DNA of 54,652 nt from an uncultured Endomicrobiia bacterium (GTDB taxonomy: Bacteria; Elusimicrobiota; Endomicrobiia; DTEH01). The stretch covers positions 1-54,652 of the forward strand of contig CALDDQ010000018.1 of NCBI GenBank assembly GCA_937936785.1, in the 5' to 3' direction. The notes beneath the pieces are model-generated. The model saw nothing but the letters and a program-made list of their open reading frames with translations, did no database searches and had not been told where the DNA came from. Of the stretch, positions 1 through 54,652 are shown piece by piece (positions within the stretch are counted from its first letter, which is position 1; every line of letters starts with the position of its first letter). The translations under genes were made by a program, and so were the position numbers.

Positions 1-1
1 T

Positions 2-172
2 ACAGGGACAGCAAAATTGCCTCAGGGAGTAGAAATGGTTATGCCTGGGGACAATGTTACTATGGAGATAGAGTTAATAACACCGATAGCGTTAGAAAAA
101 CAGTTTAGGTTTGCAATAAGAGAAGGTGGGCATACTGTAGGCGCTGGTGTTGTAACTGAAGTTATTGAATAA
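2..172 (+). CDS. tuf: Elongation factor Tu, C-terminal fragment (cut by window start)
   Basis: The last 56 codons of EF-Tu, the GTPase that carries aminoacyl-tRNA to the ribosome. Frame 2 is open from the first base. It reads through the domain-3 signature [14 protein letters not shown] and ends [21 protein letters not shown], the usual EF-Tu C-terminus with the conserved [10 protein letters not shown] stretch. GTPase domain and start lie outside the window. It sits 70 nt upstream of rpsJ, the common tuf-S10 arrangement. The 173-242 gap is AT-rich and shows no clear terminator, so readthrough into the ribosomal cluster is possible. Identity is very secure; whether this is the only tuf copy cannot be judged. 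Confidence 0.96.
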
Positions 173-242
173 GTAAAAAATTAAATTTATAAAACTTAAG
201 TATATAAAAGTATATTTTGTATCTTAAATACCGAGGAAAAAA

Positions 243-560
243 ATGGTTGCTCAATACCAAAAAATTAGAATAAAACTAAAAAGTTATGATCATAGAATTT
301 TAGACAAATCAGTAAAAAATATTGTAGAAACAGTGAATAGAACAGGGGCACATATTTCAGGTCCGGTTTTATTACCGGTTAGAATAAAAAGGTATACAGT
401 ATTAAGATCACCTCATTCAGATAAAAAATCTCGTGAACAGTTCGAAATGCGAATTCACAAACGTTTAATTGACATATTGGATCCTACTCCAACAACTGTT
501 GAAGAATTGATGAAATTACAGTTGCCTTCAGGGATTGAAGTAGAAATTAAAATGGCATAG
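243..560 (+). CDS. rpsJ: 30S ribosomal protein S10
   Basis: S10 of the small-subunit head, which also acts as NusE in antitermination complexes with NusB (a nusB gene is at 42305). The protein is 105 aa, close to the usual 100-105. The signature [20 protein letters not shown] is intact in the middle, and the C-terminus ends in a short hydrophilic tail after the conserved [15 protein letters not shown] Shine-Dalgarno at 233-236 sits 6 nt before the ATG. First gene of the S10 operon proper, 32 nt ahead of rplC. Confidence 0.97.
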
Positions 561-592
561 TATCTGTTAAGTAACAGGAGAAAATAAAGAAG

Positions 593-1270
593 ATGATTAA
601 AGGACTTTTAGCAAAAAAAATTGGTATGACAAGGATATATAATGAAAACGAAGTTATTCCTGTAACTGTAGCACAGGCAGGACCGTGTAAAATTATTGAA
701 ATTAGAAATTATGAAGATAAAAAATATAGTGCACAATTAGGTATTGGAACAAAAAAAAGGCGTAACACTTCAAAATCTTTAATAGGTCATTTGAAAAAGA
801 ATAATATCCCATTTGTCCCAAAGGTTATAAAAGAAGTTCCTATAGAAAAACCCGAAGAACACAAAGTGGGAGATGAGATAAACTCATCAATTTTTTCTGT
901 GAATGAACTTATAAATGTTCAAGGCATAACAAAAGGTCGTGGTTTTTCCGGTGTTGTAAAACGGTGGGATTTTGGTGGTGGACCAAGAACGCATGGACAG
1001 TCTGACAGATTGAGACATCCTGGCGCAATTGGTTCTCAAAGGCCACAACGTGTTATAAAAGGTATGAAAATGGCTGGTCACTATGGTTCAGAAACAGTAA
1101 CAATAAAGAATTTACAAATTGTAAGAATTGATCAAGAAAAAAATTTGTTGTTTATAAAAGGATCTGTTCCTGGAGCAAATAATTCTATATTTACAATAAC
1201 TAAAACTGGAAGAATTATAAAACCAAAAGAAGTTACGACTGGAAAAAAAGATAAGAAAGGAAAGAAATAG
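593..1270 (+). CDS. rplC: 50S ribosomal protein L3
   Basis: L3 binds 23S rRNA near the peptidyl-transferase centre and starts large-subunit assembly. The 225-aa protein opens with the typical GLLAKKIGMTRIY. It carries the L3 signature around residues 115-150 (GRGFSGVVKRWDFGGGPRTHG, then HPGAIGSQRPQRVIKGMKMAG), including the loop whose glutamine is often methylated. The last ~20 residues are a lysine-rich tail, longer than in E. coli. Start ATG at 593 has an AGGAG about 12 nt upstream and a closer AAAGAAG. Second gene of the S10 string. Confidence 0.97.
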   Translation: MIKGLLAKKIGMTRIYNENEVIPVTVAQAGPCKIIEIRNYEDKKYSAQLGIGTKKRRNTSKSLIGHLKKNNIPFVPKVIKEVPIEKPEEHKVGDEINSSIFSVNELINVQGITKGRGFSGVVKRWDFGGGPRTHGQSDRLRHPGAIGSQRPQRVIKGMKMAGHYGSETVTIKNLQIVRIDQEKNLLFIKGSVPGANNSIFTITKTGRIIKPKEVTTGKKDKKGKK

Positions 1271-1321
1271 TTTTTATAAAAAATTATTCTAAAAAAGTTT
1301 CAAAAAACTAAGGATATAAAA

Positions 1322-1960
1322 ATGAGTAAGGTAGACAATAATTTACTGGATGTTATAGATATAACAAGTGGTAACAAGATTGAAAGTGTTGAAATCCCAA
1401 AAAGTATACAAAAATATTTTGAATATCCAAACCCGAAAGCAGTTTTGCACGAAATTGTAGTTGCGTATCTGGCAAACCAAAGACAAGGAACACATTCAAC
1501 AAAAACACGTTCCGAAGTTCGTGGCGGTGGTAAAAAACCATGGAGACAAAAGCATACTGGCAGAGCAAGGGCTGGTTCTATAAGATCTCCTTTATGGCGA
1601 AAAGGTGGTATAACTTTTGGTCCTAAGCCGAGAGATTACTACATAACAATAACAAAACAAAAAAAAGTTGTTAGCAAGTATATTTCATTAGCTGAAAAAG
1701 TTAAAGATAATGATTTAATAGTTGTAAACAATTTAGAACCTGCAACTGTTAAAACTAAAGATTTTGTCAAATTACTAAAAAATTTAAAATTAGAAGATAC
1801 AAAAGTTCTTCTGGTTCCGAGAGAACTAAATAATAATTTGAAATTAGCAACTAGAAATATTAAGAAAATTCTAATTAATAGAGTTGCTGATTTGAATGCA
1901 TACAATATATTAAATTACAAAAAAATTGTAATAACTAAAGAGGCATTGTTATGTCTATAG
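1322..1960 (+). CDS. rplD: 50S ribosomal protein L4
   Basis: L4 lines the peptide exit tunnel and in E. coli is the autogenous regulator of the S10 operon; whether it does so here is unknown. The 212-aa protein has the conserved tunnel-loop segment near residues 55-105 (RQGTHSTKTRSEVRGGGKKP, WRQKHTGRARAGSIRSPLW, GGITFGPKPRDY). A start-proximal AAGGA motif lies at 1310-1314. Its 3' end overlaps rplW by 10 nt, suggesting translational coupling. The N-terminal ~25 residues are more variable than in model L4 proteins. Confidence 0.96.
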   Translation: MSKVDNNLLDVIDITSGNKIESVEIPKSIQKYFEYPNPKAVLHEIVVAYLANQRQGTHSTKTRSEVRGGGKKPWRQKHTGRARAGSIRSPLWRKGGITFGPKPRDYYITITKQKKVVSKYISLAEKVKDNDLIVVNNLEPATVKTKDFVKLLKNLKLEDTKVLLVPRELNNNLKLATRNIKKILINRVADLNAYNILNYKKIVITKEALLCL

Positions 1961-2244
1961 ATGTTTACAAAATAATAAAAAGACCAATAATAACAGAAAA
2001 AACTACAAAGTTGAGAGAAGATAATAAGTATGTATTTGAAGTAAGTTTGGACTCAAACAAAAATGATATTAAGTTTGCAATTGAAAAAATGTTTAATGTT
2101 GATGTAGAGAGCATTCGGACAAATATAGTTAAAGGAAAATTACGACGTTATGGTCGTTATGAAGGATATAGACCTGACTGGAAAAAAGCAATTGTTAAAT
2201 TATCAAAAGGGCAAACTATAAAATTGTTAGAAGAGTTAAAATGA
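1951..2244 (+). CDS. rplW: 50S ribosomal protein L23
   Basis: L23 sits at the tunnel exit and is the docking site for trigger factor and SRP. The 97-aa protein begins with the family pattern [14 protein letters not shown] and keeps [20 protein letters not shown] and the [20 protein letters not shown] segment. Normal length. Its ATG lies inside the end of rplD, with the SD-like AAAGAGG at 1937-1943. Followed 19 nt later by rplB. Confidence 0.96.
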
Positions 2245-2263
2245 TTATAGGAGATATTTTTTT

Positions 2264-3094
2264 ATGGGAATAAAAACTTACAGACCATATACACCAAGCA
2301 GAAGATTTTATTCAACGGACGATTTTTCAGACATAACAAAAACGAAACCCGAGAAAAGTCTAATAGTAAAATTAAAAAAACATTCTGGTAGAAATAATAC
2401 AGGCGCAATAACAGTTAGGCACCAAGGCGGTGGACAGAAACAGTTCTATAGGATAATAGATTTTAAAAGAGATAAATATGATGTTCGCGGAAAAGTTATC
2501 TCAATTGAATATGATCCAAACAGGTCATCTAGAATATCTCTTATAGAATATGAAGATGGAGAAAAACGTTATATAATATCACCTTTAGGATTAAAGGTAG
2601 GAGACACAGTTTTAAGTAGCAGAAATGCAATAGATTTTTCTGTTGGCAATGCAATGCCAATAGAATTTATACAAGTTGGTAGTATGATACATAATATAGA
2701 AATTTTACCAGGACAAGGTGGGAAATTATGTAGAGCAGCAGGAAGTTTTGCACAAATTTTAGCAAAAGAAGGTGATTATGCTCATATAAGATTACAATCA
2801 GGAGAAATTCGACTAATTAAGTTAACTTGTATGGCAACTATTGGTCAGGTTGGAAATTTAGAACATGAAAATATCATACTTGGTAAAGCTGGTAGAACAA
2901 GGTATTTTGGAATAAGACCAACAGTTCGTGGTGTAAAAATGAATGCTGTAGATCATCCTATGGGAGGAGGTAGAGGAAGATCAAAAGGTGGTAATATTCC
3001 ACAATCTCCGACCGGTGTTCCAGCAAAAGGGTATAAAACTAGAAGAAAAAAAAATGTTTGGAATAAGTTTATTATTGCAAAAAGAAAAAAATAA
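2264..3094 (+). CDS. rplB: 50S ribosomal protein L2
   Basis: L2 is a core large-subunit protein needed for subunit association and peptidyl-transferase activity. The 276-aa length matches the family. The N-terminal part has [20 protein letters not shown], and the C-terminal part has the highly conserved [18 protein letters not shown] with the functionally important histidine, followed by a basic tail rich in R and K. A GGAG at 2250-2253 precedes the ATG by about 10 nt. No anomalies. Confidence 0.97.
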
Positions 3095-3109
3095 TTTTGT
3101 GAGGATAAT

Positions 3110-3385
3110 ATGCCAAAAACACCTTATGTAGATGAAAAAGTTTATAAAAAAGTTCAAAAAATTATTCAGACAAATGATAAAAAAGTTATAAAAACATGGG
3201 CAAGAAGTTGTACTATAATTCCTGAGTTTATAGGTTTTACATTTTTAGTACACAATGGAAAAAAGTTTATTCCGGTATATATTACAGAACAAATGATAGG
3301 TCATAAACTAGGCGAGTTTTCTCCGACAAGGATTTTCCGTGGCCACGGAGAAGCTCATACTAAGGAAGCAACTGAACTGACATAA
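3110..3385 (+). CDS. rpsS: 30S ribosomal protein S19
   Basis: S19 forms a complex with S13 in the 30S head and contacts the tRNA/intersubunit bridge. The 91-aa protein shows the family motifs [47 protein letters not shown] in order, written here in parts: [12 protein letters not shown], then [11 protein letters not shown], then [24 protein letters not shown] ribosome-binding site lies just upstream of the ATG. Sixteen nt after rplB. Confidence 0.96.
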
Positions 3386-3445
3386 TTATTAGATTCACAT
3401 ATTAAGTTTTTTTAACTATAAGATTATGTAATAATGGAGAATACA

Positions 3446-3784
3446 ATGGAAGGAATATGTAAGGCAAAATTTGTAAGATGTTCACCAATAAAAATTGCAC
3501 AAGTATTAAAAATTATACGAAAAAAAAGTGTTGCTGAAGTTTTTAACATTTTAAATCATTTAAATAAGTCTTCTTCTGATATAATAAAAAAAGCAGTAAA
3601 AAGTGCTTTGTCAAATGCAAAGGGGTTAAAGTCGCCAGACAAATATTTTGTTAAGACGTGTTTTGTAACTAAAGGACCATATTATAAAAGAATAATGCCA
3701 AGAGCTTTTGGTCGTGCAGCTACGTTTACACGCAAAACTGCACATTTAACTGTTGTAGTAAGTGATGAAAAGATTAAAAAATAA
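3446..3784 (+). CDS. rplV: 50S ribosomal protein L22
   Basis: L22 reaches from the ribosome surface into the exit-tunnel constriction. I start it at 3446 (112 aa) rather than the in-frame ATG at 3434. GGAG at 3436-3439 is correctly placed (6 nt) for 3446, whereas 3434 would overlap that site and has no upstream SD of its own. Conserved features: CSPIKIAQVLKIIRKK near the N-terminus, and the beta-hairpin region GPYYKRIMPRAFGRAATFTRKT close to the C-terminus. Lies between rpsS and rpsC as usual. Confidence 0.95.
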   Translation: MEGICKAKFVRCSPIKIAQVLKIIRKKSVAEVFNILNHLNKSSSDIIKKAVKSALSNAKGLKSPDKYFVKTCFVTKGPYYKRIMPRAFGRAATFTRKTAHLTVVVSDEKIKK

Positions 3785-3820
3785 TTTAGCAGTAAAATAT
3801 TTAAGGAGAAAAATAATTTT

Positions 3821-4528
3821 ATGGCACAAAAAGTTTCGCCAATAGCAAACAGAATAGGATATATTGAAGATTGGAATTCAAAATGGTTTGATTTAAAATC
3901 TGCTGCAGAATATGTGGAACAGGATTTTCACATTAGAGAGTATATTAGATCAAAGTTTAGAAATGCTATTGTCCCAAAAGTTGTAATAGAACGAACTGGA
4001 AAACAAATGATAGTTGATATTCACACTGTCCGTCCGGGAATAATAATAGGCAAAGGTGGAGAAAATATTAATGAAGCTACAGAATATATTGAAAAACTTA
4101 CTAAAGCAGATAAAGTTTCAATAAAAGTTACTGAAGTTAAATATCCATCTTTAAATGCCAAAGCTGTTGGTGAGTTTATTGCAATACAATTGGAAAAAAA
4201 TATTAGTTATAGAAGAGCAATAAAAACTGCTATACAAAAAACCATGGAATCTGGTGCTTTAGGAATAAAAGTACGTGTAAGTGGACGATTAGGCGGAGTT
4301 GAAATTGCACGTGCTGAATGGTTCAAAGAAGGACGAGTTCCATCAAACACTTTTCGTGCTATAATAGATTTTGGTATCTCAGAAGCTTTGATAAAAAAAG
4401 GCAAGATCGGTATAAAAGTATGGATTTTTATCAAAGAACTTTTAACAGAACAAGAACGAGAACTAGCAAGAATGGGAAAAATTTATGATATTATAGAAAA
4501 CATAACTTATACAAAAGAGACGAGGTAA
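3821..4528 (+). CDS. rpsC: 30S ribosomal protein S3
   Basis: S3 is at the mRNA entry site and contributes to ribosomal helicase activity. 235 aa. Residues ~40-110 form the type-2 KH domain with the GxxG-type loop PGIIIGKGGENI. The C-terminal domain has ESGALGIKVRVSGRLGGVEIARAEW (split: GALGIKVRVSGRLGGVEIAR and AEW) and ends with KIGIKVWIF. A perfect AAGGAGA lies upstream at 3802-3808. Six nt gap to rplP. Ordinary member of the family. Confidence 0.96.
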   Translation: MAQKVSPIANRIGYIEDWNSKWFDLKSAAEYVEQDFHIREYIRSKFRNAIVPKVVIERTGKQMIVDIHTVRPGIIIGKGGENINEATEYIEKLTKADKVSIKVTEVKYPSLNAKAVGEFIAIQLEKNISYRRAIKTAIQKTMESGALGIKVRVSGRLGGVEIARAEWFKEGRVPSNTFRAIIDFGISEALIKKGKIGIKVWIFIKELLTEQERELARMGKIYDIIENITYTKETR

Positions 4529-4534
4529 AAACTA

Positions 4535-4951
4535 ATGTTGATGCCAAGTAGAGTAAAATATAGAAAACATCATTTAAGAAGCACCAAAGGTATTTCAAAA
4601 AAAGCTACGTCACTAAATTTTGGTGAGTATGGACTAAGAACCCTTGAAAATGCATATTTAACCCAAAGACAAATTGAAGCATGCAGACTTACAATAGCAC
4701 GTTTTTTTAAAACAGGAGGAAAACTTTGGATACGGGTTTTTCCTGATTTATCAGTTACAAAAAAACCTGCAGAAACAAGACAGGGAAAAGGTAAAGGTGA
4801 TCCTGCATACTGGGCTACGGTGATAAAAAAAGGAAGGATTTTGTTTGAGATTGAAGGTGTTTCTAAAGCAGATGCAATGGAAATTTTTAAACAAGTTTCA
4901 TTTAAACTGCCTGTTAGGACAAAATTTGTATCAAGGGATGAAGTTATATGA
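4535..4951 (+). CDS. rplP: 50S ribosomal protein L16
   Basis: L16 organises tRNA-binding architecture of the large subunit. 138 aa, the standard size. The canonical N-terminus MLMPSRVKYRKHHL supports the ATG at 4535, with ACGAGG upstream. Other conserved blocks: GEYGLRTLENAYLTQRQIEA, RFFKTGGKLWIRVFPD, KKPAETRQGKGKGDPAYW. Its stop overlaps the rpmC start (ATGA). Confidence 0.96.
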   Translation: MLMPSRVKYRKHHLRSTKGISKKATSLNFGEYGLRTLENAYLTQRQIEACRLTIARFFKTGGKLWIRVFPDLSVTKKPAETRQGKGKGDPAYWATVIKKGRILFEIEGVSKADAMEIFKQVSFKLPVRTKFVSRDEVI

Positions 4952-5154
4952 AAATTAAACAATTCAGAGAAATAAAAAATTTTTCAAAAGAGGAACTATT
5001 GGCTAAATTAGAAGAAGTACAAAAAAAATTTTTTGAGCTAAAATTTAGACACAAAGTAACCAAACTCAAGAATCCATTAGAAATTCGCGAACTTAGGCGT
5101 GATATAGCAAGATTAAAAACATTGTTATCGGTAAAATTTAATGTAAATAAATAG
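4948..5154 (+). CDS. rpmC: 50S ribosomal protein L29
   Basis: Small helical-hairpin protein near the tunnel exit, partner of L23. 68 aa. Shows the L29 pattern of an acidic first helix (EEELLAKL-like, here SKEELLAKLEEVQKKFFELK) and a basic second helix (EIRELRRDIARLKTLL). Start overlaps the end of rplP by 4 nt, so translation is probably coupled; there is an upstream GGGATGAAG. Confidence 0.94.
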   Translation: MKIKQFREIKNFSKEELLAKLEEVQKKFFELKFRHKVTKLKNPLEIRELRRDIARLKTLLSVKFNVNK

Positions 5155-5166
5155 AGGAAATATAAA

Positions 5167-5403
5167 ATGGCTAGGATAATAAAAACAGGAACAGTTGTAT
5201 CTGACAAAATGCAAAAAACGCGTGTTATAAAAGTAGAACACGTATTTAGACATCCTAAGTATGTCAAAACATTGCGTAAAACAAAAAAGTATTATGCCCA
5301 TGATGAAAACAATATCTCCAAAATAGGAGATAAAGTTAAGATAGAATTTACAAGACCTATTTCTAAACTAAAACGTTGGAAAATATTGGAGATCATAAAA
5401 TGA
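5167..5403 (+). CDS. rpsQ: 30S ribosomal protein S17
   Basis: Primary 16S-binding OB-fold protein. 78 aa; contains [25 protein letters not shown] (first part [18 protein letters not shown]) and the conserved KYYAHDENN and [18 protein letters not shown] blocks. AGAGGAAA ribosome-binding site upstream. Its stop overlaps the true rplN start by ATGA. Confidence 0.95.
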
Positions 5404-5765
5404 TACAAAAACGTACAATCTTAGTTGTAGCCGATAACACCGGCGCAAGAAAAGTTGCTTGTATTCAAGCAATGGGACAAAATAAAACTTATGCTTTGGC
5501 AGGAGATATAATAGTAGCATCTGTCAAAGAATCCTCTACTGATGCAACAATCAAAGCAGGTGAAGTAGTAAAAGCAGTTGTAGTAAGAACTGTAAAGCAA
5601 GTTGCTAGGTTAGACGGGTCTTATGTGAGATTTGATGATAACGCTTGTGTAATAATTGATGAAAACAATGATCCAAAAGGAACACGTGTTTTTGGTCCTG
5701 TTGTACGAGAACTTAGAGAAAAAAAGTTTTTAAAAATTATATCGTTAGCTCCGGAGGTTGTATAA
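5400..5765 (+). CDS. rplN: 50S ribosomal protein L14
   Basis: L14 forms an intersubunit bridge near the factor-binding site. I start it at the ATG at 5400, giving 121 aa, the family length, with the typical N-terminus [19 protein letters not shown] and GGAG at 5388-5391. The longer open frame from 5376 would add eight residues read from inside rpsQ and has no family support. Also conserved: [28 protein letters not shown]. Coupled to rpsQ by a 4-nt overlap. Confidence 0.95.
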
Positions 5766-5776
5766 AATTATTTTTT

Positions 5777-6088
5777 ATGAGAAAAATTAAGAAAAAAGAT
5801 ATTGTAGTTGTAATTTCAGGGAAAGATAAAGGTAAAAAAGGTGAAGTGTTGAAAGTTGAACCTGGAAAAAATAAAGTAATAGTTTCAAAAATTAACATTG
5901 CAAAAAAACATTCCAGACCTACACAATCAGAACCTGGAGGTATTAAAGAAAAAGAATTGCCAATACACATTTCAAATGTACAACTTATTTGCCCTAAATG
6001 TTCAAAACCAACTAGAGTAAAAATAGGTTTTACAAATGATAATAATAAAGTAAGAATTTGTAAGAAGTGTGGAGAAATGATATTATGA
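5777..6088 (+). CDS. rplX: 50S ribosomal protein L24 with C-terminal zinc-ribbon-like end
   Basis: Assembly-initiator protein of the large subunit. 103 aa. The KOW motif is at the N-terminus ([21 protein letters not shown]), followed by [24 protein letters not shown]. The C-terminal third holds two CxxC pairs (CPKC and CKKC, about 27 residues apart), a zinc-ribbon arrangement seen in many L24 proteins. The nearest SD (GGAGG, 5753-5757) is about 19 nt from the ATG, so initiation may depend on coupling with rplN. Stop overlaps rplE. Confidence 0.95.
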
Positions 6089-6642
6089 CAAAAGAAAAAA
6101 CCATTCCAAGACTTAAAGAAACCTATATAAACAAAATTATTCCTGAGTTAATGAAAAAGTTTGGGTATAAAAATGTTTTTCAGGTACCTAGAATTACAAA
6201 AATTGTTATTAACATGGGAGTAAATGAAGCAAAAGAAAATATTAAGTCATTAGACAATGCATCAGACGAATTAGCAGTAATAACCGGGCAAAAACCGTTA
6301 GTTAGAAGAGCAAAAAAAGCTATCTCTAACTTTAAGTTAAAAAAAGGTATGCCTATAGGTCTAAAAGTTACTTTGCGGGGAGACAGAATGTATAATTTTT
6401 TAGATAAGTTAATTTTTATTGCTTTGCCTAAAATTCGTGATTTTAAAGGTCTTAATCCGAAAGCTTTTGATGGAATGGGAAATTATAACTTAGGTATTAC
6501 AGAACAATATATATTCCCAGAAATTAATATAGAAAAATCTGAACGAGTCAGAGGAATGAACATAACCTTTGTCACGACTGCAAAAAAAGATGAAGAGGCT
6601 CGTGAATTATTAGCATTAATAGGAATACCATTTAGAAAATAA
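6085..6642 (+). CDS. rplE: 50S ribosomal protein L5
   Basis: 5S-rRNA-binding protein of the central protuberance. I choose the ATG at 6085 (185 aa) over a GTG 18 nt upstream: it overlaps the rplX stop as ATGA, has GGAG at 6071-6074 and gives a normal length. Conserved blocks: [67 protein letters not shown]-like ([18 protein letters not shown]), and [11 protein letters not shown]. Confidence 0.96.
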
Positions 6643-6685
6643 AAATATAAGAAAACTTAGTTTTTTTTTGGAGGGAAAAAATAAA

Positions 6686-6871
6686 ATGGCAACAGATGCA
6701 GATCTTGCTAAAATGCGCAAAATGCCTAAGTATTCTATTCAATATAGGAATAGATGTAGAATATGTGGAAGACCGAGAGGGTATGTAAGAGATTTTGGAG
6801 TGTGTAGAATTTGTTTTCGTAACTTAGCACATAGAGGAGAACTTCCAGGAATAAGAAAGTCAAGTTGGTAG
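6686..6871 (+). CDS. rpsZ: 30S ribosomal protein S14 type Z (zinc form)
   Basis: Zinc-binding short S14 of the 30S head. I start it at the ATG at 6686, giving 61 aa, the exact family length, with TTGGAGGG 9 nt upstream; the TTG at 6668 would use that SD as coding sequence. Two CxxC pairs (CRIC and CRIC) around [12 protein letters not shown] form the zinc site; the protein ends [11 protein letters not shown] as is typical. Located between rplE and rpsH as expected. Confidence 0.96.
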
Positions 6872-6955
6872 ATTTTTTATTTTTAGTTAAAAATTTAAAT
6901 CTAGAAACTATGAATTTGTTAGATTCTTAACTACTAACTAAAAAGGGAGATAATT

Positions 6956-7345
6956 ATGAGTAGTGACCCAATAGCAGATATGCTAACAGCAATAAGAAAT
7001 GCAACTATGGTTTATAATGAAAAGGTTGATGTTCCTTATTCAAAAATAAAATCTGAATTAGCAAGAATTCTTAAAGAAGAAGGTTTTATTGCAAACTACA
7101 AAAAAATTGAGTCACCAAACAAAAATTTTTTAAGAATATACTTAAAATATGGACCAAACAAGGAACAAGTTATTCGTGAAATAAATAGAGTATCTAAACC
7201 TGGTAGTAGAATTTATTCAAAATATAAAGATTTAAACAAAGATCCTTTTAGAATATATATTTTGTCCACACCAAAAGGTATTATTACTAGTAAAGAAGCA
7301 CAAAAATTAAAAGTTGGGGGAGAAGTTATTTGTAGTATTTATTAA
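6956..7345 (+). CDS. rpsH: 30S ribosomal protein S8
   Basis: Central-domain 16S-binding protein; in E. coli S8 represses the spc operon, not testable here. 129 aa. Starts MSSDPIADMLTAIRNATMV, a family hallmark, and ends with STPKGIITSKEAQKLKVGGEVICSIY. AAGGGAGA at 6942-6949 is a strong ribosome-binding site. The 84-nt gap before it is the longest in this part of the cluster; nothing specific is visible in it. Confidence 0.96.
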   Translation: MSSDPIADMLTAIRNATMVYNEKVDVPYSKIKSELARILKEEGFIANYKKIESPNKNFLRIYLKYGPNKEQVIREINRVSKPGSRIYSKYKDLNKDPFRIYILSTPKGIITSKEAQKLKVGGEVICSIY

Positions 7346-7372
7346 GTAAAAATTTTTTGAGGTATTAATTTT

Positions 7373-7948
7373 ATGAGTAAATTAGCAAAAAAACCAATTA
7401 TAGTCCCAGAAAAAGTTAAAGTAGAAATTCTTGATAATAAAACCATAAAAGTAACTGGCCCATTAGGTATTTTAGCTAACGAAATAAAAAATTCAAAATT
7501 TGTAGAAATAAAAATTCAAGATAAAAACATTTTTGTTAATAGGTTAGTAGAATCACGAGAAGGTAAAATGTTTCAAGGTTTATATTATGCAATAATTAAA
7601 AATATGATAAAAGGTGTCTCTGAGGGATATAAGAAAATATTAGAAATTGTAGGAGTAGGTTACCAAGCACAAGTACAAGGAAATAAAATTATAATGAAAC
7701 TTGGTTTTTCACATCCAGTAGAATTTTTGTTGCCTGAAGGTATAAAAGCAACTCTGGATCAAAAAGGTACAGAAATAACTATTTCTGGCATTGACAAGTA
7801 TCTTGTTGGAGAAACTGCAGCAAAATTGAGAAAAATCAAACCACCAGAACCTTACAAAGGAACTGGGATTAAATATAAAGATGAACACATTATTAGAAAA
7901 CTTGGCAAAGCAGCAATTGCAGGTGCTGCTGGTGGTGCAAAAAAATAA
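7373..7948 (+). CDS. rplF: 50S ribosomal protein L6
   Basis: Two-domain protein near the sarcin-ricin loop. 191 aa, slightly longer than the usual ~178, the excess being an Ala/Gly-rich tail (AAIAGAAGGAKK). Conserved KPIIVPEKVKVEI at the N-terminus and GVSEGYKKILEIVGVGYQA, FSHPVEF, KPPEPYKGTGIKYKDEHIIRK further on. TGAGGT lies about 10 nt before the ATG. Confidence 0.96.
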   Translation: MSKLAKKPIIVPEKVKVEILDNKTIKVTGPLGILANEIKNSKFVEIKIQDKNIFVNRLVESREGKMFQGLYYAIIKNMIKGVSEGYKKILEIVGVGYQAQVQGNKIIMKLGFSHPVEFLLPEGIKATLDQKGTEITISGIDKYLVGETAAKLRKIKPPEPYKGTGIKYKDEHIIRKLGKAAIAGAAGGAKK

Positions 7949-7988
7949 TTTTTTAAAAGTTTGTAAAACAAAAAATTAGGAGTAAAAA

Positions 7989-8363
7989 ATGAATTTAAGA
8001 GAAAAAAGTTTTCCTAAAATACGGTTTGAGAAACGAAAATTAAGAATTCGCAAAAAAATTTCAGGCACTCAAGATCGGCCAAGACTTTCTGTATTTAAAA
8101 GTTTAAAAAATATTGAAGTACAAATTATTGATGATAATACAGGAAAAACTTTGTTAAGTGGTTCAACATTGTCAAAAGAGTTAAGAGACATAATTAAAGG
8201 AAAAAATAAAACTGAACAAGCAAAAATTTTAGGTGAAACTATTGCTAAAAAAGCTTTGGCTACAGGAATAAAAAAAATAATTTTTGACCGAAGAGGCAAT
8301 AAATATATTGGAAGAATAAAAAGTTTATCTGATGCCTTAAGAGCAGGAGGGTTAGAATTTTAA
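7989..8363 (+). CDS. rplR: 50S ribosomal protein L18
   Basis: 5S-rRNA-binding protein of the central protuberance, next to L5. 124 aa. Contains RPRLSVFKSLKNIEVQIIDD, and a C-terminal FDRRGNKYIGRIKSLSDALRAGGLEF with the FDRxGxxYxGRxxALAxAxRxxGLxF family signature. TAGGAG sits 6-11 nt before the ATG. Two nt separate its stop from the rpsE start. Confidence 0.96.
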   Translation: MNLREKSFPKIRFEKRKLRIRKKISGTQDRPRLSVFKSLKNIEVQIIDDNTGKTLLSGSTLSKELRDIIKGKNKTEQAKILGETIAKKALATGIKKIIFDRRGNKYIGRIKSLSDALRAGGLEF

Positions 8364-8365
8364 TT

Positions 8366-8959
8366 ATGGAAAACGAGAAATTAGATATAACAACAAATGA
8401 TTTATCAGAAAAAAAAGATGATGAAGTTGCTATTGCAGAACCAATCGGTCCTTATTCTTCAGATGAAAATATTGATGAAGTTGCTATCCCGGAAATAACA
8501 GATGAAGAACAATTTGAAAAAATTGTAGTTGCAATTAAACGTGTTACAACAGTTTTAAAAGGTGGCAAAAAAATGTCTTTTTATGCAATGGTAGTTGTTG
8601 GTAACAAAAATGGATTAGCAGGTTATGCTTCAGGAAAAGCTAATGAAGTCCCAGCAGCAATAACAAAAGCAACAAAAAAAGCAATGAAAAATTTAATGAA
8701 AATTCCTGTAGTTGGGACAACTATACCGCATCAAATTATTGGTAAACAAGGTAGAACAAAAGTTTTATTAAAACCAGCCAAACCAGGAACTGGTGTTATA
8801 GCAGGTGCAACTGTTAGAGCAGTTATGACTGCTGCAGGTATTAGCGATATTTTAACAAAAATTATTGGTTCTACAAATCCAATAAATGTTGTCCCGGCAA
8901 CTTTTAGTGCACTTCTAGAATTACGAACTAAAGAAGTCACAGAAAATTTACGTAATTAG
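8366..8959 (+). CDS. rpsE: 30S ribosomal protein S5 with acidic N-terminal extension
   Basis: S5 contributes to decoding accuracy and mRNA helicase activity. 197 aa, about 30 longer than E. coli S5. The core starts near residue 50 (FEKIVVAIKRVTTVLKGGKK) and shows the S5 signature (KGGKKMSFYAMVVVGNKNG, then GYASGKANEVPAAITKA). The first ~45 residues are acidic and low-complexity, with a repeated DEVAI-x-E element at residues ~19-25 and ~37-43. The start is supported by GGAGGG at 8346-8351, about 14 nt upstream. The next gene is rplO; rpmD (L30), which normally lies here, is absent. Confidence 0.95.
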   Translation: MENEKLDITTNDLSEKKDDEVAIAEPIGPYSSDENIDEVAIPEITDEEQFEKIVVAIKRVTTVLKGGKKMSFYAMVVVGNKNGLAGYASGKANEVPAAITKATKKAMKNLMKIPVVGTTIPHQIIGKQGRTKVLLKPAKPGTGVIAGATVRAVMTAAGISDILTKIIGSTNPINVVPATFSALLELRTKEVTENLRN

Positions 8960-8972
8960 TGAGGGAATTAAT

Positions 8973-9446
8973 ATGGTAATTTTATTATCAAACTTACGAC
9001 CAGCAAAAGGTGCAAGACATAGAAAGAAACGACTTGGTTGTGGCGAAGGTTCAGGACATGGTGGTAGCGGTTCTACTCGTGGTATGAAAGGTCAACGGTC
9101 AAGATCCGGGGAAGGTAAAAATCCAGGATTTGAAGGTGGACAAATGCCTTTGGTAAGAGTAATACCAAAAAGAGGATTTTCAAATAAAAAATTTAGAGTG
9201 TTCGTACAAGAAATTACTTTAACAAATATAGAAAAAAAAGTTCCAGAAAATGTTGATGAAATAACGCCAGAAGTTTTAAAAAAATATGATTTGATTGATT
9301 ATGAAAAAGAAAAGATAAAAATTATTTGTGGTAATGAAGATTTAAAACGTAAATTAAAGATTTATGCACATAAGTTTTCAAAATCTGCCATTGAAAAAAT
9401 TAAGAAAAATGGTGGAGAGGCAATATTTATTTCAAAAGGTAAATAA
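8973..9446 (+). CDS. rplO: 50S ribosomal protein L15
   Basis: Late-assembly large-subunit protein. 157 aa. N-terminal Gly/Arg-rich signature: LRPAKGARHRKKRLGCGEGSG, HGGSGSTRGMKGQRSRSG, then FEGGQMPLVRVIPKRGF. The C-terminal L18e/L15-like domain follows (KLKIYAHKFSKSAIEKIKKNGGEA). GTGAGGGA just upstream of the ATG is a good ribosome-binding site. Only 13 nt after rpsE, leaving no space for rpmD. Confidence 0.96.
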   Translation: MVILLSNLRPAKGARHRKKRLGCGEGSGHGGSGSTRGMKGQRSRSGEGKNPGFEGGQMPLVRVIPKRGFSNKKFRVFVQEITLTNIEKKVPENVDEITPEVLKKYDLIDYEKEKIKIICGNEDLKRKLKIYAHKFSKSAIEKIKKNGGEAIFISKGK

Positions 9447-9496
9447 TAAAAAACGAAATATTAAAAATAATAGTAGAAAATCTATGAGGTTTAAAA

Positions 9497-10825
9497 ATGT
9501 TTAATTCAATTATTGACATATTTAAAGTAAATGAACTAAAACGAAAAATTTTTTTTACATTAGGAATTCTTGCTGTTTTTAGATTAGGTGCTACTATACC
9601 GTTACCAGGGGTAAACCCACAAGCATTAAGAACTTTGTTTGATGTTAACCGTCAGGGAATGTTAGGATTTTTGGATATGTTTTCAGGAGGTGCTTTAAGC
9701 AGGTTGTCAATTTTTGCATTAGGTATAATGCCATACATTAACGCTTCGATTATAATTTCATTATTACAAGGTGCACATATGGTTTCTTACATAGACCAAC
9801 TCGCTAAAGAAGGAGAAAGTGGTAGAAAAAAAATTTCACAATTAACTCGTTATTTAACTCTTGTAATAGGTTCTATTCAAGCATTTGGTCTAACAATGAT
9901 GTTAATTAAAACTCCAGTACCAGGTGGTGTACCAGTTGTAAATGACGCAACTTTTGGTTTTATATTCCTAACAATTGTAACTTTAGTTACAGGGACAATG
10001 GTAGTAATGTGGTTAGGAGAACAAATTACAGAACTAGGTATTGGTAATGGTATATCTATTTTAATTTTTGCAGGAATTGTTGACAGATTTCCTGCAGGAA
10101 TAAAAAATTTTTTTCAACTAATTTATGCAGATGAAATGTCTTTTATTCTTGGATTGATACTTGTTGCTATAATTTTGGTTGTTACAGCTGGAGTTGTTTG
10201 GTTAGAAACTGGTCAAAGAAAAATACCAGTTCAATATGCAAAACGTATGGTAGGAAGAAAAATGATGGGTGGAGCTTCAACGTTTTTACCTATACGAGTT
10301 GATACTGCAGGAGTCATTGCTGTAATTTTCGCAGTATCAATTCTATCTGCTCCATTAACCATAGTACAATTTTTCCCAGATAATCCATTGGCACAAAGAA
10401 TATCATCATTTTGGTCACGAGGTGGTACAATTTATGAAATCATCTATGCTTTTTTAATAATATTTTTCTGTTATTTTTATAATTCTATAATCCTAAATCC
10501 ACAGGACCTAGCAGAAAATATGAAAAAATGGGGCGGATTTATTCCAGGCATAAGACCAGGAGAACCAACTGCTAAATATATTCAATATGTTTTGGAAAGA
10601 ATAACTCTGGGTGGAGCATTGGCTGTTGTTCTAATCGCAATAATGCCTGACTTATTAAGAAAATGGTTTAACGCACCGTTTTTTTTTGGTGGAACAACAT
10701 TGCTTATTGCAATAGGAGTAGCTCTTGATACTGTTGGTCAGATAGAATCACATTTAGTAATGCGTCATTATGAAGGTTTAGCAAAAGAAGCAAAGATTCG
10801 TGGTAGGTGGTTTAATATTAAATGA
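9497..10825 (+). CDS. secY: Sec translocon channel subunit SecY
   Basis: Protein-conducting channel in the cytoplasmic membrane; it works with SecA (33128 in this window) and SecE. 442 aa with about ten hydrophobic segments. Diagnostic features: the N-terminal RLGATIPLPGVNP, the plug region LGFLDMFSGGALSRLSIFALGIMPYI (LGFLDMFSGGALSRLSIFA), GEQITELGIGNGISILIFAGI and the cytoplasmic loop QRKIPVQYAKRMVGRKMMGG. The C-terminus GLAKEAKIRGRWFNIK is standard. ATGA overlap with adk. Confidence 0.97.
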   Translation: MFNSIIDIFKVNELKRKIFFTLGILAVFRLGATIPLPGVNPQALRTLFDVNRQGMLGFLDMFSGGALSRLSIFALGIMPYINASIIISLLQGAHMVSYIDQLAKEGESGRKKISQLTRYLTLVIGSIQAFGLTMMLIKTPVPGGVPVVNDATFGFIFLTIVTLVTGTMVVMWLGEQITELGIGNGISILIFAGIVDRFPAGIKNFFQLIYADEMSFILGLILVAIILVVTAGVVWLETGQRKIPVQYAKRMVGRKMMGGASTFLPIRVDTAGVIAVIFAVSILSAPLTIVQFFPDNPLAQRISSFWSRGGTIYEIIYAFLIIFFCYFYNSIILNPQDLAENMKKWGGFIPGIRPGEPTAKYIQYVLERITLGGALAVVLIAIMPDLLRKWFNAPFFFGGTTLLIAIGVALDTVGQIESHLVMRHYEGLAKEAKIRGRWFNIK

Positions 10826-11481
10826 CAACAAAATCAAAAATTTTAAAAAGAATAGTTTTTTTAGGTCCACCGGGATCAGGGAAAGGGACACAGGCTACTC
10901 TTGTATCAAAAAAATTTAATTTGACACACGTTTCTACTGGAGAAATATTTAGAAAGATGTTGAAATGTAAATCTAAACTTGGATCTGTTATAAAAAAGTA
11001 TATAACAAGTGGAAAACTTGTCCCTGACAAAATAGTTTTCAAAACAATTGAACCTATAATAAAGAGAAAAAAGTTTTTATTAGATGGTTTTCCAAGGAAT
11101 TTAAAACAAGCCAAAATGTTAGAAAAAAAATTGAAAAAAAATAATAGTAATATAGAAAAAGTTTTTTATTTTAATTTATCAGATAAACAAGTTATTAAAA
11201 GGTTAACTTCAAGAAGAACCTGTCCTTCTTGCGGAAAAAATTATAACATCTACACAATAAAACCAAAAAAAGATAGAATTTGTGACAAGTGTGGTTCTAA
11301 TCTTATAATTAGAGATGATGATAAAATTTCTACAGTAAAAAAACGTTTGGCAATATATAAAAAAGAAACAAAACCACTAGTGAACTTTTATAAAAAAATT
11401 GGGTTGTTAAAAGAAATTGATGCTTCAAAAACAGTAGAAGAAATTAATAAAGATATAATTTATGCAATTAGACACAATTAA
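10822..11481 (+). CDS. adk: Adenylate kinase (zinc-LID type)
   Basis: Interconverts 2 ADP with ATP and AMP. 219 aa. P-loop GPPGSGKGTQA at residues ~14-24; AMP-binding region HVSTGEIFRKM and DGFPRN; the LID carries four cysteines (CPSCG ... CDKCG), the zinc form found in many Gram-positives and other phyla. The final arginine-containing segment RDDDKISTVKKRL is conserved. Starts within the secY stop (ATGA); its end overlaps map by 20 nt. secY-adk-map is the classical order. Confidence 0.96.
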   Translation: MTTKSKILKRIVFLGPPGSGKGTQATLVSKKFNLTHVSTGEIFRKMLKCKSKLGSVIKKYITSGKLVPDKIVFKTIEPIIKRKKFLLDGFPRNLKQAKMLEKKLKKNNSNIEKVFYFNLSDKQVIKRLTSRRTCPSCGKNYNIYTIKPKKDRICDKCGSNLIIRDDDKISTVKKRLAIYKKETKPLVNFYKKIGLLKEIDASKTVEEINKDIIYAIRHN

Positions 11482-12301
11482 ACCGGATATAGCAGTTGAA
11501 CAAAATGTGTTCTTTGAACCAAAAACAGAACAAGAATTGTCTACAATAAGACATGTTGCAACTATTGTAAGCAAGATTCTTGATAAAGCAAAAAGAAATA
11601 TAAAAGTTGGTATGTCAACAAAAGATATTGAAGATATAGTAAGAGATGAAATTAAAAAACACAACTGTCAGCCTGCATTTTTGGGATACAGAGGTTATCC
11701 TGCAACAAGTTGTATTTCTATAGATTCAGAACTTGTACATGGAATACCTAGTAAAACAAAAAAGTTTGCCTATGGACAAGTTGTTTCAATAGATATAGGA
11801 ATAATTCATGACGGTTTTTATGGAGATGCTGCAACTACCGTTTTAATTACTGAGAAAAAAAATACAGATACCTCTAATAAAATTTGGAATTTATTAAATG
11901 TAGCTTATGATGCTTTAATTTATGGTGTAAGAATATTAAAAGAAAACATTCGTGTTGGCGATTTAAGTAATGAGATTCAGACATATATAGAAAAAAATAA
12001 TTTTAGTGTGATCAGAGAATATGTAGGTCATACTATAGGTAGACAGTTGCATGAAAAACCAGATATCCCAAATTTTGGTATGAAAGGCGAAGGTCCAAGA
12101 TTTTATGATGGACAGGTTATATGTATAGAACCGATGGTGAGTATTGGAAATTTTCGTACCAAGGTTCTAAATGATGGTTGGACCGTTGTTATGCAGGATG
12201 GTTCGTTATGTGCTCATTATGAACATATGGTTTTAATAACAAAAACTGGATATGAAATCCTAACAGACACAAACATAATAAAACCAGAAAAAATTAACTA
12301 A
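11462..12301 (+). CDS. map: Methionine aminopeptidase, type I
   Basis: Removes the initiator methionine from new proteins. 279 aa, about 25-30 longer than the shortest bacterial enzymes because of an N-terminal lead-in; a GTG at codon 16 is a possible alternative start. All five metal ligands can be read: two Asp in [16 protein letters not shown], His in [18 protein letters not shown], Glu in EPMVSIG and Glu in HYEHMVLIT. The start lies inside adk (20-nt overlap) without a clear SD, so coupling is likely. infA follows after 8 nt. Confidence 0.93.
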
Positions 12302-12309
12302 GTAATAAA

Positions 12310-12561
12310 ATGAAAACTGAAAGAGAAGATAAAGTTGTTGCAAATGGAACTATTGTTGAAGTTTTGCCTTCAACAATGTTTCGGGTAAAAATTGAAAATA
12401 CAGAACATGTTATTTTATGTCATCTTTCAGGAAAAATGAGGTTACATTTTATAAAACTTGTAGTTGGAGATAAAGTTAAGGTAGAAATGTCCCCTTACGA
12501 CTTAACCAAAGGACGAATTGTATATCGGTCAACGGAGAAAAAAAGATATGAAAGTACGTAG
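12310..12561 (+). CDS. infA: Translation initiation factor IF-1
   Basis: OB-fold factor that binds the ribosomal A site during initiation. 83 aa, versus 72 typical; extra residues are at both ends. The core [62 protein letters not shown] matches the family throughout. No obvious SD before the ATG. The 3' end overlaps rpmJ by 14 nt. Confidence 0.95.
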
Positions 12562-12661
12562 TTCAGTAAAAAAAATTTGTAAAAGTTGTAAAATTATTAA
12601 AAGAAAACGGTCTGTAATAGTAATATGTTCGGATCCAAGACATAAACAAAAACAAGGATAA
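12548..12661 (+). CDS. rpmJ: 50S ribosomal protein L36
   Basis: A 37-aa zinc-binding protein too short for ordinary ORF cut-offs. Reading from the ATG at 12548 gives [20 protein letters not shown] and then a tail ending [13 protein letters not shown]. The C-x2-C, later C and H pattern of L36 is complete (Cys11, Cys14, Cys27, His32). It starts within the last 14 nt of infA in another frame and ends 27 nt before rpsM, the normal infA-rpmJ-rpsM order. Single, C+ type L36. Confidence 0.95.
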
Positions 12662-12688
12662 TTAAAATAAATGGAGGATTTTTAATAT

Positions 12689-13087
12689 ATGGCACGTGTT
12701 GCTGGAATAAATTTACCACCACAGAAAAGAATTGATATCGCTTTAGGATATATTTATGGTATAGGTAGATCAAATGCTAAAGTAATTTTAGCAAAAACAG
12801 GAATTGACCCGAAAATTAAATCAAAAGATTTAACTGAAACTCAAATTGCAACTTTAAACACCTATATAGAAAACAACTTAAAAGTGGAAGGAGATCTACG
12901 GCGCGATACTCAACAAAATATTAAACGTTTAGCTGAAATAAATTCGTATCGTGGGTATAGACATAGAAGAAATTTGCCTGTCCATGGACAAAGAACACGA
13001 ACTAATGCTCGTATACGTCGAGGAGCAAGAAAAACTGTTGGTTCAGCAAAAGCTGCTACAAAACCTGCTGCAACAAAAGAAAGTTGA
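12689..13087 (+). CDS. rpsM: 30S ribosomal protein S13
   Basis: Head protein contacting the P-site tRNA and bridge B1. 132 aa. Starts MARVAGINLPPQKRIDIALG; helix-hairpin segment YIYGIGRSNAKVIL; the basic C-terminal part SYRGYRHRRNLPVHGQRTRTNARIRRG (read as SYRGYRHRRNLPVHGQRTRT) is intact, followed by an Ala/Thr/Lys-rich tail slightly longer than usual. ATGGAGGA at 12671-12678 is a good ribosome-binding site. First of the alpha-operon genes. Confidence 0.96.
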   Translation: MARVAGINLPPQKRIDIALGYIYGIGRSNAKVILAKTGIDPKIKSKDLTETQIATLNTYIENNLKVEGDLRRDTQQNIKRLAEINSYRGYRHRRNLPVHGQRTRTNARIRRGARKTVGSAKAATKPAATKES

Positions 13088-13126
13088 TTTTTAAGGATTT
13101 TCTTTTTAAAAGGAGAAAATAATTTT

Positions 13127-13501
13127 ATGGCTACAAAAAAGAAAAAAGTTTTGTCTGATAATACTGGAAAAGTTCATATAAAAGCAACTTTTAACAATAC
13201 TATTATTACTATTACTGATAACAAAGGAAATACTATATCTTGGGGTACTGCTGGTGGATCAGGTTTTAGAGGAACTAAAAAGGGAACACCGTTTGCAGCA
13301 CAAATTGCAGCTCAAAATGCAGCAAAACGTGCTGTAGATGCCGGATTAAAATATGTTTCAGTATATGTTAAAGGACCAGGTTCTGGAAGAGAACTTGCTG
13401 TAAGAGCTTTACAAACTGCAGGGTTAAATGTTACTTCTATTAAAGATATTACACCAATTCCTCACAATGGTTGTAGAGCACGAAAACCAAGAAGAGTATA
13501 A
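13127..13501 (+). CDS. rpsK: 30S ribosomal protein S11
   Basis: Platform protein near the mRNA exit. 124 aa. Clear family motifs [56 protein letters not shown] and the C-terminal [25 protein letters not shown] at 13110-13117 lies about 10 nt before the ATG. Ordinary. Confidence 0.97.
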
Positions 13502-13521
13502 AAATTTTGAGGGGGTAAAAA

Positions 13522-14142
13522 ATGTCAAGAAACACAAAAGCTGTATGTAGATTATGTCGAAGAGAAAAAACTAAACTTATGTTAAAAGGTTCTAAATGTA
13601 ACTCAATAAAATGTACTATAGATAAGGGGAAAAATTATCAACCTGGACAACATTCTAAAAAACAATCAAAACTTAGTGAATATGGAAAACGACTTCGTGA
13701 AAAACAAAAATTAAGACATATTATGGGATTAACAGAAACACAGTTAAGAAAATATTTTGCTGCAGCAAAATTGCTAAAAGGTGTTGCAGGTGAAAATTTG
13801 CTCAGATTATTAGAATTACGTCTGGACAATGTTGTATATAGACTTGGTTTTGCACCTTCAAGAAGTTTTGCTCGACAATTAGTTTCTCATAAACACATTT
13901 TAGTAAATGGAAAAACAATTAATGCGCCGGGATATAGTTTAAAAGTAGGAGATAAGATTAAAGTTAAAGATTATTTAAAAGACAACATAAATATTCAAAA
14001 ATCTATTGAAAAACAAACTTTACCTACATGGTTAAGGTTTGATAAAGAAAATTTTGTTGGCGAAATATCTGCATTACCAACAAGAGAAGAAATATCCTTT
14101 GCAGTTAATGAGTCATTAATAGTAGAATTTTATTCTAAATAA
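13522..14142 (+). CDS. rpsD: 30S ribosomal protein S4 (zinc-binding form)
   Basis: Primary 16S-rRNA-binding protein and, in E. coli, repressor of the alpha operon. 206 aa. The N-terminus has four cysteines (CRLC ... C ... C around residues 9-32), the zinc-containing C+ form. The S4 RNA-binding domain is at ~95-155 (RLDNVVYRLGFAPSRSFARQ, LVSHKHILVNGKTINAPGY). GAGGGGGT lies just upstream of the ATG. Confidence 0.96.
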   Translation: MSRNTKAVCRLCRREKTKLMLKGSKCNSIKCTIDKGKNYQPGQHSKKQSKLSEYGKRLREKQKLRHIMGLTETQLRKYFAAAKLLKGVAGENLLRLLELRLDNVVYRLGFAPSRSFARQLVSHKHILVNGKTINAPGYSLKVGDKIKVKDYLKDNINIQKSIEKQTLPTWLRFDKENFVGEISALPTREEISFAVNESLIVEFYSK

Positions 14143-14184
14143 CAATTCATACTTTTTAAATATTTTAACATAGGAGCTAAAAAT

Positions 14185-15141
14185 ATGGAAAAAATTGTTT
14201 TACCAAATAAATTTGATACCATAATACAAGATCAATTTTATGGTAAGTTTGCTATATATCCATTTGAAAAAGGATATGGCCATACTGTTGGTAATTCGTT
14301 GAGACGAATACTTTTATCAAGTCTTGAAGGGGCTGCAATTACAAGTTGTAGAATACCCGGTGTATCACACGAATTTTCTACAATCCGTGGTGTTAAAGAA
14401 GATGTTATTTATATACTGATGAACCTAAAAAAAGTTAGATTTAAAATTTATTCCGAAGGCAGTGAAAAAATTTCTTTATCTGTGAAGGGACCAAAAATAA
14501 TTACTGCAGGAGATTTTAAAACTTCGCATAATGTTGAAATTGTAAATAAAGAACAAATAATTGCTACTCTTGATTCAAATGGAAATCTTGAACTTGAAGC
14601 AGAAGTTAATAAAGGACGTGGATATTATTTAGCCGATGAAAATAAAAAACCTGGTTCACCAGTAGACACTTTATTTATAGATAGCATATTTTCACCTGTA
14701 GTAAAAGTTAACTATGAAGTTGAAGCTACTCGTGTTGGACAAAAAACTGATTATGATAAACTAATTCTTGAAGTTTGGACGGATGGAACTATTATTCCTG
14801 AAGACAGTGTGATTTATTCTGCTAATATCTTAAAAGATACACTAAAAATATTTTTTACCAAGTCAATTTTAGAATCAAAACAAGAAGAAACAAGTCAATC
14901 TGCAGAAGAAATTGCTGAGAAAGAACATTTAAAACAATTATTATCTCAACCTATAGAAATTTTAGAATTGTCAACACGATCATATAATTGTTTAAAAGAT
15001 GCTAAAATTAACAAAATAAGTGATTTAGTTAGTAGATCTTTAGAGGAATTAAGAACAATTCGTAATTTGGGAGAAAAATCGTTAGAAGAAATTGTTGAAA
15101 AATTAAAATCACAAAATCTTTCATTAGGGACAAAGATATGA
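14185..15141 (+). CDS. rpoA: RNA polymerase alpha subunit
   Basis: Scaffold subunit that dimerises to nucleate RNA polymerase. 318 aa. N-terminal domain with GYGHTVGNSLRRILLSSLEGAA (GHTVGNSLRRILLSSLEGAA is the key block); C-terminal domain with the helix-hairpin DNA-contacting region ELSTRSYNCLKDAKINKISD and RNLGEKSLEEIVEKL. The linker (about residues 232-250) is Gln/Glu-rich. TAGGAG at 14172-14177 precedes the ATG. ATGA overlap with rplQ. Confidence 0.96.
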   Translation: MEKIVLPNKFDTIIQDQFYGKFAIYPFEKGYGHTVGNSLRRILLSSLEGAAITSCRIPGVSHEFSTIRGVKEDVIYILMNLKKVRFKIYSEGSEKISLSVKGPKIITAGDFKTSHNVEIVNKEQIIATLDSNGNLELEAEVNKGRGYYLADENKKPGSPVDTLFIDSIFSPVVKVNYEVEATRVGQKTDYDKLILEVWTDGTIIPEDSVIYSANILKDTLKIFFTKSILESKQEETSQSAEEIAEKEHLKQLLSQPIEILELSTRSYNCLKDAKINKISDLVSRSLEELRTIRNLGEKSLEEIVEKLKSQNLSLGTKI

Positions 15142-15494
15142 TAAAAAATATTTCTAAACGAAAACTTAATAGAGGTTCATCTCACAGAATGGCTACGTTA
15201 AGAAATCTAGCTACGAATTTAATCAAATATGAAATGATAAGAACTACAGATGCTAAAGCTAAAGAATTAAAACGTTTCGTAGAACATTTAATAACAAGAA
15301 TTAAAAATACACCTTTAGAAACTAACAAATATAGAATTGCTAATAAATATATTACTAAAAAAAATGTTTCAGATAAATTAATCAAAGTAATCATTCCAAG
15401 GCTTGTTAATAATAACAGTGGCTATACAAGAACTGCAATTTTAAAAAACCGACGTGGTGATAATGCTAAAATTGTAATTGTTAAGTTTAAATAA
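15138..15494 (+). CDS. rplQ: 50S ribosomal protein L17
   Basis: Tunnel-exit-region protein. 118 aa. Contains [40 protein letters not shown] and the closing [27 protein letters not shown]. Overlaps rpoA by 4 nt. Last ribosomal gene of the supercluster; mreB begins only 5 nt after its stop, so the elongasome genes probably share its transcript. Confidence 0.96.
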
Positions 15495-15499
15495 AACCT

Positions 15500-16537
15500 A
15501 TGTTTAATTTTATTTTTAAATTATTTTCCAATGATATGGGTATGGATTTAGGAACTGCAACAGTTCTTGTCTATGTCCAAGGACAAGGAATAGTTTTGTG
15601 CGAACCATCAGTAGTTGCATTAGACAAAGATAGCAAAGAAATTATTGCAATTGGTACTGAAGCAAAAAAAATGTTAGGCAGAACACCAGGAAATATTATT
15701 GCTGTAAGACCTTTGAGAAATGGTGTAATAGCAGATTTTGAAATTACAGAAAAAATGATACGGTATTTTATACAAAAAGTTCATAACAAAAAAACTTTAC
15801 TTCATCCAAGAATAGTTATAGGCATTCCTTCTTCAATTACAGAAGTAGAACGACGTGCAGTTCGTGAATCAGCAACGCAAGCAGGGGCAAGAGAAATTTA
15901 TTTAATTGAAGAACCAATGGCAGCAGCAATTGGTGCTGGGATTGAAATTCAACAACCTACAGGCAGTATGATTGTTGATATTGGTGGTGGAACTACTGAA
16001 GTTGGAGTAATTTCACTCGGTGGAATGGTGGTGAGTAAATCTATAGATATAGCAGGTGATGAACTTAATGATGCTATAATACAATACTTTAGACGTAGAT
16101 ACAATCTTTTTATTGGAGAAAATTCTGCAGAAGAAATTAAAATTAAAATAGGGTCAGTATTTCCTCTTGAAGAAGAAATGTCTCTAGAAGTAAAAGGAAG
16201 AGATCAAGTAACCGGATTACCCAAAACAATAACAGTTAACTCTGAAGAAATTCGTGTTGCACTTATGGAACCTATAAATTCAATTGTTGCAATTATAAAA
16301 GATGCTTTAGAAAGTACTCCTGCAGAAATTGCAGCTGATCTTGTCGAAACAGGAATAACAATTGCTGGTGGTGGAGCATTGATTAGAGGAATTGATAAAT
16401 TGTTAGAAAAAGAAACTGGTCTTCCTGTGAAAATTGCTGAAGATCCTGTAACTTGTGTAGTAAGAGGTACTGGTAGATATTTAGAAGAACTTGATAAGTT
16501 GCAAAAAAAACGTTCATCATTTCCTTTACTTTCCTAA
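15500..16537 (+). CDS. mreB: Rod-shape-determining actin homologue MreB
   Basis: Bacterial actin that positions the lateral wall synthesis machinery on the inner face of the cytoplasmic membrane. 345 aa. N-terminal amphipathic start [14 protein letters not shown] then [25 protein letters not shown]; phosphate-2 loop [16 protein letters not shown]; adenosine motif [18 protein letters not shown]. All are standard. Lies 5 nt downstream of rplQ with no promoter space or clear SD, which argues for expression from the ribosomal operon. Heads mreBCD-mrdA-rodA. Confidence 0.96.
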
Positions 16538-16562
16538 AATAATTTTAAACAATTAAGCAATA

Positions 16563-17387
16563 ATGACCTTAAGAGAATTTTTAAACAAAAATAAACCAAC
16601 AGTACTGTATTTTCTTGCCAGTATTTTAAGTATCACATTCCTAAATTCGGAAGTTAATGTTTACATAAAATCTATGAGATCTTTTATGATATATTTTTTT
16701 TCTTCAACATATGTTCCAATAAACAATATTATTGACTATCCTATAAATGTTGCAAATAAGTTTATTGAATTATCATATTTGAGAGAAGAAAATATAAAAC
16801 TTAAACATCAACTAAAAAAAATGTTTTTATATAAAATACAACAAGAAGAAATTATAAAAGATTATAATATTTACAAAAGAGTATTAGAAACAAAAGACGC
16901 TTTTAAATTTAAAGAACTAATCCCTGTAAATGTCATATTTAGAAACAATATTAGTTGGTATAATTATCTAATTATTTCACAAGGAAGAAATTATAATTTA
17001 TCTGAAGATTTGCCAGTTGTAGTAACTTATGATTTTAACAACTTTTATTTAGTTGGACGCATATGGACTGTAGAAGAAAAAACTTCAAAAATTTTGTTAA
17101 TAACAAATCAACTTAGTGGTATCCCAGCAAAAATTAAAAATAAAAATATTCAAGGTGTTATAATAGGAAGTGGAACAAATGAACTTGTTATGGAATATGT
17201 TTTGTTAGAAGATGAAGTAAATGTTGGAGATGTTGTGGTAACAAGTTCTGTGTTAAGTTCTATCCCACAAAATATTGAAATTGGCACAGTAAAATCAGTT
17301 AAAACTTCTATACTAGGATTTAAAAAAGTTATAGTTTTACCTTCATATAATATAAACAATTTGGGAAATCTGATTGTTTTAAAGTAA
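16563..17387 (+). CDS. mreC: Rod-shape-determining protein MreC
   Basis: Single-pass protein of the elongasome that links MreB to the periplasmic synthases. 274 aa. One transmembrane segment near residues 14-31, a coiled-coil region with the LREENIKLKHQLKK pattern at ~75-90, then the beta-rich domain with INVI-like entry (IPVNVIFRNNISWYNYLIIS) and the GDVVVTSSVLSSIPQNIEIGTV segment typical of MreC. Overlaps mreD by one base (TAATG). Confidence 0.93.
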   Translation: MTLREFLNKNKPTVLYFLASILSITFLNSEVNVYIKSMRSFMIYFFSSTYVPINNIIDYPINVANKFIELSYLREENIKLKHQLKKMFLYKIQQEEIIKDYNIYKRVLETKDAFKFKELIPVNVIFRNNISWYNYLIISQGRNYNLSEDLPVVVTYDFNNFYLVGRIWTVEEKTSKILLITNQLSGIPAKIKNKNIQGVIIGSGTNELVMEYVLLEDEVNVGDVVVTSSVLSSIPQNIEIGTVKSVKTSILGFKKVIVLPSYNINNLGNLIVLK

Positions 17388-17866
17388 TGAAAAAATTTTT
17401 TACAGTAATATTTACTATTTGTTCATTAGTATTATTAGACATTATTTATACAAAAATATTTTTTTACACATTACTAAAACCAAATTTTTTACTTATATAC
17501 ATATTATTTGTGGCACTGTTTATAGGACATACTGATGCCGTGATTTTAGGATTTATCTGTGGAATGCTACTTGATATTTTAAACTTAAAATTATTTGGAG
17601 TAAACACTTTCGTTTTAATGACTATAGGATATATTTTTGGATTTTTAAACAAAAGAATTGATGAAACATTGATAAAAGTTCAAATATTATCTTTATTTTT
17701 AAGTTCAGTATTTTTTTTATTTATATATTATATAATACTAAGCTCCTTTTCATTGTCTAAAAGTTTTTCGTATCATATTTTCTTTATACCTTTATTTGAT
17801 ATAATTTTTGGTTATCTTTTACTAAAAATTTTTGTTTGGTACTATAAATTATTAGGAATAATATGA
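17387..17866 (+). CDS. mreD: Rod-shape-determining membrane protein MreD
   Basis: Small polytopic elongasome protein. 159 aa with about five hydrophobic segments, including an initial TVIFTICSLVLLDIIYT and the AVILGFICGMLLDILNLKLFG segment that matches the family pattern (GF..G...D......G). Sequence similarity in this family is low, so position between mreC and mrdA is an important part of the identification. Ends 1 nt before mrdA. Confidence 0.88.
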   Translation: MKKFFTVIFTICSLVLLDIIYTKIFFYTLLKPNFLLIYILFVALFIGHTDAVILGFICGMLLDILNLKLFGVNTFVLMTIGYIFGFLNKRIDETLIKVQILSLFLSSVFFLFIYYIILSSFSLSKSFSYHIFFIPLFDIIFGYLLLKIFVWYYKLLGII

Positions 17867-17867
17867 A

Positions 17868-19697
17868 ATGGAATGGACAAACTCATCATATATAATACGT
17901 AAAAAAGTTCAACAAACTTTTTCTTTGCTTAAGTACATTTTTATTTTTCCAGTAGTAATACTATATTTATTGATAATTTATTTCCAAATTTTCCGTGGAC
18001 AATATTATTATAATCTAGCTGAAAAAAATCGTAGTAGAACATTTATAAAATTTTCGCCAAGAGGCATAATATACGATTCTAATGGTATTGTTTTAGCAGA
18101 CAATCGTGCTTGGATGCGAGTCTATTATTATCCCTTTATTGACCAAAGAATAACCCCTATACAAAAAATTATTGAAATTTTACCCGAGAGTAAAAAATTA
18201 TTATTTCAAGCTATGAAAACACAAAAAGTAATTTCTCTAAGTAAAAATATATCACGAGAAAAACTTTTTGAATTATTATCTTTAAGACATAAAATTAATG
18301 GTATTGAAGTTGATGTTGAATATAGAAGACGTTATATTTATGATGAAATTTTTGCACATGTTATAGGATATGTTAGTGAACTCAATCAAAAAGAATATTT
18401 AAAATTAAAAGACCAAGGGTATTATTTTAACGATCTTGTTGGCAAATCTGGAATTGAAAAAACTTATGAAAATTATTTGCGCGGTGAACACGGAGCTTTA
18501 GTTATGGAAGTTGATGCACACGGAATTCCTACAAAAGTTTTAAGAGAATTGAGGCCTATATCTGGTAATAATATTCATCTAACTATTGATTCCAAATTAC
18601 AAATTTTGGCTCATAAATTGTTAGTTAATACACAAAAAAATGGTGCTGTAGTAGGTGTTGACCCAAGAAATGGTGCCATAAAAATAATGGTCTCATGCAA
18701 AGATTTTAATCCAAACACTTTTATAACTGAAATTGACGAAAGACGAAAATATTTAAATGACAAAAATCTTCCTTTGTTTAACAGATGTATTCAAGGTGTG
18801 TATCCGCCAGGTTCAACTTACAAAATTCTTGCTACAATTGCAGCTTTGTCAGAAGATCGTGTTTCAAAAAATTGGAGTGTAACCTGTACTGGACAATTTA
18901 AGTTTGGGGATAAAATTTTTAAATGCTGGGAAAAAAAAGGGCATGGAAGTATGGATATGTTAAATGCTATAAAAAATTCGTGTAATGTATACTTTTGTAA
19001 TCTTGCATTAAAATTAGGTATTGAAAATTTTGAAAAATATTCTGCCTTGTTTGGTTTTGGTAATAAAACAAATATTGATATACCTTCTGAAGTCAGTGGA
19101 GTATCACCATCAAGAGAATGGAAAGAAAAAAATTTTAATTCTCCATGGTTTGATGGAGACACAATAAATATTGGAATTGGGCAAGGGTATATATCAGTGA
19201 CACCTTTACAACTGGCAATGTTTACCGCTACAATAGCAAACAAAGGTATTTTATATGAACCATTTATCGTATCAAAAATTACTGACCAGAATAAAAATAT
19301 TATATATAAGAAAGAACCAGTCAAAAAAAATATTTTAAAAATTAAATCTGAAATATTTGAATTTGTTGAACACTCAATGATAGAAGTTGTTCGTAGTGGG
19401 ACAGGACGAGCAGCATTTTTAGGTAATGAAATTTTATTAGCAGGGAAAACAGGAACTGCACAAAATCCTCACGGAAATGATCATGCATTATTTATATGTT
19501 ATGGACCAATTAAAGAAAATACTATCCCAACATTAGCTTTAGCAATAGTTATAGAACATGGATTACGTGGAGGTGCAGTAGCAGCTCCTATTGCTAGAGA
19601 AATTTTTAAACAATATTTATCACCTGAAGAAAAAGATGATAAAGATATTTTCATAGAAAACTATAAATCTTTAGAAGAAACTTATGTCGGAGATTAA
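17868..19697 (+). CDS. mrdA: Penicillin-binding protein 2 (elongasome transpeptidase)
   Basis: Class B PBP that cross-links peptidoglycan during elongation with RodA. 609 aa. N-terminal membrane anchor at ~24-44, dimerisation/pedestal domain with GRGIIYDSNG-type motif (PRGIIYDSNGIVLADN), then the transpeptidase with SxxK (PPGSTYK), SxN (NSCNVYFCN) and KTG (LAGKTGTAQNP). All catalytic motifs intact. Upstream partner mreD ends 1 nt before; the 3' end overlaps rodA by 14 nt. Confidence 0.95.
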   Translation: MEWTNSSYIIRKKVQQTFSLLKYIFIFPVVILYLLIIYFQIFRGQYYYNLAEKNRSRTFIKFSPRGIIYDSNGIVLADNRAWMRVYYYPFIDQRITPIQKIIEILPESKKLLFQAMKTQKVISLSKNISREKLFELLSLRHKINGIEVDVEYRRRYIYDEIFAHVIGYVSELNQKEYLKLKDQGYYFNDLVGKSGIEKTYENYLRGEHGALVMEVDAHGIPTKVLRELRPISGNNIHLTIDSKLQILAHKLLVNTQKNGAVVGVDPRNGAIKIMVSCKDFNPNTFITEIDERRKYLNDKNLPLFNRCIQGVYPPGSTYKILATIAALSEDRVSKNWSVTCTGQFKFGDKIFKCWEKKGHGSMDMLNAIKNSCNVYFCNLALKLGIENFEKYSALFGFGNKTNIDIPSEVSGVSPSREWKEKNFNSPWFDGDTINIGIGQGYISVTPLQLAMFTATIANKGILYEPFIVSKITDQNKNIIYKKEPVKKNILKIKSEIFEFVEHSMIEVVRSGTGRAAFLGNEILLAGKTGTAQNPHGNDHALFICYGPIKENTIPTLALAIVIEHGLRGGAVAAPIAREIFKQYLSPEEKDDKDIFIENYKSLEETYVGD

Positions 19698-21060
19698 TCC
19701 TTTACTTATTAAACATATTGAAGAAGAAGAAAGCTTCATTAAACGCATCATATATAAAACTAATTGGAAACTAATATTATCTGCAACTGGACTTTCTATA
19801 ATAGGTTTTATAATGATTTATTCAGCTACTCTAAACACTGGAAAAGCAGAAATTTTTGTTTCGAAACAATTATTTGCTTTAATATTTGGTATAATTTTAA
19901 TGATTATATTTAGTTTGTTAAACTATCAAATTTATCATGCTTATTATAAATATTCCTATATTTTGGGAATTGTTTTGTTATTAATAGTTTTAATTTTAGG
20001 AACAAGATTTAGGGCAACTCGTGCCTGGTTAGATTTTAACATAATAACTATACAACCATCCGAAATTGTAAAAATTTTATTTATAATTTTTTTAGCAGGA
20101 TATTTTGACCAAAACTGGGAAAAAAATAATACTTTTAGAAAAATTTTAATTGCAATAATTTTATCTATTATAACAATAATTTTAATTATGCTACAACCTG
20201 ATTTATCAAATGCTATATTATATTTCCCAATAATCATAAGTATATTTTTTCTTGCAGGTGTAGATAAAACTTTTTTAATCACTTCTTTATTATACCTTTT
20301 CATTACTTCAAATTTATTTTTATTAAGAATATATTTTTCTCTAAGTGATATGTTGTTATTTCCTTCTTGGGTAAGCAAATTTTATTTAGCATTATCAGGT
20401 TCTTGGAAAGAATTAATATTTATAATATCATTTATTTTTTTGATTTTATTAATTATTTGGTGGGTGTTTAAAAATTTACGTTTCCATATACCAAACTATT
20501 ATTTAATTATATCAATAACATTAATATTGTCAAGTTTTATCTCAGCAATTGCTTTAAATAAATTTGTAAAACCTTACCAACAAAAGAGAATTATTGCTTT
20601 TATAAATCCAAATGTAGCACCAGCAGATGCAGGATATCAAGTTATTCAAACACGAATTGCAATAGGAAGTGGGAGATTGTTTGGAAAAGGATTGTTTCAA
20701 GGTACCCAAACACAATTAGGTTTTGTTCCTGAAAAACATACTGATTTTATTTTTTCTTTAATTGGCGAAGAATTTGGTTTTATGGGAACATCGTTCGTAG
20801 TATTACTGTTTACATTAATTATCTTACAGGGGATAAACATAATGTTAACTTCTAGAGACAGTTTTGGTTCATTATTGGCTTGTGGCATAACTTCTTTATT
20901 TTCATTTTATTTTTTAGTTAACATTGGGATGTGTCTTGGCATTATGCCCGTGATAGGCCTTCCACTACCTTTTGTTTCTTATGGAGGTTCTAACTTAGTC
21001 TCTGCTTTTATATCAATAGGAATACTTAATTCTATACATTTAAGAAAGTTTATTTACTAA
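19684..21060 (+). CDS. rodA: Peptidoglycan glycosyltransferase RodA (SEDS family), enlarged
   Basis: SEDS-family glycan polymerase acting with PBP2. 458 aa, clearly longer than the usual 370-415. N-terminal IYSATL and LFALIFGI; the conserved RATRAWLDFNIITIQPSEIVKI and later PADAGYQVIQTRIAIGSGRLFGKG (PADAGYQVIQTRIAIGSG) and FIFSLIGEEFGFMG blocks are present, as is the PLPFVSYGGSNLV end signature. The extra length lies between the PDLSNAI block and PYQQKRI, roughly residues 190-300, as added hydrophobic segments. Overlaps mrdA by 14 nt. Confidence 0.94.
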   Translation: MSEINPLLIKHIEEEESFIKRIIYKTNWKLILSATGLSIIGFIMIYSATLNTGKAEIFVSKQLFALIFGIILMIIFSLLNYQIYHAYYKYSYILGIVLLLIVLILGTRFRATRAWLDFNIITIQPSEIVKILFIIFLAGYFDQNWEKNNTFRKILIAIILSIITIILIMLQPDLSNAILYFPIIISIFFLAGVDKTFLITSLLYLFITSNLFLLRIYFSLSDMLLFPSWVSKFYLALSGSWKELIFIISFIFLILLIIWWVFKNLRFHIPNYYLIISITLILSSFISAIALNKFVKPYQQKRIIAFINPNVAPADAGYQVIQTRIAIGSGRLFGKGLFQGTQTQLGFVPEKHTDFIFSLIGEEFGFMGTSFVVLLFTLIILQGINIMLTSRDSFGSLLACGITSLFSFYFLVNIGMCLGIMPVIGLPLPFVSYGGSNLVSAFISIGILNSIHLRKFIY

Positions 21061-21068
21061 TAAATTCT

Positions 21069-23549
21069 ATGAATAAATACAACTTTTTATTAAAACAAAT
21101 ACAAAATCCAGGGCAATATATTGATTCAGAAAAAAATAGTCAATATCATTCAATTAAACAAAAATATTTAAAAAACAATTGTATAAAAATTTGTCTATCT
21201 TATCCTGATAAATATGTAATTGGGATGTCTAACTTAGGAATTGAAATTTTATATAAACTTTTAAATTCACAAGAAAATATTTTATGTGAACGTGTATTTG
21301 CTCCTGATATAGATTTGGAATTATTATTAAAAAAAGAAAATATTACATGGTTTTCTTTAGAAACAAAAAATGAACTGAAAAATTTTGATTTAATAGGATT
21401 TTCACTTCAAAGTGAACTTTGTTACACAAATGTTTTTACCATATTAAATCTTGGAAAAATAGAATTTAAAAGTTCCAATCGCAAAAAATTTTTTCCATTA
21501 ATTACTGCAGGTGGAATATGTACAAGTAATCCTTATGTTCTAAGTGATTATATTGACTTTTTCATACTTGGTGAAGCAGAGGATAGCATTTTAAAAGTAG
21601 TTAATATAATAAATAGATACAAAAATATTTTAAAAACTAAAAATTTTGTTCTTGAAGATGAATTTGTTTTAAAAAAAAATTTTTTAGAAGAAATAAATCT
21701 TTTCAAAGAAATTTTTGTCCCAAATACATTAAATTTAGACAAAAAAATTTTTCCTTCAAAAACAGATTTAAAAAATAGTTTTTATCCTACAAACCCCACA
21801 GTTCCAAATATAAGAACAACTCAACAACGACTTAACATAGAACTTAGTCGTGGTTGTGCTTATAATTGTAACTTTTGTCAGGCAACATATATTTCTAAAC
21901 CTTTACGAATACGCCCTGTTGATGTTGTTGAAAAAATTATAGAAGATGGAATTTTATCTACTGGTTATAACGAAATATCATTTACAGGTTTCTGTGTTAC
22001 AAATTATCCAAAGTTAACTGCTCTAATAAAAAATACCAAAGAAAAATTTAAACACAAAAATGTTTTCATAAATTTACCTTCGTTGCGAATAAACGATATC
22101 TCAGAAGAACTTTTAATGTTATTAATAGAACCAAAAAGAGCTTCTATAACATTAGCTCCAGAAACTGGTAATGAAAATTTAAGACGATTAATTAATAAAA
22201 ATATTTCAGATAACGAAATATTTGAAAAAATTAAACTACTAAATAAATATGGATTTAAAAAAATTAAGTTATATTTCATGATAGGTCTACCAGGTGAAAC
22301 AATGGATGATGTTGATTCTATTGTTAAAATGACAAAAAAATTAAGCCAATTGTTTCCAAAGATAAACTTTACAGTAACAATATCTCCATTTGTTCCAAGA
22401 CCACATACAACTTTTCAGTTTTCAGCTATCAATTCTATAAAAGATTTAGAATATAAAATGAATTATTTAAAAAAAAACATTTGTGTTCAAATAAGAAAAA
22501 ATAATATTTACGCTTCTATTATAGAATCATTAATTGCTCGTGGAGATAAAAATATAGGTGTTTTAGTAGAAAATTCATGGCTTGAAGGAGCAAAATTTGA
22601 TAATTGGGAAGAAAAATTCAACTATAATATATGGTTTAATAATATAAAAAAATTAAATATTAATATTGAAGATTACATTTTTAAAAATAAAACTGACTTA
22701 GACAACTTTGTTTGGGATAATATAATATATTCTAATACAAAAAAAAGTTTATATGAAAAATACATTAAAATTCTCGATTTAAAACAAAACACAAAACTTT
22801 TTTGGAATCAATATTTTGAAAAACCAAAAGAAGTTTTTATATCAAAACCAAAATTTCAAACAGAAATAAACAATATAAATAAACAAACATTCAGATATAG
22901 AATAAAATTTTCAAAACAGGGCAATGCAATTTTTTGTTCACATTTAGACCAGTTAGAAATCATAAAGAGAACTATCAAGATGTCAAACTTAAAACCAGCA
23001 TATACTAATGGATTTCATCCTGAAATAAAACTTGAACTTGGACTTCCTACACCAATAGGATACTTTAGTACTAGCGAATTTTTAGACATTGAATTAATTG
23101 AAGAGATAGATTTAAACAATACCGATTTAAATAAACTTTTACCAGAAGGGTTTACCATATTACAAATTTACAAAATTACATCAACAACACAAAAATTAAG
23201 CACAGTTAATCTTGTAGAATACGAAATATTTTCCGAAGTAAAATTTGATTTAAATAAATTAACAGATTTTACAAAAACAGAAATTAGCATACTTAAAAAA
23301 AATAATAAAGAAATAAATATCAAAGAAATTGTTCACAAGATAAGTTTATCACAAGATAAAGACAACAATAATTTTTTAGACAAACATTTTGCATTAACTC
23401 TTTTTTTAAATCTTATACCAACAAAAAATTTAAAACCAGAAGTTATTTTAGAAAAAATATTTGGTTTAAACCAAAACGAAATCTTACAATTTGAAATTTT
23501 AAGAAAAAATTTGTATATAAGAAATTTAAATGAACTAATAAAAATTTAA
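21069..23549 (+). CDS. Radical SAM protein fused to DUF2344 domain
   Basis: 826 aa. The first ~560 residues resemble the uncharacterised B12-binding-like plus radical SAM family TIGR03960. An N-terminal Rossmann-type part (YPDKYVIGMSNLGIEILYKLL, GGICTSNPYVLSDYIDFFILGEAED) precedes the radical SAM cluster motif CAYNCNFCQ (CxxxCxxC) and the SAM-binding stretch MIGLPGETMDDV. The C-terminal ~250 residues, starting FRYRIKFSKQGNAIFCSHLD, match DUF2344/TIGR03936, in other bacteria often a separate adjacent gene. Substrate unknown; proposed links to RNA or translation come only from genomic neighbours elsewhere. Follows rodA by 8 nt and precedes a cyclase. Confidence 0.85.
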   Translation: MNKYNFLLKQIQNPGQYIDSEKNSQYHSIKQKYLKNNCIKICLSYPDKYVIGMSNLGIEILYKLLNSQENILCERVFAPDIDLELLLKKENITWFSLETKNELKNFDLIGFSLQSELCYTNVFTILNLGKIEFKSSNRKKFFPLITAGGICTSNPYVLSDYIDFFILGEAEDSILKVVNIINRYKNILKTKNFVLEDEFVLKKNFLEEINLFKEIFVPNTLNLDKKIFPSKTDLKNSFYPTNPTVPNIRTTQQRLNIELSRGCAYNCNFCQATYISKPLRIRPVDVVEKIIEDGILSTGYNEISFTGFCVTNYPKLTALIKNTKEKFKHKNVFINLPSLRINDISEELLMLLIEPKRASITLAPETGNENLRRLINKNISDNEIFEKIKLLNKYGFKKIKLYFMIGLPGETMDDVDSIVKMTKKLSQLFPKINFTVTISPFVPRPHTTFQFSAINSIKDLEYKMNYLKKNICVQIRKNNIYASIIESLIARGDKNIGVLVENSWLEGAKFDNWEEKFNYNIWFNNIKKLNINIEDYIFKNKTDLDNFVWDNIIYSNTKKSLYEKYIKILDLKQNTKLFWNQYFEKPKEVFISKPKFQTEINNINKQTFRYRIKFSKQGNAIFCSHLDQLEIIKRTIKMSNLKPAYTNGFHPEIKLELGLPTPIGYFSTSEFLDIELIEEIDLNNTDLNKLLPEGFTILQIYKITSTTQKLSTVNLVEYEIFSEVKFDLNKLTDFTKTEISILKKNNKEINIKEIVHKISLSQDKDNNNFLDKHFALTLFLNLIPTKNLKPEVILEKIFGLNQNEILQFEILRKNLYIRNLNELIKI

Positions 23550-23567
23550 ATTTATAGGAGAAAATTT

Positions 23568-24338
23568 ATGAATTTTAAAATTGTAGAATTATCACAACCA
23601 TTATCAGTTCTTACCCCGCCATGGCCTACTTATGAACCTTTACAGGCGAAATTTTTTAAACGTTTAGTTCCAAACGGTGCCAATGGACAACTAATAACCA
23701 CTTCAAATCACGTAGGCACACATCTTGATGGATCTTTGCATTTTTGTACTCATGGACGAGATATTGCATCTATACCTTTGGAAGAACTTGTTGCTGATGG
23801 GGTAGTTGTAGATGTAAGTGATATCGCTGAAGATTATGGAATATACACTTCAAAAGATATATTGGACAGAGTAGAAGTAAAAGAAGGTGATATTTTAATA
23901 ATTCACACTGGATATCATCATTATTCGTGGGATCAACCACAAGCTGACGAAGTTAGATATATGTGTAAACATCCTGGACCAACTATGGAATTTGCCGATT
24001 GGTGTAAAAAAATGAAATTAAAATGGATAGGTGTTGACTGTGGTAGTGCGGATCATCCTATGAATACTAAAATTAGAGAATGGATGCCAAATCTTGCCAA
24101 AGAATGTGACAGTTATTTAAAGAAAAAATATAATAAATCTTTGGAAGAAATTTTTCCTGTTCCACACTATCAGTTAATGCATATACAACTTTTTCCGTTA
24201 AATATTATACATGCAGAAAATTTAGGTGGCGATATAGACAAAATCTTGAATAAACGAGTCACTATTGGATGTTTTCCATGGCGGTTTGTTGGCGGAGAAT
24301 CGAGCATATGCCGAATTGTTGCTTTCTTAGACAAATAG
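23568..24338 (+). CDS. Cyclase-family metal-dependent hydrolase (kynurenine-formamidase-like)
   Basis: 256 aa of the cyclase family (PF04199), which includes arylformamidases, isatin hydrolases and polyketide-cyclase-like proteins. The metal-binding motif HxGTHxD is present as NHVGTHLDGSLHF at ~residues 45-57, and the mid-protein GDILIIHTGYHHY and C-terminal HIQLFPLNIIHAENLGGDID fit the family. TAGGAGAA lies 9 nt upstream of the ATG. The reaction cannot be named from sequence; nothing nearby suggests tryptophan degradation. By eye slightly less AT-rich than flanking genes, which is weak evidence of transfer. The downstream gene starts inside it. Confidence 0.85.
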   Translation: MNFKIVELSQPLSVLTPPWPTYEPLQAKFFKRLVPNGANGQLITTSNHVGTHLDGSLHFCTHGRDIASIPLEELVADGVVVDVSDIAEDYGIYTSKDILDRVEVKEGDILIIHTGYHHYSWDQPQADEVRYMCKHPGPTMEFADWCKKMKLKWIGVDCGSADHPMNTKIREWMPNLAKECDSYLKKKYNKSLEEIFPVPHYQLMHIQLFPLNIIHAENLGGDIDKILNKRVTIGCFPWRFVGGESSICRIVAFLDK

Positions 24339-26173
24339 TTCAAATAATTACAATTCTATTCATTATCACAAAATTTATTTGTGCGCAAGATTCGGATTTA
24401 ATCTTAGAATTAAGAAAAAATTATTTATCTGGCAACTTATCTGTAAAAGATATAATAGAATCACAAGAATTTGATTTCCCGTATAACATCCTTGCCGAGA
24501 TAACTTTATTTGAAATATACTCAGATCAAAAAAATATTACAAAAATGTTAGAATTGTATAATAAAAATTATAATTATTATCCTATCAGTCAATTATTAAA
24601 TTATAGAATCGGACTTTATTACTATAATAACAAAGATTTTGTAAATGCAAAAGAAAAGTTTAATGAATGTATAAAAAAAGATTCTCGTTTTTTTGAGGCA
24701 AGAGAATACCTGGCTAAATGTTATAATCAAATAAAAGATTTTAAACAAGCTTATAGACATTATAACGTAATTTCATGGTTTGATACTAAAAATAAAGAAA
24801 TACAAAAAGAACTGTATCGTCTATCAACTTATATAAATCTTCCAATACCTGTTTATAATAAAAATTTTTCTTATAACATAGCACAAAACATTTCTGCAAC
24901 AACTTTTTTGCAAAACACACCTAAAATAAAAATTGGAATTTCAACAAAAGATAATGGAAGTATTCTTAACATTGACACTGTAAAATTAAAATGTAGTGAC
25001 GATTTTTTTATTTTAAACGATAAAGATAAAATAGTATTAAATTGTCCTTCAGTAACAGAATCTGACAAAAAAAAGTTAAAAACAGATTCATGGAAAATTG
25101 TTTATAAAAAAAAGTTAGAATCTATTGCTATTATATCACCATATTTAAATAAAGAATATAGAATAAAATCAAAATATATAACTTTAAAATCATCAAATCC
25201 TTATGCTACATTTTTAATAGAAGAATATGGCAATTTTAAACATAAATTACCACAATTTAAAGAATATAGAGATGAAATAATATTAAAACAATTTAAAAAC
25301 AATCTTATTGTAATTAATAACACCTATCTTGACCACTATTTATACGGTGTTGTGGCAAAAGAAATTGGTAGTGACAAACCAGTTGAAGCATTAAAAGCCC
25401 AAGCTGTAGTTGCAAGAACAGTTGCAATGTATTCTAAAATTAATAAACTTCACAAAGAATATGATTTATGCTCAGGGCAACATTGTCAGGTTTATGATGG
25501 TATAAGAGATGATAAAGACACTGTAGTCAATGCCGTAAATTCAACCTATGGAGAAATAATTGTGCACAATAGTACACGTCCAATACACGCTTTTTTTCAT
25601 GCTAACTGTGGTGGATATACTCAAAATTCACAATCAGCAGGTTGGCGTACTTTAAATTATTTACAAAATGTATCTGACATTGTAGGAGCTACAAATTATA
25701 ATGTTAACGATAATCTTTACATATGGTTTTTGTTTCCACCAAAACTTTATTGTGAAGAATCTGATTATGTACATGCTGGAACATCAAGATGGTTCCGCAT
25801 TATTAAAAAATCTGTTTTATCAAGAAATTTAAACCTACAACTAAATATCGGCGATTTAAAAGATATCCAGGTTTTATCTCGTAGTTCGTCCGGTTATATA
25901 AATAAAATAAAAATTGTTGGAAGCAACAAAAATATTACTTTAAGTAATGAATCAAGAATCAGAAAAATTTTTTTTAATACAGGACTTCGCTCAACTGCAT
26001 TCTTATTAGAATACAACAAAAATAACGATTCATACTATTTTTGGGGTGGTGGTTGGGGACATGGAGTTGGGATGTGTCAAAGTGGAGCATGTGGTCTTGC
26101 AGAACGGGGTGAAAATTATATAAATATAATAAAATATTATTATCCAGAAATTGAAGTTTTAAAAATTTACTAA
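24308..26173 (+). CDS. Secreted SpoIID/LytB-domain protein with N-terminal TPR-like region
   Basis: 621 aa from the ATG at 24308, which has GGAG at 24294-24297; an in-frame ATG at 24269 would lengthen a tail not resembling a signal peptide. Residues ~8-25 form a hydrophobic signal sequence ending ICA-QD, a plausible signal-peptidase I site. Residues ~60-170 look like TPR repeats (YYNNKDFVNAKEKFNECIKK). The SpoIID domain follows: LYGVVAKEIGSDKPVEALKA, QAVVARTVAMY, HANCGGYTQNS and the closing WGGGWGHGVGMCQSGACGLA. SpoIID proteins are lytic transglycosylases or amidase enhancers acting on peptidoglycan; they occur in many non-sporulating bacteria. Overlaps the cyclase gene by 31 nt. Confidence 0.87.
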   Translation: MPNCCFLRQIVQIITILFIITKFICAQDSDLILELRKNYLSGNLSVKDIIESQEFDFPYNILAEITLFEIYSDQKNITKMLELYNKNYNYYPISQLLNYRIGLYYYNNKDFVNAKEKFNECIKKDSRFFEAREYLAKCYNQIKDFKQAYRHYNVISWFDTKNKEIQKELYRLSTYINLPIPVYNKNFSYNIAQNISATTFLQNTPKIKIGISTKDNGSILNIDTVKLKCSDDFFILNDKDKIVLNCPSVTESDKKKLKTDSWKIVYKKKLESIAIISPYLNKEYRIKSKYITLKSSNPYATFLIEEYGNFKHKLPQFKEYRDEIILKQFKNNLIVINNTYLDHYLYGVVAKEIGSDKPVEALKAQAVVARTVAMYSKINKLHKEYDLCSGQHCQVYDGIRDDKDTVVNAVNSTYGEIIVHNSTRPIHAFFHANCGGYTQNSQSAGWRTLNYLQNVSDIVGATNYNVNDNLYIWFLFPPKLYCEESDYVHAGTSRWFRIIKKSVLSRNLNLQLNIGDLKDIQVLSRSSSGYINKIKIVGSNKNITLSNESRIRKIFFNTGLRSTAFLLEYNKNNDSYYFWGGGWGHGVGMCQSGACGLAERGENYINIIKYYYPEIEVLKIY

Positions 26174-26222
26174 TTTTCAACTTAATTGTTTTTTGCATAT
26201 TTTTAAATTTAATTTTAAATGT

Positions 26223-26311
26223 GGAGGGATGCGTGAGTGGTTTAAACGGACGGTCTCGAAAACCGTTATCTTGCGTAAGCAGGATCGAGAGTTCAAATCT
26301 CTCTCCCTCCG
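26223..26311 (+). tRNA. tRNA-Ser(CGA)
   Basis: Cloverleaf read by hand. Acceptor GGAGGGA (26223-26229) pairs with TCCCTCC (26304-26310), with discriminator G26311. Anticodon stem ACGGT/ACCGT encloses the loop CTCGAAA with anticodon CGA at 26257-26259. A long variable arm, as expected for class II serine tRNA, precedes the T arm GAGAG-TTCAAAT-CTCTC. It reads UCG codons. No CCA is encoded. Confidence 0.95.
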
Positions 26312-26526
26312 TATTTTAAAGTAAGTATGAATTTCAAACAAATATTTTTTATATCTATATCATTTTTTGTTTTAACATTATTCATTTGTTTGGAACATAT
26401 AACAGGTGAAATTTGATCTACCAGTTGATGAAATGATAAAAAACTGATGATAAAATGTATAAAGTAAAAAAATAGTAGGGAAAAATAATATTTAATATTT
26501 TGCTCACAACTAAAAAAATAATTGAT
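26312..26526. other. Intergenic stretch between tRNA-Ser and SemiSWEET gene
   Basis: 215 nt, strongly AT-rich. It contains a 29-codon open frame at 26327-26416 encoding a hydrophobic peptide but with no ribosome-binding site, a run of near-repeats around 26425-26458 (TTGATGAAATGATAA-like), and a weak -35/-10 pair noted under the SemiSWEET gene. I see no RNA gene or mobile-element trace. Confidence 0.5.
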
Positions 26527-26772
26527 ATGGAACTTATTGGATTTGTAGCAGGATTATTAATTGCTATATCTTTTTTGCCACAACTTATTAAATCATACAA
26601 AACAAAATCTACAAAAGATATTTCTATTTTATGGAGTATGATAAATCTCGCAGGACAAATTTTGTGGATAATATATGGTATTTTAATTACGAGTTATTCT
26701 TTAATAATTATGGGTTCTATAATAACAACAATGAGTTTGTTGTTGTTCATATTAAAATTAAAATATGGTTGA
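26527..26772 (+). CDS. SemiSWEET / PQ-loop sugar transporter
   Basis: 81 aa from the ATG at 26527. Three transmembrane segments in the SemiSWEET (MtN3/PQ-loop) pattern: ELIGFVAGLLIAISFLPQ with the diagnostic PQ, LIKSYKTKSTKDISILWSM, then WIIYGILI and a final helix. The KSTKDIS motif after helix 1 is typical of the family. These proteins dimerise to move small sugars down gradients. A TTG 27 nt upstream is in frame but gives a hydrophilic lead with no SD. Monocistronic, between tRNA-Ser and a DUF948 gene; TTGATG at 26425 with TGATAA 17 nt on is a weak promoter candidate. Confidence 0.86.
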   Translation: MELIGFVAGLLIAISFLPQLIKSYKTKSTKDISILWSMINLAGQILWIIYGILITSYSLIIMGSIITTMSLLLFILKLKYG

Positions 26773-26782
26773 TTACATTTTG

Positions 26783-26812
26783 TTGAATACTATTGAAAAA
26801 TAAACTTATAAT
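26783..26812 (+). promoter_or_regulatory. Putative sigma-70-type promoter for DUF948-ytxH
   Basis: TTGAAT at 26783-26788, an 18-nt spacer, then a perfect TATAAT at 26807-26812. It lies 40 nt upstream of a TTG-started gene with a strong SD, in a true intergenic gap, so it probably starts the DUF948-YtxH transcript and perhaps the two following tRNAs. Confidence 0.6.
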
Positions 26813-26851
26813 TTGTAACAAAATAAAAACTTAATTTTTGGAGGGAGAATT

Positions 26852-27148
26852 TTGAATACTTTTATAACAATATTATTAAGTCTTGTAACTATAGGGTTTA
26901 TAGTATTAGTTTTTTATGCAGTTATAACTTTAATACAAATTAAACAAACAGCAAAAGAAGTACAAGAAACTTTAAAAAAAGTTAATCTACAATTAGATAA
27001 TATGAACAAAATTATATCTATAGTTTCATCAATTACTTCTTCTATACCACCAGTTTTGTTGCCAGTAATATCATTTTTAGGCGGTAGCATTGGACTAATA
27101 GTTAAAAAAATTTTTTCTTTTAGGAGGAAAATAAATGAGCGAAAATAA
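26852..27148 (+). CDS. DUF948-like membrane protein
   Basis: 98 aa. Begins with TTG: the SD GGAGGG at 26840-26845 is 6 nt upstream and decides this start. One N-terminal transmembrane helix (residues ~4-28), then a heptad-like KQTAKEVQETLKKVNLQLDNMNK segment, a second hydrophobic part with Pro and Gly (PPVLLPVISFLGGSIGLIV) and a basic tail. This is the DUF948 pattern. Function unknown; the family typically sits beside YtxH-domain genes, as here, with a 14-nt overlap. Confidence 0.78.
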   Translation: MNTFITILLSLVTIGFIVLVFYAVITLIQIKQTAKEVQETLKKVNLQLDNMNKIISIVSSITSSIPPVLLPVISFLGGSIGLIVKKIFSFRRKINERK

Positions 27149-27407
27149 TTCGGGATCAACATTATTAGCTTTTTTACTTGGTGCAGTAACAGGTGCAATA
27201 GTAGGAATATTGTTTGCACCAGCAGAAGGTAAACAAACAAGAAAAGTAGTGGCAAAATATATAGAAGATTTAGAAGAAAAAGGTGAAGAATTAGTTGATG
27301 ATGGTAAAAAATTTGTTGAAGATGGAGCAAAGAAAGTTAAAGATTTCATTGATGATGGTAAAGAAAAGTTAATTAAAAAGTTTGGCAATAAAGAAACTAC
27401 TGCTTAA
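27135..27407 (+). CDS. YtxH-domain small membrane protein
   Basis: 90 aa. N-terminal glycine-rich transmembrane helix (STLLAFLLGAVTGAIVGILFAPAEGKQTRKVV), here LLAFLLGAVTGAIVGILFAP, followed by a charged helical tail with repeated D-D-G-K units (VDDGKKF, EDGAKKV, IDDGKEKL). The GxxxG helix and APxxGxxTR sequence are the YtxH hallmark; in Bacillus these genes are stress-linked, which need not hold here. AGGAGG at 27122-27127 gives the ATG a strong ribosome-binding site. Twelve nt before tRNA-Phe. Confidence 0.82.
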   Translation: MSENNSGSTLLAFLLGAVTGAIVGILFAPAEGKQTRKVVAKYIEDLEEKGEELVDDGKKFVEDGAKKVKDFIDDGKEKLIKKFGNKETTA

Positions 27408-27418
27408 AAAAAACAAAT

Positions 27419-27490
27419 GGCGCGGTAGCTCAGTGGTAGAGCGTCGGTCTGAAAAACCGAGCGTCGGGAGTCCGATTCTCTCCCGCGCCA
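27419..27490 (+). tRNA. tRNA-Phe(GAA)
   Basis: Acceptor GGCGCGG (27419-27425) pairs with CCGCGCC (27483-27489); discriminator A27490. Anticodon stem TCGGT/ACCGA with loop CTGAAAA places anticodon GAA at 27451-27453. The T arm GGGAG-TCCGATT-CTCTC has one G-T pair. No CCA is encoded. Confidence 0.95.
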
Positions 27491-27510
27491 TTTTCGTTTT
27501 TATACTATTT

Positions 27511-27583
27511 GCCCGGATAGCTCAGTTGGTAGAGCAGTGCTTTCGTAAAGCTCAGGTCGGAGGTTCAAATCCTCTTCCGGGCT
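27511..27583 (+). tRNA. tRNA-Thr(CGT)
   Basis: Acceptor GCCCGGA (27511-27517) pairs with TCCGGGC (27576-27582), discriminator T27583. D arm GCTCAGTTGGTAGAGC; anticodon stem GTGCT/AGCTC has a T-T mismatch at its second pair; loop TTCGTAA gives anticodon CGT. T arm GGAGG-TTCAAAT-CCTCT has a terminal G-T pair. No CCA encoded. Lies 20 nt after tRNA-Phe, so probably the same transcript. Confidence 0.92.
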
Positions 27584-27617
27584 GAGTTTCTATTTATAGT
27601 ATTAGGTTTTTTAAAAT

Positions 27618-30221
27618 ATGTCTAAAACTGATTTGCAACAGAATATTACTATCCAAAAAAGTAATTATCTATACTTATTGTTTGATAACATAATAAAACA
27701 TTTTATACCAATACTATATTTTCTAATTGCAATAATGTTTTATTTACGGACATATGATTCTTGTCAAATAAAAATTACTTTAACACAAGTTGGTGGAACT
27801 GTTTTAATATTGTTATGGTCATTAAAATTTTTAGAATCGCCAAAAGAAACTTTTAAGTTTTATAAAAACAATCTTGTTATAATAGTGCCTGTAATACTTT
27901 TTCTTCTTTCAGGAATTTTTTCTCATTTAGTAATGTCACCATTAAAAAAAGCTTCCGGGATGGAACTAATAAGGCGTGTAGTTTACATGACCACAGTTTT
28001 AGTAATAATCAGAGAAATTAATAGTTTAGAAAAGTTCAATCGTATGTTTAGATGGTTAATGTTAGCATTGTTTGTTGCAACTTTTTATGGAATAATACAA
28101 TATCTTGATTGGAAATATTTTTTGCCTAATCCGGAACCAGGATTAGACCCATTTATATGGCGACAAGCATTTGGGAATAGAATATTTTCAACTTTTGGTA
28201 ATCCTAACTTTTATGGCGATTTTTTGGTTGCATTAGGACCTATTAGTTTAGCAATGTTTGCTTGGAAAAAAAATCCGTTCTATTTAATTTTGTGGATAAT
28301 GACAACTTTTAATGCTTATGTGACATATTCAAAAGGCACGTGGATAGGTTTTGCTGCTGGGACAGTGTTTTTTTTCATATTTTACATAATATTTTTTTCT
28401 CATTTTAAACTAAAAAATGTTCGCAAATATCTTGTATTTGGAATAATAGGAGTAATTCTACTTACTACTTGGGGAGTATATTTTCAACTTACACAAAGAA
28501 CTGATTCTGCAAAATTTAGAGTTAATACTTGGTTATCTTGTTGGGAAATGATAAATACATCACCAATTTTTGGTACAGGAATTGGCACTTTTTATGTAAC
28601 ATATCCTTCATGGCGAAGACCACAAATTTTTTATATTGAAGGAAAACATAATACAGAATCAGACCATCCTGAAAACGAATATTTAGAAGTTTGGTATGAC
28701 GAAGGAATAGTAGGTTTTGGAATATTTATATGGCTAATTATAACTTTTATATTTAGTGGTATTAAGGGACTAAAAATTTTTTCAACACCAACAATTATTA
28801 CTGACAGAAAAGGTAGACAAAAAGAAGTTTCAGAAGATCCTCGTGCTTATTATATGTTAGGACTGTTATCTGGTTGGTTGGGAAGTTTAACACATAATAC
28901 CGTATGTGTTTCATTAAGATTTGTTTCTTCAGGAACATATGTTTGGTTAATTGCAGGATTAATAGCAACACTAGTTGCTAATAATCCGTTACCAAAAGAA
29001 TCTAAAGAAAAAAATGTGATTTCCTCTACAATATCAATTTTTATAATATTAATTTTTTGGGCAGCAAACTTTCTATGGTGGAAAATGCCTAACAATCTTG
29101 TAATTTCCATAGTATCAATTTTGTTTATAATAGGATTTTTGTTAGAATTAGGTAAAAATAAAAAAGAAGAGGTAGAAACTGAAATAAAAAATAACTTTAT
29201 CTTAAGGATACCTCAAGTAATATTTTTAGTTATTTGCTTTCTAACATGTTCAGTATTTAGAGGATACTTTATAGGTGATATGCACCATAATATAGCAATA
29301 TTTTATTCAAAACAAGCAAATTGGTCTGAAGCATTGACTAATTATAACATTGTAGCAAAGTACAACCCAGGTTTTATTATGTGTCATTATTTTATGGGCA
29401 ATGTTTTTAATGATAGATGGATATTAAACCGTGAATTTCATCCAGAATGGGGTGACAAAGAAGATGATACTCCATGGACAAAAATTGATTTAGGGAAAAA
29501 AGGTAGAATTGATGTTGAACGATCAATATCAAAATATGAAGATGTGTGGAATTTAGCTCCTAATTATGTCCAAAGTCATCATCAGGCAGGAGTTGTATAT
29601 TTAAAATTAGCAGATTATTTTAAAAACATCGGTAATAATGAAAAAAAAGAACTTTATTGGGAAAAAGCTCTTAACGAATTTTGGAAATATCATAAAATAG
29701 ATCCCATATTTCCGATAAACTACCAACGAATAGCTTCAATTTATATTCAACAAGGTAAAATGGAAAAAGCAGAGCAAACATACAAGGCACATTTATTTAC
29801 TCAATGGTTATGTCAAACTCCTGAAGATATAATTAAAAATCCAAAAAATGATGATGAAAAAAAATTATTAGAAAAAATTACACTACAGTTTAAAGAAGAA
29901 AAAGAGTGGGGATGTTGTGATTATCATAATCGGCAACATTATTTAGTCGCAACTGAAAATTGGTCTAAGAGACGTGCATCTGAATATTCAGATTCATATC
30001 TACAACTTGCGAATATGAAATATTTACAAAAAAATTATGATGAAGCAATAAAATTTTATGAAAGAGCAATTGATACACATAAAGATAATTTTCAAGCTTG
30101 GAAAAATCTTATCATAGTATTACAACAATTGAAACAAACTGAAAAAGTTAATAATATAATACAATTATACCGCCAAAAATTTCCAAATGATCCAAACTTA
30201 TCACAATTAAACAATATATGA
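27618..30221 (+). CDS. Wzy/O-antigen-ligase-like polytopic protein with TPR tail (copy 1)
   Basis: 867 aa. About twelve transmembrane helices in the first ~530 residues. The Wzy_C/O-antigen ligase region (PF04932 type) is marked by STFGNPNFYGDFL, the periplasmic loop NTWLSCWEMINTSPIFGTGIG and HPENEYLEVWYDEGIVGFGIF. The last ~300 residues are TPR-like (NYDEAIKFYERAIDTHKDNFQAW). Such enzymes polymerise O-antigen, attach it to lipid A, or glycosylate proteins; sequence alone does not choose. Overlaps copy 2 by 4 nt (ATGA), so the two are co-expressed and may act together. No clear SD at its ATG. Confidence 0.82.
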   Translation: MSKTDLQQNITIQKSNYLYLLFDNIIKHFIPILYFLIAIMFYLRTYDSCQIKITLTQVGGTVLILLWSLKFLESPKETFKFYKNNLVIIVPVILFLLSGIFSHLVMSPLKKASGMELIRRVVYMTTVLVIIREINSLEKFNRMFRWLMLALFVATFYGIIQYLDWKYFLPNPEPGLDPFIWRQAFGNRIFSTFGNPNFYGDFLVALGPISLAMFAWKKNPFYLILWIMTTFNAYVTYSKGTWIGFAAGTVFFFIFYIIFFSHFKLKNVRKYLVFGIIGVILLTTWGVYFQLTQRTDSAKFRVNTWLSCWEMINTSPIFGTGIGTFYVTYPSWRRPQIFYIEGKHNTESDHPENEYLEVWYDEGIVGFGIFIWLIITFIFSGIKGLKIFSTPTIITDRKGRQKEVSEDPRAYYMLGLLSGWLGSLTHNTVCVSLRFVSSGTYVWLIAGLIATLVANNPLPKESKEKNVISSTISIFIILIFWAANFLWWKMPNNLVISIVSILFIIGFLLELGKNKKEEVETEIKNNFILRIPQVIFLVICFLTCSVFRGYFIGDMHHNIAIFYSKQANWSEALTNYNIVAKYNPGFIMCHYFMGNVFNDRWILNREFHPEWGDKEDDTPWTKIDLGKKGRIDVERSISKYEDVWNLAPNYVQSHHQAGVVYLKLADYFKNIGNNEKKELYWEKALNEFWKYHKIDPIFPINYQRIASIYIQQGKMEKAEQTYKAHLFTQWLCQTPEDIIKNPKNDDEKKLLEKITLQFKEEKEWGCCDYHNRQHYLVATENWSKRRASEYSDSYLQLANMKYLQKNYDEAIKFYERAIDTHKDNFQAWKNLIIVLQQLKQTEKVNNIIQLYRQKFPNDPNLSQLNNI

Positions 30222-32614
30222 ATTCAGCCATAGTAAATTTTTTATTTTATACATTAATATTTTTTTCTCCACTAATTTTTTTCACTGATTTGACACGTAA
30301 TCCATACTATTTCCAAATAATATTTGTTCAGATTGGGACTGTTTTGTTGTGGATATTAATTATTTATAAACAAAAAGGTAAATTATTGCACAAAACAAAC
30401 CCATTTGAAATCCCAATGTTACTGTTTTACACATATGCTACGTTATCATGGTTAATATCATTGTTTTTACTAAATCATAATTACTTACAACCAGAATTGT
30501 TACAAGATTCTATAAAAGTGTATGGGAATAATTATTTTAAACTTAGTATGTTCAACGAAGGATATAAAAAATTGTTGTTTGTGATAACTAACGTGCTTTT
30601 AGTTTACTTTTTTGCAACAAATTATGTTACTACAAAAAATTTTAAAAAAATATTTTATACTTTTTTTACTGTTGGTTTTATAGCAAGCATTTATGGCATA
30701 TTACAATATTTAGGGATAGAACTTATCTGGCCTAAAATTTTAAATCCGTTTGGTGGTCGATGTGTCTCCACTTTTGGTAATCCAAACTTTTTATCTTCAT
30801 ATTTAATACTTTTATTCCCTATAACTTTTGCTTATTATTTGATAAACAAAAACAATTTTTTTATGCTAATTTTGATGTTGTCATACTTTTGTGCTTTGCT
30901 ATCTACTTTGACAAGATCTTCCTGGCTTGGGTTAGCGGTTAGTTTAATGTTGTTTGTAACATACATATTTTTTTTACAAAAAGATTTGTTTGAACAAAAG
31001 AAAAAATCTATAATCTCACTAATAACAATTTTAACTTTTGTATTTATTGTTTGGCCAAAAAGTCCTGTAGGAGAATCTAATCCACAACCTTTTCAAAGAA
31101 TTGTTGAAGCAAAAGATATTTTTGCTGATAAAACTTATGCTCCTGTTCACCAACGATTTTTAATTTGGAGTTGTGGATTTGATATGATAAAAGAAAAATT
31201 TTTTACTGGGAAAGGGTGGGGATTATATGAACTTTTTTATCCTTTTTATCAAGGAAAATATTTGTTTTTAGACCGTATGCGCAATTTACGAACTCATGCA
31301 AATAATGCTCATAATGAAATTATAGAAATCTGGGCACAGACAGGAACTGTTGGATTAGGATTGTATATTTTGTTTCTTGTAGTTTTTTTTGTTTATTCAT
31401 ACAAACTTATAAAAAATATTTCAGATAAACAAAACAAACTTTTGGTGTTAGGGATAACTGTTGCAGTGGCAGGAATGTTAGTTGATAATATGTTAAATGT
31501 TACTATCCATTTTGCAATACCAGCATTCTTATATTTTTTCATAATAGGGACTGTTCCTATATTTGACAATTCCAGAAAGGAAGTTAATATAAATTTATCT
31601 ATATATGGAACAATTGGTTCAATAATAATTGGTCTATTGATAATTATAAAACTTATATTTAACTTTGTCGGAGAGATAAATTATTTTATAGGATTTAAAC
31701 ATTCAAAACGTAATGAACTTGATTTAGCATTAACTTATTTATCTAAGGCAAATAAAACTCAAAAATATGAAGTTAATAATAATTATGAACTTGCAAACAC
31801 ATATGCTAGAATGAACAACAAAGAAAAAGCGATATATTATTACTATGAAGCACTATCAAGTAATTGTGGATATGATGAAATACATTTTAATCTAGCAACA
31901 ATATGTGCACAACTTGGGAATATAGAAATTGCAAAAAAACATTATACACAAGCGTTGACCATAAACAGTTTGTCAAAAGAAGCTTATATAGCATTAGGAG
32001 GAATTTTTTTAAATTCTATTGAACAATATTTAGAAGAAGGAACTGCTCTGTTTAATCAAGCAATAAAAGTTTTTCCTCAGGAAAAAGATTTTTATAACAA
32101 TTTAGGATATTTTTATATAAAAAAAGGTGATGAACAAAGTGCACTAAATATTTATTACAAAGCGTTACAACTTGATCCTAATTACGAATTTGCAAGAAAA
32201 AATTATTCTATCTTAGTACAAAAGTTAAATTTAAAAAATGATCCAGTAAAAAAATATGAAGATTTAGTAAAAAAACTTAATAACACTATAGAAAAAAATA
32301 ATTTTGATGAAGCTAAAAAAATTATAAGTTCTATGTTAGAAATTTTTCCTAATGATTTATTAGCAAAATTTTATCTTGGCAACATTTATTTTACAAAAGG
32401 TGAACTTGATTTAGCAATAAAAGTTTATAAAGAAATTATAAACATTAACAACGACTATTTAAATGCAAGATATAATCTTGCCATGGCATATTTACAAAAA
32501 AATGATTTAAACAATGCAAAAGAACAGTTAGAATTCATCCTTTCAAAAGATCCTAATAACCAAAATGTTAGAAAACAGTTAGAAAAAATAAATTCCATTC
32601 TTTTTATACAATAA
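30218..32614 (+). CDS. Wzy/O-antigen-ligase-like polytopic protein with TPR tail (copy 2)
   Basis: 798 aa, same architecture as the preceding gene. About twelve membrane helices to ~residue 490, the shared STFGNPNFLSSYL motif, LIWSCGFDMIKEKFFTGKGW and AHNEIIEIWAQTGTVGLGLY. Then at least six TPR units to the end (NNKEKAIYYYYEALSSN, GNIEIAKKHYTQALTINSLS, GDEQSALNIYYKALQLDPNY, GELDLAIKVYKEI). The two proteins are clearly paralogous but well diverged outside the motifs, so duplication is old or they have different substrates. No glycosyltransferase cluster flanks them here. Confidence 0.83.
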   Translation: MNSAIVNFLFYTLIFFSPLIFFTDLTRNPYYFQIIFVQIGTVLLWILIIYKQKGKLLHKTNPFEIPMLLFYTYATLSWLISLFLLNHNYLQPELLQDSIKVYGNNYFKLSMFNEGYKKLLFVITNVLLVYFFATNYVTTKNFKKIFYTFFTVGFIASIYGILQYLGIELIWPKILNPFGGRCVSTFGNPNFLSSYLILLFPITFAYYLINKNNFFMLILMLSYFCALLSTLTRSSWLGLAVSLMLFVTYIFFLQKDLFEQKKKSIISLITILTFVFIVWPKSPVGESNPQPFQRIVEAKDIFADKTYAPVHQRFLIWSCGFDMIKEKFFTGKGWGLYELFYPFYQGKYLFLDRMRNLRTHANNAHNEIIEIWAQTGTVGLGLYILFLVVFFVYSYKLIKNISDKQNKLLVLGITVAVAGMLVDNMLNVTIHFAIPAFLYFFIIGTVPIFDNSRKEVNINLSIYGTIGSIIIGLLIIIKLIFNFVGEINYFIGFKHSKRNELDLALTYLSKANKTQKYEVNNNYELANTYARMNNKEKAIYYYYEALSSNCGYDEIHFNLATICAQLGNIEIAKKHYTQALTINSLSKEAYIALGGIFLNSIEQYLEEGTALFNQAIKVFPQEKDFYNNLGYFYIKKGDEQSALNIYYKALQLDPNYEFARKNYSILVQKLNLKNDPVKKYEDLVKKLNNTIEKNNFDEAKKIISSMLEIFPNDLLAKFYLGNIYFTKGELDLAIKVYKEIININNDYLNARYNLAMAYLQKNDLNNAKEQLEFILSKDPNNQNVRKQLEKINSILFIQ

Positions 32615-32635
32615 AATATATTTTTTTACAAACTA

Positions 32636-32665
32636 TTGATTAACAAAAATTTAATTTTATATAGT
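32636..32665 (+). promoter_or_regulatory. Putative promoter of the cold-shock gene
   Basis: TTGATT at 32636-32641 and TATAGT at 32660-32665 (18-nt spacer), or overlapping TATATA with 16. It is followed by a leader of about 55 nt before the GTG start. Confidence 0.55.
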
Positions 32666-32671
32666 ATTAAA

Positions 32672-32694
32672 GTTAGCAGGATAAGCTCGCTAAC
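32672..32694 (+). promoter_or_regulatory. Leader hairpin upstream of cold-shock gene
   Basis: Perfect 6-bp inverted repeat GTTAGC ... GCTAAC with an 11-nt loop, positioned between the predicted transcription start and the AGGAGGTGA ribosome-binding site (32711-32719). Leaders of cold-shock mRNAs are often structured and thermosensitive; a role here is inference. Confidence 0.45.
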
Positions 32695-32726
32695 AGAATG
32701 TTAATAAAAAAGGAGGTGAAATATCC

Positions 32727-32933
32727 GTGGTAAAAGGTAAAGTGAAATGGTTCAATGATAGAAAAGGTTACGGTTTTATCAGCCGTGAAGATGGATCAGG
32801 AGATGTTTTTGCACATTTTTCAGATATACAAAGTGAAGGGTTTAAGACATTAAAAGAAGGTGATGCAGTAGAGTTTGAGGTCAGTAATTCTGATAAAGGA
32901 CCAAAAGCAGTAAATATAAAGAAGAGTAAATAA
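32727..32933 (+). CDS. Cold-shock protein (CspA family)
   Basis: 68-aa single cold-shock domain binding single-stranded RNA/DNA. Starts with GTG; the very strong AGGAGGTGA at 32711-32719 supports it. RNP1 KGYGFI and RNP2 DVFAHF are intact, in [20 protein letters not shown] and [22 protein letters not shown]. Monocistronic: own promoter and leader hairpin upstream, a hairpin terminator candidate at 33054 downstream. The best SD in the window suggests high expression. Confidence 0.95.
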
Positions 32934-33053
32934 TGATGTTTACTTTTTGAAAACTTATATTTGCATAATCATTTCTTATCAAATGTTATTGCAAAATATT
33001 TAGTTGTTTAAAGCTGCAAAAAAAATAACCAAAGATTTTAAGAACCTAAATAA

Positions 33054-33093
33054 ACTTCCCTGAAATTAAACAAAATTTATTTTTCAGGGAAGT
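33054..33093 (+). terminator. Hairpin, candidate transcription terminator between csp and secA
   Basis: Perfect 12-bp inverted repeat ACTTCCCTGAAA / TTTCAGGGAAGT with a 16-nt AT loop. The following bases (GTTATTATAAG) are only moderately T-rich, so termination efficiency is uncertain. Because the 5' side is flanked by AT-rich sequence it might also work for the other strand. Confidence 0.6.
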
Positions 33094-33127
33094 GTTATTA
33101 TAAGTAATATCATTTTATATATCTATT

Positions 33128-35848
33128 ATGCTAAAATTTATTTTATACAAGATTTTTGGTTCGCAGAATGACCGTATAATAAAGTCAATTCAACCAATAG
33201 TCGAAGAGATAAATTCTTTTGAAGAAGAATTAAAAAATTTATCTAATGAACAATTAAAACAAAAAACTTCCGAATTTAAACAACGTTTACAAAATTCTGA
33301 ATCTTTAGATGATATCTTACCAGAAGCATACGCTTGCGTACGAGAAGCTGCAAAAAGAACATTGAAATTACGTCATTTTGATGTTCAACTATTAGGTGGT
33401 ATTATCCTTCATAAAGGTAAAATTGCTGAAATGCGAACTGGAGAAGGGAAAACTTTAGTTGCGACATTACCTGCATATTTAAATGCTATTGAAGGTAATG
33501 GTGTTCATATAGTCACGGTAAACGATTATCTTGCTAAAAGAGATAGATTTTGGATGGGACCTATATTTGAACTTTTAGGACTAACCGTAGGATTTATTGA
33601 ACACGATATGGAACCGCAAGAAAGACAAAAAATGTATGGCTGTGATATTACTTATGTTACCAATAACGAGTTGGGGTTTGATTATTTGCGAGATAATATG
33701 GTAATGCGAAAAGAAGAACGTGTGATCAGAAATCTTAATTTTGCTATAATTGATGAAGTAGATTCTATTTTAATTGATGAAGCACGAACACCACTAATAA
33801 TTTCCGGCCCTTCTGATGAATCTACTGAAAAATATTATTTTGCGAACCGTATTGTCCCAAGATTAAATGTAAAACTTATCATAGAAGATGATATAATCAA
33901 TGCTAAACATAAAGGTATTGATATTTACAAAGGGTTTGACGCTGTTGTTGATGAAAAAAATCATACCGTAGTTTTAACTGAAACAGGTATATCAAAATGT
34001 GAAAAACTTTTAGGAGTTAAAAATATTTATGAAGATATACAAGCAGAATGGGTACACCATTTAACCCAAGCGATCCGCGCTCATTATTTGTTTAAACGTG
34101 ATGTTCATTATGTAGTAAAGGATGGAGAAATAATTATCGTAGATGAATTTACAGGTCGTCTAATGCCGGGCAGACGTTGGTCAGACGGATTACACCAAGC
34201 AGTTGAAGCTAAAGAAAATTTACAAATTAGAGAAGAAAACCAAACATTGGCTACAATAACATTCCAAAATTTGTTTAGAATGTATAAAAAACTTGCTGGT
34301 ATGACAGGAACTGCGTTAACTTCTGCGGAAGAATTTTGGGGTGTGTATAAACTTGATGTTGTTTCTATACCCACAAACAAGCCTATGATTCGTCAGGACA
34401 AACCTGATATAATTTACAGAACTGAAAAAGAAAAATGGACTGCTATATTAAACGATATAGAACAACGATACCGTAAAGGACAACCAGTACTTGTTGGCAC
34501 AAGATCCATTGAAAAAAATGAACTATTATCAATTATGCTACGTCGTAGAGGTATTCCTCACCAAGTTTTAAATGCAAAACAACACGAACGTGAAGCACAA
34601 ATTATTGCTCAGGCAGGTCGTAAAGGTACCGTTACGGTTGCAACTAATATGGCAGGACGTGGTGTGGATATAATTTTAGGTGGAAAACCTGATGAAAAAA
34701 ATGCGTCAAATGATATATGCAAAAATTGTAGTAATGAAATAGAGTTTTTGCATAATAAAGAATATCATGAAGTTGTTAAACTTGGAGGATTATATGTATT
34801 AGGAACAGAACGGCACGAAGCAAGACGAATAGATAACCAGTTAAGAGGCAGAAGTGGTCGACAGGGAGATCCTGGAGAATCTAGATTTTATGTTTCTTTA
34901 GAAGATGAACTTATGCGTCTATTTGGAGGAGACCGACTTTCTGGAATGATGCAAAAACTTGGTATGAAAGAAGGTGAAATGATTGAACATCCTTGGATAT
35001 CTAAATCTATAGAACGTGCACAAACAAGAGTTGAAAATATGAATTATGATATCAGAAAACAACTTTTAGAATATGATGACGTTATGAACAAACAACGTGA
35101 AGCTGTATATTTATTAAGAAATACAATTCTTGAAGGTGGTGATGTTTCAGAACGTATTCAAAATATGTTTGAAGAATCTGTCGATGAAAAAATTGAACTT
35201 AACTGTAGCAATAAATATCCCGAAGAATGGAACTGGACAAATTTAAATTTGTGGTTAAAAAGAATAATTGGTGAAAATATCAGTTATTCTGAAGATAAAC
35301 TTAATTTTTTAAACATAAAAATTTTAAAAGAAAATATTTTAGAATTGATAAAAAATAAATATGCCGAAAGAATAAAATCTTTAGGAGAAGAAACATTTTT
35401 AGAATTGCAACGAATTGTTTTGTTACATACACTTGATGTTGCATGGAGAGAACATTTATACGAACTTGACCATTTAAGAAAAGGTATTGGCCTTCGCGCT
35501 TATGGACAAAAAGATCCGTTAATAGAATATAAAAAAGAAAGTTTTATAATATTTTCTAATATGCAAAACCGTATCCGTGAACAAACTATTGAATATATTT
35601 TTAAATTACAACCATTGATTACACAAACAAACCAAAATTATCATCGTTCAGTAAATTATGAAAAACCAAAAACAAATCTTATTCCTTCATCAAACATAGA
35701 TCAAGAAAATAAAAAACTTACTCAACAGCAAAAACATAATTTTACTTCTTCATCTACTACTGTTTCTACTGTAAAACACAAAATCGGTAGAAACGAACCC
35801 TGTCCGTGTGGAAGTGGAAAAAAATATAAAAAATGTTGTGGAAAATAA
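33128..35848 (+). CDS. secA: Preprotein translocase ATPase SecA
   Basis: Motor that drives unfolded proteins through SecYEG. 906 aa. Walker A region AEMRTGEGKTLVATLPAY, DEVDSILIDEARTPLIISG, preprotein-binding domain, second motor domain VATNMAGRGVDIILGGKPDE, then helical wing/scaffold with LRKGIGLRAYGQKDPLIEYK, and a C-terminal SEC-C zinc motif CPCGSGKKYKKCC. An insert after the VDIILGG motif holds a CxxC (CKNC) followed by two His, discussed in findings. No clear SD upstream of the ATG. Overlaps lnt by 16 nt. Confidence 0.97.
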   Translation: MLKFILYKIFGSQNDRIIKSIQPIVEEINSFEEELKNLSNEQLKQKTSEFKQRLQNSESLDDILPEAYACVREAAKRTLKLRHFDVQLLGGIILHKGKIAEMRTGEGKTLVATLPAYLNAIEGNGVHIVTVNDYLAKRDRFWMGPIFELLGLTVGFIEHDMEPQERQKMYGCDITYVTNNELGFDYLRDNMVMRKEERVIRNLNFAIIDEVDSILIDEARTPLIISGPSDESTEKYYFANRIVPRLNVKLIIEDDIINAKHKGIDIYKGFDAVVDEKNHTVVLTETGISKCEKLLGVKNIYEDIQAEWVHHLTQAIRAHYLFKRDVHYVVKDGEIIIVDEFTGRLMPGRRWSDGLHQAVEAKENLQIREENQTLATITFQNLFRMYKKLAGMTGTALTSAEEFWGVYKLDVVSIPTNKPMIRQDKPDIIYRTEKEKWTAILNDIEQRYRKGQPVLVGTRSIEKNELLSIMLRRRGIPHQVLNAKQHEREAQIIAQAGRKGTVTVATNMAGRGVDIILGGKPDEKNASNDICKNCSNEIEFLHNKEYHEVVKLGGLYVLGTERHEARRIDNQLRGRSGRQGDPGESRFYVSLEDELMRLFGGDRLSGMMQKLGMKEGEMIEHPWISKSIERAQTRVENMNYDIRKQLLEYDDVMNKQREAVYLLRNTILEGGDVSERIQNMFEESVDEKIELNCSNKYPEEWNWTNLNLWLKRIIGENISYSEDKLNFLNIKILKENILELIKNKYAERIKSLGEETFLELQRIVLLHTLDVAWREHLYELDHLRKGIGLRAYGQKDPLIEYKKESFIIFSNMQNRIREQTIEYIFKLQPLITQTNQNYHRSVNYEKPKTNLIPSSNIDQENKKLTQQQKHNFTSSSTTVSTVKHKIGRNEPCPCGSGKKYKKCCGK

Positions 35849-37476
35849 AAATCAGTTTAAACAAGTTTTCAAATTTAAGTTTGTCAATTTTGTCTGGAAT
35901 TTTAATTTTTTTATCTTTCCCAAAATTTTTAGTTCCACAAGTTAATTCAATTCTTGGATTTTTAATGTTTGTACCATTGTTTTTGACAATTTTTAACATC
36001 AAAACTCATAATAGCAGAAGTTATAAAACTTTCTTTTTTTCTTTTTTATCTGGTATAATAGGATATTGTGGAATTTTTTATTGGATAGTACCAACATTTA
36101 AAGTTGCAGGTGAAAACCAATTTCTGGGTATTGTCGGAACAGTTTTGTTATCTTATTATTGTTCATTATATTTAGTAATTTTTTGCACTGGGATAAAACC
36201 AGAATTTAATTTTTTAGTTATACTAAAATTTGCATCTCTATGGGTAATATTAGAAACTATTAGAGCAAATATTTTTAGTGGATTTCCGTGGATGCTTGTA
36301 GGTTATACACAATATAGTTTTCTATATTTTATACAACTTGCAGAATTTGGTGGTGTGTATATTATAAGTTTTTTAGTAATATTGGTAAATTTAATTTTAG
36401 CAAATATAATATTTTTTTCAATAAAAAATTTTAAACAATATAAATTTAAAATCATTAGCAACTTATTTTTTATAATTACAATTTTTTTTGTTGTGACAAT
36501 CTATGGGCAGAAAAGAATATCAGAAATAAATTCTAAAATCTATTCTTCAAACACAAAATTAAATATAATTTTGTTACAAGGTAACATTGACCAGTACAAA
36601 AAGTGGGATACTAAATATCGCAATGAAATTTTATCTAGTTATTCGCAACTAATATCTGATTCTATTTTCCAACTATCAACTTTTAATTCCAAAAATTCAA
36701 CTCTTTATATATGGCCGGAATCTGCAATACCGGGATGGTTGTTGGAAGAATACAAATTATATGATTGGTTAAAAGAATTAGTAATTAAAACAAATTCCTA
36801 TCATCTGGTAGGAACAATTTTTTATGATGAAAACAAAAATGAGGATAAATATTATAACGGAGCGATATTGTTTAATAACGAAGCAGAAATTATACAAAAA
36901 TATTCTAAAATCCATCTTGTCCCGTTTGGTGAATATGTACCACTAAGAAAATTTTTAGCAAAATATATCTCTACAATAAATGAACTTGGTGAGTTTACTA
37001 AAGGAAAAGAGTTTACTATATTTAAAATTTCAGATTATGTTTCAACACCTGACAATTTAAACCAAACAACTAATAATGGTATGACTTTTTCAACTTTGAT
37101 TTGTTATGAAAGCATTTTCCCTGAACTTACTTGTAAATTTGTCAAAAACGGTGCAAAATTTTTGGTAAATATTACCAATGATGCATGGTACTTAAAAACT
37201 TCTGCTCCATACCAACTGTTCATTTTCAATATTTTCCGTGCAGTAGAAAATAGAACTTTTGTTTTAAGATCAGCAAATACAGGAATCTCTGGATTAATTT
37301 CGCCTACTGGCGAAGTGTTGGAAAAAACAAAAATTTTTACAACTAAATACCTAATAAAAAAAATTAATTTATATCATGAACAAACTTTTTATACCAAAAA
37401 TAGTCACTTGTTATGGTTAATTTATCTCGGACTATATTTAGTTTGTAGAATTTTTATTTTACAAAAAAAATTATAA
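35833..37476 (+). CDS. lnt: Apolipoprotein N-acyltransferase
   Basis: Inner-membrane enzyme adding the third acyl chain to lipoproteins. 547 aa. Five to seven transmembrane helices in the first ~215 residues and one at the C-terminus; the nitrilase-like domain between them shows the Glu-Lys-Cys triad in WPESAIPGW, KIHLVPFGEYVPLR and LICYESIFPE. NDAWYLKTSAPYQLFIFNIFRAVENRTFVLRSANTGISG, cut as NDAWYLKTSAPYQ and RAVENRTFVLRSANTGIS, is also characteristic. Lnt is typical of Gram-negative-type envelopes. Starts inside secA. A hairpin follows its stop at 37504. Confidence 0.94.
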   Translation: MLWKIKISLNKFSNLSLSILSGILIFLSFPKFLVPQVNSILGFLMFVPLFLTIFNIKTHNSRSYKTFFFSFLSGIIGYCGIFYWIVPTFKVAGENQFLGIVGTVLLSYYCSLYLVIFCTGIKPEFNFLVILKFASLWVILETIRANIFSGFPWMLVGYTQYSFLYFIQLAEFGGVYIISFLVILVNLILANIIFFSIKNFKQYKFKIISNLFFIITIFFVVTIYGQKRISEINSKIYSSNTKLNIILLQGNIDQYKKWDTKYRNEILSSYSQLISDSIFQLSTFNSKNSTLYIWPESAIPGWLLEEYKLYDWLKELVIKTNSYHLVGTIFYDENKNEDKYYNGAILFNNEAEIIQKYSKIHLVPFGEYVPLRKFLAKYISTINELGEFTKGKEFTIFKISDYVSTPDNLNQTTNNGMTFSTLICYESIFPELTCKFVKNGAKFLVNITNDAWYLKTSAPYQLFIFNIFRAVENRTFVLRSANTGISGLISPTGEVLEKTKIFTTKYLIKKINLYHEQTFYTKNSHLLWLIYLGLYLVCRIFILQKKL

Positions 37477-37503
37477 GATAATTTGTATTAAAAATTGAAA
37501 CAG

Positions 37504-37530
37504 TTACTGTTTGGACACAAAAAACAGTAA
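37504..37530 (+). terminator. Hairpin after lnt, weak terminator candidate
   Basis: Perfect 9-bp inverted repeat TTACTGTTT / AAACAGTAA around a 9-nt loop, 27 nt past the lnt stop. The downstream sequence is AT-rich but not a T run, so this may be a 3'-end stabilising hairpin and not a true intrinsic terminator. Confidence 0.45.
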
Positions 37531-37671
37531 TGGAAAATAATTATTTATATTATTACTTAAAAATATTGTTTTACAATTTTACTGTGATTCATTTTTATTG
37601 ATAAAATCAAAAAAATTAATTTTTTATAGTTTATAGTTTTTTTAATCTTTAATAAATTTGATTTAAAAATT

Positions 37672-37700
37672 TTGATTTACTTGCAACATTTTTGTATATT
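37672..37700 (+). promoter_or_regulatory. Putative promoter for the tautomerase leader
   Basis: TTGATT at 37672-37677, exactly 17 nt, then TATATT at 37695-37700. Same -35 and spacing as the riboswitch promoter at 38073. Transcription would start near 37707 and give a long, structured leader before the ATG at 37848. Confidence 0.55.
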
Positions 37701-37847
37701 GACAAAGTTATCAAATTATAGATAGAACAACATTTGTTATTTTTTAGCAATAAAAAAATTTAGTTATACAATCCATAATGTAAATTTTAAGGGCGAACAT
37801 AGTAGGTAATTAAAAAGTTAACTTCGTCCATATTTTTGGAGGATTAT

Positions 37848-38033
37848 ATGCCAATAATAAGAGTAGAAATGTGGGAAGGAAGAAACATAGAAACAAAAAA
37901 AGAGTTTGTAAAAAAAATTACTGATGTAACTTGTGAAACTCTTGGATGTTCAAAGGATGCTGTAACAATTGTGATTTATGATGTTGCAAAACATAACTGG
38001 GCACAGAATGGAAAGTTGGCAGAGGAAAAATAA
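37848..38033 (+). CDS. 4-oxalocrotonate tautomerase family protein
   Basis: 61 aa after choosing the ATG at 37848, preceded by TTGGAGG; this places Pro at position 1 of the mature protein (MPIIRVEMWEGR), the catalytic base of the family. The upstream TTG would remove that feature. The rest (TKKEFVKKITDVTCETLGCSKDAVTIVIYDVAKHNWAQNG) contains VTIVIYDV and the NWAQNG-like end common in 2-hydroxymuconate/4-OT tautomerases; Arg11-equivalents cannot be assigned with certainty. No aromatic degradation genes are nearby, so the substrate is unknown. Confidence 0.87.
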   Translation: MPIIRVEMWEGRNIETKKEFVKKITDVTCETLGCSKDAVTIVIYDVAKHNWAQNGKLAEEK

Positions 38034-38072
38034 AATTTTAAAAAGAAATTTAAAAAAAATTTCTAAAAAAAC

Positions 38073-38101
38073 TTGATTTTTAATAAATATTTTTGTATAA
38101 T
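38073..38101 (+). promoter_or_regulatory. Promoter of the riboflavin operon
   Basis: TTGATT (38073-38078), 17-nt spacer, perfect TATAAT (38096-38101). Predicted start lies a few bases downstream, at the first bases of the FMN riboswitch, which strongly supports it. Confidence 0.75.
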
Positions 38102-38104
38102 AAA

Positions 38105-38312
38105 AGTAACTTCAGGGTGAGGTGAAATTCCTCAACTGGTGGTGTCTTAAAAAGACCAAAACTAATAACAATAGTTTTGATAGCCCACGAGAACTTAAGT
38201 TAATATTTAACTTAGGAACAGAACCTGTGAAATTCAGGTGCCAACGGTAAGTTTTGTGTAACCAACGTTTTTTGTTGGTGAATCAGGCAAGTCCGGATGG
38301 AAGAAGGTGCTT
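38105..38312 (+). promoter_or_regulatory. FMN riboswitch (RFN element)
   Basis: Conserved RFN blocks occur in order: TTCAGGGTGAGGTGAAATTC with AACTGGTGGTG, the GATAGCCCACGAG core, GAACCTGTGAAATTCAGGTG with CCAACGGTAAG, and AAGTCCGGATGGAAGAAGG. The closing helix P1 is AAGTAACTTC (38104-38113) with GAAGGTGCTT (38303-38312), containing one A-G mismatch and a G-T pair. One peripheral arm is long (TTAAGTTAATATTTAACTTA region at 38193-38214). Located upstream of ribD-ribE-ribBA-ribH; FMN binding should switch expression off. The platform downstream is described in findings. Confidence 0.95.
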
Positions 38313-38519
38313 GAAAACAATTTATCTGGCAATAAGTGCATGGTTGTGAAGTTAGTTAATATTTTACAAAGTTAACAAAATTTTAACAAGCACTGCAATA
38401 GTAACTTCCCAAAAAAAATCCCTGATAAACTTAAAGTTTTAATTCGTTTTATTCACAAATTTTAAAGATTAAACTTATTGGTAGTGATAAATTGCTGTAA
38501 CAAACTCAAAAACAATATT

Positions 38520-39641
38520 ATGAACAAAAAAACAGACCAAAAATATATAAATATGTGCTTAAAATTAGCCAAAAAAGGTGTTAGAAAAACTTTTCCAAAT
38601 CCAATGGTTGGATGTATAATTGTAAAAAATAATAAAATTATAGGAAATGGTTATCATAAATCATTTGGCAAACCTCATGCAGAAATTGAAGCAATAAATT
38701 CTGTAAAAAATAAGACCACACTTAATGGTTCTACACTATATGTAAACTTGGAACCTTGTGTACACTGGGGTAAAACACCACCTTGTGTAGAAAGTATAAT
38801 AAAATATGGAATAAAAAAAGTCGTATGTTCAACTTTAGATCCAAACCCTTTGGTAAATGGAAATGGTATAAAAAAATTAAGACTTAGCGGTATAAAGTGT
38901 AAAGTCGGTATATTAGCTAAAAAAGCTATGAAATTAAACAAAAAATATTTTGAATGGATAAAAAATACAAAAAAACCAAGAATTACAATAAAAATAGCAA
39001 CTACTTTAGATGGCAAAATATCAACTTACACAGGAAACTCTAAATGGATTTCTTCTGAAAAATCAAGAATATATTCTTACAAACTCAGAACTAAATACGA
39101 TGCCATCCTGGTAGGTATTAACACCGTATTACATGATGACCCAAGCTTAACTTCTCACGGCTATGGAAAAAATCCTATTAGAATAGTTTTAGGTAATATC
39201 AATAAAATTAAAAATCCATCAAAATATAAAGTTTTTAATGATGGAAATCAAACTATTTTTATTACTTATTCTAAACCAAAAATTAAAGCATTACTTGAAA
39301 AAAATAAAAACATAAAAGTAATTGAATTTATAAATAAAAGAACAAAAAATAATAATGAAAAAATTAACTTAAAACAAGCCATGTCACACCCGATATTTTC
39401 AAGTATTACATCAATTTTAGTTGAAGGTGGGGGCGAGACTATATGGAATGTAATAAAATCAGGTTTGGCAGATGATTTCATAGTATTTATGTCACCAAAA
39501 ATATTTGGTGGTAAAGATGCTAAAACTTTTGTTGAGGGGGTAGGAGTTGCAACACCTAAAAATGCAATAAGACTAACTTTTGACAAAATTAAACGGTTAG
39601 GCAACGATTTAGTAATTAATGGAATGTTTGTCAGAAGTTAA
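38520..39641 (+). CDS. ribD: Bifunctional riboflavin deaminase/reductase RibD
   Basis: Catalyses deamination of the pyrimidine from GTP cyclohydrolase II and then reduction of its ribosyl side chain. 373 aa from the ATG at 38520; a TTG 42 nt upstream is in frame but adds residues outside the family. Deaminase zinc site: HAE in KPHAEIEAINS and PCxxxGxxPPC in EPCVHWGKTPPC. Reductase domain from ~residue 155: KIATTLDGKISTYTGNSKWIS, VGINTVLHDDPSLTSH and LVEGGGETIWNVIKSGLAD. No strong SD. First gene under the FMN riboswitch. Confidence 0.94.
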   Translation: MNKKTDQKYINMCLKLAKKGVRKTFPNPMVGCIIVKNNKIIGNGYHKSFGKPHAEIEAINSVKNKTTLNGSTLYVNLEPCVHWGKTPPCVESIIKYGIKKVVCSTLDPNPLVNGNGIKKLRLSGIKCKVGILAKKAMKLNKKYFEWIKNTKKPRITIKIATTLDGKISTYTGNSKWISSEKSRIYSYKLRTKYDAILVGINTVLHDDPSLTSHGYGKNPIRIVLGNINKIKNPSKYKVFNDGNQTIFITYSKPKIKALLEKNKNIKVIEFINKRTKNNNEKINLKQAMSHPIFSSITSILVEGGGETIWNVIKSGLADDFIVFMSPKIFGGKDAKTFVEGVGVATPKNAIRLTFDKIKRLGNDLVINGMFVRS

Positions 39642-39671
39642 TTAGCAGTTGAAATTATGAGTTAATAATAA

Positions 39672-39680
39672 TGTTATAAT
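39672..39680 (+). promoter_or_regulatory. Extended -10 promoter candidate before ribE
   Basis: TGTTATAAT fits the extended -10 consensus TGnTATAAT; the best -35 (TTGAAA, 39649-39654) is 20 nt upstream, too far to be convincing. If active, it would give ribE, ribBA and ribH a riboswitch-independent supply. Confidence 0.4.
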
Positions 39681-39734
39681 AATGTTCATCTTGTGTAAAT
39701 ACAAAAACGTAATTTAAAAATACTATATAAAAAT

Positions 39735-40385
39735 ATGTTTACCGGAATAATAGAAGATATTGGAAAAGTAATTAGTTTTGATGGCAAAAAACTAATTTTT
39801 CTAACCAGGTTAAACGACATAAATTTAGGAGATAGTATTGCAGTTAATGGGATATGTTTAACTGTAGTAGAAAAAAAACAACTTAATCCTGAATTAAATA
39901 AGATTTCTGTTGAAGTATCTAAAGAAACTATTCACCGAACAAATATTTTATCACTCAAAAAATCAACCGAAATAAATTTAGAGCGCGCTTTAAAACTTTT
40001 TTCTAGAATAGGAGGACATATCGTATCAGGACATATTGATGCAAAAGTTAAAGTTACTAATATAAAAAAAGAAACTTCTTACGAAAAAAATTTGATTTTA
40101 TCTGTAGAATTACCAAAAAATTTGTCAAAATATATCGTTGAAAAAGGGTCAGTTGCTTTAGATGGAATAAGTTTAACTGTATCAAATATTAGCAAAAACA
40201 ATTTTTCAGTTGTTTTAATTCCACATACTTTAAAAAATACAACCCTAAAAAATAAAAAATCTGGAGATATTTTAAATTTAGAAGTTGATATTTTAGCAAA
40301 ATATGTAGAAAATATAAACAATAAAAATGTGTCATACAAAGATACAACTTTGTTAAAAAAACTTAAAGAAAATGGATTCTTTTAG
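39735..40385 (+). CDS. ribE: Riboflavin synthase, alpha chain
   Basis: Dismutates two 6,7-dimethyl-8-ribityllumazines to riboflavin. 216 aa made of two lumazine-binding barrels. The first begins MFTGIIEDIGKV with GDSIAVNGICLTV; the second begins with GGHIVSGHIDAKVKV and has GSVALDGISLTVSNI. Both halves are complete. Sits 93 nt after ribD. No strong SD before the ATG. Confidence 0.95.
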   Translation: MFTGIIEDIGKVISFDGKKLIFLTRLNDINLGDSIAVNGICLTVVEKKQLNPELNKISVEVSKETIHRTNILSLKKSTEINLERALKLFSRIGGHIVSGHIDAKVKVTNIKKETSYEKNLILSVELPKNLSKYIVEKGSVALDGISLTVSNISKNNFSVVLIPHTLKNTTLKNKKSGDILNLEVDILAKYVENINNKNVSYKDTTLLKKLKENGFF

Positions 40386-40441
40386 AACTAACATAAAACT
40401 AAAAACTTAAAAATTTTATTAGCAAAAAGAGAGTAAGTAAT

Positions 40442-41668
40442 ATGAAACAATTTTCAACAAAAAAAATTTTTAGCACAATACCTCAGGCAATAAAAGATTA
40501 CAAACAAGGTAAAGCAGTAATTATAGTCGATGATCCGGGACGTGAAAATGAGGGAGATATTGTTTTTGCAGCAGAAAAAATTTCTCCAGAAAAAATTAAT
40601 TTTATGGCAAAATATGGACGAGGATTGATCTGTGTTTCATTATTAAAAGAACGACTGGATGAACTAAAAATTTTTCCTATGGTAGAACAACCAGATGTCC
40701 CCAAAGAAGCTTCATTTACAGTATCAGTTGACGCAAAGGATGGTGTTACAACTGGTATTTCTGCCTATGATAGATCAACTACAATAAAAAAGTTGATTGA
40801 TAAAAATTCTACTGCGAAAGATTTTGTCCGCCCAGGTCATGTGTTTCCTTTAGTTTACAAAAATGGCGGTGTACTTGTTCGTGCAGGTCATACTGAAGCT
40901 TCAATAGATTTGGCCAAACTTGCAGGATTATATCCTGCAGGGGTAATTTGTGAAATTATGCATGAAAATGGTACAATGGCACGGTTGCCTGAATTGATAA
41001 AATTTGCCAAAAAACATAAATTAAAAATCATAACCATCAGCGATTTGATAAAATATTTACATAGAACAAAAAAGTTTGTAAAAAAAATTGTCTCAACCAT
41101 ATTACCAACAGAATTTGGCGAATTTAAACTTTATGTTTATGAAAATACAATAACTCAAGAAAATCATTTAGCAATTGTTAAAGGAAATGTAAAAAATAAA
41201 AAAAATGTTTTAGTCAGAGTTCATTCATCTTGTTTAACAGGCGATGCTCTTGGTTCTTTAAGATGTGATTGTGGAATACAATTAAAACAAGCAATGAAAT
41301 TAATCAGCCAAAAAGGTGAAGGAGTAATAATTTATTTGCACCAAGAAGGTCGTGGAATCGGATTAACAAATAAGTTAAAAGCTTACGAATTACAAGATAA
41401 AGGATTGGATACAGTTGAAGCAAATATAAAATTAGGTTTTCAACCAGATTTGCGAGATTACGGGATAGGTGCACAGATTCTTAATGACTTAGGGTTAACT
41501 ACAATAAAACTTATTACCAACAATCCTAGAAAAATTGTTGGTTTAGATGGATATGGACTAAAGATCGTGGAAAGAATACCAATTGAAATTCCACCAAAAA
41601 ATGTTTATATGAAAAAATATTTAAAAGGTAAAAAAAATAAGCTAGGACATTTGTTAAAACATATTTAA
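40442..41668 (+). CDS. ribBA: Bifunctional DHBP synthase / GTP cyclohydrolase II
   Basis: Supplies both riboflavin precursors: dihydroxybutanone phosphate from ribulose-5-phosphate (N-terminal domain) and the pyrimidine from GTP (C-terminal domain). 408 aa. DHBP part: VDDPGRENEGDIVFAAEKIS, GLICVSL, HVFPLVYKNGGVLVRAGHTEAS (RAGHTEAS) and ICEIMHENGTMARLP. Cyclohydrolase part: zinc Cys residues in SSCLTGDALGSLRCDCG, the DEGRGIGL-like HQEGRGIGLTNKLKAYELQD, and TNNPRKIVGLDGYGL. Both active sites look intact. Third gene of the operon. Confidence 0.96.
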   Translation: MKQFSTKKIFSTIPQAIKDYKQGKAVIIVDDPGRENEGDIVFAAEKISPEKINFMAKYGRGLICVSLLKERLDELKIFPMVEQPDVPKEASFTVSVDAKDGVTTGISAYDRSTTIKKLIDKNSTAKDFVRPGHVFPLVYKNGGVLVRAGHTEASIDLAKLAGLYPAGVICEIMHENGTMARLPELIKFAKKHKLKIITISDLIKYLHRTKKFVKKIVSTILPTEFGEFKLYVYENTITQENHLAIVKGNVKNKKNVLVRVHSSCLTGDALGSLRCDCGIQLKQAMKLISQKGEGVIIYLHQEGRGIGLTNKLKAYELQDKGLDTVEANIKLGFQPDLRDYGIGAQILNDLGLTTIKLITNNPRKIVGLDGYGLKIVERIPIEIPPKNVYMKKYLKGKKNKLGHLLKHI

Positions 41669-41721
41669 GAAAATAAAAAATTAAAATTTATAAATTAAAA
41701 AAATGGAGGTTAAAAAAATAT

Positions 41722-42195
41722 ATGCCAGGAAAAATTTATGAAGGAAAATATAGTGGGAAAGGCAAAAAAATTTGTATTATAGTATCAAGGTTCAATGATT
41801 TTATTACATCAAAACTTTTATCTGGTGCAATCAATACTTTAGTAAGACATGATGTAGAAGAAAATGATATTGATACAGTTTGGGTCCCAGGAAGTTTTGA
41901 AATACCGTATATGTGTAAACTTGTTTCAAAAACAAAAAAATATGACGGTATAATTGCTCTCGGAGCAATTATAAAAGGTGAAACTTCACACAATGAATAT
42001 ATTGCAAACGAAACTACAAAAGGTATCGCTCAGGTAATGTTAGACAACGAAGTACCAATATCCTACGGTGTTATAACACCAGAAAATTTAGAACAGGCAA
42101 TTGAACGTGCAGGAACAAAAGAAGGTAATAAAGGTTCTCAAGCCGCATTAACAATTTTAGAATTAATCAATGTAAAAAATTTATTAAAACAGTAA
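41722..42195 (+). CDS. ribH: 6,7-dimethyl-8-ribityllumazine synthase
   Basis: Condenses the two RibBA/RibD products. 157 aa. Typical motifs: VSRFNDFITSKLLSGAI, PGSFEIPYMCKLV, ALGAIIKGETSHNEYIANE with the catalytic His, and PISYGVITPENLEQAIERAG. TGGAGG at 41703-41708 is a good ribosome-binding site. Last gene of the rib operon; an AT-rich hairpin terminator candidate follows at 42198. Confidence 0.96.
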   Translation: MPGKIYEGKYSGKGKKICIIVSRFNDFITSKLLSGAINTLVRHDVEENDIDTVWVPGSFEIPYMCKLVSKTKKYDGIIALGAIIKGETSHNEYIANETTKGIAQVMLDNEVPISYGVITPENLEQAIERAGTKEGNKGSQAALTILELINVKNLLKQ

Positions 42196-42197
42196 CT

Positions 42198-42240
42198 TGA
42201 AATTTTAAATAAAAATTATTTACATTTCAGTTTAATTTTT
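42198..42240 (+). terminator. Putative terminator of the riboflavin operon
   Basis: Just after the ribH stop: TGAAAT (42198-42203) pairs with ATTTCA (42224-42229), with an inner AAATAA/TTATTT stem, followed by GTTTAATTTTTG. Stem is A-T rich and so weak, but position and T run fit. Confidence 0.5.
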
Positions 42241-42257
42241 GTAGAATATTTAAGTGT

Positions 42258-42288
42258 TTGTAACTGTTTTTTTTGTTTAAAGTATAAT
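42258..42288 (+). promoter_or_regulatory. Putative promoter for nusB-ligA
   Basis: Perfect TATAAT at 42283-42288; TTGTAA at 42258-42263 is a poor -35 with a 19-nt spacer. Start would lie about 10 nt before the chosen nusB ATG. Confidence 0.45.
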
Positions 42289-42304
42289 ATTTTTGAAATC
42301 ATTT

Positions 42305-46282
<3,978 letters not shown>

Positions 46283-46284
46283 TT

Positions 46285-47376
46285 ATGAACAAAATTTATT
46301 TTATAAAAACTGTTAGCAAAGAAACTTTTGAAAAACTTATCTCAAACATTCCAATGAACATATTTTCAAAAAATGATTTTGTTGCTATAAAAACACATTT
46401 TGGTGAAGAAGGAAATACTGAATATATAAAACCTGACCTATTTAGGCCACTAATTAAAAAACTATATAAACTTAAAACAAACGCTTTTTTTACTGATACA
46501 AACACAATTTATTCTGGGAAAAGATCAAATGCTATAACACATTTAAAACTTGCACAACAACATTCTTTTAGCCAAGAAAAAATGGGAGTTCCAATAATAA
46601 TTGCTGATGGACTTAAAGGAAATGATTATGTAGAAGTTGAAATAAACCAAAAATATTTTAAAACTGTCAAGGTAGCTTCTTACATATATTATAGCAATGT
46701 TTTAATATGTCTGTCTCATTTTAAAGGTCATATGATTTTTGGATTTGGCGGAACAATAAAAAATTTAGGTATGGGATGCACTTCTAGACAAGGAAAATTT
46801 TTGTTACACAACTCTTTAAAACCAAACCTAAAACTTGAACGTTGTATTGCATGTTATATATGTACAAAATATTGTCCTGGAAATGCATTAACTATTAACT
46901 GTGAACTTAAAACTATTAATTTTATTCAATCAAATTGTATCGGTTGTGGAGAATGTATACATCTGTGTCCTAAAAAAGTTTTCTCAATACCTTGGGATTT
47001 GTCATATAAAGAAGTTCAAGAAAAAACTGCAGAATATGCACTTGGTGTAGTAAAATCAAAAGAAAATAAAGATTCTAACTACAAAATTTTGTATTTCTCA
47101 ATTTTAGATAATATAACAAAAGATTGTGATTGTATGAACAATCCTCAACCATCAAAACTTAAAAATATAGGAATCTTGGCTGGGTTTGATCCCGTAAGTA
47201 TTGACTATGCTTCATTAAAAATTGTTAATGAGTATTATAATCGAACAAACCATAATAACATTAAAGAAGATTTGTTTAAAACATTCTGGCCTGAAATTGA
47301 TTATTCATACCAATTAGAGTATGCAAAAAAAATTGGTCTAGGAAATGATAAATATGAAATAATTGAAATAAAATGA
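46285..47376 (+). CDS. DUF362 protein with two 4Fe-4S ferredoxin motifs
   Basis: 363 aa from the ATG at 46285, just past the glycosyltransferase stop; an in-frame ATG at 46252 would overlap that gene. N-terminal DUF362 part (DFVAIKTHFGEEGNTEYIKP, FFTDTNTIYSGKRSNAITH, HFKGHMIFGFGGTIKNLGMG). Then two complete cluster motifs, CIACYICTKYCP and CIGCGECIHLCP (~residues 187-225), and a C-terminal part resuming DUF362 (GFDPVSIDYASLKIVNE). Cytoplasmic iron-sulphur protein of unknown reaction. No obvious electron-transfer partner nearby. Confidence 0.85.
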   Translation: MNKIYFIKTVSKETFEKLISNIPMNIFSKNDFVAIKTHFGEEGNTEYIKPDLFRPLIKKLYKLKTNAFFTDTNTIYSGKRSNAITHLKLAQQHSFSQEKMGVPIIIADGLKGNDYVEVEINQKYFKTVKVASYIYYSNVLICLSHFKGHMIFGFGGTIKNLGMGCTSRQGKFLLHNSLKPNLKLERCIACYICTKYCPGNALTINCELKTINFIQSNCIGCGECIHLCPKKVFSIPWDLSYKEVQEKTAEYALGVVKSKENKDSNYKILYFSILDNITKDCDCMNNPQPSKLKNIGILAGFDPVSIDYASLKIVNEYYNRTNHNNIKEDLFKTFWPEIDYSYQLEYAKKIGLGNDKYEIIEIK

Positions 47377-47400
47377 TAAATTATAAAAAAAACCTAAATT

Positions 47401-47874
47401 ATGAATAACAACATCTATGAAACAAAGTTTATTGTTGATTATATGTGTGGTAGATTAGCTAAGTGGTTAAGAATTTTAGGTTATGATACAGAATATTCAA
47501 ATAAAAATCTTAAAACAAAAATTTTGTTAAAAAGCCTACAAGATCAAAGAATTGTTATTACACGTAATACTAAGTTAAGCACAAAAAAAGCTTATAAACT
47601 AATTTTTATAAAATATGATAAAGTTTTTGATCAAATAAAACAATTAATCACTGAATTAAATTTAACAGTTGACAAAAAAAATTTTTTTTCACGGTGTTCT
47701 TTTTGTAACGTTATATTAACTGAATTTTCTAAAAAAGATTTAGTTAAATCTAAAGTTCCACCATATGTTTATGAAACACAAAAAACTTTCTTTTATTGCA
47801 AGGAATGCAGTAGAATTTATTGGCATGGTAGTCATTATGAGTTATTTTTAAAAGATATAAACAAATTATTATAG
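47401..47874 (+). CDS. Mut7-C RNase-domain protein
   Basis: 157 aa. Matches the Mut7-C family (PF01927): FIVDYMCGRLAKWLRILGYD with the acidic PIN-like catalytic Asp at the start, then RIVITRNTKL, and a C-terminal zinc ribbon with CSFC and CKEC pairs plus GSHYE. PIN-like fold proteins of this family are predicted RNases; function unproven. The hydrophobic/aromatic WRxxH-like end (SRIYWHGSHYE) is typical. Short intergenic gaps on both sides; no strong SD. Confidence 0.85.
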   Translation: MNNNIYETKFIVDYMCGRLAKWLRILGYDTEYSNKNLKTKILLKSLQDQRIVITRNTKLSTKKAYKLIFIKYDKVFDQIKQLITELNLTVDKKNFFSRCSFCNVILTEFSKKDLVKSKVPPYVYETQKTFFYCKECSRIYWHGSHYELFLKDINKLL

Positions 47875-47885
47875 ATTGTAATAAA

Positions 47886-48374
47886 ATGAAAAAAAATGAT
47901 TTTACCTCTGCATATAATTATGCTTGTTTATTGTTAAAGTATCGTGATAGAACGGAATCTGAACTTGTTCATAGATTAAAAAATAAATTTTTTTCAGATG
48001 AAATTATAAAAAAAGTAGTTGATAAACTTAAAGAATCAAAGTTTTTAAACGATGAAAAATTTGTCAATGCATATATTGAAAAAAATTTAACTAAAGGTAA
48101 AAGTCTAAAACTAATCCAGTATGAGTTAAAAATTAAACATAACATATTAGTTGACGAAAAAAAATTAAATTTTTATAAAAATGATAGTTTAAAAAAAATT
48201 ATAGATATTGTCAAAAAAAGATTTGGTAAAAAAATTTCTGATCTCAACACTACCAATAAACTTAGAAATTTTCTATTAAGAAAAGGATACGATTATAACG
48301 AAATTAAAGATATTATACAAAAAACTGTTGGAAAAACAGATAATAACTATTTTATAGGAGAAGAAAATGAATAA
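47886..48374 (+). CDS. recX: Regulatory protein RecX
   Basis: 162 aa of three-helix repeats. Features: AYNYACLLLKYRDRTESELVHRLKNK (LLKYRDRTESELVHRLKNKF is the RecX signature), VVDKLKESKFLNDEKFVNAYI, and a third repeat NKLRNFLLRKGYDYNEIKDII. RecX limits RecA filament extension; recA itself is not in this window. Overlaps the next gene by 8 nt. Confidence 0.88.
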   Translation: MKKNDFTSAYNYACLLLKYRDRTESELVHRLKNKFFSDEIIKKVVDKLKESKFLNDEKFVNAYIEKNLTKGKSLKLIQYELKIKHNILVDEKKLNFYKNDSLKKIIDIVKKRFGKKISDLNTTNKLRNFLLRKGYDYNEIKDIIQKTVGKTDNNYFIGEENE

Positions 48375-49551
48375 AAAAATAATTTTAACATTTGACTGTG
48401 AAAGGACAATTGTACAATTTGCATTGTTTGAAATGCCAAAAGATATGGAACTTATCAAAGGAAAGATAGAATCTATTGGTGCAGAAATATCAAAGTTTTC
48501 GTATGTAATTAAAAATAAACTTTATCAAGAATATGTTAGTGCGGAAAAAATTGAATCTGCAATAAAAATTATAAAAACTAAAATTGAAAAATTTTTCCCA
48601 GAGCAAAAAATTTTTGCAATAGGTCACCGAGTGGTCCACGGAGGTGAAAAATATGTTTCTCCGGTAAAAATTAACGATGAAGTAATTTCTACAATTTCTG
48701 AATATTATAATTTAGCCCCAATGCATAACCCATATAATTTAGCCGCAATACGTGTCGCAGAAAATCTTTGGAATAACATACCACAAATTGCTTGTTTTGA
48801 TACTGCTTTCCATCAAACCATACCTGAAAATATTTTTAGAAAAGCTATCCCGGAAAAGTTTTACTATGAAAATTATATTCGTAAATACGGTTTTCATGGA
48901 TTATTTCATAACTATGCTTTGTTAGAAACTTCTAGAATATTAAAAAAACCAATGAAAAAAATTAATTTAATTTCAGTTTATATAAGCCGTGGAGCAAGTA
49001 TTTGTGCAATTGTTAATGGAAAATCTTATGATACATCAATGGGGTTTACTCCTATTAGTGGACTGATAATGACTACAAGGTGCGGTGACATTGATGCAGA
49101 AATACCTTTATACTTAATGAAAATGGGTTATTCCGTCTCTGAAGTAGAAAATATTTTGATGAAAGAAAGTGGTATTTTAGGTGTTGCAAAAAAAAGTTCT
49201 ATCTCTGAAGTAATTAAAAATTATTCTAAAGATAACAATTGTAAGTTAGCTATTGATATGTTTGTTGTAAGAATTAAAAAATATATTGGTTCATACTATT
49301 TGCTTATGAATTCTGTTGTAGATGCAATAGTTTTCACTGGAGATATTGTTTCAGAAAATCCTATTATAAGACAAAAAATTGCTAAAGAACTATTTTCTAT
49401 TGGGGCAATTATTGATACTAAAAAAAATAAGTCTCTCGGATCAAAAGAAGGAATTTTTAGTGTTCCGAAAAGTAAAATTAAACTCATAAACATCCCACCA
49501 AATGGACATTTAATAATTGCACGATTAGTATATAGTTTTTTAAAAAAATAA
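48367..49551 (+). CDS. Acetate-kinase homologue lacking catalytic residues (probable pseudoenzyme)
   Basis: 394 aa aligning over its whole length with AckA: GHRVVHGGEKYVSPV, LAPMHNPYNLAAIRV, ACFDTAFHQTIPE, RKYGFHGLFH, DTSMGFTPISGLIM, FVVRIKKYIGSYYLLM. However the phosphate-1 loop (INAGSSSLK in AckA) reads LTFDCERTIVQ here; HLGNGAS reads YISRGAS with Tyr205 in place of the His; the nucleotide loop AGIGEN reads GDIVSEN; and the metal-binding Glu near the C-terminus is missing (PPNGHLIIAR). Arg of HRVVHGG and the TTRCGD Arg remain. Good SD (AGGAG at 48357-48361). The frame is intact, so this is a maintained, probably repurposed protein. Butyrate kinase is a less likely alternative. Confidence 0.85.
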   Translation: MNKKIILTFDCERTIVQFALFEMPKDMELIKGKIESIGAEISKFSYVIKNKLYQEYVSAEKIESAIKIIKTKIEKFFPEQKIFAIGHRVVHGGEKYVSPVKINDEVISTISEYYNLAPMHNPYNLAAIRVAENLWNNIPQIACFDTAFHQTIPENIFRKAIPEKFYYENYIRKYGFHGLFHNYALLETSRILKKPMKKINLISVYISRGASICAIVNGKSYDTSMGFTPISGLIMTTRCGDIDAEIPLYLMKMGYSVSEVENILMKESGILGVAKKSSISEVIKNYSKDNNCKLAIDMFVVRIKKYIGSYYLLMNSVVDAIVFTGDIVSENPIIRQKIAKELFSIGAIIDTKKNKSLGSKEGIFSVPKSKIKLINIPPNGHLIIARLVYSFLKK

Positions 49552-49595
49552 AATTTGTTTTTAAAAAAATGAACAAACTTATTCATCTGTTTTTT

Positions 49596-49605
49596 TGTGT
49601 ATAAT
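49596..49605 (+). promoter_or_regulatory. -10 element upstream of cas9
   Basis: TGTGTATAAT ends in a perfect TATAAT at 49600-49605, 26 nt before the cas9 ATG; the TG is one base too far for a strict extended -10 and no good -35 is visible (TTATTC at 49579 is 15 nt away). cas9 has GGAG at 49618-49621 as ribosome-binding site. Confidence 0.45.
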
Positions 49606-49630
49606 TTTTTAATTATCGGAGTATAAAAAA

Positions 49631-52600
49631 ATGAATTATGAAACTGAACAATTTTATAAAAATATAAAAGATAAGTTACAGAATTATGAATATAGAATAG
49701 GTTTAGATATTGGAGTAGGTTCAATAGGGTGGTGCATAGTATCGTTAGATTTTAATAAACAAACAAATGATATAAATTTAAAAGATATAATTTTTTCTGG
49801 AGTAAGAGTTTTTACTCCATCCGATGGTGCAAGTGATAGAAGACAAAAAAGAGCACAAAGAAATCTACACAGACATAAACGTGAAAGATTATATTTTTTA
49901 TGGAAATTATTGGCTGAAAAAAAACTTGCCTTACCTGCACCACAAAAATTGTTTAAAGAAGATCCTTTAACAGATAATTCAATTAAAAGATTTCCAAAAG
50001 AAGTTTTATCTAATATTCCTTATACTTTAAGATACAAAGCTTTATATGAAAAAATCTCTTTAATGGAAATAGGATATGTAATATATCATTTAGCGAACCA
50101 TCGCGGAAGCACTTCTTTACGCAGTTTTGAAGAAACAGATGAAAAAACAAAAAAAGAATATTCTGATCTTAGAAAAAAAGTTACTAATACCAAATTAAAA
50201 ATAAATGATAAAAAATATCAAACTTATGGCGAGTTAATTTATAAAGAAAAAATTGATATAAAACATACTAACCAACTACCTTCTATAAGAAATAAATCAG
50301 AAAAAGTTGAGTTTATTCCAACTAGAGACTTGATTTTAGATGAGTTAAAAAAAATATTAAATAAACAAAAAGAGTTTTATCCTGAAATATTTGCTGATGA
50401 TTTTATTGAAAAAATTATAAATATTGTAAACTTTGAATATGAGCAGGTTGTCCCAGAAGTTGGAAAATGTCCATATTTTAGAAATGAAAATAAATTGCCA
50501 AAAGCTCATCCTCTGTCAGAAGAAAGACGAATCTGGGAGTTGTTAAACAACATCCGTATATCTTATCCAGTAAAAAAAGATTCTATAATAATAAGTTATC
50601 ATGAACGTGAATTGAAAATTGAAGAAAAAAAATTGTTACATAAAAAACTTTATCAACAAAAAGAACTTACTAAAAGTAAAGTTAAAGAAATCCTGGACTT
50701 ACCACCAGATACTGAATTAAAATTTTCCGAAAGAGATAAAAAGGATGAAAAATTGAAAGGTTACCGAAATATTGTGTTGGAACAACAACCTTTCTGGAAA
50801 AGGTTATCTGAAGAACAAAAAGATTCTTTTTTCTATGATTGGATAAATATTTCAAATGATCAAAAACTAAAAAATGTATTAAAAGAAAAATATAATCTAT
50901 CTCAAGATGAAATAGATTTTGCAATAAACAATATCGAAATTTCTAAAACTTATTCACCAATAGGGAAAACTGCAACAAAAATTTTACTTGAATATATAAA
51001 ACAAGGTATTTCTTTTACTGAAGCAATTGATAAAGCTATTGAAGATAAAAAAATAAATATTAAAGAAACTAAAATTTATGACACTCTACCTTATTATGGT
51101 GAAATATTAAGTGATTTTACCCAACCTGTGATATGTAAAGGTCTTATGCAAAAATTTAAAAATAAAAATTATAAAATACCTAATACTGACAAAAATGAAT
51201 TAAAATATGGCAGAATTGCTAACCCTGTAGTTCATCAAACTTTAAATGAACTTAGAAAATTAGTCAATGAAATAATTTTTGCTACAGGAAAAAAACCTTA
51301 TGAAATATCATTAGAAATTTCACGCGATTTAAGAAAAAGTGACGAAGAACGAAGTTATATTATAAATCTTCAAAATAAAAATGAAAAAGAAAATCAACGA
51401 ATTTATGAACAATATTGTAAACCACATAATTTATCATTAAATTGGATATTAAAATTTAAACTTTTTGAACAACAAGATAAAAAATGTCCTTATTGTTTAA
51501 ACCAAATTTCTGTTGATGATATCGTAAATTCACGAGTAGATATTGACCATATATTCCCATTATCAAAAAGTTTAGATAATTCAAGAAATAACCTCGTATT
51601 AGCACATAATTATTGTAATGAAACCAAAGCAGATAATCCTCCTTATAATATATTTTCCAAAGATATTGAAAAATGGAATGATATATTAAGTTATTTAGAA
51701 AAAACTGACGGTATGAAATCTAAAAAATGGAGATTTATGAAAGATAGTTTTGAAAATTTTTTAGAAAATTTAACTATTAAAAAACGGTTTGAAACTGATA
51801 CCACATACATAGGAAAAATTGCTTTAAGATACTTATCTTGTTTGTTTGATAAAAAAACTAAAGTTATACCTTATAAATCTGGTCTTACAGCTCAACTTAG
51901 ATTAGCATGGGATTTGAACAAAATATTGATACCTTATGTAAAAGAATTGTTAGAAGAAGAACAAATAGAAGATTTTGAAAAAACTGCATCATTAAATATT
52001 AAACTAAAAAATGATTACAGAAATCATACTGTAGATGCAATAGTTTTAGCATATGCTACAAGAAATTATTCTAATGTTTTAAACAGAATATCTGCCCACG
52101 GATTTAAAATTGATTATAAAAACAAAAACTGGATGTCAAAAATTTTTGTCCCACCAAATAATATGTCTGTGGAAGATTTTTCTAATTATATAAAAGAAAA
52201 AATTAAAGATTCTTTTATAAGTATAAAACATAATCACGACACAAACGGTCCTTTATTAGGAGAAACTTTTTATAAAGTATTCTTGTTAAATAACAAATAT
52301 TTCCTTGTAACACAAAAAGATGTTGCTAAAATTGATGCTAAAAATGAAGAAAAATTAAATGAAAAATTGTCCTTTGCTAAAGATGCTATTGAACAATCAA
52401 ATAACCAAGAACTTAAAAAAATGTTACAAAAAAATTTAAAAATATTTGAACAAATTAAATCCTACCTACCACAAGCTGAAAAAATCTTAAAAGAAAAAAA
52501 TATAGATGAACAACAAGAAGGTAAAAAAGTTAAAACCATAACAAAAGAAAATATTATTAAAAAAGCGTTAGAAGATATCCGCGGTAAATATTATGATTTC

Positions 52601-53125
52601 TCAAACAAAGAACCAGGAAAATTTTTTATAGTAAAACAACCTAATAAAGATAAAACTGGCTGCGGATATGATACCGGAAAAAGTTTGTGTATCGATTTGT
52701 TTTATAATAAAGAAGGTAAACTTTGTGGTGAAATTGTTCGTAAAATTGATGCAATGAAAAATAAAACTCCTAAGTATATAGAAAATGGGTTTAAACTTTT
52801 TGAACGAATATATCAAGGTGATGTTTTAGAATGTGATGTTTCAAAAGAAATTAAATCTTTAAGTGTAAAAACTGCAAATGCTATTGGAAATAGAGTGTTA
52901 GTAAGAGTGGCAACTTTTACTGAAGTGGGAAATTATTATAGTAATAAATTAAATAAAATACAAATATTTTTCACAAATTTATATAAATCAGATAACAAAA
53001 CTAAAGATAGTTTCTGTATCTCATCAATGCAAAAATATAATGTTAGAAAAGTAATTTTAAGTAGTTTAGGAGCTATCAAATATAGATCTCCTATTTTAAA
53101 AGACAAAAATGTGGCGAATAATTGA
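49631..53125 (+). CDS. cas9: Type II-C CRISPR RNA-guided endonuclease Cas9
   Basis: 1164 aa. RuvC-I YRIGLDIGVGSIGW with catalytic Asp26; arginine-rich bridge helix ~residues 68-95 (DRRQKRAQRNLHRHKRERLY); alpha-helical REC lobe to ~530; RuvC-II SLEISRDLRKS with Glu562; HNH domain with CPYC (C619/C622), VDIDHIFPLS (D639, H640) and NYCNETKAD (C662, N663), a zinc-binding HNH form; RuvC-III NHTVDAIVLAYATRN (H799, D802); C-terminal PAM-interacting region. All nuclease residues are present. Length is at the upper end for type II-C. No csn2 or cas4, hence subtype II-C. The first ~20 residues precede RuvC-I as a charged lead. Its end overlaps cas1 by 17 nt. Confidence 0.97.
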   Translation: MNYETEQFYKNIKDKLQNYEYRIGLDIGVGSIGWCIVSLDFNKQTNDINLKDIIFSGVRVFTPSDGASDRRQKRAQRNLHRHKRERLYFLWKLLAEKKLALPAPQKLFKEDPLTDNSIKRFPKEVLSNIPYTLRYKALYEKISLMEIGYVIYHLANHRGSTSLRSFEETDEKTKKEYSDLRKKVTNTKLKINDKKYQTYGELIYKEKIDIKHTNQLPSIRNKSEKVEFIPTRDLILDELKKILNKQKEFYPEIFADDFIEKIINIVNFEYEQVVPEVGKCPYFRNENKLPKAHPLSEERRIWELLNNIRISYPVKKDSIIISYHERELKIEEKKLLHKKLYQQKELTKSKVKEILDLPPDTELKFSERDKKDEKLKGYRNIVLEQQPFWKRLSEEQKDSFFYDWINISNDQKLKNVLKEKYNLSQDEIDFAINNIEISKTYSPIGKTATKILLEYIKQGISFTEAIDKAIEDKKINIKETKIYDTLPYYGEILSDFTQPVICKGLMQKFKNKNYKIPNTDKNELKYGRIANPVVHQTLNELRKLVNEIIFATGKKPYEISLEISRDLRKSDEERSYIINLQNKNEKENQRIYEQYCKPHNLSLNWILKFKLFEQQDKKCPYCLNQISVDDIVNSRVDIDHIFPLSKSLDNSRNNLVLAHNYCNETKADNPPYNIFSKDIEKWNDILSYLEKTDGMKSKKWRFMKDSFENFLENLTIKKRFETDTTYIGKIALRYLSCLFDKKTKVIPYKSGLTAQLRLAWDLNKILIPYVKELLEEEQIEDFEKTASLNIKLKNDYRNHTVDAIVLAYATRNYSNVLNRISAHGFKIDYKNKNWMSKIFVPPNNMSVEDFSNYIKEKIKDSFISIKHNHDTNGPLLGETFYKVFLLNNKYFLVTQKDVAKIDAKNEEKLNEKLSFAKDAIEQSNNQELKKMLQKNLKIFEQIKSYLPQAEKILKEKNIDEQQEGKKVKTITKENIIKKALEDIRGKYYDFSNKEPGKFFIVKQPNKDKTGCGYDTGKSLCIDLFYNKEGKLCGEIVRKIDAMKNKTPKYIENGFKLFERIYQGDVLECDVSKEIKSLSVKTANAIGNRVLVRVATFTEVGNYYSNKLNKIQIFFTNLYKSDNKTKDSFCISSMQKYNVRKVILSSLGAIKYRSPILKDKNVANN

Positions 53126-53999
53126 TATTACAGGAGATAATTATAACTTAATTTGTAACCAAGAAAATTTGGTTATTGTAAAAAATAATGAAGAAAAGTT
53201 GCGTGCTCATTTCTCTGATATTAACTCTATAATTACACACTCTTATTCCATACTAATAACTGGTGTGTTAATGCAAAAACTAATTGATTATAACATACCA
53301 CTAATAATCTGTGATAGAACACATAACCCAGTAGGGATTTTGTTACAAACTTTTAAACATTCTGAATATGGGAATAGATTACAACTACAAATTTCTGCCA
53401 GTAAACCTTTAATTAAAAAAGCCTGGAAACAAATTATTCAAACTAAAATTTTTAATCAAGCAAAAGTTTTATCTAAAATCGGAAAAAAAGAAGAATCTGA
53501 TCTTTTAATAAAATATTCTAAAGAAGTAAAATCGTTTGATAAAACAAACCGTGAATCTGTTGCATCAAGAGTATATTTTAGCACTTTGTTTGAAAATTTT
53601 AGACGAAATAGCAATGGAAATGATATAATAAACGCTTCTTTAAATTATACCTATACAATTATTAGAAGTTGTGTCGCAAGAAGTGTTGTTGGTAGTGGAC
53701 TTAATCCTTCATTAGGAATTTTTCATAGTTATAAACATAACTATTTTTGCTTAATAGATGATCTCATAGAACCATTACGACCTTTTGTTGATCTTTATGT
53801 TAAAAATAATATTGCAGAAATAACAAAAAATAATATTCTTACAAGTGAAGTTAAACATCTTCTTGTAAAGATTTTAGAAAAAGATTTTGACTATAACTCT
53901 GAACAACTAAATCTTACAAATATAATTCAAAAATATGTTTATTCATATATTGAATATCTATCAAAACAAACAAAAAAAATTAGTATTCCTATGCTATGA
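53109..53999 (+). CDS. cas1: CRISPR integrase Cas1 (type II)
   Basis: 296 aa; integrates new spacers with Cas2. N-terminal beta domain, then the helical catalytic domain with Glu149 (NRESVASRVYFSTLF), His206 (GIFHSYKHNYFCL) and Glu221 (DDLIEPLRPFVD), the metal-binding triad at the spacing usual for type II Cas1. Start at 53109 lies inside cas9 (17-nt overlap) and its stop overlaps cas2 by ATGA, so the three genes form one translational unit. Confidence 0.96.
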   Translation: MWRIIDITGDNYNLICNQENLVIVKNNEEKLRAHFSDINSIITHSYSILITGVLMQKLIDYNIPLIICDRTHNPVGILLQTFKHSEYGNRLQLQISASKPLIKKAWKQIIQTKIFNQAKVLSKIGKKEESDLLIKYSKEVKSFDKTNRESVASRVYFSTLFENFRRNSNGNDIINASLNYTYTIIRSCVARSVVGSGLNPSLGIFHSYKHNYFCLIDDLIEPLRPFVDLYVKNNIAEITKNNILTSEVKHLLVKILEKDFDYNSEQLNLTNIIQKYVYSYIEYLSKQTKKISIPML

Positions 54000-54322
54000 A
54001 GTCACCATATAAAACTATGTGGGTAATGGTAGCATTTGATTTGCCAACTTTGACTAAAAAACAACGTAAAATTGCTAATAATTTTAGAAATAATCTTATA
54101 AAATCAGGATTTAGTAAATTACAACTTTCAGTTTATACATATTTTTGTGAAAGCAAAGAAAAAGCAATACAAATATCAAAAAATTTAGAGTTTAATGTTC
54201 CTGAAAATGGACATGTTACAGTGTTTTTTATCACTGATAAACAATTTGGTATGATAAAAAATTATTATGGAAAATTAACTACTGAAATCAAACAACCAGA
54301 ATTGTTTGATTGTTTGGAATAA
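53996..54322 (+). CDS. cas2: CRISPR integrase subunit Cas2
   Basis: 108 aa ferredoxin-like fold. N-terminal MWVMVAFDLPTLTKKQRKIA with the conserved Asp after the first strand, SKLQLSVYTYFCESKEKA, and GHVTVFFITDKQFGMI. Type II size. Converges with the predicted tracrRNA on the opposite strand: its stop is within a few bases of the tracrRNA 3' end. Last protein gene in the window. Confidence 0.95.
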   Translation: MKSPYKTMWVMVAFDLPTLTKKQRKIANNFRNNLIKSGFSKLQLSVYTYFCESKEKAIQISKNLEFNVPENGHVTVFFITDKQFGMIKNYYGKLTTEIKQPELFDCLE

Positions 54323-54410
54323 AATTTAATTGTACGGGATAAACCCGCATTTTGCGAATTACTCTTATTAGGATGTACCCCTGTGAAATTTTTTTTCTTA
54401 AAAATTTACA
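54323..54410 (-). ncRNA. Predicted tracrRNA
   Basis: On the - strand, AATTTCACAGGG (54390-54379) is complementary to 12 nt of the repeat, CCTAAT (54372-54367) pairs with its first six bases GTTAGG (one G-T), and ATTTTT (54405-54400) with its last six. The intervening GTACAT faces repeat GTTG as an internal bulge. After the anti-repeat come AAGAG, a hairpin CGCA-AAA-TGCG (54356-54346), an overlapping hairpin CGGG-TTTAT-CCCG (54347-54335) and ACAATTAAATTTT as a weak terminator. This anti-repeat, bulge and nexus order is that of type II tracrRNAs, and the location between cas2 and the array is common in II-C loci. The 5' end is not fixed by sequence; no convincing promoter was found. Confidence 0.83.
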
Positions 54411-54490
54411 TTTTTTATAAAATATTTGTCTAAAAAATATGTTTTTTTTCTTAATTTTATATTTCAACTACGACGGAAAATAATTTGAGT
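54411..54490. other. AT-rich spacer between tracrRNA and array
   Basis: 80 nt, almost all A/T with several T tracts on the + strand. On the - strand it would hold the tracrRNA promoter: TATAAA at about 54420-54415 is a possible -10 but lacks a -35. Its last bases TTGAGTA (54485-54491) form an inverted repeat with the first CRISPR repeat. Confidence 0.4.
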
Positions 54491-54652
54491 ATTTTTCTAT
54501 ACTCAATTTCACAGGGCAACCCTAACCAAAAGTTATAGCACAACTAATGCATAATTATTTTTCTATACTCAATTTCACAGGGCAACCCTAACGGCAGAAA
54601 CGATAAATTCTCAAATACAAACATTTTTCTATACTCAATTTCACAGGGCAAC
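54491..54652 (-). CRISPR. Type II-C CRISPR array, start only (cut by window end)
   Basis: Repeats at 54491-54526, 54557-54592 and 54623-54652 (the last truncated after 30 of 36 nt), identical where comparable. Each begins ATTTTTCTATACTCAATTTC and ends ACAGGGCAACCCTAAC on the + strand. Spacers are 54527-54556 and 54593-54622, both exactly 30 nt and unrelated to each other. On the - strand the repeat starts GTTAGGG and ends AAAAAT, the usual type II repeat polarity, and it matches the predicted tracrRNA, so crRNAs are assigned to the - strand, towards cas2. Array length beyond the window is unknown. Confidence 0.96.

Follow-up and report, generated by a model that had tools for sequence, protein, structure and literature searches.

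In the type II-C system of Campylobacter jejuni (PMC3656092, PMC4607530, PMC3936727), three cas genes are accompanied by a CRISPR array read against them, a tracrRNA lying downstream of this array and on the same strand as the crRNAs (PMC4607530), and 36-nt repeats that start with GTT and finish in an AT-rich, -10-like end. The reading of the array against the cas genes is described for type II-C (PMC3936727), as is the position of the oldest, often mutated repeat far from the leader (PMC12080349). The repeat and tracrRNA of C. jejuni share 24 nt of uninterrupted complementarity (PMC4607530), and much of the tracrRNA derives from the array's upstream promoters (PMC3656092). A catalogue that pairs Cas9 orthologs with covariance models of their tracrRNAs contains both looped and fully complementary duplexes, mostly constant per Cas9 clade (PMC7606464); the phylum investigated here is not named in its text. 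For Endomicrobia, a count of 11 type II-C systems has been published, with cas9 not named in the main text (PMC11257099), and some of the relatives described below may belong to this family.

The window analysed here, a DNA stretch of 54,652 nucleotides, contains a locus that shares these layout features with C. jejuni: three cas genes, the direction of the array, the place and strand of the tracrRNA, and the repeat length, start and AT-rich end, the -10-like character of that end being less clear here. In contrast to C. jejuni, the guide duplex of this locus is formed from 8 bp, a loop and 12 bp, the tracrRNA tail carries one conserved 5-bp hairpin, and the Cas9 is longer and only remotely similar. 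The likeness to a Campylobacter-type tracrRNA seen in an earlier, sequence-only reading of this DNA is therefore one of layout; it extends neither to the duplex nor to the two overlapping GC hairpins, of which one is conserved.

The cas genes and the Cas9 clade

The cas genes are located next to each other on the + strand with slight overlaps, and all three are open: (i) cas9 (49631-53125), encoding 1164 aa with intact RuvC and HNH motifs, identified through TIGR01865 (482 bits), Pfam and its motifs; (ii) a type II cas1 (53109-53999; TIGR03639); (iii) cas2 (53996-54322; TIGR01573 and Cas2_II). Between an upstream butyrate/acetate-kinase-like gene and the array only these three genes are present, csn2 and cas4 being absent: a minimal type II-C locus (cas9-cas1-cas2). 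The genome also carries a gene for RNase III. The best sequence and fold matches of the window Cas9, and its nearest solved structures, are the type II-C enzymes Nme1Cas9, ThermoCas9 and GeoCas9, with about 19% identity in structural alignments; the AlphaFold model behind them is modest (pLDDT 71, pTM 0.43) and served only for naming the nearest structures.

A phylum-wide protein search (341 genomes) revealed a Cas9 clade 47-62% identical to the window protein. Its support in the Cas9 tree is 100/100, and the window and genome G107 are sisters at 92/81. A contig scan and a plasmid search returned only remote Cas9s, below about 30% identity, and relatives of the system were not found in viral contigs. 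The Cas9 tree is at odds with genome kinship, family f1 grouping with f16 and f15 nesting among f6, which suggests transfer within the phylum. Some loci of the clade are decaying: in G289 (L052) cas9 is in pieces, cas2 is cut and the array is absent, and in G268 (L053) cas9 is truncated with two different repeats alongside. In G250 (L087, 2346-2388, - strand), a genome with no Cas9 match, a tracrRNA tail is fused directly to a repeat-like stretch, and this element is the relic of a lost locus.

The RNA between cas2 and the array

In all likelihood, the tracrRNA of this type II-C CRISPR-Cas9 system is encoded on the - strand from 54390 to 54334. A tracrRNA on this strand between cas2 and the array had been proposed by the sequence-only reading, and the proposal finds strong support in out-of-sample homology, position, strand, and the co-occurring repeats and Cas9 clade. 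A covariance model of nine tracrRNA copies from eight related loci, with the window left out, matches the window at 54390-54327 (- strand) with 49.4 bits and an E value of 1.2e-10; the next best place for this model in the 54 kb reaches 15.8 bits (E value 0.023), 33 bits lower. This match is the strongest evidence, because it is independent of repeat complementarity. A model including the window gives matches with E values of at most 1e-13 in nine of the 341 genomes (one each, two in G304), all of them adjoining a Cas9 of the window's clade, and a tenth, weak match lies in G250. GTTAGGG-type repeats are carried by eight of the nine matched genomes, the ninth (G261) being cut off before the array. 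The repeats of the relatives start with GTTAGGGTTGCCC, or with GTTAGGGTTCCCC in G304.

Eight relatives have sequence beyond cas2, and in each of them an RNA of the same kind occupies the interval from cas2 to the array, on the same strand as the crRNA. The alignment of these RNAs shows in common GGGCAACTCTAA[C/T]AAGA...TTCG[C/T]AA[A/G]ATGC and a terminal hairpin. Judged from these comparisons, the predicted RNA is a member of a Cas9/tracrRNA family present in nine of the genomes compared, all from one phylum. It is very probably a real tracrRNA of an already known kind, unusual only in the internal loop of its guide duplex, which most relatives do not share. The Rfam covariance models gave no family match at the tracrRNA, and neither repeat nor anti-repeat was found in a CRISPR context in the main texts searched. 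The "distinct guide scaffold" put forward earlier thus applies to the clade as a whole, given the absence of an Rfam match, and not to the loop then stressed, which is a lineage-specific deviation.

The anti-repeat can be read directly on the + strand, in the layout noticed before: TTAGG (54368-54372), ATGTAC (54373-54378), CCCTGTGAAATT (54379-54390), nine bases and AAAAAT (54400-54405). Sequence comparison shows every array repeat exactly mirrored, inverted, by CCCTGTGAAATT. On the - strand, the upper anti-repeat AATTTCACAGGG (54379-54390), an exact complement, forms 12 bp with repeat nt 11-22, and the stretch at 54367-54378, consisting of the internal-loop side (GTAC) and the lower anti-repeat (ATCCTAAT), forms 8 bp with repeat nt 1-8 according to duplex and energy evaluation. 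Exact copies of AATTTCACAGGG in the 1.56-Mb genome are those of the array (contig C18 and, as its probable extension, C3) and a single one in opposite orientation, at 54379-54390. A better anti-repeat near the locus, raised earlier as an objection, was not found, and neither was a second one anywhere else in the 1.56 Mb.

Co-folding, suggested as a check by the sequence-only reading, gives -27.0 kcal/mol for the duplex of repeat and intergenic region, beyond all 200 dinucleotide shuffles (mean -13.5, best -23.4). A simpler complementarity alignment score was equalled by 1 of 200 shuffles, and for this reason complementarity alone is weaker evidence than homology. The best duplex is composed of 8 bp, a 2/4-nt internal loop and 12 bp, the lower stem being lengthened by G7.U and U8-A. 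Compared to the duplex first proposed, the 12-bp upper stem is retained, and the 6-bp lower stem with its 4/6-nt bulge is replaced by the 8-bp version (-26.4 versus -23.7). The outer AAAAAT match exists as letters and is absent from all predicted duplexes; such a match is unremarkable in DNA this AT-rich.

The 5' part of this tracrRNA is complementary to the first 22 nt of each crRNA repeat, over 8 bp and 12 bp separated by the 2/4-nt loop. On the model of known type II systems, from which its transcription, processing and Cas9 binding are proposed, RNase III would cleave within the upper stem. The crRNA would then be kept in Cas9, ready to target DNA, by the lower stem together with a short tail made up of the linker and a single 5-bp hairpin. 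In the window member, the anti-repeat core has been rewritten into the looped duplex, and the upper stem has grown to 12 perfect pairs. The general picture of type II systems is unchanged by this tracrRNA; it supplies the RNA half for a clade of Cas9s (about 1,150-1,200 aa) without a guide scaffold in the literature searched, and these Cas9s become testable.

The loop in the guide duplex

Repeat nt 1-13 pair uninterrupted in six of eight relatives (G107, G105, G304 in reading b, G313, G294 and G079), with a conserved G.U at repeat nt 6. The duplex of G249 has a small loop, the other copy in G304 has one mismatch, and G261, cut off before its array, contributes no repeat to this comparison. A joint change from G-C to C-G is seen in G304 at repeat nt 10 and the base opposite it. 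Between its cas2 and array, this genome carries the tracrRNA twice in tandem (L046, 8119-8180 and 8237-8298), and each copy has the altered base that fits the altered repeat. The duplex as such is conserved in the homologous loci, where its loss had been named beforehand as grounds for rejection; the loop is not. Looped and loop-free duplexes stand within one clade here, in contrast to the pattern of the ortholog catalogue, and together with a tail of one conserved hairpin they represent a small natural experiment on the guide needs of Cas9.

Because six of the eight relatives pair repeat nt 1-13 without a loop, the loop is a derived trait in the window lineage, seen in one genome alongside a longer upper stem. 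The anti-repeat core of the window differs from that of every relative by 4-5 edits, so that a single sequencing error is no explanation. Above the core the window has nine extra perfect pairs, expected by chance in register at about 2e-5 (assuming AT-rich composition), and no relative has an upper stem of this length; that of the sister G107 is extended by 6 pairs, and the remaining ones gain no more than one or two (in this count, the register of G304b is off by one base). The longer upper stem may make up for the loop. A more tentative and rather doubtful proposal is that the lineage evolved its looped 8+12-bp duplex within a mostly loop-free clade with a 13-bp core and that Cas9 changed with it, rewiring guide recognition; guides of sister systems would in that case no longer cross-work.

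The edited core, and a loop where most relatives pair uninterrupted, could also be marks of decay, the RNA then being a tracrRNA descendant made weak or inactive by its core changes in a locus that declines as some others of the clade have done (G289, G268 and the relic in G250). This explanation is improbable in view of the open cas9, cas1 and cas2 with intact motifs, the conserved tracrRNA tail and hairpin, and the five full repeats next to spacers, which are identical. It is also opposed by the upper stem, which exceeds that of any relative through the nine extra pairs at the low chance given above.

Tail, array and strand

The tail of the tracrRNA (54334-54366, - strand) consists of a conserved linker, AAGAG..TTCGCAAAATGC, and a terminal hairpin, both from the alignment and pair counts over 10 sequences. 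The hairpin GCGGG/CCCGU (54334-54348, - strand) keeps 5/5 pairs in 10/10 sequences, with two pairs changed on both sides, and slid controls are 28-60% paired; the covariation is drawn from nine independent copies. A second hairpin, CGCA/TGCG, competes for the same bases, so that the two cannot both form in full, and in the window-alone ensemble they split about 0.52/0.48. CGCA/TGCG was rejected, being full in 2/10 sequences, with its outer pair missing in 8/10 and no covariation. The pair of base-sharing hairpins described by the sequence-only reading, and the covariation it looked for in related loci, are accordingly confined to GCGGG/CCCGU, CGCA/TGCG being an alternative fold. An AU-rich mini-hairpin around CG[C/T]A was likewise set aside, with 77.5% of cells paired and no covariation. 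No intrinsic terminator was found at the tracrRNA. A possible weak promoter, TAGACA-18-TAAATT (54403-54432, - strand), has 9/12 consensus matches, such sites in the region being not above shuffles; by analogy with C. jejuni, the tracrRNA could be supplied from the array's upstream promoters.

The array (54491-54652, - strand) has three repeats with a 66-nt period and the crRNA-sense sequence GTTAGGGTTGCCCTGTGAAATTGAGTATAGAAAAAT. It runs off the contig end and probably continues on contig C3:1-218, across an inferred C18-C3 join. The 36-nt repeats start with GTT and finish in an AT-rich end; the repeat ends of the relatives (GATAAAAT, GGTAAAAT and TATAGAAT) resemble -10 boxes, that of the window (TATAGAAAAAT) less clearly so. 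The oldest repeat (L006 183-218, contig C3) has GTTAAAG where the others have GTTAGGG, so that it differs at two bases of the part that pairs with the tracrRNA, and its duplex with the tracrRNA reaches -20.6 versus -27.0 for the standard repeat. These changes are as expected for the avoidance of extraneous crRNA. Two spacers, compared with viral contigs in a PAM search, gave no match.

The window thus has crRNA and tracrRNA both on the - strand, an array opposed to the cas genes and, given the C18-C3 join, a degenerate repeat at the distal end. The anti-repeat is symmetric, and a + strand duplex also reaches -22.4 kcal/mol, so crRNA and tracrRNA might instead be read from the + strand, in which case the tail would follow the anti-repeat on its right. 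Such an orientation is very unlikely: in all relatives the conserved tail and hairpin are found to the left, on the - strand side, and the - strand duplex is the stronger. A 5' GTT is usual for repeats of type II crRNAs, and the repeat read from the - strand has it. The oldest, mutated repeat has the distal position described for II-C arrays that are read in the direction of the leader (PMC12080349). A chance inverted match in AT-rich DNA, as the one shuffle reaching the simple complementarity score might suggest, has a negligible probability beside an out-of-sample model match whose score leads the runner-up in the 54 kb by 33 bits and the same RNA at that place in eight relatives.

Leader-repeat hairpins are known for type II-A, and none is reported at this end of II-C arrays in PMC12080349. 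In the window (54485-54506, - strand), a hairpin, TTGAGTAT-AGAAAA-ATACTCAA, can form between the leader and the 3' end of the last repeat, and the same junction hairpin is possible in L044, L047, L049 and L051. In a post hoc comparison, five of eight loci have a junction pairing energy among the most favourable 5% of leader shuffles.
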